From positions 1-35,546 of the IMG/VR virus record IMGVR_UViG_3300048837_000059: 35,546 bases of DNA; one strand, 5' to 3'. Below the pieces are notes generated by a model. That model was not told the DNA's origin, ran no database searches, and was given only the letters and a program-made list of their open reading frames with translations. Shown piece after piece: positions 1 through 35,546 of this stretch. This DNA comes from a virus. A program made the position numbers and the translations under genes. Position 1 is the first letter of the stretch, and each line of letters starts with the position of its first letter.

Positions 1-367
1 TTTCAATTCCTTTGCTTTTCATATATAAATAGTTCTTCATTCCTTGCTCTGCCGAAAACTCTATTTCTTCTTTACTAGGTTTTTGTCCAAACTTGCCAGG
101 TATTACATCTAGGTTAATTATATTTATCGACTTGCTTTTTACTTTGCTAACTTCCTTTTTTATGTATTCAACATACTCGTCTAAATCAATTTGTTTGTTT
201 TTAGTCCAGGCTGTAAATGCTCCAGAATCTATTAGAATGTTTCTATCTGCAAATTGTGTATCATTGCACTTTTTAACATAAGCATAACTCCAAAGAATGT
301 TACTTGCTCCATTTTTTGCTACCCATTTAGCTTCTGTGATTCCAGTACACGAAAAAAACATTCTCAT
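1..367 (-). CDS. dpdA: DpdA-type 7-deazaguanine DNA transglycosylase, N-terminal part
   Basis: This is the first 122 codons of a tRNA-guanine-transglycosylase-like protein that runs off the left edge. Enzymes of this family exchange guanine in DNA for a 7-deazaguanine base. The ATG at 367 overlaps the acetyltransferase stop as ATGA. Visible landmarks are the start MRMFFSCTG, the segment ILIDSGAFTAW near residues 47-57 whose Asp corresponds to the TGT catalytic DSG motif, and INLDVIPG near residues 83-90. The reading frame continues at the right edge of the window (35546 downward), where the matching C-terminal half lies. The joined protein would be about 260 residues, or 257 if a 9-bp repeated end is collapsed, which is short but within the range of phage DpdA proteins. 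It follows queF and a GNAT gene in one coupled operon. The family assignment rests on motifs recalled from memory, not on a search. Confidence 0.85.
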   Translation of the reverse strand, partial: MRMFFSCTGITEAKWVAKNGASNILWSYAYVKKCNDTQFADRNILIDSGAFTAWTKNKQIDLDEYVEYIKKEVSKVKSKSINIINLDVIPGKFGQKPSKEEIEFSAEQGMKNYLYMKSKGIE

Positions 368-774
368 TTTTTATATGCCCATATATTTAAATTACGTTTT
401 CTGCCTTTTAATACTCCTAAATGTTTAAATCCATAATTTTTATAAAATTCATTACTTGCATTATCTATTGGACACTTCAGAACAATTATTCCTCGATTAG
501 ATAAGGATTTAATTAACTGAGAACCAATTCCTTTTTTTTTATAATCTTCTCTGACAACTATTTCATATAAAGTAATTGTCTTGTTCTTTTTTTTATGAAA
601 TTTACACAACCCAACAATTTCTCCGTCTTGTTTATAAACTAATAATTCTTTATTTTTAATTGATTCTCTAACTGCTGGTTTTAGTACAAATCCAACTTCT
701 TTTGAATATTTATTAAACAATTTATAAATTTTGTCTAATTCTTCTTCATCGTAAAACGCTTTATTTTCAATCAT
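364..774 (-). CDS. GNAT-family N-acetyltransferase in the preQ1/DpdA operon
   Basis: This 136-residue protein has the GNAT acetyl-CoA-binding core. Motif A is near residues 72-90, with a V-V-x-x-x-Y-K-K-K-G-I-G stretch whose glycines (82 and 84) bind the CoA pyrophosphate. Motif B is near 105-116, with an N-x-x-F-Y-x-x-Y-G-F stretch. It overlaps queF upstream by 4 nt (771-774) and dpdA downstream by 4 nt (364-367), so it is very likely translated in step with both. GNAT enzymes acylate primary amines. preQ1, the QueF product, carries a primary aminomethyl group, so the base itself, or the base once in DNA, is an attractive substrate. That is inference from context. It could instead acetylate a host protein or a sugar from the upstream module. 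Confidence 0.85.
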   Translation of the reverse strand: MIENKAFYDEEELDKIYKLFNKYSKEVGFVLKPAVRESIKNKELLVYKQDGEIVGLCKFHKKKNKTITLYEIVVREDYKKKGIGSQLIKSLSNRGIIVLKCPIDNASNEFYKNYGFKHLGVLKGRKRNLNIWAYKK

Positions 775-1241
775 TTCTTCATATCGAAACTTCTGAATAG
801 ATATTCATACTTTTCGTAGTCTCCTTTTATCACTAAAGGCTTAATTGCTATTCCTCCTCTGCTATTAAAGTCTCCGTACACTCTTAATGCTTTGGGATTA
901 ATTTTCTCTACAATATCTTTCGCAATTCTATTCATACAATCCTCGTGAAATTCTCCATGGTTTCTAAAACTGTACAGATAAAGTTTCAAAGATTTGCTTT
1001 CTATCATTAATTTGTCTGGAACGTAAACTATCTCCACCTTTGCCCAGTCTGGTTGTCCTGTTACTGGACATAGACTTGTAAACTCGATTTCTGGCATTAC
1101 GAAAGGAACTAGATAGTCTGTGTCTTGGTGTAAATTCGTAAATGTTTCCAATATCTCTTTATCTGGTTTATCAAATTCGTAGTTAGTATTCTTTCCTAGT
1201 TTTGTTAAATTAGTTGTGTTACTCATATTTTGTTGGGTCAT
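771..1241 (-). CDS. queF: NADPH-dependent 7-cyano-7-deazaguanine reductase QueF (type I)
   Basis: This enzyme reduces the nitrile of preQ0 to the aminomethyl group of preQ1 using NADPH. The 156-residue length fits the single-domain (B. subtilis-like) class. Key residues are visible: the nucleophile C58 in TSLCP, general acid D65 in GQPD, the QueF motif ESKSLKLY at 81-88 and substrate-binding H99/E100 in HGEFHE. The start chosen overlaps the queC end by 23 nt. A second Met at residue 6 (ATG at 1226) would shorten the overlap and cannot be excluded. Its presence predicts preQ1 rather than preQ0 as the base, or the precursor of the base, inserted into phage DNA. Confidence 0.97.
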   Translation of the reverse strand: MTQQNMSNTTNLTKLGKNTNYEFDKPDKEILETFTNLHQDTDYLVPFVMPEIEFTSLCPVTGQPDWAKVEIVYVPDKLMIESKSLKLYLYSFRNHGEFHEDCMNRIAKDIVEKINPKALRVYGDFNSRGGIAIKPLVIKGDYEKYEYLFRSFDMKK

Positions 1242-1890
1242 TTATTTTAAGTAGTTCAAACGCCTCTTTTCTCTCTACACAAGTTCCGCACTTTCCACAA
1301 TGTAATTCTCCTCCTTTATAACAAGACCAAGACTTTTCGAAAGGTACTTGTAACATTTCTCCGATATTAACTATTTCTGATTTACTAATCTCAACAAACG
1401 GAGCAAAAACTTCAACATCTCCGTAATCTTTAGTCGCTAATTGTGAGCAAGTATTTACTGCACTTATAAATTCCTTTCTACAATCTGGATAGATTGCGTG
1501 GTCTCCTGAGTGAACTCCTGTTATTACTGTATTAAATCCAATAGAAACTGCCCAAGCTATTGCAATGTTTAACATAATCGCATTTCTATTAGGCACAACT
1601 GTTGAACGCATTGTTTCATCTGTGTAATGTCCTTCTGGTACTTCTCTTTCATCTGTTAGGCTTGAAGACAACAATTCAGTTAAGACTGTTGAATCTACTA
1701 TCTTGTGTTCTATCTTTAATTCCTCACAGACTTGTTTTGCGTAATCCAGTTCCTTTTTGTGCTTCTGACCATAATTAAAAGAAATTGCTTTCACTTCTTT
1801 ATATTTCGCCATTGACCAATATAAGGCAGTTAAGCTATCCATTCCTCCTGAATAAATTACTACCACCTTTTTGTCTTTGTGTAGAAGCAT
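1219..1890 (-). CDS. queC: 7-cyano-7-deazaguanine (preQ0) synthase QueC
   Basis: This ATP-dependent enzyme converts 7-carboxy-7-deazaguanine to preQ0 with ammonia. The 223-residue protein has the PP-loop ATPase motif SGGMDS at residues 14-19 and the C-terminal zinc site with four cysteines (about C190, C198, C201, C204), both diagnostic for QueC. Length is normal for the family. It starts 2 nt after the PRT-FolE stop and its 3' end overlaps queF, so it is in the middle of the 7-deazaguanine operon. No amidotransferase extension is present, so this is plain QueC and not the Gat-QueC fusion used by phages that make archaeosine-like bases. Confidence 0.97.
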   Translation of the reverse strand: MLLHKDKKVVVIYSGGMDSLTALYWSMAKYKEVKAISFNYGQKHKKELDYAKQVCEELKIEHKIVDSTVLTELLSSSLTDEREVPEGHYTDETMRSTVVPNRNAIMLNIAIAWAVSIGFNTVITGVHSGDHAIYPDCRKEFISAVNTCSQLATKDYGDVEVFAPFVEISKSEIVNIGEMLQVPFEKSWSCYKGGELHCGKCGTCVERKEAFELLKINDPTKYE

Positions 1891-1892
1891 TT

Positions 1893-2756
1893 TTATTTAA
1901 TAAGATTTAAAAATTCCTCCTTAGCACTTGCGTCTTGTCTAAACACTCCTTTAATCTCGCTCGTTATCGTTTTAGAGTTAATCTTTTTAACTCCTCTCAT
2001 TACCATACACAAGTGAGTTCCTTCTACTACTACAATCACTCCAACAGGTTTTAATTCTTCTTGAATAAATTCTGCAATTTGTTTCGTCATTCTTTCTTGT
2101 ATTTGCAATCTTCTCGAATAAGCTTCAACTATTCTTGCAAACTTTGAAAGTCCTAAAACTTTTCCGTTTGGAATATATCCTATATGAACCTTACCAAAGA
2201 ACGGCACCATGTGATGTTCACAATGTGAAAAATAATCAATGTCTTTAACTACTATCATTTGGTCATAATTCTCACTATCAAATGTTTTTATAGTTGATTC
2301 TAAATCTGCTTCGTATCCACCGAATAATTCTCCATAAGCCTTTATTACTCTTTTAGGTGTTTCTAATAGTCCTCCTCTGTTTGGGTCTTCTCCGATATAT
2401 TCTAAAATCCTTACAATGTTTTCTTCTATCGTTTCGTCTTTTTCCCAAGGAAATACAATCCACTTATCTTTGAACTCTGGCTGTTCTATTTTGTTGAATA
2501 AAACAAAATGGTCAAATCCTTGCTCTTTATACTTTGCCATCGTTCTACCTGAATCTATTAAATCATCAACTATTAATGTTTCTCCAACTTTTATTTCTGC
2601 TTCATTTACTTCTGGTATGTCAAAAAGTTCCTGTATTCTTTTAACTACTTGGTTTCCTCCTCTTGGTATTCCGTAAATATTTACAAAACCTTCGAACTCT
2701 TGTTTTCTGCTGTAAATAATATCGCTTATCTCATATTCCGTAACAAAATACTTCAT
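1893..2756 (-). CDS. folE: Phosphoribosyltransferase-GTP cyclohydrolase I (FolE) fusion
   Basis: This is a two-domain protein of 287 residues. Residues 1-106 look like a type I phosphoribosyltransferase: the PRPP-binding motif [10 protein letters not shown] at 63-72, an N-terminal YGIPRGG, and a W-I-x-x-P-W-E segment at 99-105 that recalls the base-covering WIxxPWD of xanthine-guanine PRT (Gpt). Residues 107-287 are GTP cyclohydrolase I, with zinc ligands C179, H182 and C250 in the [12 protein letters not shown] and LCMVMRG contexts and the [17 protein letters not shown] signature near 202-218. FolE makes dihydroneopterin triphosphate from GTP, the entry step to 7-deazaguanines. The PRT domain may regenerate GMP from guanine, including guanine released by DpdA, but that role is inferred. 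The gene lies 16 nt after queE and 2 nt before queC. Confidence 0.93.
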
Positions 2757-2772
2757 ATTGTGGATAACTAAA

Positions 2773-3582
2773 TTAAATTCCTCTTAATGCTCCGTTGAAA
2801 ATTATATTTTGTAATCTCGGAGTCGTTTGTAAGTTATATTTCAAAAGTGAATCTCTTATCGCTTCGTATGCTACAAAGTTTTCTTCTTTGGTAACTCCTT
2901 CTGGCATAATCCAAATTTGTTCTCTTGGTAAGAATCCGTACTCTGCTAAAACATCTTCAATGTCCTGTGGACTACTGCAAACAAACTTGAAACAAGAACT
3001 TGGCTTTGACGAAATCGCTAGTAAAGCATTCTCTCTAAATCTTGCAATTTTAGAGTTTCCGCTACTATCTAATTTAGGTGAACAGTTAAAATGAACATTA
3101 GGATTTGTTAAAAGTTCCTCTTTAGGCAATATAGTTCCGTTAGTTTCAATCTCTACTTCAAAGTCTGGATTTTCTTCGATCCAAGTTACTATCTCTTTTT
3201 GTTGTAACATTGGCTCACCTCCTGTGAAAACGATTCTTTTTACTTCTGTATCAATTCCTTTACTTCTTTGGTCATCGAAAACAGATTCTCTCAAATCCGT
3301 TCTGTTTAGTAATTTAGGTTCGCTCCAAAATTCTTTTTCATCTGCTTTCCAAGTGTACCAAGTATCGCACCAGCTACACCTTAAATTGCACTTATGAAGT
3401 CTAACGAAAGTAGTTACTTTTCCTAATCTCGTTCCTTCTCCTTGTATTGTTGTGAAAATCCAATCACCTGACACCAAGAAAGTGTCTGGAACTGGTTTCA
3501 AGTTATTAATTTCTTCTTTTGTAGGTTTGTATCCTCCTGAACAATCACTTGCTTTCAAAGGTGTTTGATTTATTGGTTCCAC
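2773..3582 (-). CDS. queE: 7-carboxy-7-deazaguanine synthase QueE (radical SAM)
   Basis: This radical SAM enzyme contracts 6-carboxy-tetrahydropterin to 7-carboxy-7-deazaguanine. The CX3CX2C cluster motif is at C65, C69 and C72 in [12 protein letters not shown]. The SAM-binding GGEP is at 121-124, and a QueE-type N-terminal segment, TIQGEG, precedes the cluster. At 269 residues it is slightly longer than many QueE proteins because of about 35 extra N-terminal residues, for which no better start is available. It overlaps queD by 13 nt upstream and is followed by the PRT-FolE gene. Confidence 0.96.
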
Positions 3583-3959
3583 GCTTGAGAATTACTTGTT
3601 TCATTTATTTTAAGTACTGCTTTTAATCCTGTTTTTTCTTCAATCAAGTCTCTTAATGCAATGATTATGTTTTCAACACTTGGTATGTACTCTACAACTC
3701 GAAATCCTGGTAAATTTTCTACCGTCTTTAAGAATGGGTCTTCTTCATAAATTAAAAACTGATGGTCTAAATAGTCGTTTATAATTCTTTTAATATCTCC
3801 GAAATCAATTACAAATCCTTTCTGGTCGTCAATTTGTTCTTCTTCAAAATCTATAATAACTTCTATCTGGTAATTGTGTCCGTGAAAATTAAAGCAACCT
3901 CCTTTGTGGTTTGGTAGTCTGTGTCCTGTTGATACTTCTATGTATTTTTTTAGTTTCAT
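3570..3959 (-). CDS. queD: 6-carboxy-5,6,7,8-tetrahydropterin synthase QueD
   Basis: This PTPS-family enzyme of 129 residues turns dihydroneopterin triphosphate, the FolE product, into 6-carboxy-tetrahydropterin. Zinc ligands H13, H26 and H28 are visible (HRLPNH, FHGHNY), with the catalytic Cys at 22 and the DH pair at 65-66 in LDHQFL. The start ATG at 3959 overlaps the stop of the upstream 61-residue gene as ATGA. Its 3' end overlaps queE by 13 nt. It is the first recognisable enzyme gene of the deazaguanine operon. Confidence 0.96.
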   Translation of the reverse strand: MKLKKYIEVSTGHRLPNHKGGCFNFHGHNYQIEVIIDFEEEQIDDQKGFVIDFGDIKRIINDYLDHQFLIYEEDPFLKTVENLPGFRVVEYIPSVENIIIALRDLIEEKTGLKAVLKINETSNSQAWNQ

Positions 3960-4141
3960 TTTTTCTTTTTAACTGTTCTTTTCTTTTTTACTGTCTTCAC
4001 TTCTTCCACAACTTCAACTAAATTCATATCGACTAACTTCGTTTTCCTTGCTTCTGATACTTCTAATTCTTCTCCGATTTCAACACTTCTTTTTTCTACA
4101 ATATCGAAGTATTTCCTCTTTACTCTTATTTTATATTTCAT
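3956..4141 (-). CDS. Small Lys-rich protein, paralogue of the glycosyltransferase C-terminal tail
   Basis: This 61-residue protein has a short mixed domain (residues 1-47) followed by a very basic tail rich in Lys pairs (48-61). The domain pattern, basic strand, KR-x-V-E-I-G-E-E-L-E-V-S-x-A-R-x-x-K-L and a final hydrophobic strand, closely resembles the last 45 or so residues of the glycosyltransferase encoded just upstream (G-K-R-I-L-K-N-R-E-L-E-V-S-x-M-R-A-K-E-L). The two look like copies of one module. It overlaps queD by 4 nt (ATGA) and starts 5 nt after the glycosyltransferase stop. Function is unknown. The basic tail could bind nucleic acid. Confidence 0.75.
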   Translation of the reverse strand: MKYKIRVKRKYFDIVEKRSVEIGEELEVSEARKTKLVDMNLVEVVEEVKTVKKKRTVKKKK

Positions 4142-4145
4142 AATA

Positions 4146-5252
4146 TTAATTAATAAATATTGCTACACCTTTTTCGATTAATTCTTTTGCTCTCATTTTA
4201 CTCACTTCTAGCTCTCTGTTTTTGAGTATTCTCTTACCTAAAAGTATATCATTATATGTTCTGATTGTCTTTACTGTTATAGTTTCTGGCTCTATTATTT
4301 TGGTCTTTTTTTCCTTTCCAACCTTTCCAATAAGCTCAATCCAAGCTTCTTCTGTGCCAACTGGTTTATGTTCAAACTTTGGAATATTATTATAAATTTT
4401 CCGTATAAATTTATCATCAAACTTCTTTAGTTCCATGTCTAAAATGTAACCAGTTTTTCCTTCTTCGATTTGTTCGTAGGCATTTTTAAAGTTCGTTGCA
4501 ATTACTGGCGTTCCTACCGCCAAAGATTCCATAATAGCAAAAGCCCAGCCTTCAGTATCTGATAATTGAACTGAATAATCTGCGTCTGCTACCATATGTT
4601 CCAAGCCTTTTCCGTTTCCTCTAAACACCACTTCCTGAACTCCTTTTAGTTGATTCTTAATCCTATCTACATAAGCTTTGTCTAATCCATCTCCGTAAAT
4701 ATTCCAGTCAAAAGGTATTCCTGATTCTTTTAGCTTTAAAGCCATTTTTACAATCCTTGAAAATCCTTTTTCTTTCCCAATCCTTGAAGTCGTTATTAAC
4801 CTCAATACTCTTTCTGGTTTTACTTCATCATCTAATAAGTAGTGAATCACTTTGCACTTTTCTCCGTACCTTTCCTCGAAAGTCTTCGCAATGTTTTCTC
4901 CTCCTGCCCAATGTTCACTAACTTCTTCCAATCTTTGGTACTTAAAGTTCCAATGCTTCTCAATTCCTTGAAAGTCTGCGTGTACCATTTGAACATATTT
5001 CTTCGCTTTAATGTTCTTAACTGGTCTTTTTCCCCAAGCACTTGAAAAAATACACAAGTCTGTTTCGAATTTCTGACCAGTATAAATTACTACATCAACA
5101 TATTTTCGTAACTTCGCAAGTTCTCCTGAATCTCCTCCATCACAAACAAAAGTTATGTCATAATATCTAGACATTCTCTTGCAGAAGTTTAAGTTAAAGG
5201 ATTCAACTCCTCCTGTTTGATTTTGGTAAGAGTGATATAAAATTATTCGCAT
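4146..5252 (-). CDS. GT4-family (GT-B fold) glycosyltransferase with extra C-terminal module
   Basis: This 368-residue protein has the Glycos_transf_1 C-domain. Near the middle is S-R-I-G-K-E-K-G-F, followed by the nucleotide-sugar-binding E-x7-E motif in EGWAFAIMESLAVGTP and a T-G-Y-I-L segment. The N-domain begins MRIILYHSYQNQTGGVESFN, which is typical of GT4 enzymes. Residues from about 320 on form an added module that resembles the 61-residue protein encoded next. It overlaps the ParB-like gene by 10 nt and is followed by the queD operon. The acceptor is unknown: a surface glycan is possible, but so is the modified base, since tRNA queuosine is glycosylated by enzymes of similar fold. The latter is speculation. 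Confidence 0.88.
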   Translation of the reverse strand: MRIILYHSYQNQTGGVESFNLNFCKRMSRYYDITFVCDGGDSGELAKLRKYVDVVIYTGQKFETDLCIFSSAWGKRPVKNIKAKKYVQMVHADFQGIEKHWNFKYQRLEEVSEHWAGGENIAKTFEERYGEKCKVIHYLLDDEVKPERVLRLITTSRIGKEKGFSRIVKMALKLKESGIPFDWNIYGDGLDKAYVDRIKNQLKGVQEVVFRGNGKGLEHMVADADYSVQLSDTEGWAFAIMESLAVGTPVIATNFKNAYEQIEEGKTGYILDMELKKFDDKFIRKIYNNIPKFEHKPVGTEEAWIELIGKVGKEKKTKIIEPETITVKTIRTYNDILLGKRILKNRELEVSKMRAKELIEKGVAIFIN

Positions 5253-5668
5253 ATAAGTAAGTAACAGTATTTTATTGATAAAGCGTTCATTGCACTTATT
5301 CTATGACTTCCATCTATTAAAACGTATTTTCCATCTTCTTCATAAGCTGTTAGTCCTCCGTAAATCTTTCCGTTTATCACTCTTAACTTGTCTTCTTTTT
5401 CTTCTGAGTATCCGTTTTTAATACTTTTAATTATCTCTCTAAACTTCTGTGTCCTATCTAGTAAATCTTCTTCTGTGTATAAGCTTTTCCAAACGTGTCC
5501 GTGTTTATCCAAGTTCTCTTTTAACCATTTATAATAACCACTTTCTTTGAGTTCTGTTTTACTATCTGCTAATTCTTTAGCATATCCCATAAAAGGTATA
5601 TCTAAAATAGGCTCTAACTTTCCAAATTGTTTTGTGTAAATTTCTTTAATTGGTACTAACTTCCGCAT
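5243..5668 (-). CDS. ParB/sulfiredoxin-like domain protein in sugar module
   Basis: This 141-residue protein has a ParB-N-like end: after a G-K-Y-V-L-I strand comes DGSHRISAMNAL (about residues 118-129), the D-G-x-H-R signature of the ParB/Srx nucleotide-binding fold. ParB-like single domains occur beside methyltransferases and glycosyltransferases in surface-polysaccharide and phage loci, and their role there is unclear. The rest of the protein is charged and unrecognised. It overlaps the glycosyltransferase start by 10 nt, and its own start lies inside the 3' end of a small membrane ORF. DNA segregation is unlikely, as no ParA is present. Confidence 0.7.
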   Translation of the reverse strand: MRKLVPIKEIYTKQFGKLEPILDIPFMGYAKELADSKTELKESGYYKWLKENLDKHGHVWKSLYTEEDLLDRTQKFREIIKSIKNGYSEEKEDKLRVINGKIYGGLTAYEEDGKYVLIDGSHRISAMNALSIKYCYLLICE

Positions 5669-5765
5669 TGTCTAATAATTGAAATACTATTGCCAATAAA
5701 ATTCCGCCAACTCCTAGCTCTAAATTTGTCCAAGCAACTAGCATTAAATAAAATAAAATTATCAT
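5646..5765 (-). CDS. Putative 39-residue membrane microprotein
   Basis: A 40-codon ATG reading frame fills the only sizeable gap in the sugar module, starting 6 nt after the methyltransferase stop and overlapping the ParB-like gene by 23 nt. The product begins MIILFYLMLVAW and is almost wholly hydrophobic up to about residue 31, consistent with one long or two short membrane segments. Gap filling and overlap, as in the neighbouring genes, support it. The length is short enough that chance cannot be excluded. No homologue is recognised. Confidence 0.45.
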   Translation of the reverse strand: MIILFYLMLVAWTNLELGVGGILLAIVFQLLDNAEVSTN

Positions 5766-5771
5766 CAATCT

Positions 5772-6287
5772 TCAATAACATTTAAAAACTTTTCTTATTG
5801 ATTTTGGGTCGTGTGGACTTGGTGATACTCCGTAACATAAACAATTCTTGTAATACTTATCCACAATTTTATAAGTCTGCTCTTCTGTTTTGGTATGGTA
5901 AATCGGAGAACTTCCTTTAACTGGGTATTCCATTATCAAAACCTTCGCCAGTTTAGAGTAATGCTTAACTGCTCTCTCGAAATCTTCGTAATCTAAAATA
6001 TGAAAAGTTGATAACGAAATCGCTATATCAACCTTCTCCTTCCAATCAAACAAATTCATTAATCTAAAGTCGGCTTTAGGAAAATTCTTCTTCGCTAATT
6101 CTATGTATTCTTTGCTTGTGTCTATTCCTGTATAACTTTCAATTTCTTGAAGCTCTAATAATGGTAGAAGCAATCCTTCGTTGCAACCAATATCTAACAC
6201 CTTTTTTCCAGTCCAAAAGCTTTCTGGCTCCGTTATAGCGTTAAATTTAAGCAATATCTTCTCCTCTGTCTGGTACTTTGGTGTCAT
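5772..6287 (-). CDS. Class I SAM-dependent methyltransferase
   Basis: This 171-residue protein has the Rossmann methyltransferase motif I, VLDIGCNEG, near residue 30. Motif II has an acidic residue in Y-T-G-I-D, which binds the SAM ribose, and there is a later I-A-I-S-L-S-T-F-H strand (motif IV region). It is a compact single-domain enzyme of the Methyltransf_11/25 type. The ATG overlaps the epimerase stop by 4 nt. In this context it probably methylates a sugar, or a small molecule made by the module. A role in DNA modification is possible but has no direct support. Confidence 0.85.
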   Translation of the reverse strand: MTPKYQTEEKILLKFNAITEPESFWTGKKVLDIGCNEGLLLPLLELQEIESYTGIDTSKEYIELAKKNFPKADFRLMNLFDWKEKVDIAISLSTFHILDYEDFERAVKHYSKLAKVLIMEYPVKGSSPIYHTKTEEQTYKIVDKYYKNCLCYGVSPSPHDPKSIRKVFKCY

Positions 6288-7030
6288 ATTAGTATTAAAG
6301 ATGAACTAGGTAATTTAAAATACTTTTCAAGTTTCTCAACACTTCCAACACTTATTGAGAATCCTTTTCTTTCTTTTATAGTGTAACTCATTTGAATATT
6401 TAAATCCTCAAAGTATTCAATCAAAGCTCTTGTGTTTCTCGGAACTCCTGAACACAGATTAAAAGTTCCATAAACTTCGTTCGTTAATCCTTCTTCTAAT
6501 ATTCTTACAACATCTGAAACGTGAACATAATCTCTGTAATAATTATCTGGATTATATATCTCAATCGGTCTTCCTGTTAGAAGTTTATTAATTAACGAAT
6601 CACTAAATCCTTGTCCGTAAACATTAAAGATTCTAAATACCAAAGCGTCATCTCCTAAAAATTGTTCTGCGTCATATTTTGTTTTTGCATATAAACTTCT
6701 CGGATTTATGTTCTCTGTCTCCTTGTTTGGTAGCACTTCTTTCTGGTCGTATATTGAACAGGTTGAAGCGAATACGAATTTTTTAAGTCCATATTCTTTC
6801 GCTGTTTCATACATCACTTTCGTTGCTTCTGTGTTTACCTGCTTTAGCTTCGCAACATCATCTCCAAAAGTTAATCCTGCTAAATGTATTATTCTTTCTG
6901 GCTTTAACTTCTTGATATACCTCTCAACTACTTTGCTGTCTGTTAAATCCAATTCGTCTTTAGTCGGTCTTGCTCTTTGTATCTCTAAATGAGTTCCAAT
7001 TCTTCCACTCGAACCTGTGATTAAATTCAT
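6284..7030 (-). CDS. NAD-dependent sugar epimerase/dehydratase (extended SDR)
   Basis: This 248-residue protein starts with the NAD-binding glycine motif GSSGRIG and carries the SDR catalytic pair Y-x-x-x-K in LYAKTKYD, preceded by the conserved serine/threonine in F-A-S-T-C-S-I-Y. It is shorter than most sugar-nucleotide epimerases (about 310 residues). The C-terminal substrate domain appears reduced. Expected substrate is a nucleotide sugar, for example the 4-keto product of the 4,6-dehydratase encoded just upstream, with which it overlaps by 4 nt. It is followed by a methyltransferase, also with a 4-nt overlap. Confidence 0.88.
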   Translation of the reverse strand: MNLITGSSGRIGTHLEIQRARPTKDELDLTDSKVVERYIKKLKPERIIHLAGLTFGDDVAKLKQVNTEATKVMYETAKEYGLKKFVFASTCSIYDQKEVLPNKETENINPRSLYAKTKYDAEQFLGDDALVFRIFNVYGQGFSDSLINKLLTGRPIEIYNPDNYYRDYVHVSDVVRILEEGLTNEVYGTFNLCSGVPRNTRALIEYFEDLNIQMSYTIKERKGFSISVGSVEKLEKYFKLPSSSLILI

Positions 7031-8028
7031 AATCCTAATTTTTTAAATAGATAAACAACATCTTTGTCTCCTACTTTGTGCTGTAAACTTTTCGCTAAAA
7101 ACTTCTCTAATATCTCTGGAACTCTTTTCTTGTTCTTAAAACATTCTTTAATCTTATAAACTGAATCATCTTCTGTTTTCTCCTTTACCATGTCTAATTC
7201 TTCAATCATCTTTTCGCCTTTCCTAAGTCCGACAATCTCTATTCCTGAATCCGATTTAGTTTTCTCTATTAATTTTTCAGCAAGTTCATAAATTGAATAA
7301 AGCTGACCCATGTCTAACCAATAAATTGAGCCTTGTTCTCCAATCTCTTTTGCTTTTAAGATTAAAGAAACTGCTTCGTTCTTGCTCATAAAATACCTGC
7401 GAATCTTTTTATGAGTTACTGTTAAATTCTTTCCGTCTTCAATTTGTTTTAGCCAAGTATTAACAACACTTCCGTTTGACTGAATCACGTTTCCGAATCT
7501 TACGCTTATTCCTCCTGCGTTCTCTACAATAAGTTCACACAACCTTTTTGTCATTCCCATATATGATGACGGATTAACTGCTTTGTCTGTTGATACCAAT
7601 ACAAAATTCTCTGCTTTTGAAAGTTTAATCATATTCATTACTCCACCGACATTATTGTTAAAAGCTTCTAATGGATTCTCTTGCATAAGTGGAACGTGCT
7701 TATATGCTGAGGCGTGTATTATCGTTTTAGGTTTAAAATCTTTGAGTATCTTTTTCATTGCAGGACTTTTCACGTCTGCAATTTTATAAGTGGCTTGTTT
7801 TCCTAACTCTTGTGAAATTTGAAATAGTCCATTCTCATACCAATCAACTATCAGAACTTCTGCGTTCAAGGAAATTAATTTTCTTGCTAATTCGCTTCCA
7901 ATACTTCCTGCTCCTCCTGTTACTAAAACTCTTTCGTTTATATTCTTTAATTCAATCTTTCGTTCTTTTCTACCAAGTAAGCCTAATATATCTTCATCAG
8001 TAAACTTCTTCAATGAACGGTATTTCAT
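7027..8028 (-). CDS. UDP-sugar 4,6-dehydratase/5-epimerase, PseB/FlaA1/CapD-like
   Basis: This 333-residue cytosolic member of the polysaccharide_biosynthesis_protein_2 family has the NAD site VTGGAGSIGSELARKL, the A-Y-K-H-V-P-L-M-Q segment, the S-T-D-K-A-V-N-P stretch, the catalytic MGMTKR, and FGNVIQSNGSV. The family makes UDP-4-keto-6-deoxy sugars from UDP-GlcNAc for pseudaminic acid, bacillosamine or capsule sugars. The N-terminal membrane part of WbpM-like proteins is absent. A short linker ending L-L-G-R-K-E precedes the Rossmann domain. A weak SD-like AAAAGG lies about 12 nt before the start, one of very few in this genome. It heads a run of coupled genes that leads into the queD operon. 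Confidence 0.92.
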   Translation of the reverse strand: MKYRSLKKFTDEDILGLLGRKERKIELKNINERVLVTGGAGSIGSELARKLISLNAEVLIVDWYENGLFQISQELGKQATYKIADVKSPAMKKILKDFKPKTIIHASAYKHVPLMQENPLEAFNNNVGGVMNMIKLSKAENFVLVSTDKAVNPSSYMGMTKRLCELIVENAGGISVRFGNVIQSNGSVVNTWLKQIEDGKNLTVTHKKIRRYFMSKNEAVSLILKAKEIGEQGSIYWLDMGQLYSIYELAEKLIEKTKSDSGIEIVGLRKGEKMIEELDMVKEKTEDDSVYKIKECFKNKKRVPEILEKFLAKSLQHKVGDKDVVYLFKKLGL

Positions 8029-8102
8029 AAATCTTGTACCTTTTAATTACATAATATATAGCCATAAGTTCACAAGTCGCACAAACCTGAAATTCTAAAT
8101 CG

Positions 8103-8309
8103 TCATATGTCAGAACGAAAGTCCTCATCTCTCTTATGTATCTCTAGCAGTTTTTGAAAGTTTCTGAAGTTAGGCTCTGAAGCTCCGTTTCTCCAGTTGT
8201 GAATAGTAGTGTTAGTTACTCCTATTTCTCTTGCGAGTCTTGTTAATCCAAACTTCTTTCCTGTTTGAATATCGAGTATTCTTTGTAATGTTTTTTGTGA
8301 GTAGTCCAT
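8103..8309 (-). CDS. Small helix-turn-helix DNA-binding protein (Cro/XRE-like)
   Basis: This 68-residue protein contains a helix-turn-helix near residues 19-45 (T-R-L-A-R-E-I-G-V-T-N-T-T-I-H-N-W-R-N-G), matching the XRE/Cro class. It is the only clear transcription regulator in the genome. No integrase or partner repressor is seen, so it may time the switch between early and later genes or control the sugar/deazaguanine operon directly downstream. That role is inferred from position. Confidence 0.8.
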   Translation of the reverse strand: MDYSQKTLQRILDIQTGKKFGLTRLAREIGVTNTTIHNWRNGASEPNFRNFQKLLEIHKRDEDFRSDI

Positions 8310-8335
8310 ATTTTATTATTTAATATTTTTAACGG

Positions 8336-8677
8336 TTAGTCAAGTTTATTTTTTATGTTCTGAATTAAGGTTTCCATTTTAGATTTGTACCAAACATCGA
8401 AAGCCAATAACGAGTTCTCTTGCTTCCATTTAACAAACAAAACTGCTCTCAATCTTTGGCTCGGTGTTTTAGTTCCTGTTTCTGCTAATTCTTTTGGTAA
8501 TTCTTCTTCCTGAATTTCGTTCATAGAAAAAGCTAACCAACCTTGCGTTCCTCTTATATCTCTCAAAGCTACAAACTCTGGATTCGAAAGCTCTCTTGTC
8601 TCGAAAGTTAGTTTCGCACTTCTATCTTTCAAATCATTAACCGAAACTAATCCTGCTGGTAAAGTTATTATGTTCAT
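8336..8677 (-). CDS. Hypothetical early phage protein
   Basis: This 113-residue protein begins MNIITLPAGLVSVNDLKDRS and ends with an amphipathic helix containing W-Y-K-S-K-M-E-T-L-I-Q. The pattern (strand-rich N-terminus that names small-molecule or ligand-like residues, then R-L-R-A-V-L-F-V-K-W and a helical end) is familiar from uncharacterised proteins in metagenomic siphoviruses, but I do not know a function. It lies immediately downstream of the GC-rich structured RNA candidate and upstream of the HTH gene. Confidence 0.8.
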   Translation of the reverse strand: MNIITLPAGLVSVNDLKDRSAKLTFETRELSNPEFVALRDIRGTQGWLAFSMNEIQEEELPKELAETGTKTPSQRLRAVLFVKWKQENSLLAFDVWYKSKMETLIQNIKNKLD

Positions 8678-8687
8678 TTGTTTAAAT

Positions 8688-8836
8688 AAAAACTAAACAG
8701 CGGTGGTCTGCGGTCTGCCATGTCTGAGTCGACTTCGTTCATGGCTAATGCGTAACTTACCGACCTAGTGCTACGTTTGCACATTTCCTCTACGCCCTCT
8801 TTTCGGTCAAGCAAACCACCTGTGTTTGGCTTCTAT
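8688..8836 (-). ncRNA. Candidate GC-rich structured RNA
   Basis: Positions 8701-8820 are about 52% G+C by count, standing far above the AT-rich genes on both sides, and hold no ORF. On the minus strand, 8820-8811 pairs with 8711-8702 in an uninterrupted 10-bp stem (GGTGGTTTGC with GCAGACCACC). An AAACA/TGTTT extension then leads into a T-rich tail (AGTTTTT). Inside are a GCCATG/CATGGC hairpin, a GTGC/GCAC hairpin, and two further helices, GACC/GGTC and GCGTA/TACGC, that would cross each other as a pseudoknot. I match it to no known RNA class. It could be a free small RNA, or a leader of the 113-residue gene. Confidence 0.55.
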
Positions 8837-9091
8837 TTAATCATCTATTCTTTTTTTAAGAGCTTCTCTAATCCTTAACTCCTTAAACAGGTTTGGCATA
8901 TTATGTCTTTCAACCTTCAACTTTTTAATGATGTTTTGAATATGACTAGTTTCCAATTTGTCGTATTCTATTTCCTCGCCACTCTTTGTTCTCCAAATCC
9001 ATTGTCTATCTAGCTCCGCTAGGTCTGCATACAAGTCCCATTCATCTGGTGGTTCCTGATAAATTGAATCTATATAGCTCATATCAATCAT
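8837..9091 (-). CDS. Hypothetical early protein with W-x-x-K-x-G-x-E / S-H-I-x-N pattern
   Basis: This 84-residue acidic protein contains W-R-T-K-S-G-E-E-I-E-Y-D-K-L-E-T-S-H-I-Q-N-I-I near residues 33-55. Similar patterns recur in small phage proteins of unknown function that lie near recombination and nuclease genes. Its start region is copied at the next gene upstream: 23 nt covering the leader and the first codons are identical. It has no SD sequence. The GC-rich RNA candidate begins directly after its stop. Confidence 0.8.
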   Translation of the reverse strand: MIDMSYIDSIYQEPPDEWDLYADLAELDRQWIWRTKSGEEIEYDKLETSHIQNIIKKLKVERHNMPNLFKELRIREALKKRIDD

Positions 9092-9107
9092 TTAATAAGT
9101 TAGTTAT
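9085..9107 (-). repeat. 23-bp direct repeat at translation start, copy 1
   Basis: The minus-strand block ATAACTAACTTATTAAATGATTG is identical to the one at 9278-9300. Each copy spans 15 nt of leader plus ATGATTG, the first codons of an early gene. It contains no SD sequence. It may be a mobile translation-initiation region created when one gene was inserted next to the other. Confidence 0.8.
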
Positions 9108-9113
9108 ATCTTT

Positions 9114-9284
9114 TTAAGAGCTTCTAAACTGCTTCCTTAATCTCTTTAACTTTTCCCAACTAATTAGAAAAATAGCTTCGTTTTTTCTAATCTTTGCGTA
9201 GTCCCACCAAGTAAAGTTTCTTATGTCTTCTGGGTTTTTTAGTGTCCACGCTATTGGCATTTTGTCTTTCACTATCCCAATCAT
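9114..9284 (-). CDS. Hypothetical 56-residue early protein
   Basis: This ATG-started frame of 56 codons fills the gap between two larger early genes. The product has a W-W-D-Y near residue 26 and a basic C-terminus (K-L-K-R-L-R-K-Q-F-R-S-S). Its start region, including the first codons ATG ATT G, is identical over 23 nt to that of the downstream 84-residue gene, and both genes end near a shared AGAAGCTCTTAAAAA. This suggests the two arose by duplication or local recombination. The shared start region is the main reason to accept it as a gene. Function is unknown. Confidence 0.65.
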   Translation of the reverse strand: MIGIVKDKMPIAWTLKNPEDIRNFTWWDYAKIRKNEAIFLISWEKLKRLRKQFRSS

Positions 9285-9300
9285 TTAATAAGTTAGTTAT
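9278..9300 (-). repeat. 23-bp direct repeat at translation start, copy 2
   Basis: Second copy of the block described at 9085-9107. Here it also contains the last codons of the upstream 106-residue gene (stop at 9293), so the repeat sits in overlapping gene ends. Confidence 0.8.
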
Positions 9301-9613
9301 CTTTTCCTAATTTGAATTTTGTAACCTCTTGGTCCTTGCCAGTCTTTAACTTAAATCCTTTCTTTATCGGTATAAGTTTATTGTCCTTAAAAAGGAAACC
9401 TTTATCTTCTTCCATTTCCCATTCGTTTTCTTCAAGACATTCTTTATATCCCTCTATCTTTCCTTGTGTATAATAATGCCTTATCACTTCCTCTATCCAT
9501 TGCCACACATCTTGTGCTGAATTATTATCTATCCACCATTCATTGTTATAGACTGGTTTTACAAACTCTTTTAGAAACTCCTCTTTCTTCTCTGCTATTT
9601 CTTTGTCTGTCAT
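9293..9613 (-). CDS. Hypothetical early protein
   Basis: This 106-residue charged protein has an acidic helical first half (W-W-I-D-N-N-S-A-Q-D-V-W-Q-W-I-E-E) and a Lys-rich second half. No domain is recognised. Its ATG overlaps the stop of the PD-(D/E)XK gene by 4 nt (9610-9613), so the two are coupled. Its end runs into the 23-bp repeat before the next gene. Confidence 0.75.
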   Translation of the reverse strand: MTDKEIAEKKEEFLKEFVKPVYNNEWWIDNNSAQDVWQWIEEVIRHYYTQGKIEGYKECLEENEWEMEEDKGFLFKDNKLIPIKKGFKLKTGKDQEVTKFKLGKDN

Positions 9614-10122
9614 TTGTTTTCGTTAATTAAAATTAATTCATTTTCATATAAAGCATAAGACGGCAGTCCTTTTTTATACTCCTTAACTCTATTTACCTCT
9701 ATAAATTTTCTCCAGCTACAATAACCAACTATGTATAATTCTTGTTCTGTTTTAAGATAAACTGACATATACAAATCTTTTGGTTTACTATCTACGACTG
9801 ATTTAATCGCTAACAACATATTATTTTCTCCGTAATCCTGATTCCTCGTTTTAACGTCTATTGTGAGCCACTTGTCTTTTTGTAATATCATAAAATCAAA
9901 CCTGTCTGCTTTCTCTATCGGTGTTGTATCAAGTTCGTATTTAACACTCTTTTCATTAAAGAAACTTTTAACTGCTTCTTCTCCCAATTTTCCTTCAAAC
10001 ATCTTTTGGAAATTATCCTCGACTGTATGATATGAATATTTATTATTAATGTAATTTTCTTTTAATCTAGCAATCTCTCTTGCGTGTTCAATTTGTTCGT
10101 CTGTCAAAATTATTTTATACAC
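9610..10122 (-). CDS. Putative PD-(D/E)XK nuclease
   Basis: This 170-residue protein carries a restriction-endonuclease-like core: a helix G-K-L-G-E-E-A-V near residues 44-51, then D-R-F-D-F-M-I, then L-T-I-D-V-K-T around 86-92. These give the D-(x~12)-D-x-K arrangement of the PD-(D/E)XK fold. Such proteins in phage early regions act in recombination, DNA processing or host DNA degradation. The start appears to be GTG at 10122, with a second Met far inside, and there is no SD sequence. Placement near ERF and NinG fits a recombination role. Confidence 0.7.
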   Translation of the reverse strand: MYKIILTDEQIEHAREIARLKENYINNKYSYHTVEDNFQKMFEGKLGEEAVKSFFNEKSVKYELDTTPIEKADRFDFMILQKDKWLTIDVKTRNQDYGENNMLLAIKSVVDSKPKDLYMSVYLKTEQELYIVGYCSWRKFIEVNRVKEYKKGLPSYALYENELILINENK

Positions 10123-10131
10123 TTGTCTTTG

Positions 10132-10392
10132 TTAATAATTAGAGCTGTGCTTGATACAGCTTTCGTACCAATCAAAGTCCTTGTTGTAATCATACCCATT
10201 ATCTAATAACCATTTTCGCCTACTCTCTGCTATCTCTTTGCTGTGGTCTTTTTCTGCGTAGATAGCACAAAGTTCCTTTGTTTGCTTTTCTAGTCCCACA
10301 TTGAGAAACCTGAATACCAGTATTAAAGCAATTCCAGCAAATCCGATAATCGCAATCACTATTAATATTTTATCCATTTTAGTAATCTTCAT
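10132..10392 (-). CDS. Single-span membrane protein, early region
   Basis: This 86-residue protein has a hydrophobic segment near residues 8-29 (I-L-I-V-I-A-I-I-G-F-A-G-I-A-L-I-L-V-F), followed by a soluble, charged C-terminal part with two cysteines (C42 and C79). It is probably inserted in the inner membrane. Function is unknown. Superinfection exclusion or host takeover are common roles of such early proteins, but nothing in the sequence shows this. Confidence 0.75.
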   Translation of the reverse strand: MKITKMDKILIVIAIIGFAGIALILVFRFLNVGLEKQTKELCAIYAEKDHSKEIAESRRKWLLDNGYDYNKDFDWYESCIKHSSNY

Positions 10393-10575
10393 TTAAGAGG
10401 TCTTTATGTTACAAATCTCTACTCTTAGGTCGAATAAAAGTTCTCCTAATACTTCGTCTAGTTCAAAGAAATGTTCTGATGATAAAAGTCCTTGTTTGTA
10501 CATATTGTAAAATTGCTCTTTTACTGTTTCTAGTAAGAAGATATTTCTTTCTAGGTATGTTTTTTTTGTTGTCAT
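10393..10575 (-). CDS. Hypothetical 60-residue early protein
   Basis: This small, helical, acidic protein (E-H-F-F-E-L-D-E-V-L-G-E-L-L-F-D-L) starts at a TAATG junction, sharing one base with the stop of the upstream 117-residue gene, and ends directly at the start of the membrane protein gene. No family is recognised. Confidence 0.7.
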   Translation of the reverse strand: MTTKKTYLERNIFLLETVKEQFYNMYKQGLLSSEHFFELDEVLGELLFDLRVEICNIKTS

Positions 10576-10928
10576 TAGCTTATGGTTAAAATCTCTGTTA
10601 AGCGTATATACTTCTTTCTAATCTGTTCTGATAACTCGAATATCTTTTTTTCTTTTTCACTTCCTTTTTCTTCAAACTTTCCTTTGTCGAAAGTTTCTCT
10701 GTAAGACTTTCTGACCTTTGCCAATCCAAACTCGGCTTCCAACACTCCGTTCGTATTTTCTTCAAAGTTTAAGTTTAAATCCTTTATATGCTTTTTAACT
10801 TTCTTCTCAATCGCTTCTAGCCCTTTTCTTTTAATAATAATCATTGACAAGGCTTCTGTTATTTCTTTCGGAGTAGACTTTTTTAAATCAATTATTTCTC
10901 CTGTCTGCATATTCATTAGTTTGTTCAT
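10575..10928 (-). CDS. Helical early protein next to ERF (Gp157-like position)
   Basis: This 117-residue Lys/Glu-rich, mostly helical protein begins 2 nt after the ERF stop. The arrangement of a helical region, an L-K-E-x-x-x-x-x-x-G-V stretch and V-R-K-S-Y-R-E-T-F-D resembles proteins paired with single-strand-annealing recombinases in siphoviruses, often annotated as Gp157-like or host-nuclease-inhibitor-like. The match is loose and I give no firm function. It is in the same transcription unit as ERF. Confidence 0.75.
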   Translation of the reverse strand: MNKLMNMQTGEIIDLKKSTPKEITEALSMIIIKRKGLEAIEKKVKKHIKDLNLNFEENTNGVLEAEFGLAKVRKSYRETFDKGKFEEKGSEKEKKIFELSEQIRKKYIRLTEILTIS

Positions 10929-10930
10929 CT

Positions 10931-11629
10931 TTATTCGTTAAAATCTAAATTCATTAATTCCTCGTCTGAAATCTCAACACTCTTTAAACTTTCTTTCTTC
11001 TTCTTTGCTTCATCAATTACGCTTACAAACTGTTCTTTTGTTAAAACTTTTCCTGCTTCTGTAATTTCTGGTTTCAACTTTTCTAAATCTTCTTTGAGAA
11101 TCACATTTTTAATTTTAATCCTCAATCTTGAAGCTAAAACATCATCACCTATTTTACCCAAGATTGTTTTTTCCTCTTTCACTTCTTCTTTATTATCTCT
11201 AGTGTCTGCGTCTTTTGTATCGTCTATTAAGAACATTCCGTTTAACGCATACTTTCGAGAGTAACTTGAACTGCTTCCTGAAATCTGACTTCCGTCCATT
11301 CCTTTTTTTACTTCTTCTTCTCTAGCATAAGCTTCAGTTGCAACTGTTTCTTTTCCATCTGTTAAACTTGCAGTTGCTTTGATGTAATATCTTGCTCCAA
11401 TTAATACAACTTCGTCTGATAATAAAAGTGTTAAACCATTTTCGGCTAACAAAGGTTTGAGTGCTTCTTGTACATCCTCAGCACTTCTGTAATAAAAGTT
11501 GGAGAATTTGTTATAATTGTTTTTAGGAACTCTTAATTCGCTTTGAATCTTAACCAGTTTATCGTGAATTGATAGTTCCTTTTCCTTTATTTTTTCAGGT
11601 GTTTGTTTCACCGTTTTTTTCTTTTCCAT
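10931..11629 (-). CDS. erf: ERF-family single-strand annealing recombinase
   Basis: This 232-residue protein has the ERF core at about 20-140: L-V-K-I-Q-S-E-L-R-V-P-K-N-N-Y-N-K-F-x-N-F-Y-Y-R-S-A-E-D-V near 26-53, and the conserved G-S-x-x-x-Y-x-R-K-Y-A-L-N-G-M-F near 120-133. ERF proteins anneal complementary single strands during phage recombination or genome circularisation. The C-terminal third is acidic and may bind partner proteins. The gene is headed by its own promoter (11652-11680), with a leader of about 20 nt and no SD sequence. A NinG-type junction nuclease is encoded further upstream. Confidence 0.93.
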   Translation of the reverse strand: MEKKKTVKQTPEKIKEKELSIHDKLVKIQSELRVPKNNYNKFSNFYYRSAEDVQEALKPLLAENGLTLLLSDEVVLIGARYYIKATASLTDGKETVATEAYAREEEVKKGMDGSQISGSSSSYSRKYALNGMFLIDDTKDADTRDNKEEVKEEKTILGKIGDDVLASRLRIKIKNVILKEDLEKLKPEITEAGKVLTKEQFVSVIDEAKKKKESLKSVEISDEELMNLDFNE

Positions 11630-11651
11630 TTGTTAAATAATTAATAAATTA

Positions 11652-11680
11652 ATTATACTAAATATTAAATAAACTTACAA
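11652..11680 (-). promoter_or_regulatory. Sigma-70-type promoter for the erf operon
   Basis: On the minus strand TTGTAA (11680-11675) and a perfect TATAAT (11657-11652) are 17 bp apart. From the -10 box onward, 23 nt are identical to the leader of the promoter at 12898-12926. The -35 box lies within the stop region of the upstream 60-residue gene. Confidence 0.75.
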
Positions 11681-11857
11681 CTCTAAATCTCTCATTCTGT
11701 CAAAATCATCGTGTTCGTCTTGTTTTTTCCAGAACTCGAATAATTGATGTTCTGTAAAAGCGTAATCACATTTTTCGCAGTAGTAAACATCGTCTTGAAC
11801 TTCATCTATATAGTCTCCACATTCTGTGCAATGTTGCCAATTAAGTTTTTTATTCAT
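11675..11857 (-). CDS. Zinc-ribbon protein
   Basis: This 60-residue protein has two knuckles, C-T-E-C near residues 10-13 and C-E-K-C near 27-30, forming a four-cysteine zinc ribbon, followed by an acidic helix. Such small ribbons may bind nucleic acid or regulate RNA polymerase; no specific role can be given. It overlaps the upstream gene by 8 nt, and its end carries the -35 box of the erf promoter. Confidence 0.75.
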   Translation of the reverse strand: MNKKLNWQHCTECGDYIDEVQDDVYYCEKCDYAFTEHQLFEFWKKQDEHDDFDRMRDLEL

Positions 11858-12221
11858 TGTCTGTGTCTAATGTTCGTAAGTTGTTAACAAACGAATTAAA
11901 TAAATTAAAATAAGCGTAATATTGTCCTTGCTGAATTTCCTTCTCTATTGTTTCAGGTCTTCCAAAATCTTTAGTCGCTTCGTCTATTGCTTCGCTAAAC
12001 TTGTTAGTGCTTTCGTAAATATCGTTGTAATAGATATCTACAAGTCCGTCTGAATATTCGTGTACCATATCTTCTAAATCATCATAGTTTGAACAATATC
12101 CTATACAGTCTGTTATGAAATCGTCTAAAAGTCCATCTGCCTCTCTAAATTCAAAGACTAACAATCCTGCTACGTTTGTTTTCTCTTTTGCTTTCCTTAA
12201 TGTTGTTTTGCTTATTTTCAT
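11850..12221 (-). CDS. Acidic hypothetical early protein
   Basis: This 123-residue, strongly acidic protein (D-G-L-L-D-D-F-I-T-D-C, D-D-L-E-D-M-V-H-E-Y-S-D-G-L-V-D-I-Y-Y-N-D-I-Y) has no recognised domain. The high Asp/Glu content and small size recall DNA-mimic antirestriction or nuclease-inhibitor proteins, but nothing else supports that. It overlaps the zinc-ribbon gene by 8 nt and is part of the unit started at 12926. Confidence 0.75.
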   Translation of the reverse strand: MKISKTTLRKAKEKTNVAGLLVFEFREADGLLDDFITDCIGYCSNYDDLEDMVHEYSDGLVDIYYNDIYESTNKFSEAIDEATKDFGRPETIEKEIQQGQYYAYFNLFNSFVNNLRTLDTDNE

Positions 12222-12230
12222 TTTTTAAAA

Positions 12231-12398
12231 TTAAGAATTAAAAATTTCTTTCAATTGAGAATAGTTTTTCATAATCTCGATTATCTTTTCTTTTGGAAGT
12301 CCAGATAAATCTTGCACTATTTTCGTATCGAACATATTAGTTACTCCTAACTTTCTTATATATTCGTAATTTAAAAACTCTTGTTTTGTTATTTTCAT
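12231..12398 (-). CDS. Small conserved-looking early phage protein
   Basis: The product, starting at the ATG at 12398, is 55 residues: M-K-I-T-K-Q-E-F-L-N-Y-E-Y-I-R-K-L-G-V-T-N-M-F-D, then L-S-G-L-P-K-E-K-I-I-E-I-M-K-N-Y. Proteins of this shape (Y-E-x-x-R-x-x-G-V-T-N-M-F-D, L-S-G-L, I-M-x-N-Y) are widespread in phages and uncharacterised. A start 10 codons earlier is open, but ATG 12398 overlaps the preceding small ORF's stop as ATGA, and the family pattern begins there, so I prefer it. Confidence 0.8.
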   Translation of the reverse strand: MKITKQEFLNYEYIRKLGVTNMFDTKIVQDLSGLPKEKIIEIMKNYSQLKEIFNS

Positions 12399-12511
12399 TT
12401 TAAAAAATAAAAAGTAAAATTCTTCCAATCAGCTATCAAATTTTCATCTGATTCGTTGATGACTTCAGCTACTTTTGTTTCGCTGAAACTTCTTCCGTAT
12501 ATTTTTTGCAT
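12395..12511 (-). CDS. Putative 38-residue early protein
   Basis: A 39-codon ATG frame lies in the gap between two early genes. Its TGA overlaps the next ATG as ATGA (12395-12398). The product begins M-Q-K-I-Y-G-R-S-F-S-E-T-K-V-A-E-V-I-N and reads like a short helical protein with an aromatic end. The 4-nt overlap, used repeatedly in this genome, is the main support. It has no known relatives that I can name. Confidence 0.55.
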   Translation of the reverse strand: MQKIYGRSFSETKVAEVINESDENLIADWKNFTFYFLK

Positions 12512-12528
12512 CTTGTAAAAAAAATAAA

Positions 12529-12870
12529 TTAAATTAAAGTATCTATTGCTTCTAATAATTCATATGCATAATACCTTGTATTAACAGAATAATAACTTTC
12601 TGAGGTGTCAAGAGATATTCTGTGTTCACCTATTTCACATTTTAATTCATAACCTTTTTTTCCATCGTGTCTGCTATTTACATATACATTACCTGCACTA
12701 CTGTATTCAACTGTGTTTTGACTTTCATAAAACCAAGTTCTAACTCCCAATTCCTCTAATAATTCATTTATATTTTTTAATGATGGCATTTTTACTTTCT
12801 TTGCATCTAATCCGTAGGTCGCTTTTTCTCTCAATTGCTTTAAGGTTTTTTCTGACTTTTGGCTTAACAT
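12529..12870 (-). CDS. Hypothetical protein, first gene of an early operon
   Basis: This 113-residue protein has a basic helical N-terminus (residues 1-40), then a strand-rich part with several Tyr and Ser (Y-E-L-K-C-E-I-G-E-H-R-I-S-L). It is the first gene after a perfect-consensus promoter (12898-12926), so it is probably among the earliest and most strongly made products, and host takeover or defence evasion is a reasonable guess. The leader is about 20 nt with no SD sequence. Confidence 0.8.
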   Translation of the reverse strand: MLSQKSEKTLKQLREKATYGLDAKKVKMPSLKNINELLEELGVRTWFYESQNTVEYSSAGNVYVNSRHDGKKGYELKCEIGEHRISLDTSESYYSVNTRYYAYELLEAIDTLI

Positions 12871-12897
12871 TTGTATTATTTAATAATTAATAAATTA

Positions 12898-12926
12898 ATT
12901 ATACAATATATTTAATAAAATGTCAA
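12898..12926 (-). promoter_or_regulatory. Perfect sigma-70 consensus promoter, early operon
   Basis: The minus strand reads TTGACA (12926-12921), a 17-bp spacer, then TATAAT (12903-12898), the exact consensus with optimal spacing. It follows directly after an intrinsic terminator and drives the gene starting at 12870. The spacer is nearly the same as in the promoter at 13498-13526. Confidence 0.9.
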
Positions 12927-12938
12927 ATTATATTATAT

Positions 12939-12961
12939 AAAAAAACTTTAATCGTCTAAAG
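12939..12961 (-). terminator. AT-rich intrinsic terminator
   Basis: On the minus strand CTTTAG, loop ACGA, TTAAAG form a 6-bp hairpin (12961-12946) followed by seven T (12945-12939). It ends the transcript that starts at 13526, just before the next promoter. Confidence 0.7.
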
Positions 12962-12978
12962 CCAATAAAATATAAATG

Positions 12979-13065
12979 GGAGTTGGCAATCATCAAGTGA
13001 TTGTCGAGAACTTCAGCTAACTTTAGTTCAAACTATTGCAGTAGTTTTATAGTTAGTTTAACTCC
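12979..13065 (-). ncRNA. Candidate multi-helix structured RNA
   Basis: In 87 nt of the minus strand, four 6-bp helices fit together without conflict. An outer GGAGTT/AACTCC (13065-13060 with 12984-12979) closes a junction. One arm stacks CTAACT/AGTTAG-type pairing (13056-13051 with 13022-13017) on AAACTA/TAGTTT (13047-13042 with 13035-13030). A second arm is CAATCA/TGATTG (13003-12998 with 12992-12987). It is too long and lacks the T-loop to be a tRNA. It sits at the end of a transcript, 20 nt before an intrinsic terminator. It may be a 3' small RNA or a regulator. No known class is recognised. Confidence 0.5.
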
Positions 13066-13113
13066 GCTTCTCTCTTAAATTCTTTCGGCAGATACTCTGT
13101 CTAGAATATGCTG

Positions 13114-13221
13114 TTACTCGAAAATAGAGTGATGCTTTTCAACATCTTTTAAGACCGTTGTAACTTCTCCTAAACCTTTTTCTAGAATGTTTAGAAACTC
13201 CAATCTATATTCTATTGTCAA
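13114..13221 (-). CDS. Putative 35-residue protein (TTG start), in frame after the 65-residue gene
   Basis: This 36-codon frame gives a helical product, T-I-E-Y-R-L-E-F-L-N-I-L-E-K-G-L-G-E-V-T-T-V, that looks like real coding sequence. The only nearby start is TTG at 13221. The frame is the same as that of the upstream 65-residue gene, from which it is separated by the TAA at 13255 and 11 sense codons containing a GC-rich hairpin. It may be a separate gene, a readthrough extension, or the remnant of one longer gene broken by a stop. Confidence 0.4.
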   Translation of the reverse strand: MTIEYRLEFLNILEKGLGEVTTVLKDVEKHHSIFE

Positions 13222-13230
13222 AGGACTTTC

Positions 13231-13249
13231 AGGCGGACTTTCACCGCCT
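13231..13249 (-). promoter_or_regulatory. GC-rich hairpin just after a stop codon
   Basis: The minus strand has AGGCGG, loop TGAAAGT, CCGCCT, a perfect 6-bp GC-rich stem beginning 5 nt after the TAA of the 65-residue gene. No T-run follows, so it is not an intrinsic terminator. It may stabilise the mRNA or affect translation of the frame downstream. Confidence 0.55.
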
Positions 13250-13254
13250 CGCTT

Positions 13255-13452
13255 TTATTCTTCTATTCTCTCGAATCCTATTATGTCAATTCCGTCTGCA
13301 TCATCAAACTTGTTATGTTTCTCTACCTCGTCCATTAAACTTTGCACTATTGCTCCTAGTTTCCAGCTCTCTATAATCTCCGCTATAAATGTTTCGTCTG
13401 TATATTCATCTCCTCTTTGTACTCTGTAAGTTACTTTGCATTTTTTTGTCAT
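13255..13452 (-). CDS. Hypothetical early protein under a strong promoter
   Basis: This 65-residue protein has a strand-rich start (C-K-V-T-Y-R-V-Q-R-G-D-E-Y-T-D-E-T-F) and a helical middle, and ends G-F-E-R-I-E-E. It is the first gene after the perfect-consensus promoter at 13498-13526. Similar small proteins with T-Y-x-V-x-x-G at the N-terminus and W-K-L-G-A-I-V near the middle are unfamiliar to me. Function is unknown. Confidence 0.75.
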   Translation of the reverse strand: MTKKCKVTYRVQRGDEYTDETFIAEIIESWKLGAIVQSLMDEVEKHNKFDDADGIDIIGFERIEE

Positions 13453-13497
13453 CTTGTTAAATAAATAAATTAAATTAACTAACTTTGTATATAATTA

Positions 13498-13526
13498 ATT
13501 ATATACGATATTTAATAGAATGTCAA
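13498..13526 (-). promoter_or_regulatory. Perfect sigma-70 consensus promoter
   Basis: TTGACA (13526-13521), 17-bp spacer, TATAAT (13503-13498) on the minus strand. The spacer and the bases around it closely match the promoter at 12898-12926. It drives the 65-residue gene and the downstream structured RNA. Confidence 0.9.
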
Positions 13527-13575
13527 ATGTTTATATATACAATAATTCAACCACCTAAGGCGTCAAAATTGTCGT

Positions 13576-13980
13576 TTATTCAGGAAATTCTTTTAAGAGT
13601 TCTTTTAATTCTAATATTTTCTCTACTACTTCTTCGTTCGTTGGCATATACAGCTTATGTTTCAATTCCATCAGTTCTTGTAATACTCCGTAGCCATAAA
13701 TCGCTTCTAACCTGTTTATATATACTGATAAATTTCCGCTTCTATATTGATTGCAACCTACGCATTGTCCACGCAAATTTCTCTCATCGTGGTCTAATAA
13801 CCAGTTTCCAGAAACTCCAGAATGAACACAATGTCCACAATCTAAATTCCTCCAACCAAAATGTTTAAAACAAGTAAAGCAAATTCCATCGCTTTGTTTC
13901 CTCACTAATTCCGATTGAAGTTTCCAAGCAAATTTCTTGTTCGTTTTTATATCTCTTTTTAATAAAGCTTCTCTTTTCAC
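13576..13980 (-). CDS. ninG: NinG/Rap-type recombination nuclease
   Basis: This 134-residue protein has two CxxC-type knuckles, C-F-T-C near residue 35 and C-V-G-C near 73, around D-C-G-H-C-V-H-S-G, followed by D-E-R-N-L-R-G-Q-C-x-x-C-N-Q-Y-R-S-G-N and Y-x-x-R-L-E-x-x-Y-G. This is the signature of lambda NinG (Rap), which processes Holliday junctions and recombination intermediates. It lacks the long N-terminal part of lambda NinG. The ATG overlaps the upstream gene by 4 nt. With ERF and a PD-(D/E)XK protein it suggests a phage recombination set. Confidence 0.82.
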   Translation of the reverse strand: MKREALLKRDIKTNKKFAWKLQSELVRKQSDGICFTCFKHFGWRNLDCGHCVHSGVSGNWLLDHDERNLRGQCVGCNQYRSGNLSVYINRLEAIYGYGVLQELMELKHKLYMPTNEEVVEKILELKELLKEFPE

Positions 13981-14315
13981 TTACTTTCGTTTCTTAATTT
14001 TTTAATTAATGCTCTTGCTTCTATTTCGTATTTACCAAACAACTCTAACATAAAATAGTCTCCTTTTCTTGCTCTGATATTTCTTTGTTTTTCATATGTT
14101 TCAGCAACTTTAAACATAAAGCAAATTGAGTAATACAAAGTCTCAGGCAATCCAAATTCGTTTATCTTTAAACTTCCAACTCTTTTCCTAGTTCCTTTTT
14201 TACTTTTTTTAAATCGCCGTTTTCTTTTACCAAGATATTCATACCTTAATTTTCTACTTCCGAAAAGAGATTTACTACCATCTTTCTGTCTTTGTATTTG
14301 TTCAAATTTCGTCAT
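13977..14315 (-). CDS. Basic hypothetical protein coupled to ninG
   Basis: This 112-residue protein has a very basic region (about residues 20-50, G-K-R-K-R-R-F-K-K-S-K-K-G-T-R-K-R) and a helical C-terminus. It overlaps ninG by 4 nt (ATGA). The charge and partner suggest a DNA-binding role. The leader before its ATG is long and AT-rich, with a small AACAAAT/ATTTGTT palindrome, and no clear promoter is visible. Confidence 0.75.
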   Translation of the reverse strand: MTKFEQIQRQKDGSKSLFGSRKLRYEYLGKRKRRFKKSKKGTRKRVGSLKINEFGLPETLYYSICFMFKVAETYEKQRNIRARKGDYFMLELFGKYEIEARALIKKLRNESK

Positions 14316-14690
14316 TTTTATATTAACAAATTATTTGTTTAATCTCTTAATACCTTTAATCTCTTTATGTTACTTCTCTTTAATTTTTTATCGCTAGATG
14401 CACGAGAAGGTAGAGCTAGGCTTTACTAACTACACCTCTTTTATATCTGAACATTATCCATTTTATTTTCGGTGTTCAAGATAGCTTATTATCTGTACCA
14501 AACTGGTCTGCAATTAGCCAGAAGCAAGGAACTCATAATGCGAAAAGTTTACTCCTTGACATTTTCCTTCTTCGTTTCATCGCTGAGACGCTTTCGTGAA
14601 GGACATAGAGCTGTGAGTCATCTTATTTAACGTCGAAGTTTGTTATCGACAGCTACTCACCTTTCTATGCAAAGTTAGTTCGCTAAAACA
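14316..14690 (-). other. Non-coding region with clustered hairpins
   Basis: No credible ORF is present. It is more GC-rich than the genes around it (38-45% in several 60-base lines). Helices seen are GTGAGT/ACTCAC (14613-14618 with 14655-14660) with GTCGA/TCGAC nested inside (14632-14636 with 14646-14650), TCCTTC/GAAGGA (14565-14570 with 14598-14603) with CGTTTC/GAGACG nested (14573-14578 with 14585-14590), ACCA/TGGT (14497-14507), and AGATA/TATCT (14479-14494). This could be a structured RNA, an origin, or a packaging site. The first 75 bases (14316-14390) are AT-rich and show nothing clear. Confidence 0.4.
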
Positions 14691-14695
14691 CACAC

Positions 14696-14721
14696 AAAAA
14701 AATCGCCAATTAATAGCGACT
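14696..14721 (-). terminator. Intrinsic terminator
   Basis: On the minus strand AGTCGC, a 9-nt loop, then GCGATT form a 6-bp stem (14721-14701, one G-U pair), running into a string of T (seven in all, 14702-14696). It may back up the terminator at 14876-14903 or close a short transcript. Confidence 0.6.
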
Positions 14722-14743
14722 TGTTTCTGCTTGTTTCTTTCTG

Positions 14744-14764
14744 GAGTTTTGAGTTTTGAGTTTT
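14744..14764. repeat. Three tandem copies of a 7-bp unit
   Basis: GAGTTTT occurs three times in a row on the plus strand (14744-14750, 14751-14757, 14758-14764), flanked by CTGG on both sides. It lies between two terminators in the non-coding region. Possible iteron-like or slippage product. Confidence 0.7.
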
Positions 14765-14805
14765 TTCTGGTATCATTTATTATTGATATATAACACCAAT
14801 AAGAT

Positions 14806-14840
14806 AACAAGACCTAAAACGAAAGTCAACAGGTCTTGTT
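14806..14840 (+). terminator. Terminator-like hairpin oriented for plus-strand transcription
   Basis: AACAAGACCT (14806-14815) pairs with AGGTCTTGTT (14831-14840) in a 10-bp stem, and TCTTTTTTCT follows on the plus strand. On the minus strand it has no T-run. No plus-strand gene is known, so it may stop antisense transcription or act only as RNA structure. Confidence 0.45.
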
Positions 14841-14875
14841 TCTTTTTTCTCAAATTTCTTTTAAGAACACGCATG

Positions 14876-14903
14876 AAAAAAGGACTCTGCTCGAAGTCCT
14901 TTT
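14876..14903 (-). terminator. Intrinsic terminator of the late operon
   Basis: AAAAGGACT (14903-14895), an 8-nt loop, AGTCCTTTT (14886-14878) and further T bases follow the last late gene (stop at 14941) by about 40 nt. The stem with A/T flanks could work in both directions. Confidence 0.8.
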
Positions 14904-14940
14904 CTCTTACCCATTTACTTTTATCTGCCAATTAATTGTA

Positions 14941-15213
14941 TCAACCATTGATGTAATCTCCTAACATTTCTTGCTCACAGTTAAGCAGAAACATTGCTAT
15001 TCTTGGGTGTAGAACATCTCCCATTACTGCTGTTTTTTTTACATTCCAACTTTTACCGTCATCTTTACTTCTTTTTGCAATCCAACCTGATGTAGTTCTA
15101 TAGGCACTCCACATAAATTCGTCATTAACTCCCCAATCGAAAATAGTTGCTGGTCGTAAATGCTCTATCATCTCAAACCTCCATCTCGGAACTTGGTTTA
15201 ATGTCTCGTTCAT
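14941..15213 (-). CDS. Hypothetical late protein (last of late operon)
   Basis: This 90-residue protein has many Trp and aromatic residues (F-D-W-G-V-N-D-E-F-M-W-S-A-Y-R) and D-D-G-K-S-W. No family is recognised. The ATG overlaps the upstream gene's stop as ATGA (15210-15213). A terminator follows. Being last of the lysis region, it could have a late or accessory role. Confidence 0.75.
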   Translation of the reverse strand: MNETLNQVPRWRFEMIEHLRPATIFDWGVNDEFMWSAYRTTSGWIAKRSKDDGKSWNVKKTAVMGDVLHPRIAMFLLNCEQEMLGDYING

Positions 15214-15527
15214 TGTCTGTATAGTCCTCTCATTTTATTGTCGCACGGAACTAACTTTCCAATCCAGACTGGATGATGTAATTTATCTCCGTTCTGTTTC
15301 ACTTCTTCAAAGCTCCAAGCTAATTTTCCTAAATACGGTGGCTGATAATATATGCTCCAATCTTCAACATCTCCTTTAACTGCACACCATCTAACAACAT
15401 TTCCTGTCTGTTGAATTGGGTAACCTAAAGCGTCATCGAGTAAAATTCCTTGTGCGAATATAGAATCGTTTTCTATTTGTCTAAACATATCTGGTGTCCA
15501 TTTATAACCTCTGCTTTCTCCTTCCAT
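15210..15527 (-). CDS. Hypothetical late protein
   Basis: This 105-residue protein rich in Trp, Tyr and Gly (V-V-R-W-C-A-V-K-G-D-V-E-D-W-S-I-Y-Y-Q-P-P-Y) overlaps the next gene by 4 nt. Both it and its partner have small, aromatic-rich, strand-like sequence, and they may act together. No domain is recognised. Confidence 0.75.
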   Translation of the reverse strand: MEGESRGYKWTPDMFRQIENDSIFAQGILLDDALGYPIQQTGNVVRWCAVKGDVEDWSIYYQPPYLGKLAWSFEEVKQNGDKLHHPVWIGKLVPCDNKMRGLYRQ

Positions 15528-15536
15528 TTATAAATA

Positions 15537-15935
15537 TTAAAAATTAAGATTATCAAGATTGATATAACCAAGTAACCTCTCTTTCAGTTTTTGAATGGCA
15601 TACTTGTTGTGTTTTTTTATAAGTCCATTACGACCTTCTTCTCGAATATGCTGATAATAATGATGTTTAGTACACAACGTGATTCCGTTTTCTGGGTCGT
15701 TGTACCACTTATTATCTCGATTATGGTCAAGATGACTAGCTTCAAGTCCGCCAATACATTCTCCGTTTCCTTCTTCCACGCACTTGTAACCATCTCTTTT
15801 GAGAATTTGCTCTCTAACTCTTGAAGTAAATGCGAATTGACTTAACAACAAACTAGTTACAGCCAAACCACCGTAAAGTAAAAGAGAGCCGAAAAGCTCT
15901 CTCTCTGGTTCGGTACTTTTGCCAAACTCATTCAA
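15537..15935 (-). CDS. HNH endonuclease with N-terminal membrane segment
   Basis: This 132-residue protein has a hydrophobic stretch at about 14-35 (F-G-S-L-L-L-Y-G-G-L-A-V-T-S-L-L-L), then an HNH domain: R-D-G-Y-K-C, A-S-H-L-D-H (H68, H71), N-G-I-T-L-C and K-H-H (H91, H92). The start is TTG at 15935, overlapping the preceding stop as TTGA, and no ATG fits the frame. HNH proteins near terminase aid packaging, but this one lies in the lysis region. An inner-membrane location for a DNA nuclease is odd: it might act on incoming DNA of competing phages, or the membrane part may be a remnant. Confidence 0.82.
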   Translation of the reverse strand: MNEFGKSTEPERELFGSLLLYGGLAVTSLLLSQFAFTSRVREQILKRDGYKCVEEGNGECIGGLEASHLDHNRDNKWYNDPENGITLCTKHHYYQHIREEGRNGLIKKHNKYAIQKLKERLLGYINLDNLNF

Positions 15936-16024
15936 AACCCAAACACGCCGACAATCAAGTTAAATAGCCAATACGCTATTGTTCCTCCTAGTCCGTAAAG
16001 AAAACCTGAAATAATTTTGTTCAT
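15932..16024 (-). CDS. 30-residue membrane microprotein
   Basis: An ATG frame of 31 codons exactly bridges the holin-like gene and the HNH gene: its ATG overlaps the former's stop as ATGA, and its TGA overlaps the latter's start as TTGA. The product, M-N-K-I-I-S-G-F-L-Y-G-L-G-G-T-I-A-Y-W-L-F and on to G-F, is a single hydrophobic span with a Lys at the N-terminus. Coupling at both ends makes a real gene likely. A lysis-modulating (holin or antiholin) role is plausible. Confidence 0.7.
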   Translation of the reverse strand: MNKIISGFLYGLGGTIAYWLFNLIVGVFGF

Positions 16025-16236
16025 TTTACTTCATCTTTAAGAGATAGAAGTAACCAAGTCAAAAGATTGGTGATAATACCTAACACGATTGAGAGATACT
16101 TAACCCAGATTCCTTCGATTGCTTCAATGTCCTGAACTAAAGTTGCAACGATTAAAGCTATTCCAGAATAGACAATAATTTTTGCGGGTGTAGGAATCTT
16201 GTCGAATCCTTGTCTTGTGCTTTCTAAAAGTTTCAT
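16021..16236 (-). CDS. Two-span membrane protein, putative holin
   Basis: This 71-residue protein has two hydrophobic segments, about 19-36 and 46-66, with a charged linker (Q-D-I-E-A-I-E-G) and a charged end K-D-E-V-K. Size and topology fit a class II holin. It lies after the coiled-coil/M23-like gene and before a microprotein with a 4-nt overlap. The XhlA-like protein upstream is a second holin candidate. Confidence 0.7.
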   Translation of the reverse strand: MKLLESTRQGFDKIPTPAKIIVYSGIALIVATLVQDIEAIEGIWVKYLSIVLGIITNLLTWLLLSLKDEVK

Positions 16237-16279
16237 AATTAAAAATAAAAAATAAAATTAGCGTTTAATTATTTTGTCG

Positions 16280-16341
16280 ATTAGTCCTTGCAGGAATTCA
16301 GCAAGTGTCAATTAGTCCTTGCAGGAATTCAGCAAGTGTCA
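16280..16341. repeat. Perfect 31-bp tandem duplication at a gene end
   Basis: The 31-bp unit at 16280-16310 is repeated exactly at 16311-16341. The second copy lies in the end of the 375-residue gene. Because 31 is not a multiple of 3, the duplication shifts the frame and creates TGA at 16298. A single copy would instead end L-I-D-K-I-I-K-R at a TAA further on. Confidence 0.95.
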
Positions 16342-17425
16342 ATCCTTTGTTCTCTTTACATTTAGCCAAAGCGTCCGAGAGTTTAGTTAGCTCTGTGGAC
16401 TGATGAACAATCTTCGCTGATTGCTGAGCAACTAACTTGTCTAACTCTGAGAATTTTCCTGCCACATTACTCAATTCATTTTCAGCTATATCTAACTTCA
16501 GCTCCAACTGCTTCGATAGCTTCTTGCTATCTTCTAGCTCCAAATTCAACCTGTTTATTTCTGCTGTCTTATTGTCGAGTGAGGACTGTAATTCTTCACT
16601 CAAGTTTTTAAATTTATTTCTGTCTGTCGTCATTCCTCCCAAAGCTCCGTTTAGTTTATTTATTTCCGAATCTTTAGTTGCGATAATTTTGTTCGCATTT
16701 GCTAATTCTGTTTTCACACTTGCACATGGGTCTACTGGTGCAGGTCTATTATCGTATTGTCGGACAATGCCAGACGCTATAACTTCGTACAAAGCTTCTT
16801 CCATTCCAGTATTGATTGCTCCACCATCGTTTCCGACTGACTTGTTACAGAACACTTGCCAAGATGTTCCTTTAGTTACGTTTTTAACAGTTGCGTTTGC
16901 GTTTATACTTCCTGAGGTTACTCTCATATACAAATTATTATTTTTCACATAAAGCTCATAGTTAAATGTCATCGGATTTGATGTAATAGGTAAATGTACT
17001 CCTTTGTTCAAACCTGTGTAAGCGTTTGAGCCATAATTTGTGGAGATTTTAATTGACGGGTCTAGATGTTCCAGATACTTCAAGTATTTTGTAACTGTAC
17101 TAGAATAACCACCAATCTTGATGTGAACGTGTAGGAATTTTGAAGCAACCAAATCGAAAGCAACTTCTCCTCTTTTGGCTGACCTTGCGTTCTTGATATG
17201 GACTGCAAACAAATAGTAATCAGTTCCTACTAATCTAAAGACTGCGTAATTTGTTCCGTCTCCGTTTGGAGCTTCTAGTATTTTCTCATAGTCCCACCAA
17301 GCACGATTCAAACCTGTTGTGTGAGCAATGTCTAATCTGTAACCACCACTCGCTTTGTGCGTTGCTGTATAAAGTCCTCCTCCAATAACAAACTCTTTGA
17401 GATAACTATTTCCAAGATAACTCAT
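16298..17425 (-). CDS. Late protein with M23-like N-domain and long coiled coil; possible endolysin
   Basis: This 375-residue protein has two parts. Residues 1-230 form a strand-rich domain with D-I-A-H-T-T-G, then A-P-N-G-D-G, F-A-V-H-I-K-N and L-H-V-H-I, an order that recalls the M23/LytM metallopeptidase sites (D, H, and H-x-H). The first zinc His is not in its usual place, so activity is doubtful. Residues 235-360 are heptad-rich and probably a coiled coil. It lies between membrane proteins in the lysis region and no other endolysin is evident. A tail or virion protein is the alternative. The C-terminus is altered by a 31-bp duplication. ATG overlaps the previous microprotein by 4 nt. Confidence 0.6.
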   Translation of the reverse strand: MSYLGNSYLKEFVIGGGLYTATHKASGGYRLDIAHTTGLNRAWWDYEKILEAPNGDGTNYAVFRLVGTDYYLFAVHIKNARSAKRGEVAFDLVASKFLHVHIKIGGYSSTVTKYLKYLEHLDPSIKISTNYGSNAYTGLNKGVHLPITSNPMTFNYELYVKNNNLYMRVTSGSINANATVKNVTKGTSWQVFCNKSVGNDGGAINTGMEEALYEVIASGIVRQYDNRPAPVDPCASVKTELANANKIIATKDSEINKLNGALGGMTTDRNKFKNLSEELQSSLDNKTAEINRLNLELEDSKKLSKQLELKLDIAENELSNVAGKFSELDKLVAQQSAKIVHQSTELTKLSDALAKCKENKGLTLAEFLQGLIDTC

Positions 17426-17511
17426 AGATAGTATTTAAGAATAAAAATAACCTGCATTAGAACTAAAAAATATATTCCTGCGATTATGATTAAGTCTCTA
17501 ATTCTGTTCAT
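17422..17511 (-). CDS. 29-residue membrane microprotein
   Basis: A 30-codon ATG frame bridges two late genes, overlapping the upstream gene's end by 14 nt and the downstream ATG by 4 nt (ATGA, 17422-17425). The product is a single hydrophobic span with a charged N-terminus (M-N-R-I-R-D) followed by a run of Ile, Leu and Val. Coupling and membrane character support a real gene. Role unknown. Confidence 0.6.
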   Translation of the reverse strand: MNRIRDLIIIAGIYFLVLMQVIFILKYYL

Positions 17512-17986
17512 TTTTTATCACCTCAAATTCATCTGTATAGAACACATAATTGACTACTCGGTCGAAGTACATCTCATAACTCACCAAACAACCGTACTTG
17601 TATTTCCCACTTGGCAAAGTCGAAGGAATCTCAGTCGCTTGAATGTAATCTCTAGTTCCTTTTGGCTGATTACTAACTGTCGATGGTGTCCGAAATAATA
17701 TTCCATCTTCAAAGAAGCAAGATAGAACTCCTTGTCTGTCCGAAAGTTTCTCGAATTGAACGTGGTATCTTAATAATTCGCCATCTTCAATAACTTTGTC
17801 TTCGACTAGGTAAATTCCGTTTCCCAATAGGTCTTCGCTCTTGAATCTCACAAGCTCAAACGGGTAGAGTGTTAAAGCTCCATAAGTCAGAAGAAGTCCT
17901 AGCGTCCAAACTATAACAAACATCGATAGATGGTCGATTAGTTTTCGTTGATTAAATTCGCACTTAATTTTTCTCATTATTTTCAT
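17498..17986 (-). CDS. Single-span membrane protein with external domain, late region
   Basis: This 162-residue protein has a basic N-terminus, one membrane span at about 20-42 (M-F-V-I-V-W-T-L-G-L-L-L-T-Y-G-A-L), and a strand-rich soluble domain of about 115 residues. The N-in topology would place that domain outside the cytoplasm. It overlaps the XhlA-like gene as ATGA. The arrangement recalls inner-membrane spanins or superinfection-exclusion proteins, but the domain is not recognised. Confidence 0.75.
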   Translation of the reverse strand: MKIMRKIKCEFNQRKLIDHLSMFVIVWTLGLLLTYGALTLYPFELVRFKSEDLLGNGIYLVEDKVIEDGELLRYHVQFEKLSDRQGVLSCFFEDGILFRTPSTVSNQPKGTRDYIQATEIPSTLPSGKYKYGCLVSYEMYFDRVVNYVFYTDEFEVIKNEQN

Positions 17987-18195
17987 TTTATCACGCTAGA
18001 AGTAATTGCAATTACAACCGCTGTTAATATAATACTGACAACTCCGTATACTAGCTTCTGAATTGTCGAAAGGTCTTTGTTCATCAACTTGATGTCTGTT
18101 TTTGTTTCACTTAAATCTTTTGATAACAAGACCAGCTCCTTCCGTATAGCTCTTATGTCATCTGTGTTTTCTTTGATTTCTGTCTTGTTCGTCAT
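17983..18195 (-). CDS. XhlA-like coiled-coil membrane protein (lysis)
   Basis: This 70-residue protein has an N-terminal coiled coil (I-K-E-N-T-D-D-I-R-A-I-R-K-E-L-V-L-L, about 5-45) and one C-terminal membrane span (about 48-67). This is the layout of XhlA-type hemolysin/holin-associated proteins of Gram-positive phages. It follows the tail-fibre gene, as expected for the start of the lysis region. Confidence 0.78.
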   Translation of the reverse strand: MTNKTEIKENTDDIRAIRKELVLLSKDLSETKTDIKLMNKDLSTIQKLVYGVVSIILTAVVIAITSSVIK

Positions 18196-18215
18196 TCATC
18201 TTTGTTTTGAATAAT

Positions 18216-20822
18216 TTAATCGTGTCCAAGAACTATTAGTTCTGAACCTATATTCAAATCACCACCACCTGTGTTGAGAATATCTATTCTATTGATTTGT
18301 GAATTATTAACCCATTTACCTAACATTTCTCTACGACTAATCGCATTCCCTGCACCTGCTGTACCTTGACTTAGAATATGTCCTATTGCTAGCTTTTCTT
18401 GGTTGGCATAGTTGATTATTTCAAACTCTGCGAACTGTGGGAAAGTTGGTGAGCCAATGTGTGTTTGTATGTTGCTAACAGACCATTGCGAAACATCTGT
18501 ACCACCATTATCATTATATATTCTTGCATAATTGTTACCTGTGTCGTTGTTAAAAATCATCGAACCATTGATAGTTCCGCCAGTAGCAAGTAGTCGGACA
18601 ATCAGTTTTAAATAGTTTCTAGCTGGTAACCCAGAAACCGTTATTGCGTCCCCAGCACTTGTTAAAGTAGTTCTTCCTATTTCTTGCCACCAACTTAAAT
18701 CTAGTTCTGACATTACATTTCTATTGTCTACTTGTAAACTTCCACCTAATGTTGTGTCGTATAACGCTTTTATAGCAACTCCGTCAGAATGATAATGAAT
18801 CAAAGGTATTCCTTTGTTCAGAGTAATCTCTACTAGCTGTTGTGTTAACTTGTCGTAAACTCTAACTTCTATATTATATGATTTTTCTGCGTCAAATCCA
18901 CCTGCACCTAAATCTCCATTGATATACTCGGCATAAGTTATTGCTCCAGCAGAATCAACCGCAACATCGCTTGTTATTTCAATCCAAGATTGTGCCGACC
19001 AAGCTTCTGTCGTTTCTTTATAGCGATAATGTGCGGTTATGTCGTTAAGAACTCCACTTCCTGTGTCTGTCCCAGTATCAAAATACTTATTCCAAAGTGT
19101 GCCATCAAAACTCAAGGTAGTTAATGCATCTACATTATTATCTCTTGTCGCTACTACATTTGATATTACAATAGGTGTTGGTGTCGACATATAAGTAAAA
19201 GTGTCTGGAACTACGGTACTTAGATTTCTACTGTCAATCGCTGTAACACTAAATTCGTTCAGAATCACATTGCTTATATCAAGGTCGACCGTATCACCTG
19301 AACTGTAGTTTTCTTCTACCTGCAAAACCCCGCTTACTAGCCTGTATTTGATGCCTGTTGCCGAATTCTGTGCAACCATTTTGTTACCAGTAACTATTCT
19401 AGCTCTAGCATCTGAGAATCCGCTAATTATCTTATCAGTCCCACCGAGTAAGGTCTCCGTACTAGAAGTAACTAGAGTATTGTCATACTTGTCTTTTACC
19501 ACAATATTCTTGTCTATGTTCAGTAATTCGTAAGTAGTAAAGACAGGTTTGTTCGCAACTAAATCAATAGAAGCTGTTCCACTCTTGTCGGTAAAAGTAC
19601 CGATTAGTGTTGTATAACCTGAATCGCTATACGAGTATAGCTTGATGTTCATCGGACAACTTGTTGCGGTTGGAATCTCTGCGTACATTGCAGAATTTTC
19701 TCCTGCGTCTGGCTCTATTGTAAAATTTGTAACTTGTCCAATATTCTCTGTCTTTATCAATTCAGAATTGACGTAAAGTTCATACTTTAAATAAGCATTT
19801 AACGGATTTACTATCGTTAATGGAATATCGTTCTCAATCTCGAAACTCACATTATTACTAATTGTTGCCATTCCTGAATAATCAATTACTAATTTTGGGT
19901 CTCGTGAAGTTCCTGTATAATCTGAGGTCTGTGATGCAATGTATGAAAGGAGTTGAGACCCACCTGCTCCAGGAATTGTTGGTTCAACACCAGTAGCATC
20001 TCTGGTTGACCGAGTTCCCAATTTAGTGATTCCTCCAATCGTTATTGGTATTCCTGCAAAATTGTTATAGCTACCCACAGTCCAACTTGTATAACTAATA
20101 TTGGTTGACAATTCTGTTGTTCCGAGTGTTCCATAATCACTAGCTATTAAATCCGTGTTACTGCTCGGATTAGAAGAGTATATTTGACAACCTATATTTA
20201 CAGTAGGAAAGTCGTTATACTTGTCCGTACCATATAGTCCTAATGCTGTACTATTTACCGCTATGCCATTTGCAAGGCTACTGGTATCAAATAGAAAGAT
20301 AGACCGAGCAAGAAAATGCCATTTTCTGTAATACTGATGCCACGCATGACCTGCAACCACAGTTGTTGGACTTGAGCTACTTGATGCTGTACCTGCACCG
20401 CTTCTTATCTCGGACCAGCTAGTGCCACTATCGGGGGCTAGTTCTCTTCTTACTTCGCCGTCAACGGTTGTTGTTTCTGGGTGTGCATTCGGATAAACAG
20501 TCAAGGTATCAAAACCAAGATTCAGGCTGGGAAATAAGCGGTTGGATAATAAATCCCAAGCGTGGAATATCTGCCAAATAGGTTTCAATCCATAGTAAAG
20601 TCTGTTAGCAAATTTTGCTCTAGTCCTAAACTCCGCCACTATATTTTCTCCGTTTCGCCAATATATAGCGTTTGGTTCTATCTTTATAATTTTATTCCTT
20701 CCTACATCGCTTCTATCTCCATGTATCCTAAAAAACCTGCGTCCAAACCAACTATTGGCAAAGGTTAGTAACCATTTCTGATTATCTTTGAACCATTTCT
20801 TGTAAAAAACAATCTCGTTCAT
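18216..20822 (-). CDS. Large tail fibre / receptor-binding protein
   Basis: This 868-residue protein, read after the hub gene, is rich in Ser, Thr, Gly and Asn with repeated strand-like segments. Around 150-310 there is a DNRLRE-like surface domain (F-L-F-D-T-S-S-L, then D-P-K-L-V-I-D-Y). After about 330, several beta domains follow. The C-terminal 170 residues have the pattern of carbohydrate-binding receptor domains at fibre tips: W-W-Q-E-I-G-R-T-T-L, A-R-N-Y-L-K-L, F-N-N-D-T-G-N-N-Y-A-R, and an end in E-L-I-V-L-G-H-D. It should bind the host surface. It starts directly at the hub stop. Confidence 0.82.
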   Translation of the reverse strand: MNEIVFYKKWFKDNQKWLLTFANSWFGRRFFRIHGDRSDVGRNKIIKIEPNAIYWRNGENIVAEFRTRAKFANRLYYGLKPIWQIFHAWDLLSNRLFPSLNLGFDTLTVYPNAHPETTTVDGEVRRELAPDSGTSWSEIRSGAGTASSSSSPTTVVAGHAWHQYYRKWHFLARSIFLFDTSSLANGIAVNSTALGLYGTDKYNDFPTVNIGCQIYSSNPSSNTDLIASDYGTLGTTELSTNISYTSWTVGSYNNFAGIPITIGGITKLGTRSTRDATGVEPTIPGAGGSQLLSYIASQTSDYTGTSRDPKLVIDYSGMATISNNVSFEIENDIPLTIVNPLNAYLKYELYVNSELIKTENIGQVTNFTIEPDAGENSAMYAEIPTATSCPMNIKLYSYSDSGYTTLIGTFTDKSGTASIDLVANKPVFTTYELLNIDKNIVVKDKYDNTLVTSSTETLLGGTDKIISGFSDARARIVTGNKMVAQNSATGIKYRLVSGVLQVEENYSSGDTVDLDISNVILNEFSVTAIDSRNLSTVVPDTFTYMSTPTPIVISNVVATRDNNVDALTTLSFDGTLWNKYFDTGTDTGSGVLNDITAHYRYKETTEAWSAQSWIEITSDVAVDSAGAITYAEYINGDLGAGGFDAEKSYNIEVRVYDKLTQQLVEITLNKGIPLIHYHSDGVAIKALYDTTLGGSLQVDNRNVMSELDLSWWQEIGRTTLTSAGDAITVSGLPARNYLKLIVRLLATGGTINGSMIFNNDTGNNYARIYNDNGGTDVSQWSVSNIQTHIGSPTFPQFAEFEIINYANQEKLAIGHILSQGTAGAGNAISRREMLGKWVNNSQINRIDILNTGGGDLNIGSELIVLGHD

Positions 20823-23348
20823 TTAATCATTGATAACAACTAAAGCTCCTGTGTTTACAGGAATGAAACGCAAAGATTTCTCGGCATCTTCATATCTTTG
20901 TATCGTCAATTCTGTTTGTGCAATCAATCTGGTAATTATTCCACTATCTTTTGAAACTAAAAGCACAACCTTACCTCCTGCGGTATCATAGACTGCTAAC
21001 TTTGTATTATCTAGCAAAGAACGGAAAGTATCTGTTAACGATGTAATCGAGAATCCTTCTCTATCGAATCTGAAATTTGTTCCATAAAGTTCATTGGGTG
21101 CTTGAATCCAACCATTCACATCACCTAATTTGACAACCATGTCAGACAAGGTGATTGAATCTCCTGTTAAATTCTCAAACTGCACAATTGTAGATACCGA
21201 AGTCGTAACAAATGTTTGCTTAAAAACCGTCCACGAAGCTGATTCCGGAATTGTTATCACGTCTTGACCAGTAATAGTTAGTGTTGCGTCATCATTGCTT
21301 TTGTATCGGAAATAAACAGTATAGGTTTCATCTAAGATGGTAGCAAACTGTTGTTTAATAAATTGGTCGTTTAGTTGAATCCCGCTACCAGATTCGCTAT
21401 TTATTTTCAAATCAGTATCATTGATAATCGTACCCGAGTTCCTAGCATCTACTGGTTCACCATTTTCATCTAAATCTTGCCATTCCTTGATGTCTCCTTT
21501 TAATCCAACAGAGTTCCTGAGCAGATTAGTTCCTCCCAATCCTTGTACGCTAAATTCTAACGCATCGACTGTTTGTTGAAGCTCTGTAATTTGTAGCTGT
21601 TGCGTTTCTGTTAATGCTTCTAAATCTGCAACAGTTTGAGTAATCTCTCCAATCGTGATAGCCATACTCGCTAATCCTGAAATATCTTGAGTAATAATTT
21701 CAATTTCTCCTGTTTGTTTGTCGACTTTAATCTCTGTGTTCTTGATAACTTGTCCGACTACTCCCGCATAAGCCAAATTCGTGTAAGTCTTATCAGGTGA
21801 TAAGCATTTCAAAGTCTCTCTCAAGCTTCCGTCCATTACTACCTCGTATTCCATCACAACTGTGTGATGTCCTGTTCCTGCTGAATTAGGAACTGAAATT
21901 CTGTCTCCTACTTCGAAGTAACCAAGTCCAACCGTCTTTGCTTCGCATGGGTAGAAGTTAAGTCCTAGTAGTTCAGCGAATATTACTGGCAAGTAAGTTT
22001 CTCTGTCCGAATCGATTAAATAGTTATTCACAATTCGTAATTCTTTGATACCATTCAATGCAATGTTAGCGTCATCTTTTACTAGAATATTGTCCTCCTG
22101 TGGCATTCTACTAGCAACCAACTGGTTAATGTCTGTGTATTCTGGCTCTAGCTTGATTGAGAACATATCAGCAAGTCCAAGTGTTTCCTCTAATGTTGAA
22201 ATCTCAACTTGTCTGAAATGCAGTTCATCATCTCCTGAAAAGTAAATCGTACTTCCAGAAGCTTCAGCAACTTGGTCTAATATCTGTCGATAAGTTAGTT
22301 TTGATTCTGAGAAAAGTTCAGAAGCAATTTCTAAATCATCGTTTGGAAAACTTGTTGCGTTCAAAATCCAACCTAATTCTGTACAAATCGCACTTACCAA
22401 ATCCATTAAATCAATCGGGTAGGTCGGAGTTAGTGAGTACTGTTCGTTTGCCAAATACATCAAGTCAAAACCTTTAGCGACTGTTTCTCCTGTTACTTGA
22501 TTTGTTTCCTCACTCGTAATAATGAAACTTCCATAATCAATAAACTCGTTTATTAATGGTGTGAATTGAGTAACCGATTCAACAGTCAAAACTGTATCAC
22601 TTGCTTCCGTTTGCCACATTCCTGCAAGTATATCTATTCTTAATGCTGTTATAGCAAACGGTGTTACCACGTCTCCGACAGTAGTCCATTCAGTCCCATT
22701 ACTTGTGTCGAAGTAAATAGTTCCGTCAAGCTCTCTGATTCTGAATCCAACTTCATCGCTATAAGCAATCGTGTCAATTGTAGTCGCACTTCCGCCGACT
22801 TTGTACCTGATGATTATGTTTCCTCCTCCTATTGCAAACTCGAAGTAATTGTTGTCATCTAGATACAACTTCAATGGGTACACTTCCCAACTTTCAATCG
22901 CTGTATTTCCTACATCTACACCTTCAACCAAAATACTGCTCTCGGTTAAATCTATCGTATTGTCTGATAAAACTCCTGTGTATTCTGGACTAGCTCCTTC
23001 AACAGATATAATCAATTCATTATTGATTGTAACTCCTGTTCCAAAAGAACTCCAAACATCTGTGTCTAGCTCATCTCCTGTAAAAGTGTCTATCGTTGTT
23101 GTAATTTCTGGAGTTAATTCTACTCCGATTGCTGGTATAACATTATTACCTAACATCGAGTGAGTTCCTAAGTATCTAATCTCGCATTGACGCATTACGC
23201 TCCTTAAAAGTCCGCTAGAGGTCGAAATTTTAATACTCTTGAGGTCGTCTGATTGGGTGAGTAAATCATCTCCGTTTGCTACTCTACTAAATAGTTTTCT
23301 CGTCTGTGCTTTGACTGCTGTTTTAAAATCGTTGCTTACTGTTATCAA
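20823..23348 (-). CDS. Tail hub / Tal-like protein with inserted carbohydrate-binding domain
   Basis: This 841-residue protein is encoded after the distal tail protein. The first 80 and the 255-540 regions look like the gp27/gp44-type baseplate hub (Q-I-L-D-Q-V-A-E-A-S-G-S-T-I, then a D-R-I-S-V-P barrel strand). Between them (about 85-255) lies a jelly-roll-like insert, F-T-G-D-E-L-D-T-D-V-W, with F-R-I-R-E-L-D-G-T-I-Y, resembling a LamG/CBM domain. After about 545 there is a coiled coil (L-E-A-L-T-E-T-Q-Q-L-Q-I-T-E-L-Q), then a further beta domain near 610-740. No peptidase motif was seen. It overlaps the distal tail gene by 4 nt. Confidence 0.82.
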   Translation of the reverse strand: MITVSNDFKTAVKAQTRKLFSRVANGDDLLTQSDDLKSIKISTSSGLLRSVMRQCEIRYLGTHSMLGNNVIPAIGVELTPEITTTIDTFTGDELDTDVWSSFGTGVTINNELIISVEGASPEYTGVLSDNTIDLTESSILVEGVDVGNTAIESWEVYPLKLYLDDNNYFEFAIGGGNIIIRYKVGGSATTIDTIAYSDEVGFRIRELDGTIYFDTSNGTEWTTVGDVVTPFAITALRIDILAGMWQTEASDTVLTVESVTQFTPLINEFIDYGSFIITSEETNQVTGETVAKGFDLMYLANEQYSLTPTYPIDLMDLVSAICTELGWILNATSFPNDDLEIASELFSESKLTYRQILDQVAEASGSTIYFSGDDELHFRQVEISTLEETLGLADMFSIKLEPEYTDINQLVASRMPQEDNILVKDDANIALNGIKELRIVNNYLIDSDRETYLPVIFAELLGLNFYPCEAKTVGLGYFEVGDRISVPNSAGTGHHTVVMEYEVVMDGSLRETLKCLSPDKTYTNLAYAGVVGQVIKNTEIKVDKQTGEIEIITQDISGLASMAITIGEITQTVADLEALTETQQLQITELQQTVDALEFSVQGLGGTNLLRNSVGLKGDIKEWQDLDENGEPVDARNSGTIINDTDLKINSESGSGIQLNDQFIKQQFATILDETYTVYFRYKSNDDATLTITGQDVITIPESASWTVFKQTFVTTSVSTIVQFENLTGDSITLSDMVVKLGDVNGWIQAPNELYGTNFRFDREGFSITSLTDTFRSLLDNTKLAVYDTAGGKVVLLVSKDSGIITRLIAQTELTIQRYEDAEKSLRFIPVNTGALVVIND

Positions 23349-23713
23349 GTCATTTTGCTAAATGGAATTAAACTAACACTAAATGGCTCGTAAAGCTCTT
23401 TAGTTTTATCAAACAATGGTGTCGAATAATCTCCTGCGTAATAAGTTCCACTTTTAAGAGTTTCCGTTCCCGAGTTCCACCATTGTAAAGTAAAAGAAGC
23501 TTGGTCTAATAATAAGACTAAGGCTTTCAATTCATCTGCTGTTAAATAACCGAACTCGACTACAATCTTTGGGAATATTCCAACAAATGTTGCTCTCAAG
23601 TCTCCTGCCATATTCCTATCAGCGTCTGTCCAAAGTTTATTCCTTTCAACCTTATAAGACTTAACTTTTGTCAAAGTTGTTCCGTCTATTTTAAGTAATG
23701 TTGTTATAGCCAT
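23345..23713 (-). CDS. Distal tail protein (DUF6711-like)
   Basis: This 122-residue protein has the pattern M-A-I-T-T-L-L-K-I-D-G, S-Y-K-V-E-R, A-D-R-N-M-A-G-D-L-R-A-T, L-T-A-D-E-L-K-A-L and the end F-S-V-S-L-I-P. It resembles small distal-tail or tail-completion proteins found right after tape measures in Gram-positive siphoviruses. It should connect the tail tube to the hub. Starts 1 nt after the tape-measure stop and overlaps the hub by 4 nt. Confidence 0.78.
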   Translation of the reverse strand: MAITTLLKIDGTTLTKVKSYKVERNKLWTDADRNMAGDLRATFVGIFPKIVVEFGYLTADELKALVLLLDQASFTLQWWNSGTETLKSGTYYAGDYSTPLFDKTKELYEPFSVSLIPFSKMT

Positions 23714-23714
23714 T

Positions 23715-26207
23715 TTAGATTCTTAATACTTGAGTATTGCTAGACATTGTTTTGTTGTTTATAAAGTCTATAAAGTTGTTATAAATTTCATCTTCTCCAA
23801 TCTTCACTACAATAGTGTTTCCTCCACCACCTATTCTTTCTGCAAGTTTATCTATCCAACCTGTGTTGTTCTCTAATGGCATTACAACTTCAGCTCCTGA
23901 TTCTCCTATCATTGCCATAGTCGGTGCTGTTACTACTCCACCTCGTGCAAGTCTTGGAATATTAGGTATCGAAAAACCTACATTTCCCAATCCTGTCCAA
24001 TCTGGTAGTTTAAAATTATTCAGCTTCTGGAAGAACTTGTTTAGCATATCAATCATTTTGTTAATTCCACTTTTAACTCCGCTCTCAACACTTGACCATA
24101 TATTCACAATTCCGTCTTTGACACCGTAGAAGGCGTTTGTAACTCGATTTTTTATATCCTCTACCTTGTTTACAAGATAATCTCGCATAATAGCGAAACC
24201 TGCTTTTAGGTTGTTTATAAAGTTAGAAGCGATATTCCAAGCCCAATTAAAAGCATTTACTAAAGTATTTCCAATTCTACTTGCTAAATCTGTAATCCAG
24301 TTTCCAACAGTTTTTATATAGTTCGGAATTTGTTTCAAGAACTCTATAAATTTCTTCCCAATATCCCAAACCATTTTGAACGAGTTTAGCCAGTTAATAA
24401 ATCCTTCGATTAGCCATTTAATAACGAATCCAATTACATCAATAGCGGGAGATAATCCTTTTAACATAATGTCAATTATGCTCATAATCGCAACTATGAA
24501 AGCTCCGACTATTACTGCAACAATTTTTCCAATCACCTCTAAAATAGGTTTTAATGCGTTCCAAAGCTTTTCTATTGTCGGAAGCAATCCAATAAAAGCG
24601 TTCTTTAGACTTTCCCAAGCTTTCAGTAATGAATCTTTAATGCTACTTGCCAACTTCTTAATTGTGTCTATAAAAAGAATTACAAAAGGATTCTGCATTA
24701 GTTCAGCAAATTTTAATTTCACGCTTTCAACGAAAGCAATGATTTTATCTCTGCTTTCCCATATCCACTCAACCGCAAGACCAATTAACCCGAAAAGTAC
24801 TACTTTCCAATGTTCTGTTATAAAATCCCAAATCGGTCGTAATGGTTCTAGAAACTCTAAAATCTTTTCTTTCATTGCTCTAAATTTTTCTGTAATCTCC
24901 TCTGCTTTTGCGTTTACTAAGTCGGCAGTTTTGTTTATATCTTCAATATCAACTAAACCTCCTCCTCCTAATCCTCCTGCTCCACCTACTGCTCCTGCTC
25001 CTCCTGCTTCTGTTCCTGCGTCTGGTGTTTTTAATACGTTTAACTCGTCAAATCCTGCTAATCCTGCAAGTTCTTTCTTCAACGCCTTTGCGTCTTTACT
25101 TGCGTCTTTCATTGCTCCGCCTGTGTTCGCTACACTTCCTCCTAACTTATCACTAGCTTTCAAATTCTTTAACGAGAAACTCGCTAGATTGTTAAAGTTC
25201 TTTCCAACTACTGGTAATTTAGAAAGTAATGCTCCAATAACTCGAATCACTACTACGATATACCCAGCAACAGATGTTGCCCAGTTTCTAATAGTTAATC
25301 CTAAATCTACAAAACCGTCTTCCGCACTAAATAAACTTGCTCTGATTGCATTAAATAATTGCAAGATTCCAGAACTCGCTGTCCTTAAAATCGGCTCTAA
25401 AGCACTTCCTATAATTTCTGATATATTTCTTATGACTTCTCCGATAGAAGCAATTATCTTTCCTGAGGTTTCGTATGTTAAAGCGTATGCTCCGAAAGAC
25501 TTTCCTGCTTCTCTCATTACAATATCCATTCTCGCTTGTGCTTGTTCTTGTGCCGACAACTCTTTTCCGTATTCGTTGTATTCAATCCTTAAATTAGCTA
25601 TTCCTGCCAACATCTCTCTGACTGCTTGTGTTTGTTCTCCTGTGTTTATGAATCTAGTTATCTCTTTAATCGCTTCTCCAGAACCTACTCCTGCAACTGC
25701 TCCCAAATCTTTAACGCTTAATACTAAAGCATTAACTCCTGTTGCTGTTTCTCCTGTTCTTGCGTCTACTGCTTTTAATCCATCAGCCATCTGAACTAAT
25801 CCAGACAATGCAAGATTCCTTATAACAGAATCCGCTATTGAGCCATAAGTGTTAGCTTCTACTAACTGCTGATTCAGTCCTTTTAATTGTTCTGTTGTTA
25901 TTCCTGCGTTCTTTGCTACAACTTGAGTTGCCACTCCTAATCTTGAAAAGCTACTTCCGTTCTTTATAATAGTCGAACCAACATTTCTTAATGTTCCTCC
26001 TATTGCTCCGATTGTTCTTCCCAAAACTGCTGTCGCAACATTAGCTTTCAAAATTGAGCCGACTAAATTTCCTCCCATAGATTTACCAATCTTTCCAGTT
26101 TCACCTTGTAGCGATTCTAGTTGCTTAGTTACCTTTCCCAATACTTCAGAAAACTGTTTCGAATCTGCACTAATTTTGACTGATAACTGTTCGACTGTTA
26201 CTGCCAT
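23715..26207 (-). CDS. Tape measure protein
   Basis: This 830-residue protein sets tail length. The N-terminal part is helical with heptads (V-T-V-E-Q-L-S-V-K-I-S-A-D-S-K-Q-F). At about 100-250 there is a conserved-looking TMP domain (A-K-N-A-G-I-T-T-E-Q-L, then A-Q-E-Q-A-Q-A-R-M-D). A Gly-rich linker lies near 400-420. Hydrophobic segments around 470-490 and 555-600 may cross the membrane on DNA injection. The C-terminal G-E-S-G-A-E-V-V-M-P-L motif is typical of TMPs. At about 0.15 nm per residue it predicts a tail of roughly 125 nm. It starts directly after the chaperone stop. Confidence 0.92.
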   Translation of the reverse strand: MAVTVEQLSVKISADSKQFSEVLGKVTKQLESLQGETGKIGKSMGGNLVGSILKANVATAVLGRTIGAIGGTLRNVGSTIIKNGSSFSRLGVATQVVAKNAGITTEQLKGLNQQLVEANTYGSIADSVIRNLALSGLVQMADGLKAVDARTGETATGVNALVLSVKDLGAVAGVGSGEAIKEITRFINTGEQTQAVREMLAGIANLRIEYNEYGKELSAQEQAQARMDIVMREAGKSFGAYALTYETSGKIIASIGEVIRNISEIIGSALEPILRTASSGILQLFNAIRASLFSAEDGFVDLGLTIRNWATSVAGYIVVVIRVIGALLSKLPVVGKNFNNLASFSLKNLKASDKLGGSVANTGGAMKDASKDAKALKKELAGLAGFDELNVLKTPDAGTEAGGAGAVGGAGGLGGGGLVDIEDINKTADLVNAKAEEITEKFRAMKEKILEFLEPLRPIWDFITEHWKVVLFGLIGLAVEWIWESRDKIIAFVESVKLKFAELMQNPFVILFIDTIKKLASSIKDSLLKAWESLKNAFIGLLPTIEKLWNALKPILEVIGKIVAVIVGAFIVAIMSIIDIMLKGLSPAIDVIGFVIKWLIEGFINWLNSFKMVWDIGKKFIEFLKQIPNYIKTVGNWITDLASRIGNTLVNAFNWAWNIASNFINNLKAGFAIMRDYLVNKVEDIKNRVTNAFYGVKDGIVNIWSSVESGVKSGINKMIDMLNKFFQKLNNFKLPDWTGLGNVGFSIPNIPRLARGGVVTAPTMAMIGESGAEVVMPLENNTGWIDKLAERIGGGGNTIVVKIGEDEIYNNFIDFINNKTMSSNTQVLRI

Positions 26208-26546
26208 TTAATTTCTGTTAACATTTTTAATAAATCCTCCCATTATTATAGTATTTCGTCTTGCTATTCTTTCCATCTCTTTATCGTCCTTCGCCTTTTC
26301 TTCTTCTTTTGCTAGAAATGGTTTCTTTGGATACTTCTTCGGGTCGTGATAGCTAAATGCTAAATACTTCCCAAGTACCCACAAGTTATAATCCATCTCA
26401 ATCATACTTGCCTCTTTTTTTCTCTGATACGCTTCCAGATACTTTTTAAAATCTGTCGGCGTTGTGTTCCAATATTCTTCTAATTTAAATCCAATCTCTA
26501 TTGCTGTGGTTTCATACTCTAACCATTGGCTCTTGAAAGTTACACT
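26208..26546 (-). CDS. Tail assembly chaperone T-part (expressed by -1 frameshift)
   Basis: This frame has no proper start of its own. It lies -1 relative to the G gene (26540-26833) and is entered near A-AAA-G at 26549-26545. The 112 extra residues begin near S-V-T-F-K-S-Q-W-L-E-Y-E and contain the T-type pattern I-G-F-K-L-E-E-Y-W-N-T-T-P-T-D-F-K-K-Y-L-E-A-Y. An internal Met at 26405 gives the appearance of a 65-residue gene, but the upstream half is open and protein-like. The fused product is about 208 residues. Lambda gpG/gpGT is the model: both forms guide tail tube assembly on the tape measure. Confidence 0.82.
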   Translation of the reverse strand, partial: SVTFKSQWLEYETTAIEIGFKLEEYWNTTPTDFKKYLEAYQRKKEASMIEMDYNLWVLGKYLAFSYHDPKKYPKKPFLAKEEEKAKDDKEMERIARRNTIIMGGFIKNVNRN

Positions 26547-26833
26547 TTTATTTCTTTGTTTAGTGTCTCCTTGAGGCTGTCCAAGTTTAGAGTTCGTGGT
26601 AAAAAACCGCCATTCTTTAACGCCTCAATTATCTCTACATAAAGTGCAACCATATCTCCTGTCTGAAAGTATTCCTCTAACAAGGTATAGGTTTCGTCTT
26701 CATTCTTATCCAGACCTTTGCTAACTAACAGAACTATATTCCTCATTGAGAACTCGCCAACTATTTCCGTTATTGGTCTTTTAGTTACATCTTCTATTGA
26801 AGCTATTGTTCTCGGTGTGTATTTTAGTTCCAT
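26540..26833 (-). CDS. Tail assembly chaperone G-part
   Basis: This 97-residue helical protein (I-A-S-I-E-D-V-T-K-R-P-I-T-E-I-V, N-I-V-L-L-V-S-K-G-L-D-K-N-E) lies between tail tube and tape measure genes, the fixed position of tail chaperones. It is made in quantity as the short form, and some ribosomes slip back one base at the A-AAA-G just before the TAA (26542-26540) to make the G-T fusion. Confidence 0.85.
   Translation of the reverse strand: MELKYTPRTIASIEDVTKRPITEIVGEFSMRNIVLLVSKGLDKNEDETYTLLEEYFQTGDMVALYVEIIEALKNGGFLPRTLNLDSLKETLNKEIKV
26546..26549 (-). promoter_or_regulatory. Candidate -1 ribosomal frameshift site
   Basis: Four A bases (26549-26546) before GTG TAA let tRNA-Lys slip back by one from AAA to AAA. 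It is the best slip site in the overlap between the G stop and the T frame. It is not a full X-XXY-YYZ heptamer, so the exact slip point is inferred. Confidence 0.6.
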
Positions 26834-26863
26834 AATCTTTTTTAAAAAATATAATTAGCATAG

Positions 26864-26883
26864 GACTGGAGTTTCCTCCAGTC
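26864..26883 (-). promoter_or_regulatory. Stable hairpin after the tail tube gene
   Basis: GACTGGAG, loop GAAA (a GNRA tetraloop), CTCCAGTC form a perfect 8-bp stem on the minus strand, beginning about 8 nt after the tail tube stop. There is no T-run. It probably protects the upstream abundant mRNA from 3' decay or partly stops transcription. Confidence 0.65.
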
Positions 26884-26890
26884 TTTTGAG

Positions 26891-27313
26891 TTAAGCACTA
26901 ACTTCAGTAGCTGTGTAAGTAGGTGCTCCACTAATTCTGATTGAACCAGTGAAACCTCTTACGCCATCAACTGTTGATTCTGCCTCTTTCCAAGACTTAA
27001 CAAATCCTGAGAAAGTCCATTTGCTACCGCTTGTGAATTCGATTTCCCAATTGGAGACTGTTTGAGCCTCTGCCAAAGCTAACATATCTTCCATATTGGT
27101 TTCTGATTTCACGAAACCTGCAAGTGAGACTTCACCAGCGTCTTTGCTTCCTGCTATAAACTCTTTGTAACCACCTGTTGAATCAAGTGTAGTTACATCA
27201 ATTTCATCGCTTTCTACTCCTACTTCTCCAATAGAAGTTAGGTCTGCGATTGGTACAGGAGTACCGTCTGGGTCGAGTGTTAGTGTTGTTCCTAAACTTT
27301 TTAATGCACTCAT
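26891..27313 (-). CDS. Major tail (tube) protein
   Basis: This 140-residue protein forms the tail tube. It starts S-A-L-K-S-L-G-T-T-L-T-L-D and has the tube-family features E-S-D-E-I-D-V-T-T-L-D-S-T-G-G-Y-K-E-F-I-A-G-S-K-D and the later W-T-F-S-G-F-V-K-S-W. Size and order (between tail terminator and chaperone) fit lambda-like or TP901-like tube proteins. A stable hairpin follows the stop. Confidence 0.9.
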   Translation of the reverse strand: MSALKSLGTTLTLDPDGTPVPIADLTSIGEVGVESDEIDVTTLDSTGGYKEFIAGSKDAGEVSLAGFVKSETNMEDMLALAEAQTVSNWEIEFTSGSKWTFSGFVKSWKEAESTVDGVRGFTGSIRISGAPTYTATEVSA

Positions 27314-27317
27314 AATT

Positions 27318-27650
27318 TTAAGATAAATAAGTAAACCTTAATGCTAAATGAGAACGACCGTCTGGCTCTACTAAATCGAAACAGTCTGTCATTATATAGT
27401 CGTTGCTCCTTAACATACTTTCGACTTCTGCTAACATTGAGCTAGTTTCACTAGCCGTATTTGCGAATAAGTCTACATTGAATAGTATTTGTTGGTATCC
27501 AATTTCTCTCTCTAAAGTTGGCTCTATTGAATGTTGTGCAACCATAAAAGTTACACAAGGAAACTCTGCTAGAACTTCTGGTCTTGTTTGATAGACCGTA
27601 TATTCTAGTGTCGATAATAAATCGTATATTTCCTTTTTTACATTATTCAT
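27318..27650 (-). CDS. Tail terminator / tail completion protein
   Basis: This 110-residue protein has the pattern I-Y-D-L-L-S-T-L-E-Y-T-V-Y-Q-T-R-P-E, E-F-P-C-V-T-F-M-V, and D-L-F-A-N-T-A-S-E-T of small tail terminators (gpU-like or DUF3168-like). It caps the tail tube and joins it to the head. The ATG overlaps the HK97 gp10-like gene's stop by 4 nt. Confidence 0.75.
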   Translation of the reverse strand: MNNVKKEIYDLLSTLEYTVYQTRPEVLAEFPCVTFMVAQHSIEPTLEREIGYQQILFNVDLFANTASETSSMLAEVESMLRSNDYIMTDCFDLVEPDGRSHLALRFTYLS

Positions 27651-28063
27651 ATTCCGTATTTTTCCATTTTGTTTTGTATAAACTTCTTCATATCTTCTTT
27701 GATTTCAGCGTCTAAATCTAATACAGAAGCTCTTAAAAAACCTCTACCGTTATTAGATGGTGGCATAAATTTAGTTCCAAATTCTTGATAGACCGCATAC
27801 TCTGTATTAGTGTAAACAAGTCCGCCATTTTTATAGCTTCCACCTTTGTAAGGTTTTCGCATTATGCTATCTTTCAATCTTCCACCAATATAGCCTTTAA
27901 TTCCTGTGCTTTCTGGTGTTCCGACTGGTGCATAATCTTTGGCTTTCCGTTGAACTTTTACAGTTGCGTGATTAAACGCTTCTGATAAATCCAACTTCTC
28001 TATGTTTTTGAATTTGTTAATCGTTTTGCCTAAACCGACAATTCCGATTGTGAACTTTGCCAT
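27647..28063 (-). CDS. HK97 gp10-like head-tail joining protein
   Basis: This 138-residue protein has the family hallmarks K-D-Y-A-P-V-G-T-P (about 48-56), G-R-L-K-D-S-I, and the Y-A-V-Y-Q-E-F-G-T-K-F-M-P-P segment around 95-108. It acts in the neck between head-closure and tail terminator. It overlaps the upstream head-closure gene by 34 nt. Confidence 0.88.
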   Translation of the reverse strand: MAKFTIGIVGLGKTINKFKNIEKLDLSEAFNHATVKVQRKAKDYAPVGTPESTGIKGYIGGRLKDSIMRKPYKGGSYKNGGLVYTNTEYAVYQEFGTKFMPPSNNGRGFLRASVLDLDAEIKEDMKKFIQNKMEKYGI

Positions 28064-28389
28064 TTTTTCGCTATCAATAAGTTATGAGAATCAAAAGGAA
28101 TACTCCTTATGACAATATACAAGACATCTAAATATGAGAGTATAGCTCCATTGGAGATTGCTTCGTGGGTACTTATAACTGCGTCTATGTCTTCTTTGAT
28201 TCCATATTCTTCACGAACTTCGTCAAGTTTATCGAATCTGACATTAGCTAAAAAAGTTTCGTCTGTTTCTACGACTGTTCGATAAGCAAATCCTTCGTTA
28301 TCAACTGTGTTGGTAACTGCGTAAATCGTTATCTCTTTGTCGTAAAAGACTTCAGCTATTTTATTTTTAAAGTTATCTGGTATCTGCAA
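28030..28389 (-). CDS. Head closure / stopper protein
   Basis: This 119-residue, strand-rich protein (E-I-T-I-Y-A-V-T-N-T-V-D-N-E-G, Y-L-D-V-L-Y-I-V) lies between connector and gp10-like genes, the position of the SPP1 gp16-type head closure protein. The assignment is mostly from gene order. It overlaps both neighbours (17 and 34 nt). Confidence 0.7.
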   Translation of the reverse strand: MQIPDNFKNKIAEVFYDKEITIYAVTNTVDNEGFAYRTVVETDETFLANVRFDKLDEVREEYGIKEDIDAVISTHEAISNGAILSYLDVLYIVIRSIPFDSHNLLIAKKWQSSQSELSV

Positions 28390-28807
28390 CTATCGTTGGT
28401 AATCTATACTTCTCTAACATCTTTAGAGAGTTAGAAAACACTTCCGAATCGCTACTGTTTAAAAAATCCGCCATCTTATCCGAATAGTGAACTGTTTGTC
28501 CGTTATCCGAAATACTTGTTATCTCTTTAGTATTACTTCCTGCTACTGTCGAATTTCTGTAAGCACTTACAACTACCTGAGCCAAAACTCTTTCAAGTTC
28601 TTCAGGTAGAATTGCAGGTGCGTCTGCTTCCGTATAATAGAAATCTGTTACATCTTCGTCATCTAGCTGAAGTCTATTCATAAAGATTAATGCTCTATCA
28701 ATTACTGAATCCACAACAAAGTCGAGTAAACCTCCTTCTTCTATTGTTGAATCTAATATAGCAACATAACTTTTAATGGTTGTTTTTTGTGTAGCTAATT
28801 CTTCCAT
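28373..28807 (-). CDS. Head-tail adaptor (connector) protein
   Basis: This 144-residue helical protein (T-Q-K-T-T-I-K-S-Y-V-A-I-L-D-S-T-I-E, L-E-R-V-L-A-Q-V-V-V-S-A-Y-R-N) is encoded just after the major capsid protein, where gp6/gp15-type adaptors are found. The pattern fits the phage_connect/gp15 family of four to five helices. It should form a ring under the portal. Confidence 0.75.
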   Translation of the reverse strand: MEELATQKTTIKSYVAILDSTIEEGGLLDFVVDSVIDRALIFMNRLQLDDEDVTDFYYTEADAPAILPEELERVLAQVVVSAYRNSTVAGSNTKEITSISDNGQTVHYSDKMADFLNSSDSEVFSNSLKMLEKYRLPTIVADTR

Positions 28808-28825
28808 ATTTTCAGGTAATTAAAA

Positions 28826-29665
28826 TTAAGCACTAAGTTCTGATACAACTGTTCCGTACATAATCAAGTCTTCCATTACAGCTTTAGTTCCATAGTTGAA
28901 AAACAACTGCATAGCTGTTTCGTTACTTAAAGGAATTTCTGCTGTTTTGAAATCAACGATTGCAACTGGTTGAGCAACTGCTCCTTTCATCATTGCAATA
29001 GCGTCTTCTGTCTGTCTGTGATTCGAGTAAACTTCTACACCGTGAAAAGTTGGTGTTGCTACTCCTGCTGGATTTGGAAGTGTATCAATATAGCTCTCTA
29101 ATAGTCCGTAAACTTCAGGAGTTAGAGAAAGTGCAATCAATCCTCTGTCTACACCATCAACATTGTCGTTGGTTACAGTTTCAACTGCTTGTATTAGAGT
29201 TTCGATTTGTGCAGAAATATTTGCTCCACCTGATAAATCAACTTGTGTACCTTCTCCTTCTGCTTCTGCGAAGAAAGCTCTATCTAAATGAGCTGTCATT
29301 GAAAGAGAAAAAGATGTTGCCTGTCTGTCTACCATTGCTGGAATACCAAACTGTTCCACATCGAATGTGTTTACCTCTTTGACGATTTCTTTTCTTTGGT
29401 CAAGATTAACTGTTACTCCGTTGTTGATTATTTTATCTCCTTCTCCCAATCCTCTAGCTGTTCCATAGGCTTTCACCAATGAAGATTCAAGTCGTCTTGC
29501 AACAACTGAGCCTGAAGCTGGGTTTCCTGAGATGTTTGTGTTCTTCAGTCTGACTGAGACTGCACCTTTTTGGACTTGGTCGATTAAATTAGCATAGCTT
29601 TCAGTTAACAGTTCTGGTGTCGCTCCATCAGCTTGAAAAATGCTAATTGCATTTGTATGTGCCAT
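28826..29665 (-). CDS. Major capsid protein (HK97 fold)
   Basis: This 279-residue protein follows the scaffold gene. It has an N-terminal arm, a middle E-loop/P-domain region (V-N-L-D-Q-R-K-E-I-V-K-E-V-N-T-F-D-V-E-Q), and the A-domain pattern with R-G-L-I-A-L-S-L-T-P-E-V-Y, F-H-G-V-E-V-Y-S-N and the closing strand A-V-M-E-D-L-I-M-Y. It is not preceded by a protease gene, so maturation cleavage is probably absent. No SD sequence precedes the start, although this must be a very abundant protein. Confidence 0.88.
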   Translation of the reverse strand: MAHTNAISIFQADGATPELLTESYANLIDQVQKGAVSVRLKNTNISGNPASGSVVARRLESSLVKAYGTARGLGEGDKIINNGVTVNLDQRKEIVKEVNTFDVEQFGIPAMVDRQATSFSLSMTAHLDRAFFAEAEGEGTQVDLSGGANISAQIETLIQAVETVTNDNVDGVDRGLIALSLTPEVYGLLESYIDTLPNPAGVATPTFHGVEVYSNHRQTEDAIAMMKGAVAQPVAIVDFKTAEIPLSNETAMQLFFNYGTKAVMEDLIMYGTVVSELSA

Positions 29666-29687
29666 TTTTGTAAGTTGTCAAAATTAA

Positions 29688-30206
29688 TTAAAAAGTCGAA
29701 ATGACTTTTGTTATTTTCTTTTGAGCCTTACTGGTAAAATCTTTTGGAGCATTTCCTTTGAGTTGGTCTGCGATTGCTTCGTTTAATGAAGTTGTCCAAG
29801 ATTCGTTCAATTGTTTAATCCTTTCAAACATCTTTTCTTTATCCTCATTAATTACAAATTCTGCAAACTTGATTGGCATTTTCAATTCATCTAGTTTCGC
29901 TATTGCGTCTAGCTTGTTTTCTCTCAATTGAATTTCCCGCTCTTTACTCTCTAGATACTCTCGCTGTTTTTCAGTAAGCTCTTTTTGCTTTTCCTCTTGA
30001 GATAGAGTTGCTAAGCGTTCGGCTTCTCTTTTTGCCTCTTCTACCGCTCTTTGTTTTTCCGACTCAGCTTTTGATTTTTCCTCAGCTAGTCGCTCTTGTA
30101 GCACTTTATTTAATTCCTCTTGAGTAAAAGACTTGCCACCTTTTTTTTCCTCTTTTTGCGGGGCTTCTGGTGTTTCAGCCTTTTGAGTTATTTTCTCTTT
30201 TTCCAT
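29688..30206 (-). CDS. Capsid scaffolding protein
   Basis: This 172-residue Glu/Lys/Gln-rich protein has a long coiled coil at about 25-100 (F-T-Q-E-E-L-N-K-V-L-Q-E-R-L-A-E-E-K, the start typical of DUF4355-type scaffolds) and a shorter C-terminal helical part. It lies directly before the capsid gene, as scaffolds do. Confidence 0.88.
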   Translation of the reverse strand: MEKEKITQKAETPEAPQKEEKKGGKSFTQEELNKVLQERLAEEKSKAESEKQRAVEEAKREAERLATLSQEEKQKELTEKQREYLESKEREIQLRENKLDAIAKLDELKMPIKFAEFVINEDKEKMFERIKQLNESWTTSLNEAIADQLKGNAPKDFTSKAQKKITKVISTF

Positions 30207-30262
30207 TAAAGATGTATAAAAGATTAACGATTTTACGCTTCTCAGCTATCTAATTAAGTGTA

Positions 30263-31621
30263 TCATTTTTCTGACCAACCGTAAAATTCTTTAGCAACCT
30301 TTTTGATTGCATCATAACTTGCGTAGTCTTTAGGCATTGATGTCATTATCCTATCAACTTCTTTTTTCAACGCTTCTCCTTTTAATTTTCCAACCATGTT
30401 CATTTCTGCATTCCAATCATAATCTCCTCTTATGTCTGTTTTGTCGTATTGATTTTTCATCGCTTTCTCCCATTTAACTTTCCTTGTGTCTTTTAAATCA
30501 ACTGGAAATCCTTCTTCGTTTTTAATGAATACAGATACCCACCTCTCACCTAATTTTTCTGTTATTTCTACCTTTGAAGTATCAGGCGTAAAGTAATGAA
30601 CATCTCTACTGTTCTTGTGTGGTCTTGCTGTTATGAAATCATTGTCTGGTAATATCTTATCTCTGTGTTGTAAAGAATCCAAATCAAACTGCTCGTATGG
30701 TAAATTCGTCTGCTTCATTGGTCTTGTTCTCTCGAAATGAGTTTCGTCTGGTAATAACCAAATCGGTGTGCTTCTACAATTCGGGTGCAATGGCGGATAG
30801 TTTACTCCTACTTTAATCTCGTCTTTCCTAAATACTCGACCGTTCCTGCTTCTACAAATGTCTGAAGTTCTTCCGTCCATTACTGCATAATATTCGTATC
30901 TCTCGTAAATGTTATTAGCGTCTAGTTCTGCTTGATTGTATAAATAGTTTCCTTCTGTTCTCACAAGTCTTTGAGCTTCGTAATTTTGTACTCCAAATTG
31001 TTCTTTTATTCTTCTCGCTATTTTAGAATCACTTTCTCCTGTTGCCAATCCTGCTCCAATTATTAAAGGAACTTCACTTGCGAAAATCCTTTTGTTCTCC
31101 CAAATCCTGTCTGAAAAATTTTTACCGCTCCAATCTGATTTAATAACCTCTTCTACTACTTTGTTATCTAAAATATCTAGACTTCCTTTAACTCCTATAT
31201 CTACATAATCTTTACTCGCTTGATAGTGTGCTTCTCTATAAGTGTTTCCTAATAAATTTCCAATCTGTCTTGTTTCCTCAGGTGCTATTTGTGCAATGCT
31301 CCAATAATTCTGTTGGTATAAAGCTTGTAATCTATTAATAATTCTTATCTGGTTTTCTGAATAGACTTCTTCTAGCTGAATATCAAACTTCGATAGTTTC
31401 TTCCTCAACAAATCTATGTGAAGTTTTTCTTCAGTCTTTGTTAGCTTCTCAAAGAATCCACCTTTCTTGTAAATCTTATCCAAGTCTTTTAAGATTTCTC
31501 TCTCTACTCTTTTATAAATCGGTAACGTATCTATATCCAAAAACCTTTCAGCCCTGACCATTCTTTTGACAGTTCTATCTCGCCAGTAATTTTTATTTCT
31601 CCTTAATTGTGCTTCTGTCAT
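30263..31621 (-). CDS. MuF-type minor head protein with extra C-terminal domain
   Basis: This 452-residue protein has the Phage_Mu_F core near 185-290: R-T-E-G-N-Y-L-Y-N-Q-A, then Y-Y-A-V-M-D-G-R-T-S-D-I-C-R, and the final P-P-L-H-P-N-C-R-S. It acts early in head assembly together with the portal. Residues from about 300 to 452 form an added region (H-Y-F-T-P-D-T-S-K-V-E-I, K-V-K-W-E-K-A-M-K-N) that I do not recognise. MuF proteins often carry C-terminal toxins or injected enzymes. It overlaps the portal gene by 4 nt. Confidence 0.88.
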   Translation of the reverse strand: MTEAQLRRNKNYWRDRTVKRMVRAERFLDIDTLPIYKRVEREILKDLDKIYKKGGFFEKLTKTEEKLHIDLLRKKLSKFDIQLEEVYSENQIRIINRLQALYQQNYWSIAQIAPEETRQIGNLLGNTYREAHYQASKDYVDIGVKGSLDILDNKVVEEVIKSDWSGKNFSDRIWENKRIFASEVPLIIGAGLATGESDSKIARRIKEQFGVQNYEAQRLVRTEGNYLYNQAELDANNIYERYEYYAVMDGRTSDICRSRNGRVFRKDEIKVGVNYPPLHPNCRSTPIWLLPDETHFERTRPMKQTNLPYEQFDLDSLQHRDKILPDNDFITARPHKNSRDVHYFTPDTSKVEITEKLGERWVSVFIKNEEGFPVDLKDTRKVKWEKAMKNQYDKTDIRGDYDWNAEMNMVGKLKGEALKKEVDRIMTSMPKDYASYDAIKKVAKEFYGWSEK

Positions 31622-32934
31622 TTAACTGGAAACTCTGTTGGATTTATAGTTCCGAAATTCATATCTGGTTTAATTCCTACTTCCACATCTTCGTTCTCTG
31701 CTGTTTCTATTTCCTCTTTAACATCATCTATGAAACTTAATTCAGATAATAGAGTAGCTTTGCTTACTAATCCTGATAAGTTATTCACCATCTGTGAAGT
31801 TTCAAAATCATTTCTTGGTAGGTTTCTCTTGAAGATTACATCTACTTCGTGTGTTTCTATCAAAGGCATTGCTTTCAAATTAGCTAGATAGTTATTATAT
31901 TTTCTAAACCTACTTTTTAATCCTGCTTCAAACGACCTTTCTTTTCCTGATATGTTTTGCTCGAATGCTAAAAGTTTATATCTAATAGCTACTCCACTTG
32001 CATTTCCTACGAAGTTTTCGTCAGACATATTAGGTGTCATCGAAATCTTGTGTATATCTTGCTCTAAAACTCTCCTCAATGTGTCTGCATCTAATTCGTT
32101 CAGTTGTTTGGTTAAATACTCCACTTTCGAATCTACTGGTAAATTTGCCATCATTCTACTAGCCTTCATCAATTCTTTTTGCTCTGGTGTTATCTGCATT
32201 CCATAAATCAAAAGAAGTGCGTCTACTAATTGCTCTTTATCGTTTACTCTGTCTGACTGCAAAGTATTATAAGCGTCTATCAAAGAAATTACTTGTTCAT
32301 AATCTCCTTGTTCGTCTGAATTGTTTTGATACTTGATGATAGGAACTTCTCCAAAGTAATGTGGGTCTATTGTATTTAGTGCAATTCTTCCTTTCTGTGT
32401 ATAGTTATACACAAAATTATCGTCATAAACCAAAATGTCTTCAAACTCTCCTCTTTTCTCTGCTCGTTTGTAAATAATTCCGAATACTATTTTGTGTTCT
32501 ATTGAATCATCGTAAACAAGTGCGCAATTTCTTACATCAATATCTTTACTTCTTGGTGAGTTATCCACATTGTAGACTAATTCGTATTGTCTTCCAAATA
32601 TAGAAACGTCTTTAGCTATCTCTCTGTCTAAATCAGTTATAACTTGTTTGTTATATTCTTCTAATAATGGGTCTAAATTAAACTCTTTACTTGCTTTATA
32701 GGTAACAGGATTTCCCAATAAATAACCTACATTAACATCTGTTATATATTTTGCGTGATTCACAATAACCTTATTGTTACTTTGTGCCTCAGCTTTAGTT
32801 CTATACTTGATGATGTGTTCTCCTAAGTAGTAGTTTTCTAAATTACTTAATCTTGATTTGTCCTTATCGTTATAGGCTATTGCTTCTTCGATAAGTTCTG
32901 GAGTTAGCTCCGTTCCTGCTTTAACTGTGAACAT
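31618..32934 (-). CDS. Portal protein, SPP1 gp6-like
   Basis: This 438-residue protein has the SPP1 gp6/phage_prot_Gp6 layout: L-E-N-Y-Y-L-G-E-H near residue 33, G-Y-L-L-G-N-P-V-T-Y near 75, then the wing domain and the long stem helix (V-S-L-I-D-A-Y-N-T-L-Q-S-D-R-V-N-D). It forms the ring through which DNA enters and leaves. An extended -10 promoter-like sequence lies in the 38-nt gap before it. Confidence 0.9.
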   Translation of the reverse strand: MFTVKAGTELTPELIEEAIAYNDKDKSRLSNLENYYLGEHIIKYRTKAEAQSNNKVIVNHAKYITDVNVGYLLGNPVTYKASKEFNLDPLLEEYNKQVITDLDREIAKDVSIFGRQYELVYNVDNSPRSKDIDVRNCALVYDDSIEHKIVFGIIYKRAEKRGEFEDILVYDDNFVYNYTQKGRIALNTIDPHYFGEVPIIKYQNNSDEQGDYEQVISLIDAYNTLQSDRVNDKEQLVDALLLIYGMQITPEQKELMKASRMMANLPVDSKVEYLTKQLNELDADTLRRVLEQDIHKISMTPNMSDENFVGNASGVAIRYKLLAFEQNISGKERSFEAGLKSRFRKYNNYLANLKAMPLIETHEVDVIFKRNLPRNDFETSQMVNNLSGLVSKATLLSELSFIDDVKEEIETAENEDVEVGIKPDMNFGTINPTEFPVK

Positions 32935-32955
32935 TTTGAGAAAGGTAATAATTAT

Positions 32956-32964
32956 ATTATAGCA
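32956..32964 (-). promoter_or_regulatory. Possible extended -10 promoter before the portal gene
   Basis: TGCTATAAT reads on the minus strand (32964-32956), a TGn-TATAAT extended -10 box, about 22 nt before the portal ATG. The best -35 (TTCTTC) at 17 bp is weak. It may add transcription for head genes. Confidence 0.4.
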
Positions 32965-32972
32965 ATTCCACG

Positions 32973-34154
32973 TTAATTGAAGAATTGAATCTCGCTGTTT
33001 CTTATTAGCTTGTGCAACGCTACATATCTTGAAGCGTCTAGTGCGTGATTGAAATCATCTATCGGCTCGTTCGTACTTTTACCGTCTTTTCCTTCTTTCC
33101 ATTTATATTTCCTAGCTTCTGAATCCGTATTAATACTCCTCGCAGTTACTTTAACAACGTAATCTCTCAAGATACTAATTCCAAATCTTATAGAATCGTT
33201 GGACTTATTTGCTTTCTTAATATTGAATCCTGCTCTCCTTATTGCTTCAATTGCTTTTGCGTCTGCTGGGTCTGCGTATATCTCTACATTCTTGTCTAGT
33301 CCTTGCATTTTATCTATAAGTTCTGAATCTAATAATCCAGTTTGGTAGATTAGTTCGTCTATGATTACTTCCTTGTTATACATATAAACATCAACCAAAG
33401 CTGTTGGTGAATTACTAAATCCAAAGTCCAATCCTCTCGCTAATAGTTTAGCGTCTTCTGGTACTGCTTCAATGGTACTCCAATTATAAACGACACCTTG
33501 CAGTTTAGCTTTATTTCCTAGTCCATAGACTTGCCACATATAGTCGTCTGCTGTTCCTGCTTTCTCATTTTCTGGTGTTGGCTCGTAACTTTTAATCTTG
33601 TCTATGATATTCTTCGACAAAAAAGGATTATCAAGCATTGTGGACTTTAAGAATTTTACATCATCTCTTTTGTTTAAATCATAAACCCAATGCTGGTCGT
33701 CATAAGGATTGAAGTCTATTAATATTTTTCGAGTTGTACGCATTTCTAACTGGTCGAAAGCTTTCCTTGCGACCTCCATTACCTCATTAATCCAAACATA
33801 ATCTTGTTTTCTTCCGTGTAATTTAGCTGGGTAATCTAATCCAAAGAAAGCAAACTCTGTATTTCCAACCATATAGACTTGGTCTTGTCTGTTAGGATTT
33901 ATTTCTGGATAGACTGGTATCTTATAAGTGTTTGTTATTTCCTCAAAGTCTTTTAAAAGTGTTCCTCTAATCCAACTCAACTTATCTCTAACAATCGTTA
34001 TTGTTATTTTTTCTCCGTTTAATGCTTTGATTAAAAAGAATAGGAATATCTGCCAAGTTTTACCAGACCTTGAGCCACCTTGATTTACTATTATCTTATA
34101 GTCCTTCTCCGCTTCCAGTATCTTTTGGAGAACTATCGTTGCTGGTATTTCCAT
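32973..34154 (-). CDS. terL: Terminase large subunit (PBSX-like)
   Basis: This 393-residue packaging motor has Walker A G-G-S-R-S-G-K-T at 26-33, Walker B near 119-124 (Y-V-W-I-N-E), and the RNase H-like nuclease domain starting with D243 in G-L-D-F-G-F-S-N-S-P and ending with D-D-F-N-H-A-L-D-A. It resembles Terminase_3/PBSX proteins. This class usually packages by a headful mechanism, consistent with a circular assembly. It overlaps terS by 59 nt. Confidence 0.95.
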   Translation of the reverse strand: MEIPATIVLQKILEAEKDYKIIVNQGGSRSGKTWQIFLFFLIKALNGEKITITIVRDKLSWIRGTLLKDFEEITNTYKIPVYPEINPNRQDQVYMVGNTEFAFFGLDYPAKLHGRKQDYVWINEVMEVARKAFDQLEMRTTRKILIDFNPYDDQHWVYDLNKRDDVKFLKSTMLDNPFLSKNIIDKIKSYEPTPENEKAGTADDYMWQVYGLGNKAKLQGVVYNWSTIEAVPEDAKLLARGLDFGFSNSPTALVDVYMYNKEVIIDELIYQTGLLDSELIDKMQGLDKNVEIYADPADAKAIEAIRRAGFNIKKANKSNDSIRFGISILRDYVVKVTARSINTDSEARKYKWKEGKDGKSTNEPIDDFNHALDASRYVALHKLIRNSEIQFFN

Positions 34155-34554
34155 TTATTATTTTGACTGTGTAGTTTAATGGCTCGTTGCCTGAAGTAAC
34201 ATCAAGTCTTTGTTTTATACTGTACTCATTTTGGTATCTTCTCTCTAATAGCCAAGCAGACGACTGCCAAGTCTTGTTTCCACTTACTTTCTGAATATGA
34301 AATCTCTTAAAGTACATCTCCGCTTTTTTATCTGCCTCAGAAAACTCAACGTACCTGTTCTTCCATTTGTAAATAGTATCTTCTGCAATCGGTGTTAAAG
34401 CACACGAATCTTGTATGGTGCCACCTTCGATTCTGTAAGTCAGGAATAGATAAAGAGGTTCATTCTCGTATTGCTTTTTCTTTGACAAATATTCAGCAAC
34501 TGTACTTTCTAGAAAGAATTTAACTATCTCTTTATTGTATTTTGTTTTTCTCAT
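34096..34554 (-). CDS. terS: Terminase small subunit
   Basis: This 152-residue protein before terL has an N-terminal helix-turn-helix-like region (G-G-T-I-Q-D-S-C-A-L-T-P-I-A-E-D-T-I-Y-K-W, about 45-65) for pac-site recognition. Helical oligomer region and a Ser/Asp/Gly-rich tail follow. Sequence is divergent; position is the main support. Confidence 0.8.
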   Translation of the reverse strand: MRKTKYNKEIVKFFLESTVAEYLSKKKQYENEPLYLFLTYRIEGGTIQDSCALTPIAEDTIYKWKNRYVEFSEADKKAEMYFKRFHIQKVSGNKTWQSSAWLLERRYQNEYSIKQRLDVTSGNEPLNYTVKIINGNTSNDSSPKDTGSGEGL

Positions 34555-35105
34555 TGTTTGAAATTATGTCCACATTTAGGACAAGTAATTAATTTATCTT
34601 CTTTTTCGCTTTGAGATTCATCGTAATTACTTTGAAATTCGTCCCAATTAAAGTCAAACATTTTTATATAGTCATTTATCTGTTCTTCGTCATATCCAAA
34701 CAGTTCCTGAAGCTCTGTAACATCTTCTCCTTGCTTAACCATTTCTCCAATAATACTAGCTACCATTAATTCATCAACAGGAACTTTCTTCTGCTCTTTA
34801 ATAACCGTAATTGCTCTTGCTAGTTTATCGCTTATAGTTCCTAAATTGTTTATTCTTATTTCTTTGAAGTCCAATTCGTTACAAGCTTTCCATCTGTGAA
34901 ATCCGTCTAGTATCTCATAGTTATCTTTCGATAACTCTCTAACGGTAATTGCTTCGAACAAACCTTTCTTCTCAATCTCTGCTTTTATTTCCTCATATCT
35001 TTGTTTATTCTCTGTATTATCTTCAATACTTTCTTTAGGATTCCAAGTGTTAGGTCTTACTGCATTAATATCTACTATTAAATCTGTTCCTATTATTTTT
35101 TGCAT
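34551..35105 (-). CDS. ParB-like domain protein with C-terminal zinc finger
   Basis: This 184-residue protein has a ParB-N fold: V-R-P-N-T-W-N-P-K near 16-24 and the D-G-F-H-R-W-K-A-C signature near 68-76. A C-terminal C-P-K-C knuckle with a following H gives part of a zinc finger. ParB-like nuclease or CTPase proteins occur just before terminase genes in many siphoviruses and may mark DNA or aid packaging. It overlaps terS by 4 nt. This is the second ParB-like protein in the genome; they share only the domain signature. Confidence 0.82.
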   Translation of the reverse strand: MQKIIGTDLIVDINAVRPNTWNPKESIEDNTENKQRYEEIKAEIEKKGLFEAITVRELSKDNYEILDGFHRWKACNELDFKEIRINNLGTISDKLARAITVIKEQKKVPVDELMVASIIGEMVKQGEDVTELQELFGYDEEQINDYIKMFDFNWDEFQSNYDESQSEKEDKLITCPKCGHNFKQ

Positions 35106-35130
35106 TTTATTAATTAATAATTAATTCTAT

Positions 35131-35546
35131 TTAGTCCCATTCTACACCTTTTTTTTTCCAAAGCTCGGTTATAAGCTTCTCCTCTTTTAATATTTTTTCT
35201 GTGTTGTGCTTCCTGCCTCTTTCAACACTAGACCTTGTAATGTAAACCGACAACGGACTTTTGTTTTTAACATCAATTACGTTTCCCCATATAGGACCAG
35301 ACTTCCATTTTATTGAATCGGCAGAATAACAAGGAAACGTTTTTAAAACTTTTGTACTTGTTAATCCTAAGATATGAGTTTTGTGCGTATTTTTTACTAT
35401 GCTATAAACTTTGTTCAACCAATTAATCCTACTCTTTAAGCTAACATCGTTGGCAGGTGATATTCCTATATAGTTCGATGTTTTCATTACTTCTCTCAAC
35501 CATTTAAAATCCTCGTGTTGATGAAAAGTATGTATTGTTTCAATTC
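35131..35546 (-). CDS. dpdA: DpdA-type 7-deazaguanine DNA transglycosylase, C-terminal part
   Basis: This frame enters from the right edge and is in phase with the N-terminal half at 367-1. It begins I-E-T-I-H-T-F-H-Q-H-E-D-F-K-W-L, then I-G-I-S-P-A-N-D, T-H-I-L-G-L-T-S, F-P-C-Y-S-A-D-S-I-K-W, and ends with I-T-E-L-W-K-K-K-G-V-E-W-D. These match DpdA/TGT landmarks: the H-x-x-G region, the L-G barrel strand, the Y-S-x-D-S-x-x-W segment, and the typical x-W-D end. A TTG or ATG inside (35499, 35487) could look like a separate gene start, but the upstream sequence is clearly coding. The next gene, 25 nt downstream, is ParB-like and leads into the packaging genes. Confidence 0.88.
   Translation of the reverse strand, partial: IETIHTFHQHEDFKWLREVMKTSNYIGISPANDVSLKSRINWLNKVYSIVKNTHKTHILGLTSTKVLKTFPCYSADSIKWKSGPIWGNVIDVKNKSPLSVYITRSSVERGRKHNTEKILKEEKLITELWKKKGVEWD

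Follow-up and report, generated by a model that had tools for sequence, protein, structure and literature searches.

The window, by which we mean the whole 35,546-nt stretch analyzed (IMG/VR record IMGVR_UViG_3300048837_000059), is a complete and circularly permuted 35.5-kb phage genome, since a 9-bp overlap of the contig ends closes a dpdA gene that spans them. The joined ends encode a 257-aa DpdA, which was supported by alignment. Nearly all phage genes are on the minus strand and separated by short gaps. Among them is a sugar module (8028-4146) with genes for a dehydratase, an SDR, a methyltransferase, a ParB-box protein and a GT4 glycosyltransferase; a 61-aa gene then leads into queD, and the run extends through queE, PRT-folE, queC, queF and a GNAT gene to dpdA (Table 1). 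The five module genes named in an earlier note on this DNA are all intact open ORFs, and Pfam matches confirmed their families (for the ParB-like gene, see below). Its description of genes joined by overlaps was correct for most junctions (in order, -4, -4, the 39-aa ORF, -10 and +4 nt, and -4 nt into queD), the single gap being filled by the 39-aa ORF, which it did not mention. The linker gene does overlap queD (by 4 nt), and it follows the GT gene after 4 nt rather than the 5 nt given. The straight run into a deazaguanine operon is real, but it goes on to dpdA and is expected here: with almost all genes on one strand, overlap and co-direction are the default and thus weak evidence of a functional link. 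Co-directional overlapping genes were therefore rejected as link evidence. The sugar cassette and the preQ1-DNA operon probably share one transcript.

Table 1. Genes of the sugar module and of the preQ1-DNA operon in the window, in the order of the run.
Feature	Positions	Strand	Match or remark
NDP-sugar 4,6-dehydratase, soluble PglF/WlaL-type SDR, 333 aa	7027..8028	-	PF02719, E=1.3e-78
Compact SDR epimerase/C4-reductase, 248 aa	6284..7030	-	PF01370, E=2.8e-27
Class I SAM methyltransferase, 171 aa	5772..6287	-	PF13649, E=2e-10
Hydrophobic micro-ORF, 39 aa, between methyltransferase and ParB-box gene	5646..5765	-	fills sole module gap
ParB-box (DGSHR) protein, 141 aa	5243..5668	-	box match only
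GT4 glycosyltransferase, C-terminal DUF7210-like domain, 368 aa	4146..5252	-	PF00534, 5e-18
DUF7210-like protein, 61 aa, links GT to queD	3956..4141	-	weak PF23843 match at 4025-4087
QueD	3570..3959	-	PF01242, 4e-21
QueE radical SAM enzyme	2773..3582	-	TIGR03963, 4.5e-30, under its cut-off
Phosphoribosyltransferase (PRT)-FolE fusion	1893..2756	-	PF01227, 3.5e-75; PF00156, 4e-4
QueC	1219..1890	-	PF06508, 1.4e-72
QueF (preQ0 to preQ1)	771..1241	-	PF14489, 2e-31
GNAT acyltransferase	364..774	-	PF13508, 4.5e-13
DpdA, 5' part	1..367	-	gene continues at 35546
DpdA, 3' part	35131..35546	-	phrog_887, E=3e-18
ParB_N partner of DpdA	34551..35105	-	PF02195, 9e-10

Megablast of the window against phages gave no match, and neither did single-protein scans of viral contigs with the GT, dehydratase and PRT-FolE queries. 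The codon usage of the phage did not mark the module as foreign. Shine-Dalgarno signals were scarce (1 of 44 starts), which suggests that the host is Bacteroidota-like and not a teichoic-acid Firmicute.

The best solved match of the dehydratase was WlaL (5bju, E=6e-55), with which its TGGAGSIGS and STDKAV...MGMTKR motifs align; its Rossmann and TDK...M...K motifs are those of a PglF-type UDP-GlcNAc 4,6-dehydratase. The TDK plus Met active-site pattern is shared with PglF/WlaL of C. jejuni, whereas the phage enzyme has no membrane domain and the phage no PglE-type aminotransferase. The compact SDR contains TGSSGRIG and YAKTK motifs and scored about equally against the galE and rmlD profiles, both times under the cut-off. 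The methyltransferase is presumed to be a sugar O-methyltransferase. The micro-ORF is listed from TTG 5768, and its next codon is ATG. The name ParB-like was justified for a 34-residue stretch with the DGSHR box, which matched the profile of phage DpdA-partner ParBs (hhalign, E=1.7e-5, 34 columns), but the protein had no relevant Pfam match and no full ParB_N domain; its single-sequence AlphaFold model (pLDDT 53) was unusable. Neither the GtrA flippase nor the GtrB polyprenyl-phosphate transferase family of Gtr-type O-antigen cassettes was found among the module proteins. The whole set might also be a recently acquired moron with another role (e.g., small-molecule glycosylation) or none. No sugar role is known for its ParB-box gene or its micro-ORF, and no relative carries all five sugar genes; however, no ORF is broken and the dehydratase, SDR and GT motifs are kept, so that we regard such unrelated or degenerate use as unlikely.

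The GT belongs to a full-length family found in 29 IMG/VR contigs and in Butyrivibrio phages, in which the EX7E motif and the C-terminal tail are conserved. The assignment of DUF7210 was weak (E=0.025; 1e-4 for one genome). The predicted model was of GT-B type (pLDDT 87) with a separate C-terminal domain. Its whole-chain TM-scores were low (~0.33, alignment rmsd ~17 A), perhaps reflecting a hinge, and only the GT-B/GT4 class was therefore taken from it. The closest solved GTs by sequence were TarM, GtfA/Gtf1 and SdgB, cytosolic enzymes whose acceptors are teichoic acid or protein. Relatives in rumen and Butyrivibrio phages (Arawn, Idris and L009-L037) are alike over the full length, including the C-terminal domain (26-35% identity). 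Unlike the window GT, most have an N-terminal GT2 fusion and GT10 or DUF4422 partners, and they lack queC and an adjoining dehydratase module in viral loci. The rumen relatives form mini-clusters in which a GT2-GT4 fusion is accompanied by genes for GT10, DUF4422 and an NTP-transferase. QueC was found in none of 30 other GT-family records. Among 99 scanned neighbours of the family, 10 matched a terS family and 10 an HNH family, and in relatives the GT sits immediately before HNH-terS. Sugar genes had been called rare in such a phage; this is so among dpd phages (PF00534 in 3 of 50 records), but the GT family is common in small rumen phages.

The deazaguanine genes were rightly recognized and form a preQ1 operon. 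QueF contains an ESKSLK motif and is 54% identical to QueF of Dp-1, whose DNA carries dPreQ1 (PMC6884629); both features argue for the reductase type rather than QueF-L. With FolE, QueD, QueE and QueC present and a DpdA transglycosylase in the same genome, the DNA modification of the phage is predicted to be of the dPreQ1 type. The phage 7-deazaguanine systems of Dp-1, phiSM and Seurat (PMC6884629) have QueD, QueE, FolE, QueC, QueF, DpdA and ParB in common with the window, which differs from them in the fusion of PRT to FolE, the GNAT directly before dpdA and the sugar cassette upstream. DpdA and ParB are likewise paired in L004, L006, L038, L039, L040 and others.

GNAT was found in 9 of 72 dpd loci, and all 11 of its copies (11/11) were at most two ORFs from a dpd gene. 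A scan with a three-member GNAT alignment yielded one new locus only, L124, where 11 kb of sequence contained neither a que nor a dpdA homologue and the record no queC; queC was over its cut-off in 0 of 50 records from the dehydratase and GNAT scans. Because GNAT recurs always beside dpd genes, it is a better candidate than the sugar cassette for further modifying the base, possibly as an N-acylase of preQ1.

Sugars decorate T4 hydroxymethylcytosine and tRNA queuosine, and the earlier note had likewise proposed that the sugar decorates the modified base. The GT would then act on dPreQ1 in DNA, or on preQ1 before insertion; preQ1 has a free amine available, and the module shares one gene run with queD. 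However, this continuity is what a one-strand genome would give anyway, and homologues of the window's GT, dehydratase, epimerase, methyltransferase and ParB-box protein were found within 10 kb of dpdA in 0 of 80 loci. Only one of the PF00534 copies in dpd records, that of L076, was near dpd, and PF01370 occurred in 5 of 50 such records, never closer to dpdA than 17 kb. Members of the GT family are found in records that lack que genes. In L198, a terminase relative that shares the PRT-FolE fusion, the order is dpdA-queC-queD-queE-PRTfolE-terS-terL, with no sugar gene. The single partial exception was L076, an unrelated dpd phage in which, independently, genes for a GT4 and a 354-aa protein lead into queD, and this keeps base glycosylation alive; its GT4 was barely over the PF20706 GT4-conflict cut-off (26.7 versus 26 bits). 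The window GT matches no known DNA-GT family and showed no recurrent linkage to base genes beyond L076, and T4 glucosylation is an analogue only if the base is the acceptor. Judged by gene content, the two cassettes are separable, being apart in every informative relative with L076 as a partial counter-example. The proposed decoration of the base was thus not supported and appears quite improbable; the particle or the surface of the host is a likelier site for the sugar.

The nearest viral relatives of the dehydratase lie amid genes for the head, portal, terminase or tail: beside a head protease and an apparent major head protein (L127/L128), directly before ParB and terminase (L130), after a tail/connector protein (L131), between a virion structural protein and a GT (L132), and after the portal (L144). 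Relatives below ~35% identity were mostly in general sugar clusters, some perhaps in host DNA; matches in wastewater “Staphylococcus/Listeria phage” records (unannotated, marked unverified and perhaps host DNA) were left out. A role that the earlier note had not listed, glycosylation of a virion protein, appears to fit these neighbourhoods best, and we consider it the leading possibility, at slightly less than an even chance. It is suggested by the virion genes adjoining the dehydratase relatives, by the position of the GT family before HNH-terS and its travel without que genes, and by L198, where the base operon precedes terS-terL without sugar genes. The module also has no membrane polyprenyl-phosphate transferase or flippase, and the closest solved GTs are cytosolic. 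In addition there is precedent, as virion proteins of Che8, Corndog and Myrna are glycosylated by phage GTs (PMC12363180; PMC11256854). In the window itself, the que/dpdA genes separate the sugar cassette from the virion genes. The slot before the terminase can hold unrelated moron genes too, which counts against a virion target. Further points against it are the fragmentary, one-off nature of several contigs that support it, the general sugar clusters around most of the more distant dehydratase relatives, the weak DUF7210 assignment and the GT4 by queD in L076.

The other proposed role was at the host surface, where sugar on a wall polymer or LPS would block superinfection or receptor loss of progeny. 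TarM, among the closest solved GTs, is a wall teichoic acid GlcNAc-transferase, the rumen mini-clusters resemble surface-glycan loci, and the 39-aa ORF inside the module is hydrophobic. TarM-like relatedness suits a surface polymer as much as a protein, a point against the virion reading. Nevertheless, the module lacks genes for a flippase, a polyprenyl-phosphate GT and a membrane acceptor, the few Shine-Dalgarno starts do not fit a teichoic-acid Firmicute, and the dehydratase relatives adjoin virion genes. We regard host-surface modification as possible but somewhat unlikely.

On the leading reading, the PglF-type dehydratase would use an NDP-N-acetylhexosamine, probably UDP-GlcNAc, to make a 4-keto-6-deoxy sugar, which the compact SDR would reduce or epimerise and the methyltransferase may O-methylate. 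The GT4 would transfer the product, most likely onto a virion protein, perhaps with its C-terminal DUF7210-like domain as an aid to docking on the acceptor. The sugar would coat the particle, and the que/dpdA genes would independently protect the DNA. We infer the identity of the sugar, the order of the steps, the acceptor and the roles of the DUF7210-like, micro-ORF and ParB-box products. In mycobacteriophages (Freeman et al. 2023, via PMC12363180 and PMC11256854), GTs are likewise phage-encoded and, as these sources relate, the acceptors in Che8, Corndog and Myrna are capsid and tail proteins, whereas glycosylation by the window phage is a prediction. Unlike those systems as described there, it encodes a dehydratase, an SDR and a methyltransferase for its own sugar and a GT4 with a DUF7210-like tail.

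Comparison with relatives told apart two cassettes that resemble one operon, and revealed a sizeable phage GT4 family with a DUF7210-like tail. If the DNA base is modified further, the GNAT recurring by dpdA would more probably be the cause, and N-acyl-dPreQ1 the product. We know of no earlier case of a glycosylated 7-deazaguanine in DNA; a deoxy-sugar on dPreQ1, if true, would be the first, with L076 as an independent second case. That a 35-kb phage spends ~4 kb on a self-made and self-transferred sugar suggests strong selection, either for a coat on the particle or for reworking the host.

The 35,546 bp of the window, from an uncultured phage, are the entire IMG/VR virus record, and 9 bp inside dpdA are common to both contig ends. 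Since joining the ends restores a single 257-aa DpdA reading (367 down through 1 to 35131), the record appears to be a complete genome with circular permutation. Along the minus strand, a small HTH protein comes first, followed by the dehydratase, the SDR epimerase/reductase, the methyltransferase, the 39-aa hydrophobic ORF, the ParB-box protein, the GT4 glycosyltransferase (GT) and the 61-aa protein, then QueD, QueE, PRT-FolE, QueC, QueF, GNAT, DpdA and ParB, and finally apparent genes for the small terminase, TerL (PF04466), the portal and the head. All genes listed in the earlier note are present. The dehydratase and SDR genes overlap by 4 nt, as do the SDR and methyltransferase genes; a 6-nt gap leads to the 39-aa ORF, which overlaps the ParB-box gene by 23 nt, and the latter overlaps the GT gene by 10 nt. 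The 61-aa gene begins 4 nt after the GT and overlaps queD by 4 nt. Because nearly every phage gene lies on the minus strand in tight packing, this physical run of the sugar module into the que genes is what would be expected of any neighbour.

Coordinates of selected features in the window
Feature	Position	Strand	Remark
DpdA	1-367 + 35131-35546	minus	split across contig ends
GNAT acyltransferase	364-774	minus	4-nt overlaps with both dpdA and queF; directly before dpdA
PRT-FolE fusion	1893-2756	minus	phosphoribosyltransferase fused to FolE
39-aa hydrophobic ORF	5646-5765	minus	between methyltransferase and ParB-box genes
Small HTH protein	8309-8103	minus	precedes dehydratase

The dehydratase matched PF02719 (E=1e-78), and its best solved relative was Campylobacter WlaL/PglF (5bju, 6e-55), with the STDKAV...MGMTKR active-site stretch aligned. 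From PglF chemistry, its predicted product is UDP-4-keto-6-deoxy-HexNAc. The second SDR, a compact epimerase/reductase, has glycine-rich and YxxxK motifs, the methyltransferase is class I, and the module would yield a methylated N-acetyl-deoxyhexose. In the GT, EX7E and the presumed phosphate-binding R157/K162 were invariant in a 22-sequence alignment, and its confident AlphaFold model (pLDDT 87) has a separate C-terminal beta/alpha domain (residues ~324-366). The C-terminal tail, conserved throughout the GT family, weakly matched DUF7210; the 61-aa protein directly behind the GT is also DUF7210-like. Nearest solved GTs by sequence were TarM, Gtf1/GtfA and SdgB. Since wall polymers are the substrates of TarM-like enzymes, and surface-type GTs are present in rumen GT clusters, modification of the host surface by the cassette, one of two roles proposed in the earlier note, is retained as a somewhat unlikely possibility.

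A two-sequence profile (window and Butyrivibrio phage Arawn) searched against viral contigs found GT homologues in 29, many of them carrying GT2 at the N-terminus (about 630 aa), and a scan of genomes added another four, from rumen Butyrivibrio/Lachnospiraceae/Eubacterium contigs. When neighbours of the family were scanned (n=99), a small-terminase family and an HNH family were each matched by 10. A large rumen-phage family (loci L009-L037) carries bifunctional GT2-GT4 proteins with the DUF7210-like tail conserved, located before HNH-terS and partnered by GT10, DUF4422 and NTP-transferase. Those GT relatives whose host is known come from phages of Firmicutes, in contrast to the start signals of the window: a Shine-Dalgarno-like motif was found at 1 of 44 gene starts (background 17%), compared with 12/13 in Dp-1 and 2/19 in a Cellulophaga phage. 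In this scarcity the window differs from both Dp-1 and Arawn and resembles Bacteroidota phages, which suggests a Bacteroidota-like host.

The other proposal, that the sugar decorates the modified base, fared worse, as the sugar and que/dpdA cassettes are separable in four tests (GT, DpdA, dehydratase and TerL), whose counts describe best-scoring loci, partly fragments, rather than a random sample. QueC was found in 0 of 30 other GT-family records, while the window itself scored 2e-74. The DpdA search gave 80 contigs (72 without near-duplicates), most with que genes, and within 10 kb none had a homologue of any of these five window proteins: GT, dehydratase, SDR, methyltransferase, ParB-box protein. 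PF00534 occurred in 3 of 50 dpd records, isolates among them, and PF01370 in five (always at least 17 kb from dpdA); in an almost identical set of 50, PF00535 exceeded its cut-off in seven records. From the dehydratase side, none of 66 viral contigs had a que/dpdA homologue nearby, and QueC passed the cut-off in 0 of 50 records. Among 80 TerL relatives, two (L196 and L198) had que genes directly before terL; the L198 order is ParB-like, DpdA, QueC, QueD, 208-aa gene, QueE, PRT-FolE fusion, apparent terS and TerL, with no sugar gene in this run. The 208-aa gene (L198:7503-8129) sits inside a compact dpd operon. Base glycosylation keeps a small probability on account of L076, an unrelated 59-kb dpd phage contig in which a GT4 (4843-5967) and a 354-aa gene (5925-6989) run straight into QueD in an arrangement resembling that of the window. 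The L076 GT4 has no BLAST-level kinship to the window GT, and two such cases, each in its own lineage, may be coincidence or a signal. L076 also has a 252-aa gene between queF and dpdA.

Genomic setting points elsewhere. Of the closest viral dehydratase relatives, two adjoin genes for head protease and an apparent major head protein (L127, L128), while others of this closest group follow a tail/connector protein (L131) or portal (L144), lie between a virion structural protein and a GT (L132), or form a run with a DegT-like aminotransferase, a PIG-L-like deacetylase and a GT-like gene that precedes ParB and terminase (L130). More distant relatives lie in general nucleotide-sugar clusters. The window module occupies the same slot before packaging genes, with the que/dpdA genes intervening. 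PMC12363180 and PMC11256854 describe virion glycosylation by phage-encoded enzymes in mycobacteriophages. Because of these neighbourhoods and this precedent, a virion protein is tentatively favoured as the most likely acceptor.

For further change of the base itself, the GNAT appears a better candidate than the sugar cassette, judging from gene position. Nine of the 72 dpd loci contained relatives of it; none was seen in GT loci. None of the 11 copies was more than two ORFs away from dpd genes, a closeness shared by 31% of ORFs overall (product over nine loci 2e-5, somewhat weaker since two loci are related). They lie between FolE and QueF (L049, L051), between DpdA and ParB (L039), or twice in tandem after DpdA (L091, L106). 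A PRT is also fused to FolE in L198:8835-9662, and a separate PRT gene precedes FolE in L041:7901-8302; the PRT could salvage guanine released from DNA by DpdA to GMP and then GTP, the FolE substrate. Cui et al. in 2023 reportedly found formylated and methylated dPreQ1. In the simplest reading, the GNAT would acylate the aminomethyl group of preQ1, giving N-acyl-dPreQ1.
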